From NCBI RefSeq assembly GCF_003851685.1, contig NZ_CP027727.1, positions 496,001 to 560,000 on the forward strand: a stretch of DNA of 64,000 nt, read 5' to 3'. Source of the stretch: Pseudomonas sp. R5-89-07 (GTDB taxonomy: Bacteria; Pseudomonadota; Gammaproteobacteria; Pseudomonadales; Pseudomonadaceae). Shown here piece by piece: positions 1 to 64,000 of this stretch. Position numbers and translations under genes: made by a program. The notes below the pieces were generated by a model, which worked only from the letters and a program-made list of their open reading frames with translations, searched no databases and was not told the origin of the DNA. Positions within the stretch are counted from its first letter, which is position 1. Every line of letters starts with the position of its first letter.

Positions 1-632
1 AGCCGCAGGCCGTGCTGATCGACACCGCGACCCTTAACACCCTGCCGCCTCGCGAGCTGTCGGCGGGCCTGGCCGAAGTCATCAAGTACGGGCTGATTTG
101 CGACGAGCCCTTCCTGACCTGGCTGGAAGAACACATGGACGCCTTGCGCGCCCTTGACCAGGTCGCACTCACCGAAGCGATTTCCCGCTCATGCGCAGCC
201 AAGGCGCTGGTGGTGAATGCCGACGAACGGGAGTCCGGTGTACGCGCTACCCTGAACCTGGGCCACACCTTCGGCCATGCGATCGAAACGCACATGGGCT
301 ATGGTGTGTGGCTGCATGGGGAAGCCGTAGCGGCTGGCACCGTGATGGCATTGGAGATGTCGCAGCGCCTGGGCTGGATCAGCGCCCAGGAGCGTGATCG
401 CGGTATCCGTCTGTTCCAGCGCGCCGGTCTGCCGGTGATTCCGCCGTCAGAAATGACCGAGGCGGATTTCCTGGAACACATGGCAATAGACAAGAAAGTG
501 ATCGACGGTCGACTGCGCCTGGTGCTGTTGCGCCACATGGGCGAAGCAGTGGTGACCGACGATTATCCGAAAGAGATTCTACAGGCCACGCTGGGAGCGG
601 ATTACCGCGCCCTGGCCCAGCTCAAAGGTTAA
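1..632 (+). CDS. aroB: 3-dehydroquinate synthase, C-terminal part (5' end outside window)
   Basis: This is the C-terminal ~209 residues of AroB, which cyclises DAHP to 3-dehydroquinate, the second step of the shikimate pathway, in the cytoplasm using NAD+ and a divalent metal. The open frame enters from the left edge (first full codon at base 3), so no start is visible. The segment [16 protein letters not shown] and the metal-site stretch [12 protein letters not shown] are the standard AroB signatures. The stop lies 9 bases before the next gene, the damX-like ORF, which is the usual arrangement in Pseudomonas (aroK-aroB-damX). Confidence 0.97.
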
Positions 633-641
633 CAAGACCCG

Positions 642-2198
642 ATGACTAGTTTGCATGCCGACGAGGCGTTCCTCGGCCATTACCACCTGAGCCACGACCC
701 TTTCGCGCCTCGGGTGCCAGGTTTCAAATTCTTCCCTGCCCAGCGCAAGCCGGTGCTGGGGCAACTGCATCATCTCGCGCGCTACAGCCAGTTGCTGCTG
801 GTAGTCACGGGGCCGTTGGGCAGCGGCAAGACCTTGCTGCGCCAGGCGCTGGTCGCCAGCACCAACAAGCAATCGGTGCAGAGCGTTGTGGTCTCGGCCC
901 GTGGTGCCGGTGATGCGGCCGGCGTGCTGCGCCAGGTGGCGCAGGCGCTGGACGTCGCCAACGCCGAGCCCAACGCGATCCTCAAGCAGGTGGTGCAACT
1001 GGGCCTGACCGGCCAGGAAGTCTATCTGCTGGTGGATGATGCCGAGCAGCTCGATGAGTCCGCCCTGGAAGCACTGTTGGCGCTGGCCGCGGGTACGCCG
1101 GAAGGTCGCCCCCATGTGTTCCTGTTTGGCGAGTCATCGTTGATCGCCGATCTGGAGCAGATCAGCGGTGAGCAAGAGCTGTTTCACGTCATCGAATTGC
1201 AGCCGTACGAAGAAGAAGAAACCCGCGAATACCTGGCGCAGCGCCTCGAAGGTGCCGGGGCCGGTATCGAACTTTTCACCGCTGCGCAGATCTCTGATAT
1301 TCACGAAAGCTCCGATGGCTGGCCTGGCAACATCAATCAGGTTGCCCGCGATGCAATGATCGAAGCCATGATTGCCAGCCGCTCCGCGGTCAAGCGTCCA
1401 AAGATGGGGTTCACTATGCCTAAGAAGCACGTATTGGCTATTTCCGCCGTTGTCGTGGTCGCTGTCGCCGCCGCCTGGTTGATCCCAGGTCGCAGCAAGG
1501 CACCGACAACCGCCGGCGCGCCAACCGAACAGGCGCAGTTGCCACTGGGCAAGCCCACGCCAAATGTCGAATTCGCCAACTCTGGCCAACCGACCAACCT
1601 GCCGATGGTCGGCCAACCTGTGATGCGCGGCCCGCTGGCTGAAGAAGCCGGTGGCATCTCCGAAGGCGACGACGGCGTGCCGGTGGAAGGCTCCAGCGCC
1701 ACGCCGCCGACCGTGACCACCACCGCGCCGCCTGCGGGCGTGCCTGCCGGTACGCCAGCGACCCCAGTTGCACCGGTTGCCAAGCCTACCCCGGCACCGA
1801 CGGTTGCCACAGCCAAGCCTGCGCCGGCCGCCAAGCCCGCTCCAACACCTGCTCCAGCGGCCAAGCCTGCTGAAAAGCCTGCGGCCACCGTTGCCAAGGC
1901 CGGTGCTGCCGGCAGCAGCTGGTACAGCAGCCAGCCTACCGGCAACTTCGTGGTGCAGATCCTCGGCACCAGCTCCGAGGCCAACGCCCAGGCGTTCGTC
2001 AAGGAGCAGGGCGGCCAGTACCGTTATTTCAAGAAAGTGCTCAACGGCAAGCCGCTGTATGTGATCACTTACGGCAGCTTCCCAAGCCGCGCCGCAGCCG
2101 ATTCCGCCATCAAGGCCTTGCCAGCGAAGGTTCAGGCTGGTAAACCTTGGCCTCGCACTGTTGCCAGCGTTCAACAAGAACTGGCAACAACTCGCTGA
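642..2198 (+). CDS. DamX-like protein: ExeA/AAA-type ATPase domain, membrane segment and C-terminal SPOR domain
   Basis: 518 residues. The N-terminal part is an ExeA-like AAA domain with Walker A GPLGSGKT (57-64) and a Walker B-like VDDAEQ (131-136). A single hydrophobic segment follows (about 263-282), then a long Pro/Ala/Lys-rich linker (about 285-430), then a SPOR domain (about 434-512) of the kind that binds denuded septal peptidoglycan. The topology is type II: cytoplasmic ATPase and periplasmic SPOR. Position after aroB matches the gene called damX-like or hypothetical in pseudomonads. A role at the division septum is inferred from the SPOR domain. The E. coli DamX lacks a comparable intact ATPase signature, so function may differ. 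Confidence 0.85.
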   Translation: MTSLHADEAFLGHYHLSHDPFAPRVPGFKFFPAQRKPVLGQLHHLARYSQLLLVVTGPLGSGKTLLRQALVASTNKQSVQSVVVSARGAGDAAGVLRQVAQALDVANAEPNAILKQVVQLGLTGQEVYLLVDDAEQLDESALEALLALAAGTPEGRPHVFLFGESSLIADLEQISGEQELFHVIELQPYEEEETREYLAQRLEGAGAGIELFTAAQISDIHESSDGWPGNINQVARDAMIEAMIASRSAVKRPKMGFTMPKKHVLAISAVVVVAVAAAWLIPGRSKAPTTAGAPTEQAQLPLGKPTPNVEFANSGQPTNLPMVGQPVMRGPLAEEAGGISEGDDGVPVEGSSATPPTVTTTAPPAGVPAGTPATPVAPVAKPTPAPTVATAKPAPAAKPAPTPAPAAKPAEKPAATVAKAGAAGSSWYSSQPTGNFVVQILGTSSEANAQAFVKEQGGQYRYFKKVLNGKPLYVITYGSFPSRAAADSAIKALPAKVQAGKPWPRTVASVQQELATTR

Positions 2199-2204
2199 AG
2201 ATCC

Positions 2205-2225
2205 GGCGGCCTTACCCAGGCCGCC
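2205..2225 (+). terminator. GC-rich hairpin after the aroB-damX operon
   Basis: GGCGGCCT (2205-2212) pairs perfectly with AGGCCGCC (2218-2225) across a 5-base loop, seven bases after the damX-like stop. There is no clear T-run after it, so it may be a processing/stability hairpin or a weak terminator. Confidence 0.5.
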
Positions 2226-2411
2226 CTCCCGGCACCTCAAAATCAAACCGCAAGTGCGTGCGACCTCTACAGGCCGCGCGCTTTGTGGTGTCTGCGTCAT
2301 AGTAGCTTTTGAGTCGTAGCGGTCAGAATTAAAAAAGTTTTGACTAGCACAGCATATCGCTTTAAACCTTTCATAAATGCGACATAGATTTGCGACATTT
2401 CGTCGCTAAAT

Positions 2412-2440
2412 TTGTGAGCGTCTGTGTCGGTGTGTACAAT
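2412..2440 (+). promoter_or_regulatory. Likely sigma-70 promoter of gltBD, within the 353-base damX-gltB gap
   Basis: TTGTGA (2412-2417) and TACAAT (2435-2440) are separated by exactly 17 bases, giving a leader of about 105 nt before the gltB ATG. Just upstream, the pentamer GCGAC occurs twice and then inverted (about 2379-2405), which could be a regulator site. An alternative weaker -35 is TTGACT at 2340. The rest of the gap holds no gene that I can support. Confidence 0.55.
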
Positions 2441-2551
2441 GACCTCCCTTTTGCCCCCGCTAAGCCGGCGTACGTTCGGCGTGGAAGGTAACCGGTTGAA
2501 TTGAAAAGAAATTTGCCTCGGTATAAGAGGCAGCCTGGTGAGAAAGTGTCT

Positions 2552-5500
2552 ATGAAAGCAGGTCTGTACCAACCCGATGAATTCAAGGATAACTGCGGTT
2601 TCGGCCTGATAGCCCACATGCAGGGCGAGCCCAGTCATACCCTTTTGCAAACGGCCATCGAGGCCCTGACCTGCATGACCCACCGCGGTGGGATCAACGC
2701 CGACGGCAAGACCGGTGACGGCTGCGGCTTGCTGATTCAAAAGCCCGACCAGTTCCTGCGCGCTGTCGCCAAAGAGCATTTCGCCGTCGAACTGCCCAAG
2801 CAGTACGCCGTGGGCATGGTGTTTTTCAACCAGGACCCGGTCAAAGCCCAAGCCGCTCGCGAGAACATGAACCGCGAGATCGTTGCCGCCGGCCTGCAGC
2901 TCGTCGGCTGGCGCAAAGTGCCAATCGACACCAGCGTCCTCGGCCGCCTGGCCCTGGAGCGTCTGCCGCAGATCGAACAAGTGTTTATCGCAGGCGACGG
3001 CCTGAGCGATCAGGACATGGCGATCAAGCTGTTCACATCGCGTCGTCGCTCGTCGGTGCTCAACGCCGCCGATACCGACCACTACATCTGCAGCTTTTCC
3101 CACAAGACCATCATTTATAAAGGCCTGATGATGCCGGCGGACCTCACCGCCTTTTATCCGGACCTGAGCGATGAGCGCCTGCAAACCGCCATCTGCGTGT
3201 TCCACCAGCGCTTCTCCACCAACACCCTGCCGAAATGGCCGCTGGCCCAGCCATTCCGCTTCCTTGCCCACAACGGCGAGATCAACACCATCACCGGCAA
3301 CCGCAACTGGGCCGTGGCCCGTCGCACCAAGTTCGCCAACGATCTGATGGACCTGGAAGAGCTCGGCCCGCTGGTCAACCGCGTGGGCTCGGACTCTTCC
3401 AGCATGGATAACATGCTCGAGCTGATGGTCACCGGCGGCATCGACCTGTTCCGTGGCGTGCGCATGATCATTCCGCCAGCGTGGCAGAACGTCGAGACCA
3501 TGGACCCGGATCTGCGGGCGTTCTACGAATACAACTCGATGCACATGGAACCGTGGGACGGCCCGGCCGGCGTGGTCATGACCGACGGCCGCTACGCGGT
3601 GTGCCTGCTCGACCGTAACGGCCTGCGCCCGGCGCGCTGGGTCACCACCACCAACGGTTTTATCACCCTGGCGTCGGAAATCGGCGTATGGGACTACAAG
3701 CCTGAAGACGTGATCGCCAAAGGCCGCGTAGGCCCTGGCCAGATCCTCGCCGTGGACACCGAAACCGGGCAGATCCTCGACACCGACGCCATCGACAACC
3801 GTTTGAAGTCCCGTCATCCGTACAAGCAATGGCTGCGCAAGAACGCCTTGCGCATCCAGGCGACCATGGAAGACAACGACCACGGCTCGGCTTTCTACGA
3901 CGTCGATCAGCTCAAGCAGTACATGAAGATGTACCAGGTTACGTTCGAAGAGCGCGACCAGGTGCTGCGCCCGCTCGGCGAGCAGGGCTACGAAGCCGTT
4001 GGCTCCATGGGCGATGACACGCCGATGGCCGTGCTGTCCCAGCGTGTACGCACGCCGTACGACTACTTCCGCCAGCAGTTCGCCCAGGTGACCAACCCAC
4101 CGATCGATCCGCTGCGCGAAGCCATCGTGATGTCGCTGGAAGTGTGCCTGGGTGCCGAGCGCAACATATTCCAGGAATCGCCGGAGCACGCTTCCCGCGT
4201 GATCCTCAGCTCGCCGGTCGTTTCCCCGGCCAAGTGGCGTTCGTTGATGACCCTGGAACGTCCAGGTTTCGACCGCCAGATCATCGACCTGAACTACGAC
4301 GAGAGCCTTGGCCTTGAAGCCGCTGTGCGCAACGTCGCCGACCAGGCCGAAGAAGCCGTGCGCGCCGGTCGTACCCAGATCGTGCTGACCGACCGGCATA
4401 TTGCCCCCGGCAAGCTGCCGATCCACGCTTCGCTGGCCACCGGCGCGGTGCATCACCGCCTGACCGAAAAAGGCCTGCGTTGCGACTCCAACATCCTGGT
4501 GGAAACCGCCACTGCCCGCGACCCGCATCATTTCGCTGTATTGATCGGTTTCGGCGCTTCGGCGGTCTATCCGTTCCTCGCGTACGAAGTGCTTGGCGAC
4601 CTGATCCGTACCGGCGAAGTGCTGGGCGACCTTTACGAAGTGTTCAAGAACTACCGTAAGGGCATCACCAAGGGCCTGCTCAAGATCCTGTCGAAGATGG
4701 GCATCTCCACGGTCACCTCGTACCGTGGCGCGCAACTGTTCGAAGCCATCGGCCTGTCCGAAGAAGTCTGCGAGTTGAGCTTCCGTGGCGTGCCAAGCCG
4801 TATCAAGGGTGCGCGTTTCGTCGACATCGAAGCCGAACAGAAAGCCCTGGCGGCCGAAGCCTGGAGCGCGCGCAAGCCGATCCAGCAAGGCGGCCTGCTC
4901 AAGTTCGTGCACGGTGGTGAATATCACGCCTACAACCCGGACGTGGTCAGCACCCTGCAGGCCGCTGTGCAGCAGGGCGACTACGCCAAGTTCAAGCAAT
5001 ACACGAGCCTGGTGGACAACCGCCCGGTGTCGATGATCCGCGACTTGCTCAAGGTGAAGACCCTGGACACAGCGCTGGACATCAGCGAAATCGAGCCGCT
5101 GGAGTCGATCCTCAAGCGCTTCGACTCCGCCGGTATTTCCCTGGGCGCGCTGTCGCCTGAGGCTCACGAAGCACTGGCCGAAGCCATGAACCGCCTGGGC
5201 GCGCGTTCCAACTCCGGCGAAGGTGGTGAGGACCCGGCGCGCTACGGCACGATCAAGAGTTCGAAAATCAAGCAGGTTGCTACCGGCCGTTTCGGCGTGA
5301 CCCCGGAATACCTGGTCAACGCCGAAGTGCTGCAGATCAAGGTAGCCCAGGGCGCCAAGCCCGGTGAAGGCGGCCAACTGCCCGGCGGCAAGGTCAACGG
5401 TTTGATCGCCAAGCTGCGTTATGCGGTGCCCGGCGTGACGCTGATCTCGCCACCGCCGCACCACGACATCTATTCGATTGAAGACTTGTCGCAGCTGATT

Positions 5501-6997
5501 TTCGACCTCAAGCAAGTCAACCCGCAGGCCCTGGTCTCGGTGAAACTGGTCGCGGAAGCCGGCGTTGGCACCATCGCCGCCGGTGTGGCCAAGGCCTATG
5601 CCGACCTGATCACCATTTCCGGTTACGACGGTGGCACCGGCGCTTCGCCGCTGACCTCGATCAAATATGCCGGCGCACCGTGGGAGCTCGGCCTGGCCGA
5701 AACCCACCAGACCCTGCGCGGCAACGACCTGCGCGGCAAAGTGCGGGTACAGACCGACGGCGGCCTGAAAACCGGCCTCGACGTGATCAAGGCCGCGATC
5801 CTCGGCGCCGAGAGCTTCGGTTTCGGCACTGCGCCGATGATTGCCCTGGGCTGCAAATACCTGCGCATCTGCCACCTGAACAACTGCGCGACCGGCGTTG
5901 CCACCCAGAACGAGAAGCTGCGCAAGGACCACTACATCGGCACCGTCGACATGGTGGTGAATTTCTTCACCTACGTCGCCGAAGAGACCCGTGAGTGGCT
6001 GGCCAAGCTGGGCGTGCGTTCGCTGGAAGAGCTGATCGGCCGTACCGATCTGCTCGACGTCCTCGAAGGCCAGACCGCCAAGCAACAGCACCTGGACCTG
6101 ACGCCGTTGCTGGGCAGCGATCATATCCCGGCAGACAAGCCACAGTTCTGCCAGGTGGACCGCAATCCGCCGTTCGATAAAGGCCTGCTGGCCGAGAAGA
6201 TGGTCGACTTGGCCGGCTCCTCGATCAATGACGCCAGCGGTGGCGAATTCGCCCTGGAGATCTGCAACTGCGACCGTTCCATCGGCGCGCGCATCTCCGG
6301 CGAAATCGCGCGCAAGCACGGCAACCAAGGCATGGCGAAAGCGCCGATCACCTTCCGCTTCAAGGGCACCGCGGGCCAGAGCTTCGGCGTGTGGAACGCC
6401 GGTGGCCTGCACATGTACCTGGAAGGCGACGCCAACGACTACGTGGGCAAAGGCATGACCGGCGGCAAGCTGGTGATCGTTCCGCCTCAAGGCAGCATCT
6501 ACAAGACCCAGGACAGTGCCATCATCGGCAACACCTGCCTGTACGGCGCCACCGGAGGCAAGTTGTTCGCCGCCGGCACTGCCGGCGAGCGTTTCGCCGT
6601 GCGTAACTCCGGTGCCCACACCGTGGTTGAAGGCACCGGCGATCACTGCTGCGAGTACATGACCGGGGGCTTTGTCGCGGTACTGGGCAAGACCGGTTAC
6701 AACTTCGGTTCGGGCATGACCGGCGGTTTCGCCTACGTGCTCGACCAGGACAACACCTTCGTCGACAAGGTCAACCACGAGTTGGTCGAGATCCAGCGGA
6801 TCAGCGGCGAGGCCATGGAGTCGTACCGCAACCACTTGCAGCACGTGCTGGACGAGTACGTTGAGGAAACCGGCAGCGAATGGGGTCGTAACCTCGCCGA
6901 GAACCTCGATGATTACCTGCGTCGTTTCTGGCTGGTCAAGCCCAAGGCTGCCAACCTGAAATCGTTGCTTTCCAGCATCCGTGCCAACCCGCAGTGA
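2552..6997 (+). CDS. gltB: Glutamate synthase [NADPH] large subunit
   Basis: 1481 residues, the normal length for bacterial GltB. It transfers the amide nitrogen of glutamine to 2-oxoglutarate with reducing power delivered by GltD; this is the core of ammonium assimilation. The ATG at 2552 is chosen over TTG at 2501 because it follows GGTGAG at proper spacing and leaves a 14-residue propeptide before Cys15 (DNCGFGL), which must become the N-terminal nucleophile of the class II amidotransferase. The 3Fe-4S cysteines are visible as C1101, C1107 and C1112. The C-terminal part is the glycine-rich GXGXG beta-helix. It is followed 32 bases later by gltD. Confidence 0.98.
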
Positions 6998-7020
6998 TAT
7001 GCGCCTGAAGAGTTTGATGA

Positions 7021-8448
<1,428 letters not shown>

Positions 8449-8477
8449 CGCCGATCCCCGTTTGAAACGGGATCAAA

Positions 8478-8570
8478 ATGTGGGTGGGGGCTTGCCCCCG
8501 ATGGCGGAGTATCAGTCACCAGATTTACTGGCTGACACACCGCCATCGGGGGCAAGCCCCCTCCCACATT
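8478..8570. repeat. REPIN, class A (two inverted REP palindromes)
   Basis: The left arm begins AATGTGGGTGGGGGCTTGCC and the right arm is its inverted copy ending GGCAAGCCCCCTCCCACATT, with about 45 bases between the hairpin cores. The left arm carries one difference (GGGTGG for GGGAGG) from the other class A copies. It lies between gltD and hemE. Confidence 0.9.
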
Positions 8571-8616
8571 GTTTTGTGCTGTGTTCAAGCTGGCGCGACA
8601 AATTGACCCGATAGAC

Positions 8617-8644
8617 AAAAGGCACGGCGCATTCCGTGCCTTTT
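8617..8644 (+). terminator. Rho-independent terminator after gltBD
   Basis: GGCACGG (8621-8627) pairs with CCGTGCC (8634-8640), extended by AAAA on the left and TTTT on the right, so it can act in both directions. It sits between the REPIN and the hemE start. Confidence 0.75.
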
Positions 8645-8691
8645 GCGTCGCGCTCTGAGAAAATGCCCGCACTTTTTTTGCGGATGCCGAC

Positions 8692-9759
8692 ATGACTGCC
8701 CTCAAGAACGACCGTTTCCTTCGTGCCCTGCTCAAGCAGCCCGTCGACGTCACCCCCGTGTGGATGATGCGTCAAGCCGGTCGCTACTTGCCGGAATACC
8801 GCGCCAGTCGCGCCAATGCCGGCGACTTCATGAGCCTGTGCATGAATCCTGCGTTCGCCTGCGAAGTCACGATGCAGCCGCTGGACCGCTACCCGCAACT
8901 GGACGCGGCCATCCTCTTCTCCGACATCCTCACCATTCCAGACGCCATGGGCCAAGGCCTGTACTTCGAGACCGGCGAAGGCCCGCGCTTCAGGAAAGTC
9001 GTCAGCACCCTGGCCGATATCGAAGCCTTGCCGATCCCTGATCCGCACAAAGACCTCGGCTACGTGATGGATGCTGTCAGCACCATCCGCCGCGAACTCA
9101 ACGGCCGCGTGCCACTGATCGGCTTCTCCGGCAGCCCATGGACCCTGGCCACCTACATGGTCGAAGGCGGCTCGTCGAAAGACTTCCGCAAGACCAAGGC
9201 CATGCTCTACGACAACCCGCACGCCATGCACCTGCTGTTGGACAAGCTGGCGCAGTCGGTCACGTCCTACCTCAATGGCCAGATCATGGCCGGCGCGCAA
9301 GCGGTGCAGATCTTCGATACTTGGGGCGGCAACTTGTCCGCTGCGGCGTACCAGGAGTTCTCCCTGGCCTACATGCGCAAGATTGTCAGCGGCCTGATCC
9401 GCGAACACGAAGGCCGCAAAGTGCCGGTCATCCTGTTCACCAAGGGCGGTGGCCTGTGGCTGGAAAGCATCGCCGACGCCGGTGCAGATGCATTGGGCCT
9501 GGACTGGACGTGCGATATTGGCGAAGCCCGCCGCCGTGTGGGTAACCAGGTTGCGCTGCAAGGCAACATGGACCCAACCGTGCTGTACGCCAAGCCTGAA
9601 GCGATCCGCACCGAAGTCGGCCGCATCCTCGCCAGCTACGGCAAAGGTACCGGCCACGTGTTCAACCTGGGCCATGGCATCACGCCGGAAGTGAATCCGG
9701 AGCATGCGGGTGCGTTCCTGCGCGCAGTGCATGAACTCTCGGCTCAGTACCACGAATAA
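8692..9759 (+). CDS. hemE: Uroporphyrinogen decarboxylase
   Basis: 355 residues, standard length. It removes four carboxyl groups from uroporphyrinogen III to give coproporphyrinogen III in haem synthesis; it is cytosolic and cofactor-free. The N-terminal signature [17 protein letters not shown] and the internal [16 protein letters not shown] stretch are diagnostic. It is a single-gene unit here, flanked by REPINs on both sides, and converges with the MFS gene downstream. Confidence 0.98.
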
Positions 9760-9771
9760 AACGCAAAACAA

Positions 9772-9864
9772 AATGTGGGAGGGGGCTTGCCCCCGATAGC
9801 GGTGGATCAGTGACAGATACTGAGCCTGACACACCGCCATCGGGGGCAAGCCCCCTCCCACATT
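9772..9864. repeat. REPIN, class A
   Basis: Two inverted copies of AATGTGGGAGGGGGCTTGCC, 93 bases overall. The inner flanks are also complementary (GATAGCGGTG against CACCGCCATC). It fills the convergent gap between hemE and the MFS gene. Confidence 0.93.
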
Positions 9865-9879
9865 AAAAGCAGGAAAATC

Positions 9880-11154
9880 TCAGACCCTCGCCCGCCCCAA
9901 CGGCGGCAGCTTGGCCAGCTTCAACGCCACCAGCAACGCGCCAATCAACAACGCGACGATAAACGCGCCAATCCCGTTCCAGCCGCCGAAGTGCCAGAAA
10001 AACCCGCCTGCCGTCCCGGCAATGCTTGACCCCGCGTAATAACAAAACAGATACAGCGACGATGCCTGCCCCTTCGCCTTCAGCGCACGACGGCCGATCC
10101 AGCTGCTGGCCACCGAATGGGCGGCGAAGAAGCCAAAAGTAAAGATCAGCATGCCCGGCACCACCAGCCACAGCGGGCTGAACAGTGTCAGGACCATACC
10201 GGCGAGCATCAGCACAATGGTGCCCCACAGCACGCGGCGACGGCCCAGGCGGTCGGCGAGGGAGCCGATTTTCGCCGAGCTGTAGATGCCGGACAGGTAC
10301 ACCAGCGACAGCAGGCCGACCACGGCCTGGCTAAGGTCATACGGGTCGGCCAGCAAGCGATAGCCGATGTAGTTGAACAGGGTCACGAACGCACCCATCA
10401 ACAGGAAGGCTTCCAGAAACAGCCACGGCAGGCCCGCGTCCTTGAAATGCATCACGAAGCCGTCCAGCAGGCTGCGCGGCTTGAGGCTGCTGGCGCGGAA
10501 GTTGCGCGATTCGGGGAGGATTTTCCAGAACACCGTCGCGGCGATCAGCGCCAGGCCGCCGATGATCAGCATTGCGGTGTGCCAACTGACAAAGTCGATC
10601 AGCACGCCGATGATCAGGCGCCCGCTCATGCCGCCAATCGCATTGCCGCCGATGTACAGGCCCATGGCCAGGCCAATGTGCTGCGGGTGGATCTCTTCGC
10701 TCAGGTAGGTCATCGCCACGGCGGCCAAGCCGCTCAAGGACAGGCCCACCAGCGCACGCATCAGCAGAATGCCCTCCCAGTTCGGCATCAGGCCACTGGC
10801 AATCGTGGCCAGCGCCGCACAGAACAGCGCGGCGACCATCACCGGCTTGCGCCCCAGCCGGTCGGAAATCGGCCCAGTGATCAACAAGCCAAACGCCAAC
10901 ATCGCAGTGGCAACCGACAGGATCAGGCTGCTTTGTGCGGCATTGATGGAAAACTCGTGGGACAGCGCCGGCATCATCGGCTGTACGCAATACAGCAGGG
11001 CGAAGGTCGCAAACCCGCCGGAGAACAGCGCCAGCACCGTGCGCATGAACATCGGCGTGCCTTTTTCGATGTAGTCGTCGTTAAGCTGGGCGACGACTTC
11101 ATCCAGGGCGGTGGGCGGGGCTTCTTGAGCGTGTACAGCAACAGCAGATTTCAC
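9880..11154 (-). CDS. MFS transporter, YnfM-like
   Basis: 424 residues with about 12 hydrophobic segments and the MFS motif A loop GPISDRLGRKP after helix 2, repeated as GSLADRLGRRR in the second half. This is an inner-membrane, proton-driven permease of the YnfM/drug-exporter type; its substrate is unknown. The GTG at 11154 is preferred over an upstream TTG (11190) because GAGGT lies five bases before it. It is divergent from the LysR gene at 11277, a pairing that suggests LysR control. A related MFS gene occupies this position near hemE in P. aeruginosa as I recall it. Confidence 0.85.
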   Translation of the reverse strand: MKSAVAVHAQEAPPTALDEVVAQLNDDYIEKGTPMFMRTVLALFSGGFATFALLYCVQPMMPALSHEFSINAAQSSLILSVATAMLAFGLLITGPISDRLGRKPVMVAALFCAALATIASGLMPNWEGILLMRALVGLSLSGLAAVAMTYLSEEIHPQHIGLAMGLYIGGNAIGGMSGRLIIGVLIDFVSWHTAMLIIGGLALIAATVFWKILPESRNFRASSLKPRSLLDGFVMHFKDAGLPWLFLEAFLLMGAFVTLFNYIGYRLLADPYDLSQAVVGLLSLVYLSGIYSSAKIGSLADRLGRRRVLWGTIVLMLAGMVLTLFSPLWLVVPGMLIFTFGFFAAHSVASSWIGRRALKAKGQASSLYLFCYYAGSSIAGTAGGFFWHFGGWNGIGAFIVALLIGALLVALKLAKLPPLGRARV

Positions 11155-11276
11155 GGGGACCTCGGGGAAAAAGACTGCCACGGCCGGCAATACGAAAAAG
11201 AATATAGCTGGCTAATGATTCTTTCCAATATATTGTTCGACCTGTTTGATAGCTTTAACGACCTAATGAGGCTTGC

Positions 11277-12170
11277 ATGGAATTACGTCACCTGCGCTAC
11301 TTCATCGCCGTCGCCGAAGAGCTGCATTTCGGCCGCGCCGCGCAAGTACTGGGGATCTCCCAGCCGCCGCTGAGCCAGCAAATCCAGGCGCTGGAACAGG
11401 AAGTGGGCGCGCGGTTATTCGAGCGTACCAACCGTCGGGTCGAGTTGAGTGAAGCGGGGCGCCTGTTCCTGAACGAAGCGCGCCTGGTGCTGACCCAGGT
11501 CGATAAAGCGGCGGACGTCGCTCGGCGGGCGCAGATGGGAGAACTGGGAGAGCTGAAAATCGGCTTTACCTCGTCGGCGCCGTTCACCGCCAGCATCCCG
11601 CAGGCGATCTTTGCGTTTCGCCAGGCGTTTGCGGCTGTGCATTTGAGCCTGCAGGAGATGAGCAGCACCCAAGTCGCCGAATCGTTGGTGGACGAGTCGA
11701 TCCAGGTCGGGTTCATGCGGCCATTGCCGTTGCCGGACTCCCTCAGCGTGATCGAGCTGATGCGCGAGCCGTTGGTGGCGGTATTGAGCGCCGGGCACCC
11801 ATTGGCACAGGGCAGCGAGCGAGGTTTGCACCTGGCGCAGTTGGCAGAGGAACCCTTTGTGTTTTTCCCGCGCAGTTATGGCAGCGGCCTCTATGCACAA
11901 CTGCTCAACCTGGCCCGCGACGCCGGCTTCAGCCCGCGCTTTGCCCAGGAAGCCGGTGAAGCGATGACCATCATTGGTCTGGTGGCGGCGGGGCTGGGGG
12001 TGTCGGTGCTGCCCGCTTCCTATCAGCGTATTCGCATCGATGGTGTGGTGTACCGCACCTTGCTGGACCCGGAGGCGGTAACGGCGGTGTGGCTGGTGCA
12101 GCGCAACGGCACGCAGTCGCCGATGGCGCAGGCGTTTGTGGAACTGCTCACACGTAAAGCGCAGCTGTAA
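11277..12170 (+). CDS. LysR-family transcriptional regulator
   Basis: 297 residues, typical LTTR size. The N-terminal winged HTH is clear (MELRHLRYFIAVAEELHFGR followed by AAQVLGISQPPLSQQI), and the remainder is a periplasmic-binding-protein-like effector domain. GAGG precedes the ATG. It is transcribed away from the MFS gene across a 122-base AT-richer gap that should hold both promoters; no unambiguous T-N11-A box could be fixed by eye. The effector is unknown. Confidence 0.93.
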   Translation: MELRHLRYFIAVAEELHFGRAAQVLGISQPPLSQQIQALEQEVGARLFERTNRRVELSEAGRLFLNEARLVLTQVDKAADVARRAQMGELGELKIGFTSSAPFTASIPQAIFAFRQAFAAVHLSLQEMSSTQVAESLVDESIQVGFMRPLPLPDSLSVIELMREPLVAVLSAGHPLAQGSERGLHLAQLAEEPFVFFPRSYGSGLYAQLLNLARDAGFSPRFAQEAGEAMTIIGLVAAGLGVSVLPASYQRIRIDGVVYRTLLDPEAVTAVWLVQRNGTQSPMAQAFVELLTRKAQL

Positions 12171-12194
12171 GCTGGATCACATATCAGGTAACGC

Positions 12195-12240
12195 AAGCGG
12201 CTTAGTCATTCGCGAGAAACTTGCGCAGAACCGCTTTTTT
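12195..12240 (+). terminator. Nested-hairpin terminator after the LysR gene
   Basis: AAGCGG (12195-12200) pairs with CCGCTT (12231-12236), followed by a run of T. Inside it CGCGAG-AAA-CTTGCG forms a second hairpin. It lies 24 bases after the LysR stop. Confidence 0.55.
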
Positions 12241-12257
12241 CAGGCGAGTGAATATGG

Positions 12258-12644
12258 ATGGCACTTCTCTATCAGCCCAAGGAGGGCAGCGTGTTGATTT
12301 GTGATTTTCGTGGGTATGAGGTTCCGGAAATCACCAAGGTTCGGCCCGTTATTGTGGTACGCAAACATCGGACCAATAGATTGCTAGTCACGGTGGTACC
12401 GCTAAGCACTACGGCTCCACAGCAGGTGTTGGAGCATCATTTGCAGCTTGATAGTCACCTTCAAGGGGCAAGTCCGACGTGCTGGGCTAAATGCGACATT
12501 GTCGCGACAGTGAGCTTGGGCCGATTGGATCGAATAAAAAGTAAAGATCGTCATGGCAAACGAACTTACAAAATTGCAGAGCTTACCCATGACCAGTTTG
12601 TGGCGATAAAAGCGGCGGTGCGCGGTGCGCTCGGCTTGCGATAA
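12258..12644 (+). CDS. MazF/PemK-family toxin-like protein, solitary
   Basis: 128 residues. The N-terminal EGSVLICDFRGY, the KVRPVIVVRK turn and the LLVTVVPLSTT strand match the PemK/MazF fold (ribosome-independent mRNA endonucleases). No antitoxin ORF fits in the 87 bases upstream or just downstream, so it is orphaned or has a different partner. Base composition is lower in GC than the neighbours, consistent with acquisition. Another ATG four bases upstream is out of frame. Toxicity is not established from sequence. Confidence 0.72.
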   Translation: MALLYQPKEGSVLICDFRGYEVPEITKVRPVIVVRKHRTNRLLVTVVPLSTTAPQQVLEHHLQLDSHLQGASPTCWAKCDIVATVSLGRLDRIKSKDRHGKRTYKIAELTHDQFVAIKAAVRGALGLR

Positions 12645-12699
12645 AGCAGCATCTGGATGGGCGGCGTTTTGCCACTGATTGCAGGCAACCTGTTTTCAG

Positions 12700-12845
12700 G
12701 CATACTGGCCGAGTTCCCGAAAAGGGGCTTGTGAGACTCTGAGGATCCTGGGCAACCAGCCATCGCAGAGCCAGGCAGGAAGCGGCGATGACAAGCCAAC
12801 CTGTTTGTGAAGAGGGCGCCGAAAGGCGCCCTTTGTCGTTTTTGG
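12700..12845 (+). ncRNA. Candidate structured small RNA or 3' UTR, unclassified
   Basis: No ORF is supported here, yet the segment folds strongly. GGCTTGT (12726-12732) pairs with ACAAGCC (12791-12797). Inside are a GNRA hairpin CTGG-GCAA-CCAG (12748-12759) and CATCGC (12761-12766) paired with GCGATG (12785-12790), i.e. a three-way junction. It ends with GGGCGCC-GAAA-GGCGCCC (about 12814-12831) followed by TTTGTCGTTTTT, a good plus-strand terminator. The terminator could instead simply end the mazF-like transcript or act in reverse for the lipoprotein gene. Confidence 0.5.
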
Positions 12846-12846
12846 G

Positions 12847-13242
12847 TTACTGCATGCCCGCCGAGCGCAACCCCGCCATGATGTCGCGATCCAGCATGCT
12901 CACCCAACGGTTGTAGTTGCGATGGATCTTGCCGTCCTTGTAGCCCAGATCGCGGCTGTCGCGGTAGGTGATGGCGTAGCTGTTGCGGGTGTAGCGGATA
13001 TCGATGGCCGCATAGAACTGGTTGCGCACGGTGATCTCGGCCTGTATCAGTTGCGGGCTCAGGCGTTGTACCGTCCACTCGCGTTTTTGCAGGGCGGCGA
13101 CGATCACCTGTTTCATTTTTTCTTCGCTGACCTGGGTCGTGGCCGGCAGTTCGTGCTGGGTGTTAAGTACCGGTTTGTTGGTGCAACCGGCGGTGGTCAG
13201 CAGGGCCAGTGTGATCAGGGTGGCGCGTAGCAGGGAAGACAT
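12847..13242 (-). CDS. Small conserved lipoprotein, last gene of the APE operon
   Basis: 131 residues. Signal peptide with a lipobox (LLTTAGC, Cys20) predicts a lipid-anchored periplasmic protein. The mature part has no family I can name with certainty; small lipoproteins of this type (RDLGYKDGKIHRNYNRW) commonly end APE clusters. GGAG precedes the ATG, and only 27 bases separate it from the upstream ketosynthase, so it is probably co-transcribed. A role in envelope delivery of the pigment is inference. Confidence 0.75.
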   Translation of the reverse strand: MSSLLRATLITLALLTTAGCTNKPVLNTQHELPATTQVSEEKMKQVIVAALQKREWTVQRLSPQLIQAEITVRNQFYAAIDIRYTRNSYAITYRDSRDLGYKDGKIHRNYNRWVSMLDRDIMAGLRSAGMQ

Positions 13243-13269
13243 TCCGTTTTCTCCAGTCGATTAAAAAAG

Positions 13270-14496
13270 TCAGGACCAGCGGCGGAAGATCAACGAAGTG
13301 TTGACGCCGCCAAAGGCGAAATTGTTGTTCATCACGTAGTCGTGGTGCATCTGGCGAAAGCCACCTTGCAGGTAATCCAGCTCGCCGCATTGCGGGTCGA
13401 CGGCGTCCAGGTTGAAGGTGTGCACGTACTGGTCGCGGTTCATCATCTCGATGCTGAACCAAGACTCCAGCGCCCCGCACGCGCCCAGGGTGTGACCAAG
13501 GAAGCTCTTCTGCGAACTGATGGGCATGCGAGGGCCGAACAGGCTGCTGGTGGCCAGGGTTTCGGCGATGTCGCCCTGGTCGGTGGCGGTGCCGTGGCCG
13601 TTCACGTAGCCGATGGCGGACGGCTCAAGCCCGGCATCTTCCAGGGCCAGTTCCATGGCGCGGCGCATGGTTTTCTGTTCCGGGCGAGTGGTGTGCTGGC
13701 CGTCGGCGTTGCTGCCAAAGCCGACCAGTTCGGCATGAATATGTGCGCCTCGCGCCAACGCGTGTTCCAGCTCTTCCAGCACCAGCATGCCGCCGCCTTC
13801 ACCGATCACCAGCCCATCGCGGCCGCTGTCGTAGGGGCGCGGGCTGGTTTGGGGTGCGTCGTTTTTCAGGCTGGTGGCGTAGAGCGCGTCGAACACCATC
13901 GCCTCGGTGGGGCACAGCTCTTCGGCGCCTCCGGCCAGCATCAAGGGCAGGCGGCCGAACTTGATTGCCTCGTAGGCATAACCGATGCCCTGGCTGCCGC
14001 TGGTACACGCGCTGGAGGTGGGGATCAAACGGCCGGTGAGGCCGAAAAAGATGCTGATATTCGCCGCCGTCGTGTGCGGCATCATGCGCACATAAGAGTT
14101 GGCGTTAAGCCCCTCGGCCACCGAGTTCAGCAGCATATTGCCGAACGCCTTGATCTCATCGGTGCTGCCGGTGGACGAACCGCACGCCACCCCCATGCGC
14201 CCGTCTTTGATTGAATCGTCGCCGAGCAAGCCCGCGTCCTGCAACGCTTGCTCCGCTGCCCACACTGCCAGGCGCGAAACGCGGCCCATGCTGCGCAGTT
14301 GCTTGCGCGTCCAGTGCGCAGGCACGACGAAATCGTCAATCGGCCCAGCCAGGCGCGTGTTCAATTCGGTGAAACGGTCCCACTCGTCCATACGCCGGAT
14401 GCCGCTGCGGTTGGCGCGAAAGTTGGCTGCGATGGTGTCCCAATCGCTGCCCAGGGAGGTCATGCCGGCCATGCCGGTGACGACGACGCGCTTCAT
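13270..14496 (-). CDS. apeR: Beta-ketoacyl-ACP synthase, aryl polyene type (ApeR-like)
   Basis: 408 residues, FabF fold. The Cys-His-His triad is intact: C164 in SSACTSGS, H301 in NGHGTATD and H335 in LGHTLGAC, so it should catalyse decarboxylative condensation. The ATG at 14496 overlaps the preceding ketoreductase stop (TGATG); a GTG two codons earlier is an alternative. Position last among the fab-like genes, directly after the ketoreductase, matches ApeR in described ape clusters; the letter is assigned by that gene order. Two ketosynthases plus a chain-length-factor-like protein are characteristic of the APE type II PKS. Confidence 0.85.
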   Translation of the reverse strand: MKRVVVTGMAGMTSLGSDWDTIAANFRANRSGIRRMDEWDRFTELNTRLAGPIDDFVVPAHWTRKQLRSMGRVSRLAVWAAEQALQDAGLLGDDSIKDGRMGVACGSSTGSTDEIKAFGNMLLNSVAEGLNANSYVRMMPHTTAANISIFFGLTGRLIPTSSACTSGSQGIGYAYEAIKFGRLPLMLAGGAEELCPTEAMVFDALYATSLKNDAPQTSPRPYDSGRDGLVIGEGGGMLVLEELEHALARGAHIHAELVGFGSNADGQHTTRPEQKTMRRAMELALEDAGLEPSAIGYVNGHGTATDQGDIAETLATSSLFGPRMPISSQKSFLGHTLGACGALESWFSIEMMNRDQYVHTFNLDAVDPQCGELDYLQGGFRQMHHDYVMNNNFAFGGVNTSLIFRRWS

Positions 14497-15224
14497 CAGC
14501 ACAAGCCCCCGTTTACGGCCAACACCTGGCGCGTGATATAGCCGGCTTCGGCCGACATCAGGAAGTTCACCGCCCCGGCGACTTCCTCCGGAGTGCCCAT
14601 GCGTTGCGCCGGGATCATCTTCATCAGTTCTTCCACCGGTACGTTTTCATCCAGCATCGCGGTGTCGATCAAGCCCGGTGCCACACAGTTGACGGTGATC
14701 TTGCGCTTACCCAGCTCGATAGCCAGTGCCTTGGCTGCGCCGATCAGGCCCGCCTTGGAGGCGCTGTAGTTGACCTGCCCACGGTTGCCGATCAGCCCGG
14801 AGACCGAGGTGATGCACACGATGCGCCCGGCGGCACGCCGACGAATCATCGGCATCATCACCGGGTGCAGCACGTTGTAGAAACCGTCGAGGTTGGTGCG
14901 CATCACCACGTCCCAGTCGTCTTCCGACAGGGCCGGGAAGGCGCCGTCGCGGGTCAGGCCGGCATTGAGCACCACACCGTAATAAGCGCCATATTGTTCA
15001 ACGTCGGCTTCCAGGATCTGCTTGCACGCCGCGCGATCGGCTACGTCGAATTGCAGCACCCGCGCCTGGCGGCCCAGGGCTTGGATCTCGACTTGTACCG
15101 CGCAGGCTTCGGCACGACCACTGCGGCAATGCAGCACGATGTCATGCCCGGCCTGGGCCAGGCGCAGGGCAATGGCGCGGCCGATGCCACGGCTGGAGCC
15201 GGTGACCAGTACGGATTCAGTCAT
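14496..15224 (-). CDS. apeQ: 3-oxoacyl-ACP reductase, SDR family (ApeQ-like)
   Basis: 242 residues. Classical SDR with the NADPH motif TGSSRGIG near the N-terminus, LNAGL around 86-90 and the catalytic S140, Y153 and K157 (VNYSASKAG). It reduces the beta-keto group after each condensation in polyene assembly. Start overlaps the dehydratase stop by four bases (ATGA). FabG-like enzymes occur widely, but placement between a hot-dog dehydratase and a ketosynthase in this operon identifies it as the APE ketoreductase. Confidence 0.9.
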   Translation of the reverse strand: MTESVLVTGSSRGIGRAIALRLAQAGHDIVLHCRSGRAEACAVQVEIQALGRQARVLQFDVADRAACKQILEADVEQYGAYYGVVLNAGLTRDGAFPALSEDDWDVVMRTNLDGFYNVLHPVMMPMIRRRAAGRIVCITSVSGLIGNRGQVNYSASKAGLIGAAKALAIELGKRKITVNCVAPGLIDTAMLDENVPVEELMKMIPAQRMGTPEEVAGAVNFLMSAEAGYITRQVLAVNGGLC

Positions 15225-15682
15225 GGCGTTTCGTCCTTCGATTCATCTAAATAGTTGGCCGCCTGGGGCGGTCGAAATACGTTCAAGCGTGCGCTGGCCT
15301 GGATCCCGTCGCCGGTAAGGTGGCACTCGAACACCCCCATGCCATTGTCGTCTTCCAGGGAGCGCAGGCCGTGGATGTTCAATTCAGTGCCTGCGGGAAA
15401 GTGCTCCACGTTGCACTCGAATTTACGCGTGCCCAGCAGGAAACCCAGTTCCACCGACCGGCCTTGCTGGCGCGCGCGGCAACCGGCATAGGCGGCCACG
15501 CTTTGCGCCATCAACTCGATACCGACCCACGCCGGCAGGCTGCCGTCAGCCCGGCTGAACAGGCCGCCGGGCTTGACGGTGAGGCGGGTGTGCACCTGTT
15601 CTTCATCGAACGACAGCACTTGGTCGATCAGAATCATGTCGCCCGCGTGGGGCAGCAGTTCGGCGAGTGGCCAATCGATCAT
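15221..15682 (-). CDS. apeP: Hot-dog fold 3-hydroxyacyl-ACP dehydratase (ApeP-like)
   Basis: 153 residues. The N-terminus MIDWPLAELLPHAGDMILID and the helix WVGIELMAQSVAAYAG match the ApeP/FabZ-related dehydratase family. In characterised APE systems ApeP acts together with ApeI to dehydrate hydroxyacyl-ACP into conjugated enoyl units; here the ApeI-like domain is fused to the acyl-activating enzyme at 26083-27753. Start is the ATG overlapping the upstream ketosynthase stop; a longer open frame upstream is only overlap with that gene. Confidence 0.87.
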   Translation of the reverse strand: MIDWPLAELLPHAGDMILIDQVLSFDEEQVHTRLTVKPGGLFSRADGSLPAWVGIELMAQSVAAYAGCRARQQGRSVELGFLLGTRKFECNVEHFPAGTELNIHGLRSLEDDNGMGVFECHLTGDGIQASARLNVFRPPQAANYLDESKDETP

Positions 15683-16845
15683 GGGGCCTCTCCAATAATC
15701 AGGCTGACGTTGTTGCCGCCGAAGGCAAACGAGTTGCTCATCAGGCAGGGTTTGTTCAAGGTGTCGCCCGTGCGCGCCCATTGCAGCGCGGGCAGCGCCG
15801 GGTCCGCGTGGCCGTCCCACACGTGGGGCGGGACCAGGCCATGGGTCAGGCTCAACCAGCAGAATGCCGCTTCCAATGCGCCTGCCGCGCCGAGGGTGTG
15901 GCCGCTCATTGGCTTGGTCGACGAACAGGCCACACCGCTCGGGAACAGGCTGGCGACGGCCAGGCTTTCCATGGCGTCGTTGTGTTGGGTGGCGGTGCCG
16001 TGCAGGTTCAGGTAACCGATGTGTTCAGGCGCCAGTTTCGCGCTGGCCAGGGCCTTGCGCATGGCTTGCAGCGCCCCTTTGCCGGTGGGCTCGGGCGCGG
16101 AGATATGGTGCGCATCGCAACTGGCGCCGCTGCCCAGCAGGGCGACCGGTGCCGCCTCGCGGCTCATCACGAACAACACGGCCGCTTCGCCGATATTGAT
16201 GCCGTTGCGGTTCACCGAGAACGGATTGCAGCGCTCGGCAGACACTGCTTCCAGTGCGGTAAACCCGTTCAGCGTCAGCCTGCATAAGCTGTCGACGCCA
16301 CCGCAGATCACCGCATCGCACACGCCCAGGTCGAGCAGGCGCTGGGCACTCATCAAGGCGCGGGCGCTGGAGGTGCAGGCGGTGGAGATTACATAGGCCG
16401 GGCCGCTCAACTGCAGCCAGTCGGCGAGGAAATTCGCCGGGGCGCTGAGTTCCTGCTGCTGGTAGTCGTAGTCGCCAGGAAACGTGTTGTCGCGCAGGTA
16501 GTGGGCAATGCCGCGACTGGCTTCGTCGATGCCCGAGGTGCTGGTGCCCAGTACCACGCCCACCCGTGAGGCGCCGTAGGTGTGGATGGCCTGGCGGATT
16601 TGCGCTTCGATCTGCAACGCGGCTTCCAACAGCAGCTGGTTGTTGCGGCTGCTCTGCGAGCCCAGTTGCACGGGAATGGCCGCCAGTTCGCCGCGCACGG
16701 CCGCCACCGGCACCATACGTTCCGGCACCCAGCCGCTCTCGGCGCGCATGCCGGAGCAGTCACCGGCAAACAGGCTGCGGCTGACCTCGGCCTGGCCGCG
16801 GCCGAGGGCGCAGATCACGCCGAGGGCATTGAGGTAGGCGCTCAT
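15679..16845 (-). CDS. apeO: Beta-ketoacyl-ACP synthase, aryl polyene type (ApeO-like)
   Basis: 388 residues with full KS triad: C157 (STACTSS), H282 (NLHGTATQ) and H316 (SGHTLGA). In published APE systems ApeO forms a heterodimer with the chain-length-factor-like ApeC to elongate the aryl-primed chain; ApeC here is at 29591-30310. Start ATG overlaps the preceding lipoprotein stop by four bases. It is clearly diverged from housekeeping FabF/FabB, with a shorter N-terminal region. Confidence 0.87.
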   Translation of the reverse strand: MSAYLNALGVICALGRGQAEVSRSLFAGDCSGMRAESGWVPERMVPVAAVRGELAAIPVQLGSQSSRNNQLLLEAALQIEAQIRQAIHTYGASRVGVVLGTSTSGIDEASRGIAHYLRDNTFPGDYDYQQQELSAPANFLADWLQLSGPAYVISTACTSSARALMSAQRLLDLGVCDAVICGGVDSLCRLTLNGFTALEAVSAERCNPFSVNRNGINIGEAAVLFVMSREAAPVALLGSGASCDAHHISAPEPTGKGALQAMRKALASAKLAPEHIGYLNLHGTATQHNDAMESLAVASLFPSGVACSSTKPMSGHTLGAAGALEAAFCWLSLTHGLVPPHVWDGHADPALPALQWARTGDTLNKPCLMSNSFAFGGNNVSLIIGEAP

Positions 16846-17324
16846 TTGCCGGCCCCCAGCGGGGTAATGCGATAGCTCAACGGTTGGCCCGCCATGTTCA
16901 CGCTGAACACCTCTGAGGACTGATAGACGATTTGCCAATGGCCCGGCAATGTTCGCGTGAGGTCCATGGCCTGGGCCGAAGGATACAGCGCGCGCACGTC
17001 ATCCGCCGAGGCCAGGGCAAACAGCAGCGCCGCGAACAGTTCTCGCGCCTGGGGGTTGGGCGGCAGCAAGCCATCGGCCTGCCACTGCCCGTCGATCAGC
17101 TTCTGTCGGGCCTGGGGAATGCCCAGCGGGTCCATCATCGACCAGCGAATCGCCGCCCCTTCACGCTGGATCACTAACAGCCAGTCCTGGCTACGCTTGC
17201 CCTCCAGGCGCTGCACATGCAATTGCATCGGCAAGGCCAGGGCCGGGATTTTTTCCGGCAGTGGCGCCTGGCTGGCGCATGCGCCGAGCAACAACAGGCA
17301 ACCGATCAACAACCAGCGGATCAT
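16842..17324 (-). CDS. DUF3261-type lipoprotein of APE cluster (ApeN-like position)
   Basis: 160 residues. Very short signal peptide ending in a lipobox (LLLGACAS, Cys at about 15), then a beta-rich domain of the DUF3261 type found in APE clusters and likely related to LolB-like outer-membrane lipoproteins. It probably accepts or inserts the lipid-linked pigment at the outer membrane, working with the LolA-like protein at 21635. Start ATG overlaps the methyltransferase stop (ATGA). The outer-membrane role is inference. Confidence 0.78.
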   Translation of the reverse strand: MIRWLLIGCLLLLGACASQAPLPEKIPALALPMQLHVQRLEGKRSQDWLLVIQREGAAIRWSMMDPLGIPQARQKLIDGQWQADGLLPPNPQARELFAALLFALASADDVRALYPSAQAMDLTRTLPGHWQIVYQSSEVFSVNMAGQPLSYRITPLGAGK

Positions 17325-18055
17325 AAGCTCGTGCTCTCCAGCGGCTTGCGCGCCACGCAGTTGACCAGGGTTTCCTCGCGCTCGCCCACCGGTGGCGCCT
17401 TGCGCAGGCCCCAGCGTTCGAGCAGGCCAAAATCGCTGGAACGGCTCCACCACAGATAGGGGTACGAGACGTTCCCCGCGCCGAATTCAAAGCCCTGCTC
17501 GCGCAGCATGTCGAGGTATTCCTCGGCGCTTTTTTGCACGTGCATCGGATGACGGAACAGCCAGCGAATCACCCATGTGTCGATATAGGCTTCGGTGGAT
17601 TCGGCAAACAGCAAGTAGCCGCCCGGCTTGAGTACTCGGTAAAACTCTTTGAGTGCGCGATGCTGCTCGACCAAGTGGTGAAAGGTCTGGTGGCAAAACA
17701 CGATATCGACGCTGGCGTCGGCGACGTCGAGGGTGGCGCAGTCGCTGCCGATCAGCTCCACCGCCAGGCCCTGCCGAGCAGCTTCTTCGCGGCTCAGCGC
17801 CAGGCTGTGGGGGTCGGCATCCAGGCCGATCAGGCGCGAGGGCGCAAAGACCTGCTGCAGCAACTTGAACGATTTGCCCTGGCCGCAGCCGGCGTCGAGC
17901 AATACCGGCGCGGCCGGCAGCGGTTCGCTGAACAGGCTGCGCAGGTCATTGATCGCCACGCGCAACACATGGTGCTGCCAGGTGTGGCTGCGCAGGAACC
18001 AGAAGCCGAACCGGGTTTCTTCGACGTAGTTTTTACTCAGGTATTGACTGCTCAT
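17321..18055 (-). CDS. SAM-dependent methyltransferase (class I)
   Basis: 244 residues. Motif I LLDAGCGQGKSFKLL (about residues 52-66) binds S-adenosylmethionine, and the hydrophobic post-motif region VDIVFCHQTFHHLVE is typical of small-molecule methyltransferases. Described APE pigments carry a methyl group on the aromatic head, so C-methylation of the aryl ring or O-methylation is a reasonable role. Overlaps the flavoprotein gene by four bases, hence translationally coupled. Confidence 0.82.
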   Translation of the reverse strand: MSSQYLSKNYVEETRFGFWFLRSHTWQHHVLRVAINDLRSLFSEPLPAAPVLLDAGCGQGKSFKLLQQVFAPSRLIGLDADPHSLALSREEAARQGLAVELIGSDCATLDVADASVDIVFCHQTFHHLVEQHRALKEFYRVLKPGGYLLFAESTEAYIDTWVIRWLFRHPMHVQKSAEEYLDMLREQGFEFGAGNVSYPYLWWSRSSDFGLLERWGLRKAPPVGEREETLVNCVARKPLESTSL

Positions 18056-19299
18056 GCCGTCTCACTTGCACAAAATTGCGACAACATCCGCAGGCGCCGC
18101 TTGGGCTCACTGACAAAGGGGTTGCGTTCATCCCAGGCGTAACCGGCCAGAATCGAACTGATCATGCGGCGAATCTCCGGCGAACTGCCGGCGTGGAAAA
18201 TCACATCCTGGAAGGTGCCGGCGTACCAGCCTTCGACGTAGCAGCGAAAGGTATCAACGCCGCGCTTCAACGGTTCGGCAAACTCGGTTTGCCAGTCCAC
18301 CGTTTCGCCTTGCAGTTGGCGATGCAACAAGCCTGCGGCCATGCTCGCCGAGCGCATGGCGATGGTCACGCCCGACGAAAACACCGGGTCGAGAAATTCC
18401 GCCGCGTTGCCCAGCAGCGCAAAGCCCGGGCCGTGCAAGGTTTTGACGTTGGCCGCATAGCCGCCGATGCTGCGCGCCGGGGTGTCCCAGACGGCATTTT
18501 GCAGCACGCCGGACAGGCTTGGGGTTTGCTCGATAAAACCGCGCAGGCAGGCGTCGAGGTCGTCGCCGTAGCCGTCGAAATGCTCCTTGGCCGCGACCAC
18601 GCCCACCGAGCAACGGCCGTTGCTGAACGGGATGGTCCAGAACCAGATATCGCGCTTCTCGGGATGGGTCGTCACCAGAATCTTGGTGCGGTCAAAGCCT
18701 GGGTGTTCGATGCGGTCTTCGACGTGGGTGAACACGGCCTGGCGCAGCGGGAAATTCGACGGTGCTTCAAGGTCCAACAGGCGCGACAGCACGCGGCCAT
18801 AGCCGCTGGCATCCAGCACGAACCTGGCCTTGAGGTGGTACTCGCTGCCATTCTTGCGGCGTACGTGCAGGTAGCGACACTCACCGGAAAAGTCCACGCC
18901 AACGATGCTTTCGCCGTAGCGAATTTCCACACCCTGCAACGCGGCCTGATCGGCCAGCAGCTTGTCGAACTCGGCGCGCTGCACCTGAAAGGTCGTCGGC
19001 TTGCCGTGGCTGAACGTGTCACCGAAATCGAACGCACTGTAGCGCTCGCCCCAGGCGAACGCGGCGCCGGTTTTCACTTGAAACCCGGCAGCCTGCACGG
19101 CGTCGAGCATGCCGGCTTCTTCGATGAAGTCGATGCAGTGCGACAGCAGGCTTTCGCCAATCGAGAAACGCGGAAAATGTTCGCGCTCGATTATCAATAC
19201 ATCATGCCCTTTACGCTTGAGCAGCGCGGCCGCGATGGCTCCGGAAGGCCCGGCACCGATCACCACCACCTGGCGACGTTCCATTTCAACTGTGGGCAC
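18052..19299 (-). CDS. Flavin-dependent oxidoreductase with halogenase signatures
   Basis: 415 residues. N-terminal FAD motif VVIGAGPSGAIAA, then SIGESLLSH, a lysine at K76 in FQVKTGAAF aligned by eye with the catalytic lysine of flavin halogenases, and WFWTIP (219-224), which fits the WxWxIP signature. The C-terminal GNAAEFLDPVFSSG stretch closes the flavin site. Members of this superfamily also include geranylgeranyl-reductase-like enzymes and inactive relatives, so halogenation of the aryl head is inference. GTG start follows AAGGAG by five bases. It sits between exporter and methyltransferase genes, so tailoring of the aryl group is the natural role. Confidence 0.75.
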   Translation of the reverse strand: MPTVEMERRQVVVIGAGPSGAIAAALLKRKGHDVLIIEREHFPRFSIGESLLSHCIDFIEEAGMLDAVQAAGFQVKTGAAFAWGERYSAFDFGDTFSHGKPTTFQVQRAEFDKLLADQAALQGVEIRYGESIVGVDFSGECRYLHVRRKNGSEYHLKARFVLDASGYGRVLSRLLDLEAPSNFPLRQAVFTHVEDRIEHPGFDRTKILVTTHPEKRDIWFWTIPFSNGRCSVGVVAAKEHFDGYGDDLDACLRGFIEQTPSLSGVLQNAVWDTPARSIGGYAANVKTLHGPGFALLGNAAEFLDPVFSSGVTIAMRSASMAAGLLHRQLQGETVDWQTEFAEPLKRGVDTFRCYVEGWYAGTFQDVIFHAGSSPEIRRMISSILAGYAWDERNPFVSEPKRRLRMLSQFCASETA

Positions 19300-19332
19300 A
19301 AAGGCTCCTTGCCATGTTGGCGATATTCACAT

Positions 19333-21663
19333 TCATGAGGCGTGTTTCTGTTGCCTGGCCCAAGGCGCCAGGATAAAGCTGAAGGCCAGGCCGAGGCTGA
19401 CCGACAGGCCGAAATTGCTCACCGCCGGGGTACTGGAGACGGCCAGCAGGCCGAATGACAGCCAGGTTGTCAGCGCCGCCAGCAGCGTGCCCAGCAGGCT
19501 GACGGCGGCACCGCCGATCTGCTCACGCATCAGGATCGCATAATCGACGCTGATGGCCGTGACCAGCAGCAGGCCGAACAGGCTGAACAGGGTCAGGGGC
19601 TGGCCCAGCCAACCGAGGCTGGCCAGGCTGCACAACGCGGCCAGCAGCGGCAACGCGACAATACGCAAGGCGCCGGTGAAGCCGAAGGGCAGTATCAACA
19701 AGACCACGATCAGCACACAGGACAGCAACTTCAATTCGGCGGCGCTGATTTGGGTGTCGGCAAACACGCGGTTCAGGTCACCCAGGCGATCCACCAGTTG
19801 CACGCCGGGCAAGTCCAACGCCTGCACCCGCAGCAACGCCGGGTTGTTCAGGCCTTGCAGGCTGACCATCGCCGCCACGCCGCCGTCTACCGGGCCCAGC
19901 CACAGCGTGCGCCACGGCTCGGCCAGGGGGCCTTTGAGCGCGGCGTCGATGTCTTCGGTGGGCAGCGCCTGCAGTTGCGCGACTTCGGCTTGCAGCGCCT
20001 CGGCGGGAACGCCGAGGTCCAGCAGTGGTTGCCAGTGCTGCGCGAGTGTATTGAGCGCATCGCGCAGTTGCTGTTGCTCGGCGGGCAGGTTGACCAGTTG
20101 ATTCAACGCCAGGTATCCCTGCAGCTTGTCCATGTTCACCAGCTGATCCAGGCGCTGGCCCAGAGCGGCCTGGCGTTCCAGTAACTGCTGCTGATTATCG
20201 GCACGCACCAGGAAGAACTGACTGGTGGGCTGGAACCCGGTAATGCGCGCCACGGCCTGGGCTTGCTGCAGCAACTGCGGCGGCGCGCCGATCCATTGGC
20301 GAATATCGTTTTTACTGTTGAGCTGCCACAGGCCGCCGGCGCAGAACACCAGCACGCCCACCAGCAGCACCGCGCCTGGCACGCGCTTGATCAATGCCGC
20401 TCGCCACTGCCACAAGCGTTCGGCGATGCGCAGCGGCCATTGCGCCGGGCGCAGTTCGACACCGCTAAGCAGCGCCGGCAGCAGGCACACGGCTGAGAGA
20501 TACGCGCCGACCAGCCCGGCTGCGGAAAACACGGCGATCTGCGTCAGCGCCGGGAACGGCGTCCAAGCCAGCGCCAGATAGCCGATGCAACTGGTGGCCA
20601 GGCTCAGGCTCAGCCCCGGCAGGGTCAGGTGCAATGCCGGCCAACTGCGCCACGGTTGCAGGCTCCAGCTTTTCGACAGATAGTGCAGCGGGTAGTCCAC
20701 CGCCACGCCGATCAGGCTCGAGCCCAGCACCAGGGTCATCACATGCATATGGCCGAACAGCGCCACACAGGCCACTGCCCCAAACAGCATGCCGACGATG
20801 ACCGGCACGAACGCCAGCAGCACGCGCCAGCGCCGGAACGCCAGCAGCAGTAACAGCAGGATGCCCACGGTTGCGCCGCCGCCGACCCAGGTGATTTCTC
20901 GGGTGGCTTGCTGCTGTCCGCTGGCCGCATAGAGCAAGCCGCTGGCGGCGAGCAGTTGCACACCTTGCCTGTCGGCCTCGGCGCGGCTGGCCTGGAGCAA
21001 ATCCGCCACTTGCAGCGGCAGCTTCATGTCGAATGCATTGCCGGTGGTGCGCGCTCGCAGGAGCACCCAGCTTTTGCCGTCGGCATCGGCAATCAACGCG
21101 CCGCTGCCGATATCCAGCTGTACCGCACCATGTTGTGGCTGGCTGTTCTGGATGCGCCCGGTCAGGCCCAGCCAGTCGTCCTGGCTCGGCACCAGGCTGA
21201 AGCCGGTGAAGGGGTCGAACAGTGACTGCACACGCTGCTGAATGAAGGCGTCAGGCTGCTGGATCAACTGCTCGCGGTCCTTGGCCGAGAGCATCGCCAG
21301 CCGGCCGCGCAGCAGCTGCTCGCGCAGCGCCGGCAAGTCGGCTTGCAGGTTCCATTGCACCTTTTCAAACAGGCCGCTGGCTTGCCAGTGCTCGGCCAGT
21401 TGCTGCGCCACGGCCAGCGCTTGCTGGCGGTCGGCATGCCCCACCAGTACCAGCATTTCGCGGTTCAGCGGTTCCTGCATGCGCTGCTCGGCTTGCAGCT
21501 CCAGGGCGTCCGGCGTACTGCCGGGTACCAGCTCCATCAGGTTGGCCGACAGTGGCGCGCCCTGGCGCCACTGCCAGCCGGCCAGGGCCAGCACGGCCAC
21601 CAGCAGGATCAGGAACAGGCGCGGCAGCAGGCGTTCATTGGGCAAAGTCGTGTTGCTCCGCAT
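19333..21663 (-). CDS. RND/MMPL-family exporter of the APE cluster
   Basis: 776 residues. Two related halves, each with one N-proximal membrane helix, a large periplasmic domain and a block of five or so helices, as in MMPL and hopanoid-type RND transporters. The 'GVAVDYPLHYL' and 'ISVDYAILMREQ' segments occupy the proton-relay helix positions of the two halves. Likely extracts the lipid-linked aryl polyene from the inner membrane for transfer to the LolA-like carrier encoded just upstream, which it overlaps by 29 bases. Corresponds in order to ApeM. Confidence 0.83.
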   Translation of the reverse strand: MRSNTTLPNERLLPRLFLILLVAVLALAGWQWRQGAPLSANLMELVPGSTPDALELQAEQRMQEPLNREMLVLVGHADRQQALAVAQQLAEHWQASGLFEKVQWNLQADLPALREQLLRGRLAMLSAKDREQLIQQPDAFIQQRVQSLFDPFTGFSLVPSQDDWLGLTGRIQNSQPQHGAVQLDIGSGALIADADGKSWVLLRARTTGNAFDMKLPLQVADLLQASRAEADRQGVQLLAASGLLYAASGQQQATREITWVGGGATVGILLLLLLAFRRWRVLLAFVPVIVGMLFGAVACVALFGHMHVMTLVLGSSLIGVAVDYPLHYLSKSWSLQPWRSWPALHLTLPGLSLSLATSCIGYLALAWTPFPALTQIAVFSAAGLVGAYLSAVCLLPALLSGVELRPAQWPLRIAERLWQWRAALIKRVPGAVLLVGVLVFCAGGLWQLNSKNDIRQWIGAPPQLLQQAQAVARITGFQPTSQFFLVRADNQQQLLERQAALGQRLDQLVNMDKLQGYLALNQLVNLPAEQQQLRDALNTLAQHWQPLLDLGVPAEALQAEVAQLQALPTEDIDAALKGPLAEPWRTLWLGPVDGGVAAMVSLQGLNNPALLRVQALDLPGVQLVDRLGDLNRVFADTQISAAELKLLSCVLIVVLLILPFGFTGALRIVALPLLAALCSLASLGWLGQPLTLFSLFGLLLVTAISVDYAILMREQIGGAAVSLLGTLLAALTTWLSFGLLAVSSTPAVSNFGLSVSLGLAFSFILAPWARQQKHAS

Positions 21664-22318
21664 CGCTCAGTGGCTGGTCGGCGCTGCTGTCCTGCATGCG
21701 CAACACCGTGCTGTCGCCCTGGGTTTCCAGCAACTCGATGGTGTTCACCAGTGCGCCGCCGTCGATATTGATCCGCGTGAAGACTTGCTTGAGCAACAGC
21801 GAACGCGGGATCAGCGTGAGCTTCCACTGTCGAGCCTCGCCTTGCAGTTGCAGCTCGAAGTCGCGTTGCAAGCCGCTGCTGTCGCCCCCCAGCACGGCGA
21901 GGAACAAACGATTCTGCTCGGTGCCGGCGCTCTTGGTGGGCAGCAATTGCCAGCCGTTGGCGTCACGCCGAGCGATGCCCTGGGCGCTGATGCGGTAGTC
22001 CTGCTGCAGCGGGGTTTTGAGCAGCCACAGCAAACCGTGGTCCTTGGCGAGCACGAAGCTGCCTTTGCTGACCAGCGGCTGGGGCAGGGCACGCAGGTGT
22101 TTTTCCTGGGTGAAGTGGCCGTGGATCACGCTGGGTTTGGCCAGTTGATCGCTCAGTTGCTGCAAGTCAAAAGCATGGGCGCTGAAGCTCAGCAATGCGG
22201 CGGCCACTGTAGGAGCGAGCTTGCTCGCGAAGAACCTCAGAGCACTGCGCAGTGTCAGGCGGATCGCGTTATCGTTGACGTCCATCGGGGGCAAGCCCCC
22301 TCCCACATGGGATCTCAT
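21635..22318 (-). CDS. LolA-like periplasmic carrier with REP-derived N-terminus
   Basis: 227 residues from the ATG that overlaps the thioesterase stop (ATGA), as for nearly all genes in this operon. The mature domain (from about FDLQQLSDQL, residue 50) is LolA-like, with HGHFTQEKHL and a GSFVLAKDHGLLWLL strand, and should ferry lipidated pigment across the periplasm. The first ~38 residues are unusual: MRSHVGGGLPP is read from a class A REP and FFASKLAPT from a class B REP (22208-22308). The signal peptide core is VAAALLSFSAHA. Alternative start ATG 22285 has GGAGGGGG ten bases upstream, but inside the REP hairpin. Confidence 0.78.
   Translation of the reverse strand: MRSHVGGGLPPMDVNDNAIRLTLRSALRFFASKLAPTVAAALLSFSAHAFDLQQLSDQLAKPSVIHGHFTQEKHLRALPQPLVSKGSFVLAKDHGLLWLLKTPLQQDYRISAQGIARRDANGWQLLPTKSAGTEQNRLFLAVLGGDSSGLQRDFELQLQGEARQWKLTLIPRSLLLKQVFTRINIDGGALVNTIELLETQGDSTVLRMQDSSADQPLSDAEQHDFAQ
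22208..22308. repeat. Hybrid REPIN (class B left arm, class A right arm) inside the LolA-like gene
   Basis: The left arm is TGTAGGAGCGAGCTTGCTCG, class B. The right arm is CATCGGGGGCAAGCCCCCTC followed by CCACAT, class A. Normal REPINs have arms of one class. The spacer end GCGTTATCGTTGACG is the reverse complement of the spacer start of the class B REPIN at 58492. Confidence 0.85.
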
Positions 22319-22740
22319 TTCAGGGCCCTTTCTACGGCATCGGTGAATACTTTGGGGGAGGCCAATTGCATCTCGCGGCTGGCGATCTCTACCGCCACTT
22401 GCACGGTGCTGGCGCGGGTCAAGCGTTCGCCGCTGGCCAGGTCGGTGATCAGGTAGTTGACCTTCAAACGGTTCTCCCATTCCACCAGGCTGGCGCGTAC
22501 GTTGATCGTTTGGCCGAAGGTGGCGCCGCGCACATAGCGCAACTGCAGGTCGATCACCGGCCAGGCGTAGCCGGCTTCGAGCATCGCGGTGTAGTTGTGG
22601 CCGATCTTGTCCAGCAGCGCGCAGCGCGCCACCTCCAGGTACTTTACGTAATGCCCGTGCCACACCACGTTCATGGTGTCGACATCGAAAAACGGCACGA
22701 GGATTTCAGTGTCGCTGTGCAATACACCGGGGCTACGCAT
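22315..22740 (-). CDS. apeK: 4HBT-family acyl thioesterase (ApeK-like)
   Basis: 141 residues. The hot-dog signature FDVDTMNVVWHGHYVKYLE includes the catalytic Asp of the 4-hydroxybenzoyl-CoA thioesterase type. In APE pathways ApeK is thought to release or edit acyl-ACP intermediates. Start ATG at 22740 overlaps the lyase stop by eight bases; longer frames upstream are shadows of the lyase. It is followed by the LolA-like gene with a stop/start overlap. Confidence 0.85.
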   Translation of the reverse strand: MRSPGVLHSDTEILVPFFDVDTMNVVWHGHYVKYLEVARCALLDKIGHNYTAMLEAGYAWPVIDLQLRYVRGATFGQTINVRASLVEWENRLKVNYLITDLASGERLTRASTVQVAVEIASREMQLASPKVFTDAVERALK

Positions 22741-24274
22741 GCAGCCTCCAGTGTTGCTCGGCAATGCGTTGCAGGCACAGGCGCAGTTCGCCTTCCAGGG
22801 CGCGGTCTTCAATGACGGGCGCAAAGTCCTTGGCCAGCTCTTCATGCATCGCCGCCAGTGCCGGCGGCAACGGCCGAGCGTCCTCGGCCTGGGCCCGCAA
22901 CCACACGCCCTGGTGGGCGGCGAGCAAGGTGGCGGCGGCGACCTGTTCGGTCAGCTCCAGCACGCGTACAGCGTCGCGGGCGGCGATGGTGCCCATGCTC
23001 ACTTTGTCCTGGTTATGGCATTCGGTGGAGCGCGAAAACACGCTGGCCGGCATGGTGTTTTTCAGCGCTTCGGCGGTCCAGGCGCTGGTGCCGATCTGCA
23101 CGGCCTTGAAGCCATGGTTGATCATGGCGCGGTCGGCCGGCGCGCCCGACAGGTTGCTCGGCAGGCCGTGGTTGTAACGCACGTCCACCAGCAGCGCCAG
23201 TTGGCGGTCGAGCAGGTCGGCGACGTTGGCCACCAGGGTCTTGAGGCTGTCCATGGCAAAGGCGATGTGCCCACCGTAGAAGTGCCCACCGTGCAGCACG
23301 CGTTCGGCTTCGGCGTCGATGATCGGGTTGTCGTTGGCACTGTTGAGCTCGATTTCGATAAACGAGCGCAGCCAGTTCAGGCTGTCGGCCAGCACGCCGA
23401 GCACGTGGGGCGCGCAGCGCAGTGAGTAGCGGTCCTGCAGGCGGTGCAGCGGGGCAGTCGGTGCATCGATGGCCAGGTCTTCGCGCAACCAGGCGGCGAC
23501 TTGCATCTGCCCTGGGTGGGGCTTGGCGGCGAACAGGCGTTCGTCGAAGTGCTCCGGGTTGCCTTGCAGCGCCACCACATTCAGCGCAGTGATGCGCGTG
23601 GCCAGGTGCAGCAGGTAGTCGGCGCGGGCGAAGGCCAGGCACGCGATGCCGGTCATCACCGCCGTGCCGTTCATCAACGCCAGGGCTTCCTTGGGCCGCA
23701 GTACCAATGGCTGCCAGCCCAGTTCGCGATGAACATCGGCGGCTTGGCGGCGCTCGCCACGGAACAGTACTTCACGCTCGCCGGACAAGGTTGCCGCCAC
23801 ATACGACAGCGGCGTCAGATCGCCGCTGGCGCCTACCGAGCCTTCTTCAGGGATCAGCGGCAGCACGTCGTGTTCGAGGAAGCCCTGCAGGCGCTCCAGC
23901 AGTTCCACGCGCACCCCGGACACGCCGTGGCACAGCGACTGCAAGCGCGCCGCCAGCACGGCGCGGGTGGCCTGGGCGTCGAGCAACTTGCCCAGGCCGC
24001 AGCCGTGGAAGGTGTACAGATGACGCGGCAGTGCTTCGACATGCTGCAAGGGCACCGCGACCACGCATGAGTCGCCGTAGCCGGTGGTCACGCCGTAGAT
24101 CACGCCTTCCTTGTCCAGCAGCGAGTCAAGGAACTGCGCGCCCTTGGCGATGCGCTGGCGATACGCGGCATCGTCCTGCAAGCGGGTGGGCACCTGACGG
24201 TTGGCCAGAGCCAGTACGTCTTCGATGCGCAGGGGGCGTTCGCCAAAGGTGATCGGCTCAAGAGGCGTGGTCAT
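22733..24274 (-). CDS. MIO-dependent aromatic amino acid ammonia lyase (HAL/TAL family)
   Basis: 513 residues. The Ala149-Ser150-Gly151 triad in GSVGASGDLTPLSY forms the MIO electrophile, and Y60 in VIYGVTTGYG is the catalytic tyrosine. Family members eliminate ammonia from His, Phe or Tyr. Within an APE operon it most likely makes a cinnamate-type starter (for example 4-coumarate from tyrosine). The doublet aligned with the substrate-selectivity site looks like Phe89-His90, not Ser-His of HAL or His-Leu of known TAL, so the substrate is uncertain. It overlaps the acyltransferase gene by 17 bases. Confidence 0.88.
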   Translation of the reverse strand: MTTPLEPITFGERPLRIEDVLALANRQVPTRLQDDAAYRQRIAKGAQFLDSLLDKEGVIYGVTTGYGDSCVVAVPLQHVEALPRHLYTFHGCGLGKLLDAQATRAVLAARLQSLCHGVSGVRVELLERLQGFLEHDVLPLIPEEGSVGASGDLTPLSYVAATLSGEREVLFRGERRQAADVHRELGWQPLVLRPKEALALMNGTAVMTGIACLAFARADYLLHLATRITALNVVALQGNPEHFDERLFAAKPHPGQMQVAAWLREDLAIDAPTAPLHRLQDRYSLRCAPHVLGVLADSLNWLRSFIEIELNSANDNPIIDAEAERVLHGGHFYGGHIAFAMDSLKTLVANVADLLDRQLALLVDVRYNHGLPSNLSGAPADRAMINHGFKAVQIGTSAWTAEALKNTMPASVFSRSTECHNQDKVSMGTIAARDAVRVLELTEQVAAATLLAAHQGVWLRAQAEDARPLPPALAAMHEELAKDFAPVIEDRALEGELRLCLQRIAEQHWRLHA

Positions 24275-25193
24275 CGGTCTTCCAGAAAGGGTAAAAGTTG
24301 AACCATTGTTGAGGCGCTTGCAGGCAGAACTGGCCCAGGCGCGCGGCGTAGCGGGCGGTCCACAGGGCAATGACTTGCTCGCGGGTGCTGCGCTTCCATT
24401 CGATCAATTGCGCGAAGGGCTCGATGGTCAGGTGATAGCGGCCCTGGTGCTTGAGGCACATCAGCAGGTTGACCGGGCATTTGAGCAAGCCGGCCAGCAG
24501 CCATGGGCCTTGGGGAAACGCGGCCTCGTGCCCGAGGAAATCGACGCGCACCGTGCGCCCGCCGTGCAGCGGGATGCGGTCGCCGGCAATCGCCAGCCAT
24601 TCGCCGTCGTCCAGGCGCTGGCTGAGCAGCAGCATGGTGGCCGGGTCCAGCTCGCTGACCTGGATCAGGCGCAGGTGGGTCGCCCCCGCTTCGCCCAGCA
24701 GGCGATTGAAACGCTCGGCATGCTTGGTGTGCACCAGCACGTTCATGGTGACTTGTTCGCCGATCTCCGCCAGTGCGCGGCACACTTCCAGGTTGCCCAG
24801 GTGTGCGCCCACCAGCATCTGCCCGCGCTCGCCACGCAGTTGGCCGCGCAGTTGCGCCGGGTCGTTGATGTCGATCTGCTCCAGGCGCAGCTTGCCGTTC
24901 CACACGTCCAGCTTGTCGAGCATTGAGTCGGCGAACGCCATGAACTGGCCAAAGACTTTTCTGTGGGTTGGCAGCAAATCGTCGCGCGCGCTCCACTGCG
25001 CCAGGCGCTGCTGGTACTGCCAGGCACTCTGGCGCGCGGTGCGGCCAAACAGGAAAAAGTACAACACGATGCTGTACAGCAGCGGGCTCAACAGGCGGCG
25101 GCCAAGCACCTTTGCCGCGACTGCCGTGAGCTTCATCAGCCAGAAACTGCCGCGTTCCTCGCGGTCGGCCCAGTGTTTGCCGCTGTCGCTCAT
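24258..25193 (-). CDS. LpxL/HtrB-like lysophospholipid or lipid A-type acyltransferase
   Basis: 311 residues with an N-terminal membrane anchor (about 33-50). The motif VGAHLGNLEVCRAL corresponds to the HX4(D/E)-like catalytic region of LpxL enzymes, and the RIPLHGGRTVRVDFLG block to the second conserved motif. In E. coli APE clusters a related acyltransferase is fused to a glycosyltransferase (ApeJ); here the two are separate neighbours. It probably acylates the sugar or lipid anchor of the pigment. Start ATG overlaps the glycosyltransferase stop. Confidence 0.82.
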   Translation of the reverse strand: MSDSGKHWADREERGSFWLMKLTAVAAKVLGRRLLSPLLYSIVLYFFLFGRTARQSAWQYQQRLAQWSARDDLLPTHRKVFGQFMAFADSMLDKLDVWNGKLRLEQIDINDPAQLRGQLRGERGQMLVGAHLGNLEVCRALAEIGEQVTMNVLVHTKHAERFNRLLGEAGATHLRLIQVSELDPATMLLLSQRLDDGEWLAIAGDRIPLHGGRTVRVDFLGHEAAFPQGPWLLAGLLKCPVNLLMCLKHQGRYHLTIEPFAQLIEWKRSTREQVIALWTARYAARLGQFCLQAPQQWFNFYPFWKTDDHAS

Positions 25194-25927
25194 GCCTGCC
25201 ACCGACGCCACAGGATAGCCGGCGCGCGCACCAGCATGCCGAAGAACAGTCGCGTGTGCATGGCGCTGATGCGTACGTTGTCGCGGAACAAGCGAAAGTG
25301 CGACAGGCCGTCGGCAGGGTAATGCACCTGGGTGGGCAGCCAGCGCATGGGCTGGTTGCGCCAGGCCAGGCGCACGAGGATGTCCGAGTCGAAATCCATG
25401 TGCGTGCCGATGTAGGCCGAGTCCATCAGCGCCAGCGTGGGGGCCAGCGGGTACACGCGAAAGCCGCACATCGAGTCGCGAATCTGCAACGACAGCGTGT
25501 TGATCCACACCCACACGTGGGTCAGGTAGCGTGCGTAGAGGCGGCCTTTGGGCACGCTGTCGTCGTATTCGGGGTAGCCGCAGATGATGGCGTCGGGGTG
25601 CCGGCGGGAGGTGTCGATAAAGGTCTCGACTTCGCGCAGGTCGTGTTGGCCGTCGGCGTCTACTTGCAAGGCGTGGCTGAAGCCCAGGCGCGCGGCTTCG
25701 CGAAAGCCCGCCATCACCGCGCCGCCCTTGCCCTGATTGCTCGGCAGGGTCAGCAGGGTGACGTTGTCCAGCAGCGCCAATTGCGCCAACACCGCTGCGC
25801 AGGCTGAGCTGCTGCCGTCGTCCACCAGCAGGCACGGCAGGCCGCTGTGCAGCAGGCTGTGGACCACGGCGGGCACGGCGGCCTCGTGGTTGTAGACCGG
25901 GATCAGGGCGCAGGGGTTATGCATCAT
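25190..25927 (-). CDS. Family 2 glycosyltransferase
   Basis: 245 residues. GT-A fold: ALIPVYNHEAAV at the N-terminus, LLVDDGSSSAC nucleotide site and the acceptor LQVDADGQHD (DxD). Resembles dolichol-phosphate-mannose-synthase-like GT2 enzymes without the C-terminal membrane domain. Likely adds a sugar during assembly of the pigment's lipid anchor. Either of two consecutive ATGs (25927 or 25924) may start it; no strong Shine-Dalgarno is seen, and a REPIN begins 20 bases upstream, breaking the otherwise overlapping gene order. Confidence 0.83.
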   Translation of the reverse strand: MMHNPCALIPVYNHEAAVPAVVHSLLHSGLPCLLVDDGSSSACAAVLAQLALLDNVTLLTLPSNQGKGGAVMAGFREAARLGFSHALQVDADGQHDLREVETFIDTSRRHPDAIICGYPEYDDSVPKGRLYARYLTHVWVWINTLSLQIRDSMCGFRVYPLAPTLALMDSAYIGTHMDFDSDILVRLAWRNQPMRWLPTQVHYPADGLSHFRLFRDNVRISAMHTRLFFGMLVRAPAILWRRWQA

Positions 25928-25946
25928 GAGAGTCTCGGCAAACCTG

Positions 25947-26077
25947 GTGGCGAGGGAGCTTGCTCCCGCCGGGCTGCGAAGCAGACCCAATGCAGGCGAC
26001 CGGGATGGCTCTGGAAAATTGCACTGCATGGGTTGGGAGTGCTGCGCACTCCAGCGGGAGCAAGCTCCCTCGCCACA
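25947..26077. repeat. REPIN, class C, inside the APE operon
   Basis: The arms are GGTGGCGAGGGAGCTTGCTC (left) and its inverse ending GAGCAAGCTCCCTCGCCACA (right), about 131 bases overall. It is the only class C element in the window and occupies the 155-base gap between the ligase-dehydratase and glycosyltransferase genes. Confidence 0.88.
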
Positions 26078-26082
26078 AAAGC

Positions 26083-27753
26083 CTATTCATAGGGTGTCTC
26101 CAGCAGGATTCGGCCGCTGGAGCAGGCGGCGACGCCATTGCGGTAGGCGAAATACAATTTGCCGCGCTCCTGATCGAAGCGCAGGTGCAGTTCGATACGG
26201 TCGCCGGGGCGCACCAGTTGCTGGAACTTGAGCACTTCCATACCGGCGAACGTCGGCGGTAGGTCCAGCAGTTGCTGGCCCAGGTCGAACGCCCATTCCA
26301 CCTGCACCACACCTGGCAGCACCGGCGTTACCGGGAAATGCCCGCTGAAATAGGCCAGGTCCGGCGGAACGCTCAGTTGCAACGTCCATTCGCCGTCGGT
26401 TTCGACCTGCTCCAGTACCTCCGGCGCCTTGGGGCGCGGCGCCAGCAGCAGGGCCTCGATATCGGCCTGGGGCAGCTTGCCCTGGCTGTTGAGCGGCAGT
26501 TGGCGCAGCAAGCGCCAGCGGCGGGGCAGGGCCAGGGCTTCGCAATGCTGGCTCAGGTGCTCGCGCAGGGTTTGGGTCAGCGTGCGCCGGCCCTGATTGC
26601 GCAGCGCATGCAGCCCCGCGGCGCTCAGCACCACCAGGGCACCGAGCGAGGCGCGGTTTTCCTGCACCACGCCCAGGCGCGTTTCGGCGACCCAGGGATG
26701 GGTGATCAACGCCTGTTCGAGCATCGGCAGGGAGATGCGTTTTTCTTCCAGCTTGACGATGCGATCCAGGCGGCCGAGCAGTTCGAAGCGGCCATCGGCA
26801 TGGATGCGCGCGGCGTCGGCGGTCTGTTCGATATGCCCGGTGGGCAGGTACGGCGAGGCAATGCGCAGGGCGCCGTCGGCATCCTGGCTCAGTTGCACAT
26901 CGGCAAACGGCTGCCAGGGTTGGGCCCCCTGGCGCCAGGCGATACCGCCGGTTTCCGAGCTGCCGAGGATTTCCGTCGGCCATTGCTGCAAGCGGTCGTA
27001 GAGGCTGCCGGCGGCCTCGACAGGCAAGGCGCCACCGGAGGAAAACACTCGGCACACCTGGCTCAGTGCCGGCCAGTCGAGGTTATCGCCCATGCGCTTG
27101 AGCAGCGCCGGGCTGGCGACCCAGGCAAATTGCGGATGCTCGCGACTGGCGCGCTGCATGTCTTCGGGGAAGGCCAGTTGCCTGCGCACAAAGGTGCGAC
27201 CGGCGCACAGCGGCCACAGCACGCGGAACAGCAAGCCGTAGATATGTTGGGTAGCGACGCTGCCGATGATGCAGGCCTCTTTCAGATCGGCGCCCCACAG
27301 CGCTTCCAGCGCCTGCACTTCATTGGCCAGCTGACGCAGGGACTTGTCGATACGCTTGGGTTCGCCGCTGGAGCCGGAGGTGCACAGGCTCAGTTGGCAG
27401 GTATCCAGGTCAAGTGCGGCGGGGGTGAGAGGCGTCTGGTACAGCGCCTCCAGTTCCGATGCTTGCGTCAGCCAGGCATCGACGGCGTCGGCCCAGCGTT
27501 GACGGGTCTGGGGTTGCAGGTCGGCGGGCAATAGCACGCTGACCCCGGCACGCCAGGCGCCGAGCAAGGCAATCGCCAGCACGCCCGCGTCTTCCAGGTG
27601 CACCGCCAGGCGCTGTATGCCACGCGCTCGCAGGCCTGCCGCCAGGCGCAGCGATTGCTCCACCAGTTGTGCATGATCCAGTGCCGGCTCAGTGGTGACC
27701 TGGCGTTGTTCCTGCGGCTCGAGCAGTAGATGCTCAAGTTTCAAACCTTTCAT
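26083..27753 (-). CDS. Acyl-activating enzyme fused to ApeI-like dehydratase domain (ApeH-ApeI)
   Basis: 556 residues. Residues 1 to about 450 are an AMP-binding acyl-CoA/ACP ligase: P-loop [13 protein letters not shown], adenine motif ILGSSETGG and LPTGHI further on. From about 455 to the end is a FabA/FabZ-like hot-dog domain, with [20 protein letters not shown] carrying the catalytic His. In E. coli and Xenorhabdus, as I recall, ApeH and ApeI are separate. The ligase should load the aromatic starter onto ACP, and the dehydratase should pair with ApeP. Start ATG overlaps the membrane protein stop. Confidence 0.87.
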
Positions 27754-28295
27754 ATGCGGCCTCGAACCCTTTGTCGTACCAGCCATTCCACGGCAAACAA
27801 CAGCCCCATCAGCCCGTAGGCGATCAGGCCGTTGTACAACGTCCACCAGCTCAATGGCGCCCATAAGGTGAGGGCGGCGGCGAGCAGGCCATTACACAGA
27901 AAAAACACACTCCACACGACGGTGACCTGGCGCGTGTACACCACTGCATGCGGCGGCAACTGCGGGTCGCTCATGCGCGCCAAGCGCTCGACCATCGGCG
28001 GCCCGTATTTAAGGCTCAGGCCGAACAGTGCCAGCATGAACGCACTGACCAGGCTAGGGTACCAACGCAGCCACTGCGGGTTGTCGAACCAGGCCAGCGC
28101 CAGGCAGAACACAATCACCACCACCGCCATCCAGCGGCTGCCGGGGCGTCGCGCAGCAGTGAATGCGCGCAGCAGCCACAGGCTGCCCAGCAGCAGGCCG
28201 AATTGCCAGGGCGCGAAATGCTCGGTGCCGTAATACACCGCAAAGGGGTACAGCAGCCCCGCCAACAACAGGCCAAGGCCGATCAGCCGGCTCAT
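27750..28295 (-). CDS. Integral membrane protein, COG4648-like (ApeG position)
   Basis: 181 residues, strongly hydrophobic with about six membrane helices (for example 1-20, 30-48, 56-70 and the C-terminal half). It fits the COG4648 membrane proteins that recur in APE clusters between the ACP genes and the ligase. No catalytic motif is recognised; a scaffold or lipid-handling role would be guesswork. Overlaps the second ACP gene by four bases and the ligase by four. Confidence 0.78.
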   Translation of the reverse strand: MSRLIGLGLLLAGLLYPFAVYYGTEHFAPWQFGLLLGSLWLLRAFTAARRPGSRWMAVVVIVFCLALAWFDNPQWLRWYPSLVSAFMLALFGLSLKYGPPMVERLARMSDPQLPPHAVVYTRQVTVVWSVFFLCNGLLAAALTLWAPLSWWTLYNGLIAYGLMGLLFAVEWLVRQRVRGRI

Positions 28296-28546
28296 GCGGC
28301 GGGCTGGACCAGACGGTACACCGCCTCTACCACGTCGTTCACGGTGCGCACCGCCTTGAATTCTTCAGCGGCGATTTTCTTGCCGGTCTGGCGCTTGATG
28401 TGGTCGATCAGGTCCACGGCATCGATGCTGTCGATTTCCAGGTCCTGGTACAGGTTGGCATCGAGGGTGACGCGTTCAGGTTCCAGTTCAAACAGTTCCA
28501 CCAAGGCGTCGCGCAGGGTGTTGAAAATATCGTCACGAGTTTGCAT
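28292..28546 (-). CDS. apeF: Acyl carrier protein (ApeF-like)
   Basis: 84 residues, acidic. S40 in LEIDSIDAVDLIDHI is the 4'-phosphopantetheine attachment site. One of two ACPs in the operon; the pair is typical of APE clusters, one carrying starter or elongating chain. It lies nine bases after ApeE. No dedicated phosphopantetheinyl transferase gene is seen in the operon. Confidence 0.88.
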   Translation of the reverse strand: MQTRDDIFNTLRDALVELFELEPERVTLDANLYQDLEIDSIDAVDLIDHIKRQTGKKIAAEEFKAVRTVNDVVEAVYRLVQPAA

Positions 28547-28555
28547 GGTCCGGTC

Positions 28556-28825
28556 TCAAGCTGCCTGTCTGGCCGTGACGAATGCCGCAAGGCTGGCCAC
28601 GTTGGTGAAATGATTGCGCGTGTCCTTGGCGTCGGCGTCGATCTTGATGCCGTACGTTTTCTGGATGGCCAGGCCCAGTTCCAGGGCGTCCACCGAATCC
28701 AGGCCCAGGCCTTCGCCGAACAGGGTCTGGTCGCTGCCGATGTCGTCGACGCTGATGTCTTCCAGGCCCAGGGCCTCGATGATCAGCATCTTTATGTCGT
28801 GCTCAAGGCGTTGTTGGTCGCTCAT
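28556..28825 (-). CDS. apeE: Acyl carrier protein (ApeE-like)
   Basis: 89 residues, acidic. S44 in GLGLDSVDALELGLAI is the phosphopantetheine site. The start (MSDQQRLEHD) is inside a longer open frame whose upstream part overlaps the acyltransferase gene. In described APE pathways ApeE carries the growing polyene. Overlaps the preceding gene by 23 bases. Confidence 0.88.
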   Translation of the reverse strand: MSDQQRLEHDIKMLIIEALGLEDISVDDIGSDQTLFGEGLGLDSVDALELGLAIQKTYGIKIDADAKDTRNHFTNVASLAAFVTARQAA

Positions 28826-29615
28826 CTTCGGCGAGCTCCTTAATGAAATAGTGATGCAGGTAATCGTTGAGCTTGCGTGACGCCTGGGGCGCGGGGCCCT
28901 GTGCGGCAAACGCGTGTGGTTCTATATCGGCACCGACGCGCAAACTGAAGTGGAATCGGCATTTGGGAATGCGATACCACGGCTCGGCCTTGGTCAGCGT
29001 GGTGGGGCTGACCTTGATCACCACCGGGGTGATGATTGTCGCACCGCGCAGCGCAATGGCCGCGCCGCCGCGATGAAAGGCAGGTGCCGCGCCGGGTGTG
29101 GTGCGGGTGCCCTCGGGAAAGATGATCAGGGTCTGGCCTGTGCGCAGGGCGTCGGCGGCCGCATCGAGCATGTCGGCGCTGCCGTCGTTGCTGATGTAGC
29201 CCGCGTCGCGCACCGGGCCACGGGTGAACGGGTTTTGAAACAGGCTCTGCTTGACCACGCAGTTGGTCTGGCGCATCAGGCCGATCAGGAACACCACGTC
29301 GATCAGCGACGGATGGTTGGCGACGATCATTTGGCCAGGGCGGCCGAGGTTTTCCGCGCCTTCGACGCTGTACGTGAGGATGCCCAGGAATTTCATCAGC
29401 CGAATAAAAAACCAGAACAGGCAACTGATGGTGTGGCGCGCGCGTCGTTGATGCTGTTCGGCGTTACCCGGCAGGCAACTGAGCAGCGGGAATACCAGCA
29501 AACGCAGGCACAGCCCGCCGACACCGAACACAAAGAAGCTGGCGGCCGTGGCGAACAGGCGCCAGTAATAGGCCTGCCGTGGTTTGTCAGTCAGGGCTTG
29601 CGTCGCCAGTTCCAT
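28803..29615 (-). CDS. PlsC-like 1-acylglycerol-3-phosphate acyltransferase family protein (ApeD position)
   Basis: 270 residues. Motif I is VANHPSLIDVVFL (the HX4D block as NHPSLID) and motif III is FPEGTRTTPG, both diagnostic of the PlsC superfamily. An N-terminal hydrophobic stretch (about 18-40) anchors it in the inner membrane. It probably transfers an acyl group, perhaps the aryl polyene itself, to a lipid acceptor. ATG at 29615 follows GGAAGAA; the longer frame upstream overlaps ApeC and is not needed. Confidence 0.83.
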   Translation of the reverse strand: MELATQALTDKPRQAYYWRLFATAASFFVFGVGGLCLRLLVFPLLSCLPGNAEQHQRRARHTISCLFWFFIRLMKFLGILTYSVEGAENLGRPGQMIVANHPSLIDVVFLIGLMRQTNCVVKQSLFQNPFTRGPVRDAGYISNDGSADMLDAAADALRTGQTLIIFPEGTRTTPGAAPAFHRGGAAIALRGATIITPVVIKVSPTTLTKAEPWYRIPKCRFHFSLRVGADIEPHAFAAQGPAPQASRKLNDYLHHYFIKELAEDERPTTP

Positions 29616-30310
29616 ACTCGGTTCTTCCAGGCATGTTGGCAGGCACCCTGTTCGGTCAACAGGGTGCGCAGCAGGTTCAGGGCGTGGGGCCACTGGGTTT
29701 GAGTGAGTTGGACAGTGCCGCTGTTCAGTTCCAACCGCCACTCGTCGCCCGGCGTCAGCAAAAGGCCGAGGGCGTAGGGGAAGGGCACGTCAGCGATCCA
29801 GCTGGCATACGCCTCGGGCGGTTGTTCTTCGGTAATGATCAGCAAGACGGCAGGGGCGCCTTCATTGAGCAGCGCGGCGGCTTCGAGCAGACCGTGCTCA
29901 AGGCCATCACCGGCGGCGGCGAGTGCCGTCATTTCGCTGGTTTCATTGCGCAGGATCGACCACAGGCCAATCACCGCGTTATGCACTGACAGGCTGAACT
30001 GGGTCGGCGACAGCGGCTGCTCGTTGGCCAAGTCGCTGAGGATGTCGAGGGTGCGCGGGGTTTCGCCGTGGCGGGAAATAAACACCAGTGGCAGCGCTTC
30101 AAGGCCCTCGGCCAGTGGCCAGCCCACGCTGAACGCCATGCGCGCCAGACGGCTCAAGCGTCGGCGTTGCATGGCTGGCAGAAATGACACATCCGGGGAT
30201 GCGTCGCTGGCGGGCAGCAACACCGGGTCCCGGCACCAGGCGTGCCAGTCATCCGCACTCTCCAGGCCAGGAGCCCAGGCGCGCCATTGGGCGATGTTGA
30301 AGTTGATCAC
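29591..30310 (-). CDS. apeC: Ketosynthase-like chain length factor (ApeC-like), first gene of the APE operon
   Basis: 239 residues, much shorter than a true ketosynthase. It matches the N-terminal-like ketosynthase domain (PF13723 type): FISRHGETPRT followed by PTQFSLSVHNAVIGL. The usual catalytic cysteine is absent, as in a chain length factor. It should dimerise with ApeO (15679-16845) and determine polyene length. Start is GTG at 30310. It is the promoter-proximal gene, with the best promoter about 87 bases upstream. Confidence 0.83.
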   Translation of the reverse strand: MINFNIAQWRAWAPGLESADDWHAWCRDPVLLPASDASPDVSFLPAMQRRRLSRLARMAFSVGWPLAEGLEALPLVFISRHGETPRTLDILSDLANEQPLSPTQFSLSVHNAVIGLWSILRNETSEMTALAAAGDGLEHGLLEAAALLNEGAPAVLLIITEEQPPEAYASWIADVPFPYALGLLLTPGDEWRLELNSGTVQLTQTQWPHALNLLRTLLTEQGACQHAWKNRVWNWRRKP

Positions 30311-30396
30311 TGAGAAGTTATCCCGCCCCTGCGGGCTTCCGTGTGCGGCCGATGGCCCCGGATTCCGGGACAGAGGGCAATGGCCGAATGGCGCGC

Positions 30397-30442
30397 ATTA
30401 TCCGGGTGCCGTGGGGTTCTAGCAAATTTTGGTAAGAATTTG
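30397..30442 (-). promoter_or_regulatory. Likely APE operon promoter with overlapping dyad (30311-30625 gap)
   Basis: Read on the minus strand, TTGCTA (30420-30425) and GATAAT (30397-30402) are 17 bases apart. The dyad CAAATT-N8-AATTTG (30423-30442) overlaps the -35, suggesting repression or activation there. Between promoter and ApeC start is a short CCCGC-CCCT-GCGGG hairpin (about 30322-30335). The remainder of the gap towards parA is AT-richer and holds no ORF I trust. Confidence 0.55.
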
Positions 30443-30625
30443 TTCACTATCAATTACAAATAAGTGGGAGGGAATTACAGATTGTGGGCGATTGAGGGCC
30501 GAGTTGGATTGTCGGAGCGTTCCCATTCATTTGTGGGCCAGACACTGGGGATGGATGAACGAGGTAGCTAACCGGCGCTTTTGCGCTCTACACTCGGTCA
30601 TTCATTGATACACGGAGGTTTTCCC

Positions 30626-31396
30626 ATGCGGCGCGTGGTGTTCAATCAAAAAGGCGGCGTGGGCAAGTCCAGCATCGCCTGCAACCTGGCGGCGGTCAGC
30701 GCCAGTGAAGGCTATCGAACCCTGTTGGTGGACCTCGATGCCCAGGCCAACTCCACCCAGTACCTCACCGGCCTGACGGGCGACGATATTCCCATGGGGA
30801 TCGCCGATTTTTTCAAGCAAACCCTGTCTTCCGGGCCGTTTTCGAAGAAGAACAAGGTGGACATCTACGAAACGCCGTTCGACAACCTGCACGTCATCAC
30901 CGCCACGCCGGAACTGGCCGACCTGCAGCCCAAGCTTGAGGCCAAGCACAAGATCAACAAGCTGCGGAAGCTGTTGGATGAGTTGAGCGAGGATTACGAC
31001 CGGATTTACCTGGACACGCCGCCAGCCTTGAATTTTTATGCGGTTTCGGCGCTGATCGCCGCCGATCGGGTATTGATTCCCTTTGATTGCGACAGCTTCT
31101 CGCGCCAGGCCCTGTACGGCCTGTTGGCGGAAATCGAAGAATTGAAGGATGACCATAACGAAGGTCTTGAAGTGGAAGGCATCGTGGTCAACCAGTTCCA
31201 GGCGAGGGCGAGCCTGCCGCAGCAGATCCTGGATGAATTGATCGCTGAAGGCTTGCCGGTATTGCCGGTGTACCTGGCCAGCTCCGTGCGCATGCGCGAG
31301 TCGCACCAGGAGAGCAAGCCGCTGATCCACCTGGACCCACGGCATAAGTTGACGCTGCAGTTTGTGGAACTGCACAACTTGCTGGAAAACACCTGA
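30626..31396 (+). CDS. ParA-family ATPase, orphan
   Basis: 256 residues. The deviant Walker A is KGGVGKSS (9-16), followed by the nucleotide-switch LLVDLDAQANSTQYL and LDTPPALNFY. MinD/ParA ATPases dimerise on ATP and position cargo on nucleoid or membrane. No parB or parS is adjacent, and the chromosomal parAB of Pseudomonas lies elsewhere; this matches the orphan gene I know as PA5028 in PAO1. CGGAGG eight bases before the ATG decides the start. Cargo unknown. Confidence 0.9.
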   Translation: MRRVVFNQKGGVGKSSIACNLAAVSASEGYRTLLVDLDAQANSTQYLTGLTGDDIPMGIADFFKQTLSSGPFSKKNKVDIYETPFDNLHVITATPELADLQPKLEAKHKINKLRKLLDELSEDYDRIYLDTPPALNFYAVSALIAADRVLIPFDCDSFSRQALYGLLAEIEELKDDHNEGLEVEGIVVNQFQARASLPQQILDELIAEGLPVLPVYLASSVRMRESHQESKPLIHLDPRHKLTLQFVELHNLLENT

Positions 31397-31417
31397 CCTC
31401 AAGCAGTGCACAGATCC

Positions 31418-31509
31418 AATGTGGGAGGGGGCTTGCCCCCGATGCGGTATGTCAGCCAGCTTATTTGTAGCTGACCCACCGCTATCGGGGGCAAGCCCCC
31501 TCCCACATT
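31418..31509. repeat. REPIN, class A
   Basis: Arms AATGTGGGAGGGGGCTTGCC and inverse ending AAGCCCCCTCCCACATTT, 92 bases overall. It lies 21 bases after the parA-like stop and may shape its 3' end. Confidence 0.93.
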
Positions 31510-31529
31510 TGGATTTGGAATTTTCCCAC

Positions 31530-31860
31530 AGGGTCTGTAGGAAGTGTCTGGCAGCAGGGGATTGGCCTTGTAACCTTGCCTACAGCTACGCCAGAATCCG
31601 CCGGCTTGTGCGTCTGGATGGGCGTCTCTAAGGTTTGCCGGTCGCTGAATGTTCAGTGATCGGGTTTAGTAGCCCACTCAGACGAAAGCATGTGCACCGC
31701 TCCAAACCATGGCGTTTCTTGCCTGCCGATGGTAGCTGTGCGCAGGGCACCTTCGGGTGCGCCGGGTTTCGCTTTCGTTCTACCGGTCTACTAACCTGCG
31801 TACAGCTGCCGCCCCTTGTTTAGTAGCAAGCAGGCGATGGCCCTGGCAGAGAACGAAAAT
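31530..31860 (+). ncRNA. Long structured leader upstream of DUF6124-like gene
   Basis: No ORF explains this 330-base segment, but it is rich in complementary blocks. GGTTTAGTAG (31663-31672) pairs with CTACTAACC (31788-31796), and just inside, ACGAAAGC (31682-31689) pairs with GCTTTCGT (31771-31778). Within lies a hairpin CACC-TTCG-GGTG (31749-31760). CGCTGAATGTTCAGTG (about 31643-31658) is self-complementary. At the 5' end TGTAGG/CCTACA and TCTGGC/GCCAGA interleave, giving a possible pseudoknot. I recall similar leaders upstream of DUF6124/DUF3077 genes in other P. fluorescens genomes. Confidence 0.6.
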
Positions 31861-32079
31861 ATGAATTTATTTACCGTTACACCCAACCTTCCCACCGAAG
31901 CGCTGGTCATCAACAGCTACGAAACCTTCGCCTCAGTCCGCACCTTATTGCTCAACCTGTCCAACGACCTCACCGGCGAACATCGCGACGTGGCCCTGGC
32001 TATCCATCAATTGAGCGAGCTTGGCGTTATGCTGGTCAGCCAGATGATGGACCGCCAAGCCCCACTGGCCCAAGGCTGA
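31861..32079 (+). CDS. Small DUF6124-like protein
   Basis: 72 residues from ATG 31861 (in-frame ATG 31837 and TTG 31816 are alternatives; none has a strong Shine-Dalgarno). The helical segment HRDVALAIHQLSELGVMLVS resembles the C-terminal part of the DUF6124 family, small proteins of unknown function that are multi-copy in Pseudomonas. Compared with typical members, the N-terminal third is missing. It is preceded by a long structured leader, so post-transcriptional control is plausible. Confidence 0.6.
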   Translation: MNLFTVTPNLPTEALVINSYETFASVRTLLLNLSNDLTGEHRDVALAIHQLSELGVMLVSQMMDRQAPLAQG

Positions 32080-32091
32080 AACACGGTCAAA

Positions 32092-32117
32092 ATGTGGGAG
32101 GGGGCCCCCTCCCACAT
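32092..32117. repeat. Perfect 26-base palindrome, collapsed class A REPIN
   Basis: ATGTGGGAGGGGG is followed immediately by its reverse complement CCCCCTCCCACAT with no spacer. The arms are the outer 13 bases of the class A REP, so the CTTGC core and whole interior appear deleted. It lies between the DUF6124-like and trxC stops (convergent). Confidence 0.85.
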
Positions 32118-32143
32118 GGGTTGGTGTTGTTCTGATGGGCCGG

Positions 32144-32578
32144 TTACACGCCTTGGCTGCGCAACCAGCTCATCAACTGCGGCAACGGAAACGCCCCGCT
32201 CTGGCGCGCCACTTCGCGGCCGTTCTTGAACAGAATCAAACTGGGAATCGAGCGAATCCCCAATTGCGCCGACAGCTGCTGATTGGCCTCGCTGTCGAGC
32301 TTGGCCAGCCGGCACTTGCCTTCCAACTGCCCGGCCGCCTGCTCGAATACCGGCGCAAACGACTTGCACGGCCCGCACCAATCCGCCCACACATCCACCA
32401 GCAATGGCAGGTCGCCCTTGATCTGGCTGGCGTAGTCGCCTTGTTTCAATTCAAAGGGCGTGTTCAGCAACACAGGCTGCTTGCAGCGCCCACATTTCGG
32501 CGCATCCCCCAGGCGTTCGCCTGGGATGCGGTTGAGACCGTTGCAATGAGGGCAGGGGATTACGAGAGGTTCAGACAT
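32144..32578 (-). CDS. trxC: Thioredoxin 2
   Basis: 144 residues. An N-terminal zinc-ribbon with CPHC and CGRC (four cysteines) precedes a thioredoxin fold with the active site WADWCGPCKSF. This is the TrxC type, a cytosolic disulfide reductase induced by oxidative stress in enterobacteria and sensitive to zinc release. AGGAG six bases before the ATG fixes the start. Transcribed divergently from higB. Confidence 0.93.
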   Translation of the reverse strand: MSEPLVIPCPHCNGLNRIPGERLGDAPKCGRCKQPVLLNTPFELKQGDYASQIKGDLPLLVDVWADWCGPCKSFAPVFEQAAGQLEGKCRLAKLDSEANQQLSAQLGIRSIPSLILFKNGREVARQSGAFPLPQLMSWLRSQGV

Positions 32579-32736
32579 CGGAGGCTCCTGGGGACTGGCC
32601 AATAGGGGGTATCTGGTGACGGGGCTGAGATTTATCAAGGCTGGGTGCAGAGACTCATTCGCTCACAGTTTTGCCGGCGCCCCGGTGAGTCGACTGTCTA
32701 GGCTATTTCGTGTGCGCCACCGGTCTGTTTGCGGCT

Positions 32737-32791
32737 ATAGCAAATTGCGATAGTTCGAATTCAGGTTTAACCTTCATAGCAAGATGCGATA
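32737..32791 (+). promoter_or_regulatory. Repeated operator upstream of higBA
   Basis: ATAGCAAATTGCGATA (32737-32752) recurs as ATAGCAAGATGCGATA (32776-32791), 39 bases apart start to start. Each is an imperfect dyad (ATAGCAA against TTGCGAT). The second copy ends ten bases before the toxin ATG. These are probable binding sites for the HigA antitoxin. Confidence 0.65.
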
Positions 32792-32801
32792 AGGACGTTG
32801 C

Positions 32802-33098
32802 ATGCGAGTCATCAGTGAAAGCAGGATCTGGGAAGCAAAGGGAAAATGGCCGCGCTCGGCAACAGCTTTGGATCAGTGGTATCGCGTGATCAAACGCAAC
32901 GCTCCCAAGGACTTCGCTGCAATGAAAGCCATGTTTCCCGCCACGGATAAGGTAGGTGAATTTCATGTGTTTGATATTGGCGGTAACAAGCTGAGGTTGA
33001 TTGCGTCGGTGCAGTATCGAATGCAGCGCGTTTACATCAAGCACCTGCTTGACCATCGCGATTATGAGAAGGACAAATGGAAGGAAAAAATCAGATGA
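32802..33098 (+). CDS. higB: HigB-family toxin of type II toxin-antitoxin system
   Basis: 98 residues. The N-terminal MRVISESRIWEAKGKWPRSA and C-terminal YIKHLLDHRDYEKDKWK are typical of the HigB_toxin family (RelE-like, ribosome-dependent mRNA interferase). Toxin-first order is the HigBA hallmark. AAGGA precedes the ATG. The antitoxin start overlaps its stop (ATGA). AT-richer than the surrounding backbone. Confidence 0.88.
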   Translation: MRVISESRIWEAKGKWPRSATALDQWYRVIKRNAPKDFAAMKAMFPATDKVGEFHVFDIGGNKLRLIASVQYRMQRVYIKHLLDHRDYEKDKWKEKIR

Positions 33099-33496
33099 GC
33101 GCACTTATGCGAGTGGCGGCAGAGCACTGGCAATTCGTTTCGCCTGTGCTGCGCAAGCCGGAAAACGAGGCGGACTACGACGCACTGGTATGTGGTTTGG
33201 ATGAGTTGTTGAGCCTGGTGGGTGAAGACGAGGACAGTCCACTGATGAGCCTGGTCGACATTCTGAGCGACTGGATTGAAGCTTATGATCGTGAGCATCG
33301 CCCTATGCCCGTCGCCAGCGGGGTCGATGTGCTGCGCTACATGATGCGCGAGCACAATCTCACCCAGAGCGACCTTCCGGGGGTTGGGGCGCAGTCAGTC
33401 GTCTCGGAGATATTGAGCGGAAAACGCCAGCTCAACGTGCGCCAGATTCGTTGGCTGGCCGAGCGTTTCGGGGTGTCTGTGGAGACCTTTATCTAA
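33095..33496 (+). CDS. higA: HigA-family antitoxin, XRE-type HTH
   Basis: 133 residues. N-terminal acidic helical part, then a C-terminal HTH (VDVLRYMMREHNLTQSDLPG and SEILSGKRQLNVRQI). It should neutralise HigB and repress the operon through the dyads at 32737-32791. The ATG overlapping the toxin stop, with GGAAGGA upstream, is preferred over the ATG six codons earlier. Confidence 0.87.
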   Translation: MSALMRVAAEHWQFVSPVLRKPENEADYDALVCGLDELLSLVGEDEDSPLMSLVDILSDWIEAYDREHRPMPVASGVDVLRYMMREHNLTQSDLPGVGAQSVVSEILSGKRQLNVRQIRWLAERFGVSVETFI

Positions 33497-33500
33497 GCGC

Positions 33501-35012
<1,512 letters not shown>

Positions 35013-38000
35013 TTAGTCGAGTTTGCTCGGCGGTGGTTCAGGCGCGTCTTCGACCTTTCCGGCGGGCGGCTCGGGGGTATCCTGCTCGGGCGCGACGAGG
35101 GTCTTGCGCTCGTCTTCCACTGGCACCAATTTGTATTCCTGGCCGTGCATGTTCTTCAGGTACACCTCCATCTGCCGGAACGAGATGTTGATGTGCTGCT
35201 TCTTGAACTCACGGTTGATGTAGCGATTGACCTCGTCCAGCACCGGGTTGCGGTCGCCCAGGTCGCGCACATGCATGCGCAGCTCATGGTCGAGGGTGCT
35301 TTCGCCGAAGTTGAGGAAGTACACGTGGGGTTCCGGTTCTTTCAATACCCGTGGGTTTTCCCTGGCGGCTTTGAGCAACAGTTCCCTCACCAGATCCAGG
35401 TCGGAGCCGTAGTCCACCCCCAGTTTCAGGGTGACCCGGGTGATGGTGTCGGTCAGCGACCAGTTGATCAGTTGCCCGGTGATGAACGTCTTGTTCGGGA
35501 CAATGATGTCCTTGCGGTCGAAGTCGGTGATGGTGGTGGCGCGGATGCGGATCTTGCTCACCGTGCCCGACAGATTGCCGATGGTGATGGTGTCGCCGAT
35601 GCGCACCGGGCGCTCGAACAGGATCATGATGCCGGAGATGAAGTTGGCGAAGATCTCCTGCATGCCAAAGCCCAGGCCCACCGACAACGCCGCCACCAGC
35701 CACTGCAACTTGTCCCAGCTGACGCCGAGGGTAGACAGCGTCGAGACAAAACCCACACCGGCGATCACATACGACAGCAACGTCGTGGTGGCATAGGCGC
35801 TGCCTTGTGCGAGCTCCAGTTTGGACAGCACCAGCACTTCGAGTAAGCCTGGCAGGTTGCGCGCCAGGGCGAAGGTGATACCAATGATGATCAGCGCGCC
35901 GAGCAAGTCGCCGATGCTGATAGGCACCATGCTGATGTTCGCACCGGTACCGCTGGTGTATTCGTACAGCGTGACATTATCCAGGTAGGAAAATACCGAG
36001 ATCAGGTCCGACCATACCCAGTAAAGGGCTGCAATGAAGCCGCCGAGCAAGGCCAGGCGGATCAGGCGCAGGGACTGTTCATTGACCTTTTCGATGTCCA
36101 GGGTCGGCTCTTCAACCACCGCTTCGCCGTCACCGGCTTCCTTGGCGGCCTGGCGCTTGGCCAGGGCGCGGGCATAGGCCAGGCGTCGGGCGGCGACGCT
36201 CAGCCAGCGTACGAAGGTGGCTTCGATCACCAGCCAGAACATCAGCAGGTACAGGGTGTTGATCAAGCGGTCGCTGAGCTTGAGCGCGGTGTAGTAGTAG
36301 CCGAAGCAAACCGCGATAAACAGCGCAATGGGCAGGGCGGTGAACAACAGGCCCACGGCCTTGCGAAACAGCGAGGCTTTTTCATGGGTGGGGCTGTTCA
36401 GCAGCAGGCGGCTGAGCAACCACGCCATCAGGGCGTAGCAGGTGAGTACCACGGCGATGCCCAGCACGTCTTCGGCGAGTGCCGCCGGCTGGTGTTCGGC
36501 GATGGCCACCACCGCCACCAGCGCCAGTACCACCAGGCCGAGCTTGCGTACCCAGCCCTGCAGGAATTCGACCTGGGGTTTTTCCCAGCGAAAGTGCAGC
36601 TCGGCCACGCCGCCGGGCGCCAGGATGCGGTAAGCGGTGTAGAACACCAGCCACGCCTGGGCGATCTGCAGCAGGGCCGAACCCAGGTTGGCGTTTTGCC
36701 CACGGGCGTCGATCTGCAGCGCATAGCCGCACAGCGCCAGGCCCAGGGATACCGGCATCGCCAGCAGGATGTTGATCAGGATCGCCTGCGGCGTGTGCCA
36801 CTGGCTGTCGCGCTTGAAGTGACCGATGTCCAGGTGGACTTTATTAAGGCGCTGATACAGCGCCTTGCGCCGCCACAACAGCGCACCGATCAACAGCAGC
36901 AGCGGCAGGAACAGCAATGGGCGCTGGGTCAGGCCGTCATACAGTTCGCTGACGCTGGAAGCCCAGGGCAGGGTGGTGATTTGCTTGCTCAAGTGCGCCG
37001 GTACGGTTTCCAGCCATTCGGTGTCCAGCGGCTTGTTGCTCGGGATCCAGAACATCTGCTCATCGAGCGTGGCGCGCAGGGTGGTGGCGGTGCTGAGCAG
37101 TTGTTTCTGGTTCAGTTGCAGGGTGATGGATTCGTTGAGCAGTGCGCTCAATTCACGGCTCAGGCGCTCCAGCAGGTCGCTGCGGGTGATTGCCAGTTCC
37201 AGCAGGGTGCGGCGCAATTGCGGGGTGACATCGTCCGGCGGCTGGTTGGCCAGCAGGTTATCCACATACGCGCTGGGGGAGCTGATCAGCTCGCGTTGCT
37301 GGTTGACCTCGAACTGGTACAGGCGAATGTTGGCGATGTCGTCGGCCAGGTCTCGGTCGACGGTCAGGCGTGGCAGCGCCTGTTTCTGTTTGTAGAGGAT
37401 CTTGGACAGCAGCAGGCTGCCCTTGAGCACGTTGATCTGCTCGTCCAGCGCCGAATCGCTTTGGGTGACGGTGTCCAGCTGCTGCTTGGTCTGCAGGTTT
37501 TTCTGGGTCAGGTCGTTAAGGCGGTCGGTGCTCTTGAGCAGGTAGTCGGAGAGCTTCAGGTTGGCCGCGCTTTCCGTGGCCAGCAGGCTGCTGCCGCCGG
37601 CTTTCTGCGCCTCGATGGACTGTTGGGTCACCGTTTGCCGGGACTGGGCCAGGCGTTTCTGGTTGATCAGGGTTTGCAGGTCCTGGATTTCCTGCTCCAG
37701 GCGCGCGGTTTTTTCCTGGATAAGGTCGTGCTGGCTGTTGCCCAGGTCCTGCAGCTGGCTGTTGCCGGCCAGTTCCTGACGGCGCAGGGGGATCAGTGCA
37801 TTGAGGGCGGCAAGTTCGGCGTTGAGCTGGTTGCGCTGGTCGCCGCTGAGGGCTTTGCCGTTGTCTTTGCCGGCCTTGAGGGTGGCATTGATCTGCTGGA
37901 TGCGCGTCTGGCTGCTGCTGATTTCGGTCTGCGCGCGCTCGGGACGGGTTTGGGCAGCGATGGTCAGGCTATTGGCGTCGGCCAGCTCTTTTTGCAAGTC

Positions 38001-38390
38001 GCCTTGCTGGGTGGTGCGTTGCACCAGCAATTGTTCAAGCTGCGGCACGGGCAGGCTGGCGTAGCGTTGGGCCACCGGGACGATTTTGGTGGCCTTGAGC
38101 CGGGTCAGCTCGCGCTGGTTCTCTGTCGTCTGGCGCGGCGCATCGTCCAGCTGGCGTTTCAAATCTGCCAGGCGCTGCTCGTAGTCCTGCTTGTTATCCA
38201 GGTACGTCAGGGTCTGTTGCAGGATGCCCTGCAACGCCTTCATGTCGGCGTCGGGCAGCTTGCGGTCGGGCAGCTTGTCCAGGGTTTGCTGGACAGCGTC
38301 GGCGCTGGGCGGGTCGGCGGCGTGAACGGTGCCGACACAAAGGGTCAGGCCCAGCAGGGCAGTGGCGAGAAAAGTGCGCAGGGTTGGCAT
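35013..38390 (-). CDS. Large MscS-superfamily mechanosensitive channel (MscK/KefA type)
   Basis: 1125 residues. Signal peptide (first ~24 residues, ending VHA), a long periplasmic coiled-coil region (to about 480) with many Gln/Leu heptads, about ten membrane helices, then the MscS pore and beta domain: LVAALSVGLGFGMQEIFANF, PVRIGDTITIGNLSGTV and IIVPNKTFITGQLINWS. It releases solutes on hypo-osmotic shock. The ATG at 38390 is chosen because the signal peptide begins there; upstream codons add a charged tail. The cytoplasmic end is Pro/Glu-rich. The next gene upstream is the antiporter. Confidence 0.9.
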   Translation of the reverse strand: MPTLRTFLATALLGLTLCVGTVHAADPPSADAVQQTLDKLPDRKLPDADMKALQGILQQTLTYLDNKQDYEQRLADLKRQLDDAPRQTTENQRELTRLKATKIVPVAQRYASLPVPQLEQLLVQRTTQQGDLQKELADANSLTIAAQTRPERAQTEISSSQTRIQQINATLKAGKDNGKALSGDQRNQLNAELAALNALIPLRRQELAGNSQLQDLGNSQHDLIQEKTARLEQEIQDLQTLINQKRLAQSRQTVTQQSIEAQKAGGSSLLATESAANLKLSDYLLKSTDRLNDLTQKNLQTKQQLDTVTQSDSALDEQINVLKGSLLLSKILYKQKQALPRLTVDRDLADDIANIRLYQFEVNQQRELISSPSAYVDNLLANQPPDDVTPQLRRTLLELAITRSDLLERLSRELSALLNESITLQLNQKQLLSTATTLRATLDEQMFWIPSNKPLDTEWLETVPAHLSKQITTLPWASSVSELYDGLTQRPLLFLPLLLLIGALLWRRKALYQRLNKVHLDIGHFKRDSQWHTPQAILINILLAMPVSLGLALCGYALQIDARGQNANLGSALLQIAQAWLVFYTAYRILAPGGVAELHFRWEKPQVEFLQGWVRKLGLVVLALVAVVAIAEHQPAALAEDVLGIAVVLTCYALMAWLLSRLLLNSPTHEKASLFRKAVGLLFTALPIALFIAVCFGYYYTALKLSDRLINTLYLLMFWLVIEATFVRWLSVAARRLAYARALAKRQAAKEAGDGEAVVEEPTLDIEKVNEQSLRLIRLALLGGFIAALYWVWSDLISVFSYLDNVTLYEYTSGTGANISMVPISIGDLLGALIIIGITFALARNLPGLLEVLVLSKLELAQGSAYATTTLLSYVIAGVGFVSTLSTLGVSWDKLQWLVAALSVGLGFGMQEIFANFISGIMILFERPVRIGDTITIGNLSGTVSKIRIRATTITDFDRKDIIVPNKTFITGQLINWSLTDTITRVTLKLGVDYGSDLDLVRELLLKAARENPRVLKEPEPHVYFLNFGESTLDHELRMHVRDLGDRNPVLDEVNRYINREFKKQHINISFRQMEVYLKNMHGQEYKLVPVEDERKTLVAPEQDTPEPPAGKVEDAPEPPPSKLD

Positions 38391-38439
38391 AGAGACCGGT
38401 TGAGCTGGATGAAGAATCGGGGCGTTGTCGCCCCGCAGT

Positions 38440-40182
38440 TTAGAGGAAGAGTCCGGGGCCCGGGCGACTTCCTTCGGGGAATCTGACGCCGACTTTGCCA
38501 ATCTTGTTCCCGTCCATGACCGCGACGGTCCAGATGGTGTTGTTCCACTCCACCTGGTCGCCCACCACCGGCGCGCCGCCGACTTTCTGGGTGATGAAGC
38601 GGCTCAGTGGCATGTCCGGGTCGATACCCTCGAGCTTGAGCCCGTACAGGGCCGACACCGCGCCCAGCTGGGCGTCGCCTTCGAGTACGAAGTCGCCGAA
38701 GAAGCGCAGGTCGAGGCCGCGTTGCGGTGCCTGGCTGAACAGTTTGCCGAGCGCCGGCAGGTTGTGTTCATGGCCGATGACGCAAAGCAGATCGTCGACT
38801 TCCAGCACCGTACTACCCGACGGATGGAGCAGTTGCTGGCCACGGAACAGCGCTGCGATCCGCGTGCCTTCAGGCATTTTCAACTCGCGCAGGGCGGCGC
38901 CGATGCACCATTTCTCCGCGCCCAGACGATAGACGAACAGCTCCCACTCGCTGGTGACGTGCACTTCCAGGGCGGCGCGGGAAATCGGCGCCGGGTCCGG
39001 CGGTACCGTGACTTTGAGCAACTTGGCCACCCACGGCAGGCTGGTGCCCTGCACCAGCAGCGACACCAGCACGATAAAGAACGCCAGGTTGAAGTACAGC
39101 TGGGCGTGGGGCAGGCCGGCCATCAGCGGGAACACCGCGAGAATGATCGGCACCGCGCCGCGCAGACCGACCCAGGCGATAAAGGTTTTTTCGCGGCCGT
39201 GGAACGCTTTGAAGGGCAGCAGGCCAATCATCACCGACAGCGGCCGCGCAAACAGGATCATCCACAGCGCCAGGCCCAATGCGGGCAGGGCAATCGGCAG
39301 CAAATCATGGGGCGTAACCAACAGGCCCAGCACCAGGAACATGCCGATCTGCGCCAGCCAGGCCATGCCGTCGAGCATATGCAGAATGCCATGGCGGCTG
39401 CGCACCGGACGGTTGCCGATCACCAGGCCGCACAGGTACACGGCGAGAAAGCCGCTGCCGTGCAAGGCGTTGGTCAGTGCGAACACGAACAGGCCGCCGG
39501 CGATCACCAGGATCGGGTACAGCCCAGTCGCCAGGTTGATACGGTTGACCATCTGCAGCATCAACCAGCCGCCGCCGAGGCCGACCAGGCCGCCGATGCC
39601 GAATTCGCGGATCAAGTGGGTCAGCAGGCTCCAATGCAGGCCGGTCTGGCCGCTGGCGAGCATGTCGATCAGGGTCACGGTGAGGAACACCGCCATCGGG
39701 TCGTTGCTGCCCGATTCGATTTCCAGGCTGGCGCTGACCCGTTCGTTCAGGCCCTTGCCGCCCAGCAGTGAGAACACCGCCGCGGCGTCCGTGGAGCCGA
39801 CAATCGCACCGATCAGCAAGCCTTGGATGATATTAAGGTCAAATAGCCAGGCCGCGGCCATGCCGGTGAGGCCGGTGGTGATCAACACCCCCACCGTGGC
39901 CAGGGACAAGGCCGGCCAGAGTGCCACGCGAAAACTCGCCACCCGCGTGCGCAACCCGCCGTCGAGCAGAATCACCGCCAGTGCCAGGTTGCCCACCAGG
40001 TAGGCGGTCGGGTAGTTGTCGAAGATGATGCCGCCGCCATCGACGCCGGCGATCATACCCACGGCCAGGATGATCACCAGGATCGGAATGCCCAGGCGCG
40101 AGGAAAGAGAACTCACCAGAATGCTCGCACTCACCAGCAACGCGCCGATCAAGAACAGGCTGTTGATGGTCGTCGCATTCAA
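38440..40182 (-). CDS. nhaP2: K+(Na+)/H+ antiporter, NhaP2/CvrA type (CPA1)
   Basis: 580 residues. Roughly 12-13 membrane helices with the CPA1 core [12 protein letters not shown] and [12 protein letters not shown], then a cytosolic TrkA-C-like domain (about 400-490) and a C-terminal CorC/HlyC-like transporter-associated domain. NhaP2-type proteins exchange K+ for H+ to limit potassium at low osmolarity. Adjacent to the MscK-type channel in the same direction, which fits joint osmotic function. Confidence 0.88.
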
Positions 40183-40324
40183 AGGCAGTACTCCAGAGCA
40201 GGAAAGACAGGGCGCAAACTGACCATGCAGTCTGCGTGCCAGGGATTCTAACCTGTTGAATTGCTACCCTGTCAAAAAGCTTTTGTGGGGGGAATCCCAT
40301 TATGAAGGTTTCCACCTGGCTCCA

Positions 40325-40577
40325 AATGTGGGAGGGGGCTTGCCCCCGATAGCGGTGGATCTGTCAGCTTATTTATGACTGACCCACCGCCATCACGGGC
40401 AAGCCCTAATGCAATTCAGTTAAGCGAACGATGTTTATTGTAGGAGCGAGCTTGCTCGCGAAAAACGCCCAGGCAGCGCGTTCATTCTGGCTAAACGCGG
40501 TGGGCCTGGGTTCTTCGCGAGCAAGCTCGCTCCTACAAAAAGCCTGACTGGCATCAGGGCAAGCCCCCTCACACATT
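40325..40577. repeat. Nested REPINs: class B inside or beside a split class A
   Basis: A class A left arm starts at 40325 (AATGTGGGAGGGGGCTTGCC), and a degraded right arm ends near 40406. A complete class B REPIN follows at 40439-40537 (TGTAGGAGCGAGCTTGCTCG and inverse). After it comes another class A right-arm remnant, GGCATCAGGGCAAGCCCCCTC to 40577, directly abutting the chemoreceptor stop. Together with 40183-40324, which would hold the antiporter promoter, this accounts for the 397-base gap. Confidence 0.85.
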
Positions 40578-40579
40578 TT

Positions 40580-42205
40580 CTAGAGGCGGAAGCGTCCTAC
40601 CATCCCGTTGAGGTCCACCGCCAGGCGCGACAACTCGCTGCTCGCCGCGCTGGTCTGGCCGGCGCCTGTGGCCGATTGCACCGACAGGTCACGGATATTC
40701 ACCAGGTTACGGTCGACTTCCCGCGCCACCTGCGCCTGTTCTTCCGCCGCGCTGGCGATCACCAGGTTGCGCTCGTTGATCTCGATGATCGCCGTGTTGA
40801 TGGTGTCCAGCGACATCCCTGCGCCCTTGGCGATGTTCAGCGTCGATTCGGCGCGCTCGGTGCTGTTGCGCATCGAATCCACCGCATGCTCGGTGCCGGC
40901 CTGGATGCTGCCGATCATGCGCTCGATCTCGCTGGTGGATTGCTGGGTGCGATGGGCCAACGCCCGCACTTCGTCGGCCACCACGGCAAAGCCACGCCCG
41001 GCCTCTCCGGCCCGCGCCGCTTCGATGGCCGCGTTGAGGGCCAGCAGGTTGGTCTGGTCGGCCAGGCCACGGATCACGTCCAGCACTTTGCCGATATCGC
41101 GTGATTCATTGGCCAACTCACCGATCAGGGTGGCGGTGGCTTGCACGTCGCCGCTCATGCGCTCGATAGCGCTGACGGTTTCCTGCACCAGGTCACGGCC
41201 GTCGCCGGCGGAGGTGGTGGCGTTGCGCGAAGCTTCGGAGGTGCTCACTGCATTGCGTGCGACTTCCTCGACCGCGCTGGTCATCTCATTGACGGCAGTG
41301 GCGGCTTGTTCGATCTCGTTGTTCTGCTGGGTCAGGCCGCGGGCGCTTTCGTCGGTCACGGCGTTGAGCTCTTCGGCGGCCGAGGCCAGTTGCGTGGCGG
41401 AGCCGGCGATGCGCTGCAGGGTGTCGCGCAGTTTGTCCTGCATCTTGGCCATGGCGGCAAGCAGGCGGCCGGCTTCATCGTTGCCGTCTACTTTGATCGG
41501 GCGCGAGAGGTTGCCTTCGGCCACTTCTTCGGCTGCTTCCAGTGCCTGGGAAATCGGCACGGTGATGCTGCGGGTCAGCAGCCAGGCGAACAGCAGGGTC
41601 AGCGCGGTGGCGATCACCAGCAAGCCTACGACCAGGTCAAAGGCCAGGTTGTACTGGTCTTCGGCCTGCTGGTTGGTGGCCAGGGCCATGGTGTTGTTGA
41701 TTTCCAGCAGGCGGTTGAGCACCGCATTGACCTGCTCGGAGTTGTTCAGCAGCTCGGTGTTGAGCAGGCCGCGCAGTTCGTCGACCTGGTTGGCCCGTGA
41801 CAGGCTCTTCATGCGCTCTTCAATCTGATGATATTGAGCCAGTAACCGCACGTATTCATTGTAGGTCGAGCGCTCTTCGCTGCTCTCGATCAACTTCTCG
41901 TAGACGCCCTGCGCGGTGCGAATCTGCTGGTTGCGCACATCGAAGGCTTCGAGGGTCTTTTGCTGTACGTCCGGCTCGCGATTGGTGAGCAAGCGGTACG
42001 ACAACACGCGCAGGCGCAGGGTCAGCTGGGTGAATTCGTCGAGGGCACGGATGCTGGGCACGCTGGACAGGGTGATGTCTTCAGTGGCAGCGCGGATCTT
42101 GCTCATCTGGTTCAGGGCGAACACGCCGAGAAGCAGCATCAGGGCGCCAATAAACGCGAAGCCGAGGAAGGCCCTCGGGGCGATATTCATATTACGAAGA
42201 GACAT
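40580..42205 (-). CDS. Methyl-accepting chemotaxis protein
   Basis: 541 residues. TM1 (about 11-30), a helical periplasmic sensor of ~160 residues (4HB/HBM-like), TM2 (about 190-212), HAMP, and a cytoplasmic signalling domain whose hairpin tip reads [20 protein letters not shown]. Couples an unknown ligand to CheA/CheW. The lack of a C-terminal NWETF-like pentapeptide suggests it is methylated without direct CheR tethering. Divergent from the zapB-like gene. Confidence 0.93.
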
Positions 42206-42480
42206 GCTGGAATCCTGGGGGAAGCGCGATCCGTGCGGCCATGAGACGGGGTGTGCATCGCGTATCGGCCATGCGACTAAAGTCTTAAGGGGGCGCGCGC
42301 TTTTGTCGCATCTGACCAGGGGTTGGATTGATTCAGGAACCAGATCGGGTAATTGCAGTCACTAAGGCTCGAAAGTGCGGCCCGGCCCATAAGAATCGGG
42401 CTGCGCGCCGGGGATAACCCTGGCATCCGAGGTGAATTTTCTTTATCGTCACCGCCCTTTTAAAAGCAAGAGAAATCAAA

Positions 42481-42711
42481 ATGTTAGAAGCATCCCTCAG
42501 CCAATTGGAACAACTGGTCAGCGACCTGGTACAACAGAATCAAGACCTGCTGGGCAGCAACGAATCCCTCAAGGCGCAGCTGGCCCAGGCCAAGGACGAA
42601 AACGACAGCCTGCAACTGAACCTGATGGAGCAGGAAGAAAAGCACGGCGCCACCGCTGCTCGCATCCAGGCACTGGTTGAGCGTGTGAGCGCAGGGCCTG
42701 TCGGCGCATGA
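42481..42711 (+). CDS. Small coiled-coil protein, ZapB-like (TIGR02449 type)
   Basis: 76 residues, almost wholly coiled coil with heptads LSQLEQLVSDLVQQNQDLL and LKAQLAQAKDENDSLQLNL. It resembles the small ZapB-like proteins found next to zapA in pseudomonads. AAGAGAAA precedes the ATG. The downstream ZapA-like start overlaps its stop (ATGA), indicating coupling. It likely binds the FtsZ-associated ZapA partner; that is inference from the pairing. Confidence 0.75.
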   Translation: MLEASLSQLEQLVSDLVQQNQDLLGSNESLKAQLAQAKDENDSLQLNLMEQEEKHGATAARIQALVERVSAGPVGA

Positions 42712-42998
42712 GTGAAGGGATAAAGGTCGTTTCGATTCTCGGAGAGGATTACTCGATCAAGGCGCCAGCCGGGGAAGACCAGACCCTGATGCACGCCGTG
42801 ACCATGCTCAAGGCCTCCCTGGCGACTACCAAGAAAAAATACCCGACCCTCATCGGTGACAAACTATTGGTATTGGCCGCGCTGAACCTGTGCGCCGAGC
42901 AGATCGAAATGCAGCAGGCTCACCAACAGGAACTCGACCGTTACCAAGAGCAAGTCAGCGCCACGGTCGAGGTGATTTCCAAGGCTATCCAGCCTTAG
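42708..42998 (+). CDS. ZapA-like cell division protein
   Basis: 96 residues. N-terminal strand-rich head (VVSILGEDYSIKAPAGEDQT) and long C-terminal helix from about residue 60 (CAEQIEMQQAHQQELDRYQE) match ZapA, which bundles FtsZ filaments. The usual Pseudomonas zapA lies beside ssrS (6S RNA) and a 5-formyl-THF ligase gene; neither is here, so this is probably a second copy. Converges with the acyl-CoA dehydrogenase gene with a four-base overlap. Confidence 0.75.
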   Translation: MSEGIKVVSILGEDYSIKAPAGEDQTLMHAVTMLKASLATTKKKYPTLIGDKLLVLAALNLCAEQIEMQQAHQQELDRYQEQVSATVEVISKAIQP

Positions 42999-44797
42999 AA
43001 CCACGCCTCCTGCATCCCCAGGCACGTATCGTCGCGTGCCTCCAGAATCGCCAGTTCATGATGGCAGCTTGGTACTTCCCAGGTCAGGAAGTACCGGGCG
43101 GCCTGGAGCTTGCCCTTATAGAAGGCCACATCGGCCGCATTGCCCTTGGCCAGCCCTTCTTCGGCGCGAATCGCCTGTTCCAGCCAGCGCCAGCCAATTA
43201 CCGTGTGCCCAAACACTTTCAGGTACAGCGCCGAGTTCGCCAGGCTGCTGTTGACCTTGCCCTGGGCGAGATCGCCCAGCAGGCCGAGGGTGACGCCTTG
43301 CAGGCGATCAACCAGTTGCTCCAGCGGCTCCCTTAATGCAGTGAGTGACGAGTAGTGCTGGGCTCGAGCGCCTGTCTCGGCGATCAGTCGAATCAACTGC
43401 TTGAGCCCGGCACCGCCGTTCTGCGCCAGCTTGCGTCCGAGCAGATCCAGGGACTGGATGCCATGTGTGCCTTCGTGGATCGGATTCAGGCGGTTGTCGC
43501 GGTAGTACTGCTCCACCGGGTATTCGCGGGTGTAGCCATGCCCGCCGAGAATCTGGATCGCCAGCTCGTTGGCCTTGAGGCAGAACTCCGACGGCCAGGA
43601 TTTGACGATAGGGGTCAGCAAATCCAGCAGCTCATGGGCCTGTTTGCGTTCGGTTTCGCCGGGCAATGTGGTGGTGTCGTCGAACAGGCGAGCGGCGTAC
43701 AGGCCGAGGTCGAAGGCACCTTCCACGTAGGCTTTTTGCGTGAGCAGCATGCGCTTGATGTCGGCGTGCTGGATGATCGACACCGGCGCGGTACTCGGGT
43801 CCTTGCTGTCCGGCAGGCGGCCTTGCGGACGTTCGCGGGCGTACTCCAGCGAATAGAGGTAACCCGCATAACCGAGCATCACCGCGCCCATGCCGACGCC
43901 AATCCGCGCTTCGTTCATCATCTGGAACATGCAGCTCAGGCCCTGGTGCGGTTGGCCCACCAGATAGCCGACACAGTGGCCGTTATCGCCAAAGTTAAGC
44001 GCTGTGGAGGTAGTGCCGCGCCAGCCCATCTTGTGAAACAGCCCGGCCAGCAGCACGTCGTTGCGCTCACCCAGGCTGCCGTCATCGTTGACCAGGAATT
44101 TGGGTACGATAAACAGCGAAATGCCCTTCACCCCGGCCGGCGCGTCGGGCAGCTTGGCCAGCACCATGTGCACGATGTTTTCCGACAGCGGGTGGTCGCC
44201 GCCGGAAATGAAGATCTTGTTGCCCTTCAGCCGGTAGGTGCCGTCAGCTGCAGGCTCTGCACGGGTACGAATATCCGACAGGGACGAGCCGGCGTGGGGC
44301 TCGGTCAAGGCCATGGTGCCGAAGAAGCGGCCTTCGATCATCGGTTGCAGGAAGCGCTGTTTCTGCTCCTCGGTGCCAAAGCTTTCTATCAGGTTGGCGG
44401 CGCCCATGGTCAGGAACGGATAAGACGTAGAGGCCGCATTGGCAGATTGGAAATGAGCGAAGCAGGCTTGGGATAGCAGGGTCGGCAACTGCATGCCACC
44501 GGCTTCGAAGCTGCGGGCAGCATTCAGGAAACCGGCTTCCAGGAAGGCATCCACCGCCGGTTTCACTTCCGGAATCAGGATCGCCTTGCCGTCTTCGTAG
44601 CGCGGTTCGTTTTCATCGTTCTTGCGGTTATGAGGCGCGAAATATTTTTCCGCGATGCTGCGCGCTGTACTGATGGCGGCGTCGAAGGTTTCGCGGTTGT
44701 GCTCGGCAAACCGCTCGCGCTGGGTCAGGCCCTCGGCATCGAGGACTTCATATAGCTCGAAAGCCAGATTGCGGGAACTGAGCAGCGTCTCGGACAT
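42995..44797 (-). CDS. Acyl-CoA dehydrogenase family protein
   Basis: 600 residues, the long type with a C-terminal extension. FAD/substrate motifs are visible: GTMALTEPHAGSSLSDI, NKIFISGGDH and the C-terminal ILGGHGYTREYPVEQYYRDNR. Probably oxidises acyl-CoA in beta-oxidation or a specialised degradation pathway; chain length cannot be set from sequence. Same neighbourhood as PA5020 (recalled). A class A REPIN lies upstream. Confidence 0.9.
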   Translation of the reverse strand: MSETLLSSRNLAFELYEVLDAEGLTQRERFAEHNRETFDAAISTARSIAEKYFAPHNRKNDENEPRYEDGKAILIPEVKPAVDAFLEAGFLNAARSFEAGGMQLPTLLSQACFAHFQSANAASTSYPFLTMGAANLIESFGTEEQKQRFLQPMIEGRFFGTMALTEPHAGSSLSDIRTRAEPAADGTYRLKGNKIFISGGDHPLSENIVHMVLAKLPDAPAGVKGISLFIVPKFLVNDDGSLGERNDVLLAGLFHKMGWRGTTSTALNFGDNGHCVGYLVGQPHQGLSCMFQMMNEARIGVGMGAVMLGYAGYLYSLEYARERPQGRLPDSKDPSTAPVSIIQHADIKRMLLTQKAYVEGAFDLGLYAARLFDDTTTLPGETERKQAHELLDLLTPIVKSWPSEFCLKANELAIQILGGHGYTREYPVEQYYRDNRLNPIHEGTHGIQSLDLLGRKLAQNGGAGLKQLIRLIAETGARAQHYSSLTALREPLEQLVDRLQGVTLGLLGDLAQGKVNSSLANSALYLKVFGHTVIGWRWLEQAIRAEEGLAKGNAADVAFYKGKLQAARYFLTWEVPSCHHELAILEARDDTCLGMQEAWF

Positions 44798-44915
44798 GGC
44801 GGCTTACCTTTGAAGGAATTGGCCCGAGTCTAAGTGCGCGAATGGAGGGTGGATAGCAAGATTGATCTGGGTGATGGAGGGCCAGAACACAAGAAGGGGA
44901 ATTGAAATGCAATCA

Positions 44916-45007
44916 AATGTGGGAGGGGGCTCGCCCCCGATAGCAGTGTGTCAGCCAAAGATAAGTTGCCTGATTCACCGCTATCGGGGGCAAGCCCCCT
45001 CCCACAT
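44916..45007. repeat. REPIN, class A
   Basis: Arms AATGTGGGAGGGGGCTCGCC (one T-to-C change in the loop) and inverse ending AAGCCCCCTCCCACAT, 92 bases. It lies between acyl-CoA dehydrogenase start and putA stop. Confidence 0.92.
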
Positions 45008-45023
45008 GGTTGAACTGCGTTTG

Positions 45024-48000
45024 TTAGCCGATGGTCATCAGGCTGGCGTTACCGCCGGCCGCGGCGGTGTTAACGCTCAATGCACGCTCGATCACCAACC
45101 GTTCCAAGGCAATGGATGTCTCACCCTGGGACAAACCATGCACCCCAACAATCGCACCGCCGCGCTGCGCCACTTGCTTGCATACCGCACGCAATTGGTC
45201 GGAGTCGCCGTGATGCAGCACTGCGTCGAACACCACCTCGTCCTTGGCCCAGTCGGCCACACGCTTGATCTTCGCCTGAATATCCTTCGGCAGGCGTGGG
45301 AACAAGGCTTTAGTCAGGTCGGTTTCCGGCCATACCGCCGAACCGCCTACTGCCAATACCGCAGCCAACTGAGTCAGCAGATCGCCTTCTACTTCCGCCA
45401 GGCACAGCACGTGCTCGCGGGGCAGGATGGCGTAGCTGTTGCGCTCGCCGGTCGGGCCGGCCAGTTGGCGAGTGATACCGCTTTGCGACTGTGCAGCGAA
45501 TTGCGTGCACAGGGCGCTCAGTTCGCTGAACTTTTGGCTGTCGGCCCAGGTTTTCAGGGCGGTCAGCGGTTGGCTCATGGCGTCGCGCAGGCGCAGGTCA
45601 GGTGCTGTCAATGCGTCGCCACGTACGAAGGATTGCTCGATCGCATCGGTAGGACGAGTCGACAGCAGGCGGTACAGGTACAGCGGGCCACCCGCTTTCG
45701 GGCCTGTACCCGACAGGCCTTCGCCGCCGAACGGCTGCACGCCGACCACGGCACCCACGATGTTACGGTTGACGTAGACGTTACCGGCATTGACGTTGTC
45801 GATCACCTTGGCGATGGTCTCGTCGATGCGGGTGTGCACGCCCAGGGTCAGGCCGTAGCCGGAGGCATTGATCTGGCCGATGAGCTGGTCGATCTCTTTG
45901 CGCTTGTAACGCACCACGTGCAGCACCGGGCCGAAGATTTCACGTTGCAGCTCGTCGAAGCTTTCCAGCTCGATCAGGGTAGGCATCACGAAGGTGCCAC
46001 GCTTGATCTCTTCGCCGTCGGCAATCGCCACCTGGTAAACGTTGCGGCCTTTGTCACGCATGGCCTGGATGTGTTTCTCGATGCCAGCCTTGGCTTCGGC
46101 GTCGATCACCGGGCCGATATCCACCGACAGGCGCTCCGGGTTGCCCAGGCGACATTCGGCCATGGCGCCCTTGAGCATTTCGATGACGCGGTCTGCCGAA
46201 TCTTCCTGCAGGCACAGTACGCGCAGGGCCGAGCAACGCTGGCCGGCGCTGTCGAAAGCCGACGACACCACGTCAATCACCACTTGTTCGGTGAGCGCCG
46301 AGGAATCCACGATCATCGCGTTCTGGCCGCCGGTTTCGGCGATCAGCGGAATCGGACGGCCCTGGGCATCCAGGCGGCCAGCGACATTGCGTTGCAGCAA
46401 GCGCGCAACCTCGGTAGAGCCGGTGAACATCACGCCTTTGACGCGCTCATCACCGACCAGGCGGGCACCGACGCTTTCGCCCTGGCCCGGCAGCAATTGC
46501 AGCACGCCCTGTGGGATACCGGCTTCGAGCAGGATGCGTACCGCCTGGGCGGCGACCAGCGGGGTTTGTTCGGCAGGCTTGGCCAGTACCGGGTTACCGG
46601 CGGCCAGTGCCGCAGCGACCTGGCCGCTGAAGATCGCCAGCGGGAAGTTCCATGGGCTGATGCACACCACCGGGCCCAACGGGCGGTGGGCGTCGTTGGT
46701 GAAATCGTTGCGCGCCTGCACCGCGTAGTAGCGCAGGAAATCCACGGCTTCGCGCACTTCGGCGATGGCGTTGGAGAAAGTCTTGCCGGCTTCACGGGCC
46801 AGCAGGCCCATCAGTGGCTGGATTTCGCCTTCCATCAGGTCGGCGGCGCGTTCCAGGATCGCGGCGCGTTCGGCGGGCGGGGTGGCCTGCCAGATCGGGG
46901 CAGCGCTGATGGCGCACTGGATGGCATTGTCGACGTCTTCGACGGTGGCTTCCTGAACGTGACCGACCACATCACGCAGGTCGGACGGGTTCAGCACTGC
47001 GGCAGCCGGTTGTTCGCTGGAGGCGCAACCGAGCATCGGCGCGGCTTTCCAGTTGTTGTGAGCGGTGGCAAGCAGGGCGCAGGACAACGACGCCAGGCGA
47101 TGCTCGTTGGCCAGGTCGATACCGGCCGAGTTGGCGCGGTCGCTGCCATACAGGTCACGCGGCAGCGGGATGCGCGGGTGCGGCAGGCCGAAGCCGCCTT
47201 CCACCGTGGCCATCTGCTCGATGCTCGCCACCGGATCGGCCACCAGCTCCTGAATCGAGATGGACTGGTCGGCAATGCGGTTGACGAACGAGGTGTTCGC
47301 GCCGTTTTCCAGCAGGCGGCGCACCAAGTACGCCAGCAGGGTTTCGTGAGTGCCGACCGGTGCGTACACGCGGCACGGACGGTTCAACTTGCCTTCGGAA
47401 ACCTTGCCCACCACCTGTTCGTACAGCGGTTCACCCATGCCGTGCAGGCATTGGAACTCGTACTGGCCGGGGTAATAGTTCTGACCGGCAATGTGATAAA
47501 TGGCCGACAGCGTGTGGGCGTTGTGCGTAGCGAACTGCGGATAGATGACTTCCGGCACCGACAGCAGTTTGCGTGCGCAGGCGATGTAGGAAACGTCGGT
47601 GTACACCTTGCGCGTGTATACCGGGTAGCCCTCCAGGCCTTCGACTTGGGCGCGCTTGATTTCGCTGTCCCAGTACGCGCCTTTGACCAGGCGGATCATC
47701 AGGCGGTGGCGGCTGCGGCGTGCCAGGTCGATCACGTAGTCGATCACATAAGGGCAACGCTTCTGGTAAGCCTGGATCACGAAACCGATACCGTTCCAGC
47801 CGGTCAGTTGCGGCTCGAAACACAGGCGCTCGAGCAGGTCCAGAGACAATTCGAGGCGGTCGGCTTCTTCGGCATCGATGTTCAGGCCGATGTCGTATTG
47901 CTTGGCCAGCAGGGTCAGCGACAGCAGGCGCGGGTACAGCTCGTCCATCACACGCTCGTACTGGGCGCGGCTGTAGCGCGGGTGCAGGGCGGAAAGTTTG

Positions 48001-48977
48001 ATGGAAATGCCTGGGCCTTCATAGATCCCACGGCCGTGGGAGGCTTTGCCGATGGAGTGAATGGCTTGTTCGTACGAGGCCAGGTACTTCTGGGCATCGT
48101 GCTCAGTCAGTGCGGCTTCCCCGAGCATGTCGTAGGAATAGCGGAAACCCTTGGCTTCGAACTTGCTCGCGTTGGCCAGCGCTTCGGCGATGGTTTCGCC
48201 GGTGACGAACTGCTCGCCCATCAGGCGCATGGCCATGTCGACGCCCTTGCGGATCATCGGTTCGCCGCTTTTGCCGATGATGCGGCTCAGGGACGAGGTC
48301 AAGCCTGCTTCGTTATGGGTGGCGACCAGTTTGCCGGTCAGCAGCAGGCCCCAAGTGGCGGCATTGACGAACAGTGACGGGCTGTTGCCCAGGTGCGGCT
48401 GCCAGTTACCGGTGCTGATCTTGTCGCGGATCAGCGCATCGCGAGTGCCTTTGTCCGGGATGCGCAGCAGCGCTTCGGCCAGGCACATCAGCGCCACGCC
48501 TTCTTGGGAAGACAGTGAAAATTCCTGCAGCAGGCCCTGAACGATACCGGCACGGCCACCGGCGCTCTTCTGATTGCGCAGTTTTTCGGCAATCGTAGCG
48601 GCCAGCTTGTTGGTGGCTTCGGCCATCGCTGCCGGCAGGCGAGCCTGCTCGATCAGCATTGGCACTACTTCTGGCTCAGGGCGACGGTAAGCGGCGGTGA
48701 TCGAGGCACGAAGAACCGATTGCGGCAGGATGCTTTCGGCGAACTCAAGGAAGCACTGATGGGCGTGGTCATTCTGGACTTCGCCAGCGTCGTCGGCATC
48801 CTTGCTGCCCGAACCATTGAGTTCGGAAAGGGTTGCACCACCCTCCAGTTTCTCCAGGTAATTGAAAATCGCCTGTTTGATCAGCCAGTGCGGCGTGCGA
48901 TCAATGGAGGACGCGGCGGCCTTCAGGCGCTCGCGGGTTGGGTCGTCGAGTTTGACCCCAAGGGTGGTCGTAGCCAT
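45024..48977 (-). CDS. putA: Trifunctional PutA: DNA-binding repressor, proline dehydrogenase and P5C/glutamate-semialdehyde dehydrogenase
   Basis: 1317 residues, the full enterobacterial-type length. N-terminal ribbon-helix-helix (MATTTLGVKLDDPTRERLKA), proline dehydrogenase barrel (GINIDAEEADRLELSLDLLE, RLVKGAYWD), then aldehyde dehydrogenase with ETGGQNAMIVD and the catalytic Cys in SAGQRCSAL. It oxidises proline to glutamate at the membrane and represses put genes when proline is absent. ATG 48977 follows GAGGATAAG. Divergent from putP, with GTTGCA sites between. Confidence 0.98.
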   Translation of the reverse strand: MATTTLGVKLDDPTRERLKAAASSIDRTPHWLIKQAIFNYLEKLEGGATLSELNGSGSKDADDAGEVQNDHAHQCFLEFAESILPQSVLRASITAAYRRPEPEVVPMLIEQARLPAAMAEATNKLAATIAEKLRNQKSAGGRAGIVQGLLQEFSLSSQEGVALMCLAEALLRIPDKGTRDALIRDKISTGNWQPHLGNSPSLFVNAATWGLLLTGKLVATHNEAGLTSSLSRIIGKSGEPMIRKGVDMAMRLMGEQFVTGETIAEALANASKFEAKGFRYSYDMLGEAALTEHDAQKYLASYEQAIHSIGKASHGRGIYEGPGISIKLSALHPRYSRAQYERVMDELYPRLLSLTLLAKQYDIGLNIDAEEADRLELSLDLLERLCFEPQLTGWNGIGFVIQAYQKRCPYVIDYVIDLARRSRHRLMIRLVKGAYWDSEIKRAQVEGLEGYPVYTRKVYTDVSYIACARKLLSVPEVIYPQFATHNAHTLSAIYHIAGQNYYPGQYEFQCLHGMGEPLYEQVVGKVSEGKLNRPCRVYAPVGTHETLLAYLVRRLLENGANTSFVNRIADQSISIQELVADPVASIEQMATVEGGFGLPHPRIPLPRDLYGSDRANSAGIDLANEHRLASLSCALLATAHNNWKAAPMLGCASSEQPAAAVLNPSDLRDVVGHVQEATVEDVDNAIQCAISAAPIWQATPPAERAAILERAADLMEGEIQPLMGLLAREAGKTFSNAIAEVREAVDFLRYYAVQARNDFTNDAHRPLGPVVCISPWNFPLAIFSGQVAAALAAGNPVLAKPAEQTPLVAAQAVRILLEAGIPQGVLQLLPGQGESVGARLVGDERVKGVMFTGSTEVARLLQRNVAGRLDAQGRPIPLIAETGGQNAMIVDSSALTEQVVIDVVSSAFDSAGQRCSALRVLCLQEDSADRVIEMLKGAMAECRLGNPERLSVDIGPVIDAEAKAGIEKHIQAMRDKGRNVYQVAIADGEEIKRGTFVMPTLIELESFDELQREIFGPVLHVVRYKRKEIDQLIGQINASGYGLTLGVHTRIDETIAKVIDNVNAGNVYVNRNIVGAVVGVQPFGGEGLSGTGPKAGGPLYLYRLLSTRPTDAIEQSFVRGDALTAPDLRLRDAMSQPLTALKTWADSQKFSELSALCTQFAAQSQSGITRQLAGPTGERNSYAILPREHVLCLAEVEGDLLTQLAAVLAVGGSAVWPETDLTKALFPRLPKDIQAKIKRVADWAKDEVVFDAVLHHGDSDQLRAVCKQVAQRGGAIVGVHGLSQGETSIALERLVIERALSVNTAAAGGNASLMTIG

Positions 48978-49049
48978 TTTCTTATCCTCATGGGTGCCAC
49001 TACCGAGTGGCATCTGCTGGCGGCAAGATTAGCTTTGCCCATGAAGAGG

Positions 49050-49288
49050 TGCAACCGGGTGCAACCCTTTTGTTCAGGAAATTTTCGACGGTTGATCGGA
49101 AAAAAACCGGCCTTCAACGGAATCAGCTTCAAGCTGGTGCATTTAATTCTGGGTTCGGCATTTTTTGCTCCGAAAAGGAGCAAAAACTCGGCGTTTGTCC
49201 TGAAATGTCCTCGGGTGCAACTTATTCGCAAGAAACTGGTTGCACCTTATTTGCTTTGTTGAATAGCATTCGCGCATCAAGGTGCAAC
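49050..49288. promoter_or_regulatory. PutA operator cluster: five GTTGCA hexamers in the putA-putP gap
   Basis: GTTGCA, the recognition hexamer of the PutA RHH domain in enteric bacteria, occurs at 49050-49055, 49060-49065, 49216-49221 and 49283-49288 (read as TGCAAC) and at 49239-49244 (plus strand). The first two are exactly ten bases apart, on one DNA face, close to the putA start; the others lie nearer putP. They account for regulation of the 461-base divergent gap, which contains no other gene. Confidence 0.8.
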
Positions 49289-49438
49289 CACCTTCACGGG
49301 TGCGTTCATCGGCTGGCGGCTTTCCTGGGGAAACGCCAGTCATAAATGCGCGGCACGCAGCCTCGTTTATCCGAGCATCAACGGGTAACGGGCTGACAGA
49401 CCGTCGCCACATAAAAACAAAGCCAGGGCATCACTTCT

Positions 49439-50923
49439 ATGAGCGTTAGTAATCCCACCCTGATCACGTTCGTGATCTACATCGCAGCAATGGTGCTGAT
49501 CGGCCTGATGGCTTATCGCTCCACCAACAACCTTTCCGATTACATCCTGGGCGGTCGCAGCCTCGGTAGCGTGGTGACGGCTTTGTCCGCCGGTGCTTCC
49601 GATATGAGCGGCTGGTTGCTGATGGGCCTGCCGGGCGCCATCTACATGTCTGGCCTGTCGGAAAGCTGGATTGCCATCGGCCTGATCGTCGGTGCCTACC
49701 TCAACTGGCTGTTCGTGGCCGGCCGCCTGCGCGTGCAGACCGAACACAATGGCGACGCACTGACCCTGCCGGATTACTTCTCCAGCCGCTTCGAAGATAA
49801 AAGCGGGCTGCTGCGAATCATCTCTGCGGTGGTGATTCTGGTGTTCTTCACCATTTACTGCGCCTCCGGCATCGTGGCCGGTGCCCGCCTGTTCGAAAGC
49901 ACCTTCGGCATGTCTTACGAGACCGCGCTGTGGGCCGGTGCCGCAGCGACTATCGCCTACACCTTTATCGGCGGTTTCCTCGCGGTCAGCTGGACCGACA
50001 CCGTACAAGCCACGCTGATGATCTTCGCGTTGATCCTGACGCCAATCATCGTATTGCTGGCCACCGGTGGCGTTGATACCACCTTCCTGGCCATCGAAGC
50101 CAAGGACCCGACCAGCTTCGACATGCTCAAGAACACCACCTTCATCGGCGTTATCTCGCTGATGGGCTGGGGCCTGGGTTACTTCGGCCAGCCGCACATC
50201 CTCGCGCGCTTCATGGCAGCGGATTCGGTGAAATCGATTGCCAATGCGCGTCGCATCTCCATGACCTGGATGATCCTGTGCCTGGGCGGCACCGTGGCAG
50301 TGGGCTTCTTCGGCATCGCTTATTTCTCGGCACACCCGGAAGTGGCAGGCCCAGTGACTGAAAACCCTGAGCGTGTGTTTATCGAACTGGCCAAGATCCT
50401 GTTCAACCCATGGGTTGCCGGCGTGTTGCTGTCGGCCATTCTGGCGGCCGTCATGAGCACCCTGAGCTGCCAGTTGCTGGTGTGCTCCAGCGCCCTGACC
50501 GAAGACTTCTACAAGGCTTTCCTGCGCAAGGGCGCCTCCCAGCTTGAGCTGGTGTGGGTCGGTCGCCTGATGGTGCTGCTGGTGGCGTTGATCGCCATCG
50601 CCATGGCCGCCAACCCGGAAAACCGCGTACTGGGCCTGGTCAGCTACGCCTGGGCCGGTTTCGGTGCCGCTTTCGGTCCGGTGGTGCTGATTTCGGTGAT
50701 CTGGAAAAACATGACCCGCAACGGCGCACTGGCCGGCATCCTGGTTGGCGCGATCACTGTGATCGTGTGGAAACACTTCGAGTTGCTGGGCCTGTACGAA
50801 ATCATCCCAGGCTTCATCTTCGCCAGCCTGGCGATCTACTTCGTCAGCAAGATGGGCGCGCCGACGGCTGGTATGGTCGAGCGCTTTGATGCGGCGGAAA
50901 AAGACTACAACCTCAACAAGTAA
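49439..50923 (+). CDS. putP: Sodium/proline symporter
   Basis: 494 residues with about 13 membrane helices, SSSF family. The N-terminal segment YILGGRSLGSVVTALSAGAS DMSG region (around 36-58) carries the sodium-site residues of PutP, followed by GLPGAIYMSGLSE. It imports proline coupled to Na+ to feed PutA. Ends with a strong terminator at 50959-50993. Confidence 0.95.
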   Translation: MSVSNPTLITFVIYIAAMVLIGLMAYRSTNNLSDYILGGRSLGSVVTALSAGASDMSGWLLMGLPGAIYMSGLSESWIAIGLIVGAYLNWLFVAGRLRVQTEHNGDALTLPDYFSSRFEDKSGLLRIISAVVILVFFTIYCASGIVAGARLFESTFGMSYETALWAGAAATIAYTFIGGFLAVSWTDTVQATLMIFALILTPIIVLLATGGVDTTFLAIEAKDPTSFDMLKNTTFIGVISLMGWGLGYFGQPHILARFMAADSVKSIANARRISMTWMILCLGGTVAVGFFGIAYFSAHPEVAGPVTENPERVFIELAKILFNPWVAGVLLSAILAAVMSTLSCQLLVCSSALTEDFYKAFLRKGASQLELVWVGRLMVLLVALIAIAMAANPENRVLGLVSYAWAGFGAAFGPVVLISVIWKNMTRNGALAGILVGAITVIVWKHFELLGLYEIIPGFIFASLAIYFVSKMGAPTAGMVERFDAAEKDYNLNK

Positions 50924-50958
50924 CAGCGCTGGGCGTTGATCGCCCGGTACCTGAAAAG

Positions 50959-50993
50959 AAGGCCCACGTCCTGCGGATGCTGGGCCTTTTTTT
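50959..50993 (+). terminator. Rho-independent terminator of putP
   Basis: AAGGCCCA (50959-50966) pairs with TGGGCCTT (50981-50988), followed by seven T. Confidence 0.9.
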
Positions 50994-51132
50994 ATGAAGA
51001 AGATCGGCCCTGCGGGTATCTGAGGATTTCGGCACTGCCGACGTAGGACCTTACTGATTTGCCGGCGCAGCGCTCGAATCGGCAAACGGCTGATGCAGAA
51101 TCGCTCGTCCACCCTTCGCAGAGAAACACCGG

Positions 51133-53151
51133 ATGTTCGCTCCTGCCAATGAAAGTGCCTTTAACCTGACCCTGGATGGGGAACCTTGTGATCTGAAGGT
51201 TCAAGGGTTCATGGGCGATGAATTTATCAGCCTGCCCTTTCGCTTTGACCTTGAGTTGGTCAGCGAGCAGCCCGATCTGGACCTGGACAGCCTACTGCAC
51301 CGTCAGGCGTTCCTTGGGTTTGACGCTGAAGGGCACGGCATTCATGGTCGGGTGTACCGGGTCGCGCAAGGCGATTCGGGCAAGCGGCTGACCCGTTACC
51401 AGATCACCCTTGTGCCCCAATTGGCCTATCTGGAGCACAGCACGCACCAACGGATCTTCCAGAACAAGACGGTGCCGCAGATCATCGAACGAGTGTTGGA
51501 GGCTCAGGATATTCAGGGTGATACCTTCGTGTTTCGCCTCAGCAGCGACTATCCCGAGCGCGAGTACTGTGTTCAGTTCGATGAAACCGATCTGCAGTTC
51601 ATCCAGCGTTTGTGCGTTGAATCGGGCATCCACTATCACTTTCAGCACAGTCCCGAGCGTCACCTGCTGGTGTTTGGTGATGACCAGAGTGTGTTTGGCC
51701 AGCCGGACCAGGTCACTCCCTACCTGGCCGGCTCCGGCATGGTGGCCGAGGGGCCTGCGATCAAGCGCTTTATCCTGCGGCTGGAAACCCGTACCACCGG
51801 TGTCGACCTGCGGGCCTACGACTTCAAAAAGCCCAGCCTGGTATTGGAAAGCACAGCTTCCAGTGGGCAACGCCTGCCCTTGGACGAGCAACGCTATCCT
51901 GGAAACTTTACCGATCGCGCGCACGGCAAGCACCTGGCGCAGCGCGTATTGGAGCGGCACCGCAGTGATTTTCGTCAAGCCAGCGGTATCAGTGACCAGC
52001 CGGCCTTGGTCACTGGGCGGCTTCTGAAGATGGCCGGCCATCCGCGCCAGGAGTGGAATGACCTGTGGCTGGTGACCCAGTTGCACCATGCCGGGCAGCA
52101 GCCGCAGGTGTTGGAGGAGTCTGCGCCTGACGCCTATGGGGATGACTTGCCGACGGGCTATAGCAACGACTTTGTAGCGACGCCCTGGGATGTGCCGTTT
52201 CGAACGCCTCTGGTCATGCCCCGGCCGCACTTTAGCGGCTACCAGAACGCGGTGGTCACCGGGCCTGTCGACAGTGAGGTCCATTGCGACGAATACGGTC
52301 GTGTCAAAGTGCAGATGGCCTGGGATCGCGACGGCGAGCACAACGATCATTCCAGCTGTTGGCTGCGCGTGGCGAGCGGCTGGGCCCATGACCGTTATGG
52401 CGCGGTACTGATTCCGCGAGTCGGCATGGAAGTGCTGGTGGGCTTCGTCGATGGCGACATGGACATGCCGCTGGTCATGGGCTGCCTGCCCAATGCGGCA
52501 AATCGCTTGCCGCTCGACCTGCCGGCGGACAAGACCCGCAGTCTTTTTCGCAGCCAGAGCAGCCCCGGTGGCGGAGGCTATAACGAACTGCGCATCGAAG
52601 ACCGCAAGGGTGCCGAGGAAATCTACCTGCGCGCTCAGCGGGACTGGACCCAGCACGTGTTACACGACCAGCAGGTGCAGGTCGATAACCAGCGCCGGGT
52701 AACGGTGGGCGGCGAGTCGCACCATGAGTTGCTGGGCGAAGAGCAGCGCATCACCCATGGCAACCGCCTGACTGAACTCAAGCAGGATGACCATCTGGTG
52801 GTCGGCGGTTCGCAGCACATGCGTGCTGGTCACACGCTTCAACTGGCGGCTGGACAAAGCATCGTCATCGACGCGGGGGCCAGCGTTACGATTCAGGCGG
52901 GAGGGCAGTCGGTCACGCTGTCGGCGGGCGGTATTTTCAGCAGCGTGCCGATCCAGCTTGGCGGGGCGCCAGCCCCTGCGGCGGCGCCCTTGAAGCCGGG
53001 TTTGAAGGAGGCAGCACTGACGGCGATCCCGCTCCCTCTGAGCGCTGTGCAGATAGAGAGCCTGAAACGGCGCGCGCCTTTTTGTGAAGAGTGCGAACGC
53101 TGCCGTGACGGGCAGTGCAGTATCGTCGAGCATGCACGGAGCGCTCCCTGA
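51133..53151 (+). CDS. vgrG: Type VI secretion spike protein VgrG
   Basis: 672 residues. gp27-like N-terminal part (FRFDLELVSEQPDLDL), gp5 OB-fold (EYGRVKVQMAWDRDGE, SSCWLRVASGWAHDRYGAVL) and a repetitive beta-helix needle (about 480-610). The C-terminal tail has a cysteine-rich motif, FCEECERCRDGQC, often seen on VgrGs paired with DUF4123 adaptors. It tips the Hcp tube and carries an effector. No other T6SS structural gene lies in the window. The adaptor start overlaps its stop (TGATG). Confidence 0.93.
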   Translation: MFAPANESAFNLTLDGEPCDLKVQGFMGDEFISLPFRFDLELVSEQPDLDLDSLLHRQAFLGFDAEGHGIHGRVYRVAQGDSGKRLTRYQITLVPQLAYLEHSTHQRIFQNKTVPQIIERVLEAQDIQGDTFVFRLSSDYPEREYCVQFDETDLQFIQRLCVESGIHYHFQHSPERHLLVFGDDQSVFGQPDQVTPYLAGSGMVAEGPAIKRFILRLETRTTGVDLRAYDFKKPSLVLESTASSGQRLPLDEQRYPGNFTDRAHGKHLAQRVLERHRSDFRQASGISDQPALVTGRLLKMAGHPRQEWNDLWLVTQLHHAGQQPQVLEESAPDAYGDDLPTGYSNDFVATPWDVPFRTPLVMPRPHFSGYQNAVVTGPVDSEVHCDEYGRVKVQMAWDRDGEHNDHSSCWLRVASGWAHDRYGAVLIPRVGMEVLVGFVDGDMDMPLVMGCLPNAANRLPLDLPADKTRSLFRSQSSPGGGGYNELRIEDRKGAEEIYLRAQRDWTQHVLHDQQVQVDNQRRVTVGGESHHELLGEEQRITHGNRLTELKQDDHLVVGGSQHMRAGHTLQLAAGQSIVIDAGASVTIQAGGQSVTLSAGGIFSSVPIQLGGAPAPAAAPLKPGLKEAALTAIPLPLSAVQIESLKRRAPFCEECERCRDGQCSIVEHARSAP

Positions 53152-53876
53152 TGCAGACGCCTATGGATCCCCACACTTGGCTGGCGCAGTTCCCCCTGCT
53201 TACCGACGAGCGAATCTTTGCGGTGCTGGGCACTACCAGCGACGCCAAGCCACTGGCCGCCTGGCAAGCCATGAAAGCAGGGCCGCCGCCGCAACCGATC
53301 TGGGCCGGTACGGCCTACCACGCTTGGGATGAGGTGATGCCCTACGTGGGCATCGTCGAGCCGGGCAGCGCGTTTCTTGATTGGGTAACCACTGTGCAAG
53401 CCGCGGATTGGGGTTGGCTGGCGGTATCGTCCAGCGCTTTGGAAGCCGTGGTGGCCCATCTGCAAAGCTTGACTCAGGTCCTCATGCCCAATGGCCAGGC
53501 GGTGTTTTTACGCTTCTGGGATGGCGCTCAGTTTCAGCCGATGTGGCAGCACTTGGGCGATGAGGCAGGGACGGTGTTGCCGGTGTTTGGGCGTTATCTG
53601 ATCAATGGCCAGCCGCTGACAGTGGCGACTGGCCCGATGACACCCGCGAAAGCCTGGCCCTGGTGGCGGGTGCCTGAACCATTGTTCAGGCACCTGGCTG
53701 AGCAGTCGCCACAGGTACTTGTCGACAACCTGCTGCAATGGCTGCAAGAGCAGCGTCCCGATCTGCATGCCGCCTTCACGCCGAGCACATTGCAGCACAA
53801 GCTCACCTGGCTCGCGCGCAGGCCGGGGATCAGCCATGCAGCGTTGGTCGATTACCTCGCCTCGCAGTTGAGTTAA
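53151..53876 (+). CDS. DUF4123-domain T6SS effector adaptor (Tap/TEC)
   Basis: 241 residues. DUF4123 layout: an N-terminal domain with DAKPLAAWQAM and YVGIVEPGSAFLDWV, plus VFLRFWDGAQF and a C-terminal helical part. Such proteins load a cognate effector, usually encoded just downstream, onto VgrG. Here the next gene is the housekeeping rlmJ, 79 bases on, so the effector gene is missing or elsewhere. The ATG at 53151 overlaps the vgrG stop. Confidence 0.85.
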   Translation: MQTPMDPHTWLAQFPLLTDERIFAVLGTTSDAKPLAAWQAMKAGPPPQPIWAGTAYHAWDEVMPYVGIVEPGSAFLDWVTTVQAADWGWLAVSSSALEAVVAHLQSLTQVLMPNGQAVFLRFWDGAQFQPMWQHLGDEAGTVLPVFGRYLINGQPLTVATGPMTPAKAWPWWRVPEPLFRHLAEQSPQVLVDNLLQWLQEQRPDLHAAFTPSTLQHKLTWLARRPGISHAALVDYLASQLS

Positions 53877-53955
53877 ACAAAAACACCACCCGCCATGCGG
53901 CCCTGCACCTTTACGCCGGTAGAAGGTAAACTTCGCCCCCTGCGCAGGAGCAACC

Positions 53956-54792
53956 ATGAACTATCGTCACGCCTTTCACGCCGGCAACCACGCCGATGTC
54001 TTCAAACACCTGACCTTGACCCGCCTCATCACCCTGATGTCGCGTAAAGAGCAGCCGTTCGCCTACCTCGACACCCATGCCGGTATCGGCCTGTACGACC
54101 TGCAGGGTGACCAGGCCAACCGCACCGGTGAATACCTGGAAGGCATCGCCCGCCTGTGGGGCGCAAACGACCTGCCGCCGCTCACCGCCGATTACATGCG
54201 TGTGCTGCACGAGATGAACCCGGATGGCCAGTTGCGCTACTACCCCGGCTCGCCGGAACTGGCGCGGCGCCTGACGCGGCCTCAGGACCGAGTACTGCTC
54301 AACGAAAAGCACCCGGAAGACGGCGTGTTGCTCAAGGACAACATGAAGGGCGATCGCCGGGTCAAGGTACACCTCGGCGAAGGCTGGCATGTGCCGCGCG
54401 CCCTGTTGCCGGTGCCGGAAAAACGTGCGCTGATGCTAATCGACCCACCGTTTGAAAAGCTCGACGAAATGCAGCGTTGCGCGGCGTCCCTCAAGGAAGC
54501 CGTCAGCCGCATGCGCCAGACGGTCGCGGCCATCTGGTACCCGGTGAAAGACCAGCGCCTGTTGCGCCGCTTCTACCAGGACCTGGCCGGCACCGGTGCG
54601 CCGAAACTGTTGCGCGTGGAATTGCTGGTGCATCCACTGGACACGCCCAACACCCTGACCGGTTCGGGCCTGGCGATTGCCAACCCGCCGTGGGGTCTGG
54701 AAGAAGAGTTGCGTGAATTGCTGCCGTGGCTGTCCAAACAGCTAGGCCAGACCCAGGGTGGGTGGCAGATGGATTGGCTTATTGCTGAGTAA
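53956..54792 (+). CDS. rlmJ: 23S rRNA (adenine2030-N6)-methyltransferase
   Basis: 278 residues. The N-terminus MNYRHAFHAGNHADVFKH is the RlmJ signature, and LIDPPFE is the catalytic DPPF/Y-type motif of N6-adenine methyltransferases. It methylates A2030 in 23S rRNA before assembly. GCAGGAGC precedes the ATG. Monocistronic, followed by a REPIN. Confidence 0.95.
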   Translation: MNYRHAFHAGNHADVFKHLTLTRLITLMSRKEQPFAYLDTHAGIGLYDLQGDQANRTGEYLEGIARLWGANDLPPLTADYMRVLHEMNPDGQLRYYPGSPELARRLTRPQDRVLLNEKHPEDGVLLKDNMKGDRRVKVHLGEGWHVPRALLPVPEKRALMLIDPPFEKLDEMQRCAASLKEAVSRMRQTVAAIWYPVKDQRLLRRFYQDLAGTGAPKLLRVELLVHPLDTPNTLTGSGLAIANPPWGLEEELRELLPWLSKQLGQTQGGWQMDWLIAE

Positions 54793-54818
54793 ATGCCTTC
54801 CAGTCAAACCCAAAATCA

Positions 54819-54910
54819 GTGTGGGAGGGGGCTTGCCCCCGATAGCGGGGTGTCAATCAGTCCATCTGTCACTGATCCACCGCCATCGGGGGCAAGCCCC
54901 CTCCCACATT
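54819..54910. repeat. REPIN, class A
   Basis: Arms GTGTGGGAGGGGGCTTGCCC and inverse ending GCAAGCCCCCTCCCACATT, 92 bases. It fills the convergent gap between rlmJ and msrA. Confidence 0.93.
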
Positions 54911-54926
54911 TTTGATTGGTGTCGCC

Positions 54927-55574
54927 TTAGATCGGACAGGTCACGCCAGTGCCGCCGATGCCGCAGTAGCCCTGCGGGTTCTTCGCCAGGTACTGCTGGT
55001 GATACGCCTCGGCGAAGTACACGGTCGGTGCTTCTTCTATTTCGGTGGTGATTTCGCCCAGGCCTGCCTTGGTCAGCTCTTGCTGATATGCCTGGGCACT
55101 GGCTTTGGCCGCCGCCAGTTGCTCCGGCGTGGTGGCGTAGATAACCGAGCGGTATTGGCTGCCGATATCGTTGCCCTGGCGCATGCCCTGGGTTGGGTTA
55201 TGCAGTTCCCAGAACATCTTCAACAGGTCTTCGTATTTCACTTTGGCCTGGTCATACACCACCAGCACCACTTCGCTGTGGCCGGTGAGGCCTGAGCAGA
55301 CTTCTTCGTAGGTCGGGTTCGGCGTGAAGCCGCCGGCGTAGCCGACCACGGTGCTGACCACCCCGTCGCGCTGCCAGAACTTGCGTTCCGCGCCCCAGAA
55401 GCAACCGAGGCCGAAGATCGCGAAGCCGACGTCGTCGGTAAACGGGCCCAGCAGCGGGTTACCGTTGACGAAATGCGTTTGCGGCAGGTTCATCGGGGTT
55501 TCACGGCCAGGCAGAGCTTGTTCTTGAGTAGGCAGCACGTTTTTGTTCACCAGAATTTCCGAGCGCAAGACCAT
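54927..55574 (-). CDS. msrA: Peptide methionine sulfoxide reductase A
   Basis: 215 residues. The catalytic signature [15 protein letters not shown] includes the nucleophilic Cys; resolving cysteines lie near the C-terminus ([13 protein letters not shown]). It reduces S-epimers of methionine sulfoxide in protein repair. Placement next to dipA matches PAO1 msrA (recalled). Confidence 0.96.
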
Positions 55575-55646
55575 GATCAGTCCTCTCGTCAGGTTGAGTA
55601 GCAGTAAATTGTCAGACAGCCAGTGTGCCCGAGTGTTACAGCGCTG

Positions 55647-58340
55647 TCAGGCGATTGGCCCGCGTGGGTAGCGTTTAAGCTTCTCCAGCAGCTCTGCGCC
55701 GGGGATTGGCCGGTCGAACAGGTAGCCCTGGCCCACGTCGCAACGATGCCGGCGCAGGAACGCCAGTTGCTCGGCGGTCTCGATGCCTTCGGCCACCACC
55801 TTGAGCTTGAGGTTGTGGGCCATGGCGATGACCGCCGAGGTGATTTCCATGTCGTCCTGGTTGTCCGGGATTTCGTGGATAAAGCTGCGATCAATCTTAA
55901 TGATGTCGATGGGGAATTTTTTCAAGTAGCTCAGCGACGAATAACCGGTGCCGAAGTCGTCCATGGCCAGGGTCAGGCCAAAGCTCTTCAGCTGGTCCAG
56001 TTGCAGGCGTGTGTCTTCGGTGGCCTCCAGCAGCAGGCCTTCGGTCAGCTCCAGCTCCAACAGGTTGGCCGGCAGTTGTTCTTCCTTGAGGATCGTGGCA
56101 ATCGAAGCCACCAGATCCGGGTCGGAAAACTGCTTGGGCGACAGGTTGATCGCCACCTGCAAGTTGCCCAGGCCCGCCGCCGTCAACTGTCGGCTCATGC
56201 GGCAGGCCTGGCGTGCGATCCATTTGCCGATGGGGATGATCAAGCCGGTTTCTTCGGCCACGCTGATGAACTGATCGGGGCGGATCATGCCCTTTTCCGG
56301 GTGGTTCCAGCGCAGCAGCGCTTCCATGCCCAGCAGGCGGCCACTGCGCAGGCACAGCTTGGGCTGGTAGAACACGTCCAGCTCGTTCTGCGTGAGGGCG
56401 CGGCGCAGGTTGTTTTCCACGAACAGCTTGTAGCTGGCCTCGGCATTCAGGGCTTCGGTAAACACCTGCACCTGATGTTTGCCGTTGGCCTTGGCCTTAT
56501 GCAGGGCCAGCCCGGCGTTGCGCATCAGGGTTTGCGGGTCGCGCCCATGCAGCGGCGCGCAGGCCAGGCCCACGGAGCCGGTCACGCTGATCAATTGGTT
56601 GTCGACGAACATCGGCTTGTCGAGGGTGGTCAGCAACTGGCTGGCGACCTGTTGGCCGGTTTCAAGGTCGGCATCGTCCAGCAGCACCGCAAATTCGTTA
56701 CTGGCAAAGCGCGCCAGGCTGCCGCCGCTGCTCAAACTGTTGCGTAGACGACGGGCCAGGCTGATCAGCAGCTTGTCACCGGTCTGGTGCCCGAGGCTGT
56801 CGTTGATCCGCTTGAAGTTGTCGATGTCCACCAGCAGCAGGCTGATCGGGCTGTCGCTGTCGCGGGCAAAGCGCTCGTCGAGGTTGCGGATGAAGGCCGG
56901 GCGGTTGCCCAGGTTGGTCAGGTTGTCGGTGTAGGCCAGACGTTCGATGCGCTGCTGCGCCAGCTTGGTCTGGGTGATGTCTTCGTAGATGCCGATGTAG
57001 TGGGTCAGCTCACGGTTGTCGCCATACACTTTGGAAATCGATAGCTGGCCCCAGTAGGGTTCCAGGTTTTTGCGTCGGCTTTTGAACTCACCTTGCCAGC
57101 TGTTGCTCTTGGCCAGGCTCGACGGCGCATCGAACAACAACTCGCTGAGGTTCTCCAGGGCCGGCAACTGCGCCAGGCGATGGCCGTGCACCTCTTCGGC
57201 GCTGTATTGGGTAATCGCGGTAAAGCTGGGGTTGACGTATTCCACCACGCCGTCGCAATTGACCAGCAGAAAGGCGTTGGCGCTTTGTTCCACTGCCCGC
57301 TGGAACAGGTGCAGGGCGCTGGTGGCGGTGCGTCGGTTGTGGTTGTTGATGACTTGGGCGAACTGGTCCGCCAGCTCACCGGCAAAGGCGATTTCATCGG
57401 CCTGCCAGGCACGCGCGCTGCCGCTTTGCTCCAGGCAAAGCACGCCGACCACCTGGCCATCCACCCGGATGCTCGCATCGAGCATGGCGTGGACGTCCTT
57501 GGCGAGCAGGCTTTCGGCCATTTCCCGGGTGCGCGGGTCGCGGATGGCATTGGTGGCATCGATCGCGCGGCTGCTGTGCAGGGCCTCGAGGTAATCGGGG
57601 AAGCAACTGGCGTCGATCGCTTCAGGCAAGTGGTGTTGTTGATCGGCGCGGTGGTAGGCCGAAATCGGCACCAGGCGCTGGCCTTCCAGGTTCCAGATGC
57701 TGGCGCAGTCGATCTGGTAGATGTCGCAGGCGCTGCGGGTGATTAGTTCTGCGGCTTCCTGCAGCGAATTGGGCGTGGTGTAGCGTTGGCGGGCCAACAG
57801 CAGGATCAGTTCCTGCTGGGCGCGTACCCGCTCCAGATGCTGCAGTTGCTCCTGTTGCGCGCGCTGATTGAGTTCCAGGGCGATTTGCAGGCGGCTGTTC
57901 TGGTTCTCCAGATCGGCGGTTGGTGCTGCTGTGGGAATTTCGCTGAACAGGCCATCGACCACCATCAGGTAGCCGCGCAGCAGGTGACGGTTGTGTTGTT
58001 TGTAGGCCTCGCCCATTTCCAGCAGGCTCAGCGGGCCATCGTTGGTGTGCAGGGTGTAGCGCACCAGATAGTGAGGGCTGTGGGCCAGTTGCTGCTGGAT
58101 CGCATCATGCAATTGATAGCGTGCCCGAGGTTCCATCAGGCTGGCATACGGCGTGCCGATCAGGGCACAGAGTTCGACCGCTGGCAGGCCGAATTGGCGT
58201 TCGCAATTGGGGTCGAGGTAGAGCAGCGCCCAGCTTGCCTCATTAAGCCGCTCGAAACGCAGCATACCGAGGCGCGAAGGCACCGGTAATTGCGTCACTA
58301 CCTCGGCCGCCGTTCGGGCGACATCGGGTTGGCTTTTCAT
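55647..58340 (-). CDS. dipA: Dispersion phosphodiesterase DipA: PAS-GAF-PAS-GGDEF-EAL
   Basis: 897 residues. Order: PAS (about 20-125), coiled coil (160-190), GAF (190-340), PAS (345-455), GGDEF (470-625) and EAL (640-890). The GGDEF signature is degenerate (ASNEF in LARFASNEFAVLLDD), so it should lack cyclase activity, while the EAL part has EALLRW and DDFGTGYSSLSYL for c-di-GMP hydrolysis. This matches P. aeruginosa DipA (PA5017), which is needed for biofilm dispersion and has the same ASNEF as I recall it. Confidence 0.9.
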   Translation of the reverse strand: MKSQPDVARTAAEVVTQLPVPSRLGMLRFERLNEASWALLYLDPNCERQFGLPAVELCALIGTPYASLMEPRARYQLHDAIQQQLAHSPHYLVRYTLHTNDGPLSLLEMGEAYKQHNRHLLRGYLMVVDGLFSEIPTAAPTADLENQNSRLQIALELNQRAQQEQLQHLERVRAQQELILLLARQRYTTPNSLQEAAELITRSACDIYQIDCASIWNLEGQRLVPISAYHRADQQHHLPEAIDASCFPDYLEALHSSRAIDATNAIRDPRTREMAESLLAKDVHAMLDASIRVDGQVVGVLCLEQSGSARAWQADEIAFAGELADQFAQVINNHNRRTATSALHLFQRAVEQSANAFLLVNCDGVVEYVNPSFTAITQYSAEEVHGHRLAQLPALENLSELLFDAPSSLAKSNSWQGEFKSRRKNLEPYWGQLSISKVYGDNRELTHYIGIYEDITQTKLAQQRIERLAYTDNLTNLGNRPAFIRNLDERFARDSDSPISLLLVDIDNFKRINDSLGHQTGDKLLISLARRLRNSLSSGGSLARFASNEFAVLLDDADLETGQQVASQLLTTLDKPMFVDNQLISVTGSVGLACAPLHGRDPQTLMRNAGLALHKAKANGKHQVQVFTEALNAEASYKLFVENNLRRALTQNELDVFYQPKLCLRSGRLLGMEALLRWNHPEKGMIRPDQFISVAEETGLIIPIGKWIARQACRMSRQLTAAGLGNLQVAINLSPKQFSDPDLVASIATILKEEQLPANLLELELTEGLLLEATEDTRLQLDQLKSFGLTLAMDDFGTGYSSLSYLKKFPIDIIKIDRSFIHEIPDNQDDMEITSAVIAMAHNLKLKVVAEGIETAEQLAFLRRHRCDVGQGYLFDRPIPGAELLEKLKRYPRGPIA

Positions 58341-58491
58341 GGGGGAGACTCGCTTGGGAAAATGCGCACGGCGCCGGGCTCACGCCCTCTTTACGGTTAC
58401 CTGCGGCAAGGTTGCATCATGCGGCACGCACTGACAAGAGAGGATGAAGGCTAAGTGCTATAACGTTGTTATCGGCCGCGCGGGGGATTTC

Positions 58492-58591
58492 TGTAGGAGC
58501 GAGCTTGCTCGCGAAGATCGTCAACGATAACGCAGGCCTTCTGGATAAACGCGGTGCCCCGGAGTTTTTCGCGAGCAAGCTCGCTCCTACA
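58492..58591. repeat. REPIN, class B (58341-58697 gap)
   Basis: Arms TGTAGGAGCGAGCTTGCTCG and inverse ending GAGCAAGCTCGCTCCTACA, 100 bases. The spacer begins CGTCAACGATAACGC, shared inverted with the hybrid at 22208. The rest of the 357-base gap holds the dipA upstream region and the aceF terminators. Confidence 0.92.
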
Positions 58592-58602
58592 AAGTTCAGC
58601 GC

Positions 58603-58628
58603 AAAAAAAGCCCCGCCAAGTGGCGGGG
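58603..58628 (-). terminator. Rho-independent terminator of aceEF
   Basis: On the minus strand CCCCGCC (58622-58628) pairs with GGCGGGG (58611-58617), then seven T (58603-58609). A second perfect hairpin lies just after the aceF stop: GGCCTCCC (58668-58675) with GGGAGGCC (58682-58689). Confidence 0.9.
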
Positions 58629-58697
58629 TTGAGGTACGAGCGTGGCGCTCGGAAATCGATGCGGCAAGGCCTCCCGATAAGGGGAGGCCGTTGCGGC

Positions 58698-60353
58698 TTA
58701 CAGCAGGATGGTGCGGATATCGTTCAGCAACTGGCTCAGGCGCTGGGTGAAGCGTGCCGCCGCGGCGCCGTTGATCACGCGGTGATCGTAGGACAGCGAC
58801 AGTGGCAGCATCAGCTTCGGCTGGAACGCTTTACCGTCCCAGATAGGCTGGATGGTTGCCTTGGACACCCCCAGAATCGCCACTTCCGGCGCGTTGACGA
58901 TTGGCGTGAAGCCAGTACCGCCAATGTGCCCGAGGCTGGAGATGGTGAAGCACGCGCCCTGCATGTCGTCCGGGGTGAGCTTCTTGTCGCGGGCCTTGGC
59001 GGCCAGCGCAGCAGCCTCGGCGGCCAGTTGCAGCAGGCTCTTCTGGTCGACGTTCTTGATGACCGGTACCAGCAGGCCGTCAGGCGTGTCGACGGCAAAG
59101 CCGATGTGCACGTATTTCTTGCGAATGATCGCTTTGCCGCTTGGCGCCAGCGAACTGTTGAAGTCCGGCAGTTCCTTGAGCAGGTGTGCACAGGCCTTGA
59201 GCAGCAGGGGCAGCACGGTCAGTTTCACACCGGCTTTCTCGGCCACGGCTTTCTGCGCAACGCGGAACGCTTCCAGGTCGGTGATATCGGCCTGGTCGAA
59301 CTGAGTCACGTGCGGGATGTTCAGCCAGCTCGCGTGCAGACCTGCCGCGCCGATTTGCATCAGGCGGGTCATCGGCACTTCTTCGATTTCGCCGAAGCGG
59401 CTGAAATCCACGGTACGGATCGGCGGAATGCCCGAGCCGCCGGTAGCGCCGCCAGCAGCTGGCGCTTCCTTGGCCTTCTGCATCATGGATTTGACGTAGA
59501 CCTGCACGTCTTCCTTCAGCACGCGGCCGTGAGGGCCGGTTGCCGACACAGCATTCAGCTCAACGCCGAATTCACGGGCCAATTGACGCACGGCAGGGCC
59601 GGCGTGAACCTTGGCACCACTTGGCGCAGGTGCGGCAGCAGCAGGGGCCGGAGCGGCCTCAGCTTTTGCAGCAGGCGCAGGGGCGGCAGCAGCCGGAGCA
59701 GCTTCAGCCTTGGCAGCCGGAGCGGCGGCCGGAGCGGCGGCCGGTGCTGGAGCGGTTGCAGGCGCAGCGCCTTGTACTTTCAGCTTGAGGATAAAGTCGC
59801 CAGTGCCGACTTCATCTTCCAGCTTGACCGCGATGCTTTCCACCACGCCGGCAGCCGGCGACGGGATCTCCATGGAGGCCTTGTCGGACTCCAGGGTGAT
59901 CAGCGACTGGTCGGCTTCGACGGTGTCGCCGACCTTGACCAGCAACTCGATGATCTTGGCCTTGCCCGACGAGCCAATGTCCGGAACGTGAATGTCCTGG
60001 ACGGTGGCGGCGGCAGGTGCAGCGGCCGGGGCTGAAGCAGCCTCGGCAGCAGCGGCAGGCTTTTCAGCAGCAGGTGCAGCGGCGGCCGGAGCGGCAGCCG
60101 CAGGAGCTGCATCGGCAGCACCTTCGATTTCCAGCTCCAGCAGTTCGTCGCCTTCTTTCAGGCGGTCGCCCAGCTTCACTTTCAGGCTTTTGACCACGCC
60201 GGCCTTGGGAGCAGGGATTTCCATGCTCGCCTTGTCCGACTCCAGGGTCAGGATGCTCTGGTCGGCTTCGACGGTGTCGCCAACCTTCACAAACAGCTCG
60301 ATTACTTCACCTTCACCGCTGCCGATGTCAGGTACGCGAATGAGTTCGCTCAC
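58698..60353 (-). CDS. aceF: Pyruvate dehydrogenase E2: dihydrolipoyllysine acetyltransferase
   Basis: 551 residues. Two N-terminal lipoyl domains, each with the lipoyl-lysine motif ESDKASMEIP, joined by Ala/Pro-rich linkers; then the E1/E3-binding region (AGPAVRQLAREFGVEL) and the acetyltransferase domain ending with SYDHRVINGAAAARF, where Asn replaces the Asp seen in E. coli (DHRVIDG). It transfers acetyl from E1 to CoA. Eleven bases after aceE. The E3 gene is not in the window. Confidence 0.97.
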   Translation of the reverse strand: MSELIRVPDIGSGEGEVIELFVKVGDTVEADQSILTLESDKASMEIPAPKAGVVKSLKVKLGDRLKEGDELLELEIEGAADAAPAAAAPAAAAPAAEKPAAAAEAASAPAAAPAAATVQDIHVPDIGSSGKAKIIELLVKVGDTVEADQSLITLESDKASMEIPSPAAGVVESIAVKLEDEVGTGDFILKLKVQGAAPATAPAPAAAPAAAPAAKAEAAPAAAAPAPAAKAEAAPAPAAAAPAPSGAKVHAGPAVRQLAREFGVELNAVSATGPHGRVLKEDVQVYVKSMMQKAKEAPAAGGATGGSGIPPIRTVDFSRFGEIEEVPMTRLMQIGAAGLHASWLNIPHVTQFDQADITDLEAFRVAQKAVAEKAGVKLTVLPLLLKACAHLLKELPDFNSSLAPSGKAIIRKKYVHIGFAVDTPDGLLVPVIKNVDQKSLLQLAAEAAALAAKARDKKLTPDDMQGACFTISSLGHIGGTGFTPIVNAPEVAILGVSKATIQPIWDGKAFQPKLMLPLSLSYDHRVINGAAAARFTQRLSQLLNDIRTILL

Positions 60354-60364
60354 AAAAAGTCTCC

Positions 60365-63010
60365 TCAGCAGTCCAGTGGGTTGCGTTTTTCCGGGTTGAT
60401 CCCGAACTTGACGATGGCATCAGCCACCACCTTCGGTTCGATCTCACCACGGTCAGCCAAGGCTTCCAGGGCTGCCAACACCACGAAGTGACGGTCGACT
60501 TCGAAGAAGTGACGCAGCTTCTTGCGGCTGTCACTGCGACCGAAACCGTCGGTGCCCAGGACTTTGAATTCCTTGGACGGGACCCACTGGCGAATTTGTT
60601 CAGCAAACAGTTTCATGTAGTCGGTAGAGGCGATGACTGGACCCTTACGGCCGGCCAGGCACTCTTCGACGTAGCTCTTGGCTGGCTTCTGGCCAGGGTG
60701 CAGGCGGTTGCTGCGCTCTACGGCCAGGCCGTCGCGACGCAGTTCGTTGAAGCTGGTAACGCTCCACACGTCGGCACCGACGTTGAATTCGTCACGCAGG
60801 ATCTTCGCCGCTTCACGCACTTCGCGCAGGATGGTGCCGGAGCCCATCAGCTGTACGTGGTGTGCTGCTTCCTTGGTGTCTTCTTCGAGCAGGTACATGC
60901 CCTTGATGATGCCTTCTTCCACGCCGGCCGGCATGGCTGGCTGCTGGTAGGACTCGTTCATCACGGTGATGTAGTAGAAGACGTCCTGCTGCTCTTCGGT
61001 CATCTTCTTCATGCCGTCCTGGATGATCACCGCCAGCTCATAGCCGTAGGTTGGATCGAAGGTGCGGCAGTTAGGGATGGTGGCAGCCAGGATGTGGCTG
61101 TGACCGTCTTCGTGTTGCAGGCCTTCGCCGTTGAGTGTGGTACGGCCGGCAGTACCGCCGATCAGGAAGCCACGGGTACGGCTGTCGCCTGCTGCCCAAG
61201 CCAGGTCGCCAATGCGCTGGAAGCCGAACATCGAGTAAAAGATGTAGAACGGCAGCATCGGCTGGTTGTGGCTGGAGTACGAAGTACCGGCAGCGATGAA
61301 GGAGCTCATGGCGCCCGCTTCGTTGATGCCTTCTTCGAGGATCTGGCCCTTCTTGTCTTCCTTGTAGAACATCACCTGGTCTTTATCGACTGGCTCGTAG
61401 AGCTGGCCGACGGAGGAGTAGATGCCCAACTGACGGAACATGCCTTCCATACCGAAGGTACGGGCTTCGTCCGGGATGATCGGGACGATACGCGGGCCGA
61501 TGTCCTTGTCCTTGACCAGCTGCGCGAGGATCCGCACGAAGGCCATGGTGGTGGAGATTTCACGGTCGCCCGAGCCATCAAGGATGGCCTTGAGGGTGCT
61601 CAGGTCTGGCGTCGGAACGCTGAAGCTGTTGGCGCGGCGCTGAGGTACGAAACCACCCAGTGCAGAGCGGCGCTCGGCCAGGTAACGGGCTTCGGCGCTG
61701 TTTGGCTCCGGCTTGAAGAACGGCAGGTTCTCCAGCTCTTCGTCCTTGACCGGGATGTCGAAGCGGTCGCGGAACAACTTCAGGCTGTCGACATCGACTT
61801 TCTTGGTGTTGTGCGCGGTGTTCTTCGCTTCGCCGGCACCGGTGCCATAACCCTTGATGGTCTTGGCCAGGATGACGGTGGGTTGTTCCTTGTGGTTGAC
61901 CGCTTCGTGGTATGCCGCGTAGACCTTGTACGGGTCGTGGCCGCCACGGTTGAGCTTCCAGATCTCGTCGTCGGACAGGTCGGCAACCATCGCCTTGAGT
62001 TCAGGCGTGTTGAAGAAGTGTTCACGCACGAACGCGCCGTCTTTGGCCTTGTAGTTCTGGTACTCGCCGTCGATGACTTCGTCCATGCGACGTTGCAGGA
62101 TACCGTCGACGTCCTTGGCCAGCAGTGGGTCCCAGAAACGGCCCCAGATGACTTTGGTCACGTTCCAGTGCGCTCCGCGGAACACGCCTTCGAGTTCCTG
62201 GATGATCTTGCCGTTGCCGCGAACCGGGCCGTCGAGGCGCTGCAGGTTGCAGTTGATGACGAAGATCAGGTTGTCCAGCTTCTCGCGGCCGGCCAGGGAG
62301 ATGGCGCCCAGGGATTCCGGCTCGTCGCACTCGCCGTCACCCAGGAAGCACCAGACTTTCTGCTTGCCTTCAGGGATGAAACCTCGAGCTTCCAGGTACT
62401 TCATGAAGCGTGCCTGGTAGATCGCCTGGATCGGGCCCAGACCCATGGAAACGGTCGGGAACTGCCAGAAATCAGGCATCAACCAAGGGTGCGGGTAGGA
62501 CGACAAGCCGCCACCGTCCACTTCCTGGCGGAAGTTGTTCATCTGGTCTTCAGTGATGCGACCTTCCATGAACGCACGGGCGTAGACGCCTGGCGAGGTG
62601 TGGCCCTGGAAGTAGATCAGGTCGCCGCCGTGTTCGTCGGTCGGGGCCTGGAAGAAGTAGTTGAAGCCGATGTCATACAGGGTAGCGCTGGAAGCGAAGC
62701 TGGAGATGTGACCGCCCAGGTCCGAATCTTTCAAGTTCGTGCGCATTACCATCGCCATGGCGTTCCAGCGTACCAGCGAGCGAATGCGGCGTTCCATGAA
62801 CAGGTCGCCAGGCATGCGTGCTTCGTGGGTAACGGGGATGGTGTTGCGGTATGGCGTGGTGATGGCGTAAGGCAATTGTGAGCCGCTGCGGGTCGCGAGT
62901 TCGCCCATACGGGTCATCAGGTAGTGAGCACGGTCTTCGCCTTCTTTGTCGAGAACCGATTCCAGGGCGTCCAGCCATTCCTGGGTTTCGACGGGATCGA
63001 GGTCTTGCAT
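60365..63010 (-). CDS. aceE: Pyruvate dehydrogenase E1 component
   Basis: 881 residues, the homodimeric type. It decarboxylates pyruvate with thiamine diphosphate: the motif GDGECDEPESLGAI followed by VINCNLQRLDGPV is the TPP/Mg site. The ATG at 63010 (MQDLDPVETQEWLD) follows GGAG and gives the usual AceE length; an in-frame start 25 codons upstream is less likely. Controlled by the promoter and two-site operator at 63121-63212. Confidence 0.97.
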   Translation of the reverse strand: MQDLDPVETQEWLDALESVLDKEGEDRAHYLMTRMGELATRSGSQLPYAITTPYRNTIPVTHEARMPGDLFMERRIRSLVRWNAMAMVMRTNLKDSDLGGHISSFASSATLYDIGFNYFFQAPTDEHGGDLIYFQGHTSPGVYARAFMEGRITEDQMNNFRQEVDGGGLSSYPHPWLMPDFWQFPTVSMGLGPIQAIYQARFMKYLEARGFIPEGKQKVWCFLGDGECDEPESLGAISLAGREKLDNLIFVINCNLQRLDGPVRGNGKIIQELEGVFRGAHWNVTKVIWGRFWDPLLAKDVDGILQRRMDEVIDGEYQNYKAKDGAFVREHFFNTPELKAMVADLSDDEIWKLNRGGHDPYKVYAAYHEAVNHKEQPTVILAKTIKGYGTGAGEAKNTAHNTKKVDVDSLKLFRDRFDIPVKDEELENLPFFKPEPNSAEARYLAERRSALGGFVPQRRANSFSVPTPDLSTLKAILDGSGDREISTTMAFVRILAQLVKDKDIGPRIVPIIPDEARTFGMEGMFRQLGIYSSVGQLYEPVDKDQVMFYKEDKKGQILEEGINEAGAMSSFIAAGTSYSSHNQPMLPFYIFYSMFGFQRIGDLAWAAGDSRTRGFLIGGTAGRTTLNGEGLQHEDGHSHILAATIPNCRTFDPTYGYELAVIIQDGMKKMTEEQQDVFYYITVMNESYQQPAMPAGVEEGIIKGMYLLEEDTKEAAHHVQLMGSGTILREVREAAKILRDEFNVGADVWSVTSFNELRRDGLAVERSNRLHPGQKPAKSYVEECLAGRKGPVIASTDYMKLFAEQIRQWVPSKEFKVLGTDGFGRSDSRKKLRHFFEVDRHFVVLAALEALADRGEIEPKVVADAIVKFGINPEKRNPLDC

Positions 63011-63120
63011 GGCTTGCTCCAGGGCGGAAAGGCTACCAGAATCGGTTGCCTGAAGTTTGCGACTGGCCTTGTGGGCAGACGACATAAATTCTTGGATGGC
63101 CGAAGGTTGCTTCGGCGTCC

Positions 63121-63212
63121 TGTAGTTTTACTACAAATCGTCGGCCATTTCAGCCTTTCGAATGTATATACGAGTAGTAAAACTACACAAGACCGAGTGT
63201 ATGACTCGGTCT
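63121..63212 (-). promoter_or_regulatory. aceEF promoter with two operators and a 9-bp hairpin
   Basis: On the minus strand TTGTGT (63185-63190) and TATACA (63163-63168) are 16 bases apart. Operator 1 is TGTAGTTTTACTACA (63121-63135) and operator 2 is AGTAGTAAAACTACA (63173-63187), the reverse complement of the same site in 14 of 15 bases; centres are 52 bases apart, with the second inside the promoter. The GT...AC form fits GntR/FadR-type repressors. A perfect nine-base inverted repeat, AGACCGAGT/ACTCGGTCT (63190-63212), abuts the -35. The other bases to 63393 show no gene. Confidence 0.7.
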
Positions 63213-63393
63213 GGCTGGTGAGCATAATCGTTATTGTTGGTCTATTGCGAACAAGAAAAGGTGAAAGTTTGATGTTGCCTGCCAAGATTAATTTAATTTC
63301 AGCTATTTCTAACTTTTGTTCGACAGTCCTTCATCGAGCAGGGCTCCTGCGTTCACAACTACACGCCATTTACCCGCCGATCAAGGATAGACC

Positions 63394-64000
63394 ATGAGCC
63401 TTCCATTGCTGGCCGAACTGCCGGCCATTCTCCTGCCTTACGCCAGCCGGGCCGAGCAGTCATTTCGTGACGCCGTGGCCGCGCTGGAGGACGATCATGG
63501 CCTTTCTGAGTGGACGCCGCAACGGTGGGCCGACTTCGCGCGGGTGTGCGCAGCCAGTGATTTCGTGATTGAACAGAGCGTTCGTGACCCTTTGATGTTG
63601 CTCGAACTGGTGGCCTGGGGCGAGCTGGACCGAGGCTTTGCGCCGGGTGAGCTGTGCGGGCAGATCGCCGGTGCCGTGCAACAAGCCGAAACAGAAGACG
63701 AAATGGGCCGCGTGCTGCGCCGTCAGCGGACGCGCCAGCAGGTGCGCATTATCTGGCGCGATCTGACCCGCCAGGCTGACTTGGTGCAAACCTGCCGCGA
63801 CCTGTCCGACATGGCCGACGCCTGCATCGACCAGGCCTACCAATGGTTGTACCAGCGCCATTGTGTGCAGTTCGGGACACCGACCGGGCGGCGCAGCGGT
63901 GAGGCGCAGCACATGGTCATTCTCGGCATGGGCAAGCTGGGGGCGGTGGAGCTGAACCTGTCGTCGGATATCGACTTGATCTTCGCCTACCCCGAAGGCG
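63394..64000 (+). CDS. glnE: Glutamine synthetase adenylyltransferase/deadenylase, N-terminal part (runs off window)
   Basis: The first 202 codons of GlnE. It regulates glutamine synthetase by adenylylating and removing AMP according to PII state. The nucleotidyltransferase motif MVILGMGKLGAVELNL followed by SSDIDLIF is visible near the right edge and belongs to the N-terminal deadenylylase domain. AAGGAT precedes the ATG at 63394. It is divergent from aceE and functionally linked to gltBD at the other end of the window through glutamine/glutamate metabolism. Confidence 0.95.
   Translation, partial: MSLPLLAELPAILLPYASRAEQSFRDAVAALEDDHGLSEWTPQRWADFARVCAASDFVIEQSVRDPLMLLELVAWGELDRGFAPGELCGQIAGAVQQAETEDEMGRVLRRQRTRQQVRIIWRDLTRQADLVQTCRDLSDMADACIDQAYQWLYQRHCVQFGTPTGRRSGEAQHMVILGMGKLGAVELNLSSDIDLIFAYPEG

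Follow-up and report, generated by a model that had tools for sequence, protein, structure and literature searches.

Palindromic repeats within and between genes

REPINs, as described in Pseudomonas fluorescens, are extragenic elements, and the available part of that description counts only 14 abundant 16-mers that overlap genes in SBW25 (PMC3116915). The element considered here resembles them in its two inverted REPs and spacer, its high copy number and the presence of candidate RAYT-type transposase matches in the genome, but it differs in lying inside a gene, which encodes a LolA-like protein, and in apparently being read (PMC3116915, as far as its available part goes). Intragenic REPs of the GTAG/CGTC type have been catalogued, and in the accessible sections of that catalogue many of the N-terminal ones were judged to be possibly non-coding (PMC3733652). 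The two cases are alike in that REP dimers lie in open reading frames and code for 20–30 residues, N-terminal cases being noted; unlike in those sections of the catalogue, the lack of a downstream start and the in-frame retention across species argue for translation here, and several families share one site. The Rickettsia palindromic elements, inserted in frame in many genes, are similar as small palindromic mobile elements in host reading frames (PMC10969869, in its available part). They are found in many unrelated genes of one genus (PMC10969869, same part), whereas several REPIN families are found here in the signal peptide of one gene, with comparative evidence for their translation. A search of titles and abstract openings, which left subscription journals mostly uncovered, found no report of REPINs serving as a signal peptide. 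Intragenic REPs are thus already known, and the recurrent version in an export signal is new.

The LolA-like gene and its REPIN

The window, the whole stretch of 64,000 nucleotides analysed, belongs to the genome of Pseudomonas sp. R5-89-07 (6.0 Mb, single contig). The LolA-like gene (21635..22318, minus strand) encodes 227 residues and exceeds the curated Pfam cut-offs for LolA_3 (29.1 bits, cut-off 23) and LolA (29.3, cut-off 23.6), while a profile search placed the protein below the equivalog cut-offs of NCBIfam lolA and LolA2_flexi. The protein is probably periplasmic. Its gene forms part of a minus-strand operon comprising an aromatic amino acid lyase (22733..24370), a 4HBT thioesterase-like gene (22315..22740), the LolA-like gene and, downstream, an MMPL-family exporter (19333..21663); the lyase and exporter are given as listed open reading frames with provisional starts. 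We take this operon to be of the aryl polyene type. The TGA stop of the thioesterase (22317-22315) overlaps the ATG at 22318 (codon 22316..22318, supported by allele comparison) in an ATGA; with this start the LolA-like gene begins inside the thioesterase stop, and the junction offers a REPIN no room between the genes. The same operon contains a second REPIN (window 25932-26083, minus strand), between a synthetase-like gene and a glycosyltransferase; by eye it looks like family X, which in other species occurs within the LolA-like gene, and the gene that follows this second REPIN starts from a codon of its own.

A REPIN of 100 nt (22208..22307, minus strand), recognised from its sequence and genomic copies, separates the overlap start codon from the hydrophobic core of the signal peptide. 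On the minus strand the order is ...CTGAAATGAGATCCCA + TGTGGGAGGGGGCTTGCCCCCGATG ... TTCGCGAGCAAGCTCGCTCCTACA + GTGGCCGCC..., and the frame runs unbroken from ATG 22318 through the REPIN, which codes for VGGGLPPMDVNDNAIRLTLRSALRFFASKLAPT, so that the region reads in frame as MRSHVGGGLPPMDVNDNAIRLTLRSALRFFASKLAPT followed by VAAALLSFSAHA-FDLQQL. The left REP (22283..22307), assigned to class TGTGGGAGGGGGCTTGCCCCCGAT from 23-mer counts, carries a Shine-Dalgarno-like GGAGGGGG at 22296-22303 and two candidate alternative starts, a TTG (22292..22294) and an ATG (22283..22285). The right REP (TTCGCGAGCAAGCTCGCTCCTACA, 22208..22231), identified by comparison of copies, is read as FASKLAPT and supplies the last lysine before the hydrophobic core. 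The rest of the signal peptide, VAAALLSFSAHA (22172..22207), derives from the host, comprises the h- and c-regions and is devoid of Lys, Arg and Met. By inspection and hydropathy, the sequence has the features of a putative Sec signal peptide: a charged n-region, a hydrophobic core and small residues at -3 and -1. The architecture is that of a REPIN, two inverted REPs with a short spacer, and the location is not extragenic; the element is still named a REPIN by sequence, extragenic location being a description of the population and not of every copy.

The REPIN population of the genome

At least 77 REPIN matches were found in the source genome at E<=0.001, self and both-strand matches included, among them 39 other near-full-length copies; at the peptide level there are at least 82, again with both strands included. 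The 23-mer of the left REP, with at most one mismatch, occurs 443 times on the forward and 437 times on the reverse strand, against 0 and 0 for its reversed control, and chance similarity is ruled out by these counts and the copy matches. The right REP is the one that the other 100-nt copies carry (33 compared, mean identity 1.00). Given the abundance of the left REP class and this match of the right REP, the two REPs are of different classes, and the earlier note, which had read two such REPs in frame at the start of the gene, is confirmed by the sequence, the copy counts and the right REP identity. The genome also has five Y1_Tnp matches (RAYT-type candidates), all over the cut-off and one with an internal stop.

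The 39 other own-genome copies, picked by similarity, provided an extragenic comparison, 38 of them being measurable. Stops are absent from the frame of the LolA-like gene in 35 of these 38, and 34 are exactly 100 nt long, the other four being 99 or 101 nt. An open frame tends to be generic for this REPIN family, which reads as VGASLLAKNVNDNA...FFASKLAPT wherever a copy lies; the absence of stops is therefore partly free, and an open frame in one genome is no evidence alone, this role falling to comparative data. The extragenic own-genome copies (L002-L008, L204-L235) have a near-constant open frame, with a VNDNA plus FFASKLAPT consensus and a variable spacer, a regularity that may simply follow from GC-rich palindromes. 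Seven own-genome loci with open frames around other REPINs were inspected by eye: one (L005) is an ordinary upstream REPIN, in phase before an apparent ABC substrate-binding protein that has a normal signal peptide and a Met of its own to start it, and the rest look spurious or antisense.

Distribution and reading frame among congeners

Congeneric alleles were drawn from the best-scoring ~150 places (398 genomes searched, 350 with a match) and from the best 80 of 227 named loci; ~200 lower-ranked genomes lie outside this sample, and the ranking is biased towards alleles whose N-terminus resembles that of the window allele. A set of 190 loci yielded 149 distinct alleles, and 40 more brought the number to 189, all distinct. 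One locus whose fetched stretch ends inside the repeat array (L040) was excluded and its longer copy (L153) kept.

An insert is present at the start of the LolA-like gene in 131 of the 189 alleles, and every one of the 131 is in frame without an internal stop. The other 58 alleles have no insert and carry short signal peptides (18–29 residues, e.g. MKLITFLGALLLSLQAQA-FDLQQL), 57 of them starting at the same overlap, in one case with GTG. This is the alignment with REP-lacking relatives that the earlier note had recommended, and it bears out the proposal that a REPIN inserted into the start of the gene: the element is open in frame across many species, and REPIN-free congeners start at the same overlap. 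Read-through of the insertion is, by the same comparison of sequences, very likely. No allele among the congeners examined has the same N-terminus without REP similarity.

The start codon lies at the thioesterase overlap in 129 of the 131 insert alleles, and 4 nt (L084) or 16 nt (L032) after the stop in the other two; across all 189 alleles, the offset of the overlap start is the same in 166, 3 nt upstream in 20 and further downstream in three. All 110 canonical alleles have an in-frame ATG at the thioesterase stop, overlapping it in 108 and within 16 nt after it in two. Spans could be measured in 100 of these 110 and are 85 (n=2), 97 (1), 100 (78), 115 (15), 130 (1), 223, 505 and 592 nt (1 each), every one of them 1 mod 3. 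Frame-broken copies number 5 of 38 among the extragenic REPINs versus 0 of 110 among canonical alleles (Fisher p = 0.0009, relatedness ignored). The prefix between the start ATG and the REP varies, being 3, 4, 5, 6 or 8 codons in 94 of the 95 scored alleles, still in frame, and 39 codons in one tandem-array allele.

Other REPIN families, tandem arrays and losses

The inserts come from four REPIN families with only short REP cores in common: representatives of A, X, Y and Z share, pairwise, only ~8–37 nt cores. Non-canonical families lie at the same place and in frame in five (X), eight (Y), six (Z) and one (W) alleles, and all 10 members tested are multi-copy in their own genomes. Tandem units, counted by eye and all in frame, occur at the LolA-like start in P. 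brenneri (L038, four) and P. proteolytica (L153, five). The unit spacers differ in these two arrays, and that of L038 resembles the end of the thioesterase gene followed by a start codon. In L082 the REPIN has been lost, leaving the in-frame scar MRSNVGA-FVLMLSVSG. The deletion scars of L082 and L239 keep just the NVGA of the left REP, with the frame intact.

A quick tree of 113 rows was built without the insert, and 36 of its 110 inner branches are weakly supported. On this tree, all seven allele states require at least 18 changes, and the left REP class, which could be assigned in 65 of 86 canonical rows but not in the other 21, requires at least 20; the tree sister of the window allele (L126) has another left REP class and the same right REP. 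A single old insertion with simple inheritance is not upheld, as insert versus none requires at least 11 changes and REPIN-free alleles are nested among bearers. In view of the weak branches and possible recombination of alleles, these counts imply no order of gains and losses. These patterns suggest repeated exchange with the REPIN pool of the genome, together with gains and losses, although inter-strain recombination could mimic part of them.

Which start codon is used?

The host part that follows the REPIN has 12–16 residues and is free of Lys and Arg in 104, and of Met in 98, of the 109 comparable tails; a start codon placed to give a signal peptide of 16–26 residues is missing from 112 of the 131 inserts and present in 19 (e.g. 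ATG in L275, GTG in L104). Since the host remainder is short and uncharged, with no usable start in most alleles, at least the right REP must be read if export uses this signal, and it is very probable that this REP, at least, is translated as the charged n-region of the signal peptide. GTG or TTG codons within the hydrophobic core may, from their sequence, also serve as starts.

How much of the left REP would be read depends on the start. The start may have moved into the left REP, with the GGAG-rich arm as Shine-Dalgarno sequence and TTG 22294 or ATG 22285 as initiation codon, which would leave the REPIN partly coding; we regard this as possible, if rather doubtful. In the window, predicted Shine-Dalgarno pairing is -4.4 kcal/mol for ATG 22318, -10.7 for TTG 22294 and -11.2 for ATG 22285, and the means point the same way (REP TTG -6.6, REP ATG -6.4, overlap ATG -4.9). 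The suggestion that the REP provides a Shine-Dalgarno sequence for ATG 22285 thus has the stronger match of the window allele in its favour, but an ATG is found there in only 47 of 110 canonical alleles (63 are without it), the TTG in 82 and neither codon in 21, whereas all of them have an in-frame ATG at the thioesterase stop. The overlap ATG also stays in the REP frame despite the variable spacing, and this constant phase favours it in general. Six family Y alleles (L113, L116, L118, L284, L289, L294) and one of family Z (L103) have no further start codon after the overlap ATG until the host tail is reached; in L103 and L118 the overlap ATG is the sole ATG, GTG or TTG that leaves at least 15 residues.

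The overlap start implies 33–43 residues before the hydrophobic core in most canonical alleles. An n-region of this length is unusually long. In the four- and five-unit arrays the first ATG would place the core ~170–200 residues in, which makes an internal start in the last unit likelier there, and a left-REP start would give these arrays a normal-sized leader. Database proteins, whose starts are inferred from their length, split mainly into 227, 219 and 216 residues: many are of the shorter lengths expected from a start in the left REP, and many are full-length at 227, P0007 beginning with REPIN-coded residues. Two protein searches with the N-terminal region, both of which see similar-length proteins only, returned LolA-domain proteins in 65 of 65 and 46 of 51 matches, the rest being P0066, P0067, P0070 and P0098, with no domain, and P0115, with an OprD domain. 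P0115, a Pseudomonas marginalis protein (PF03573), has a REPIN in frame near its C-terminal end, and P0066 is a predicted 321-residue protein of REPIN repeats, probably a spurious reading frame over a REPIN array.

Selection on the REPIN-coded part

Pooled over 25–43 independent close pairs, pN/pS is 0.65–0.71 in the REPIN part, 0.16–0.21 over the final 12 signal-peptide residues and 0.06–0.07 over the first 60 mature codons. Pairs beyond distance limits were dropped; because the tightest of these limits (REPIN distance 0.12) makes divergence come out too low, looser ones were also run. For extragenic copies translated in the frame of the LolA-like gene, pN/pS is 0.79 (16 pairs from 33 paralogous copies of one genome). 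Purifying selection on the REPIN-coded peptide gives a weak signal only, with pN/pS near this extragenic control. The peptide is, by this pattern, hardly constrained beyond its frame, as would be expected of an in-frame passenger that the gene tolerates. The earlier note had also called the REPIN-derived N-terminus domesticated, which is too strong a word given this weak amino-acid constraint and the number of left REP class changes, the class varying even between near relatives.

The REPIN part shows less synonymous divergence (pS 0.07–0.14) than the mature part (0.19–0.24). This comparison is biased by the pair limits, and the difference could reflect that bias, constraint on the nucleotides or the replacement of REPINs from the pool. 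Nucleotide constraint would be expected if the insertion acted at the RNA level, for example as a hairpin tuning translational coupling and the thioesterase to LolA-like ratio. The left REP stems remain paired across classes, 73 of the 84 alleles scored (of 110) keeping 6/6 pairs, one REP is paired with the other when the mRNA fold is predicted, and insertions have recurred at one junction. The predicted fold is, however, no more stable than shuffled sequences (z = -1.03), replacement of REPs from the genomic pool would also produce conserved stems and low divergence, and 58 of 189 alleles manage without an insert, so that an RNA-level role appears unlikely.

That the REPIN is a mis-annotated extragenic 5' leader, with translation beginning after it, corresponds to the way in which most REPs at the 5' ends of reading frames have been explained for P. 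putida and two further species (PMC3733652, in the part available) and would agree with the generic openness of the family, the ordinary upstream REPIN at L005 and the 19 inserts with a suitable start, but it is very improbable here, as it does not fit the 112 inserts devoid of such a start, the window allele has just GTG 22207 after the right arm of the REPIN, leaving 12 uncharged residues, and the spans and the ATG-to-REP phase are kept.

Insertion into a presumably tolerant n-region

The reading that we prefer, and hold to be probable from the comparison of alleles, is that REPINs landing in the start of the LolA-like signal peptide are translated as its n-region and kept as passengers. REPINs arriving at the thioesterase/LolA-like junction would have fallen into the first codons of the signal peptide, where almost any sequence may be tolerated as n-region provided that it is in frame, carries some positive charge and is followed by the hydrophobic core. 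Once inserted, the REPIN would be translated: its basic residues (R20, R24, R28 and K33) would take the place of the short n-region of the host, and LAPT, with which its right REP ends, would join the host hydrophobic core. Selection would remove frameshifts and stops, the insertion otherwise persisting as a presumably neutral passenger, and recombination with other genomic REPINs, possibly by gene conversion, would swap the REP class and sometimes yield tandem copies.

A broader proposal, to which we give an even chance, is that the LolA-like start is a recurrent landing site, at which unrelated REPIN families each became the n-region and, as coding sequence that still belonged to the genomic REPIN population, were rewritten by REPIN exchange (class changes, tandem units and in-frame loss) with export preserved.

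Significance

This locus is a comparative case in which explanation by annotation error fails for most alleles, and it suggests how the n-region of a signal peptide can absorb mobile DNA repeatedly. It provides a natural allele series (none, one and up to five units; four families) for testing how far an export signal can be extended at its N-terminus, and the series is also suited to testing the effects of REP hairpins on coupled translation and the exchange of REPINs by gene conversion. If the reading of a recurrent landing site is true, a live mobile element would be evolving here as a piece of a protein.
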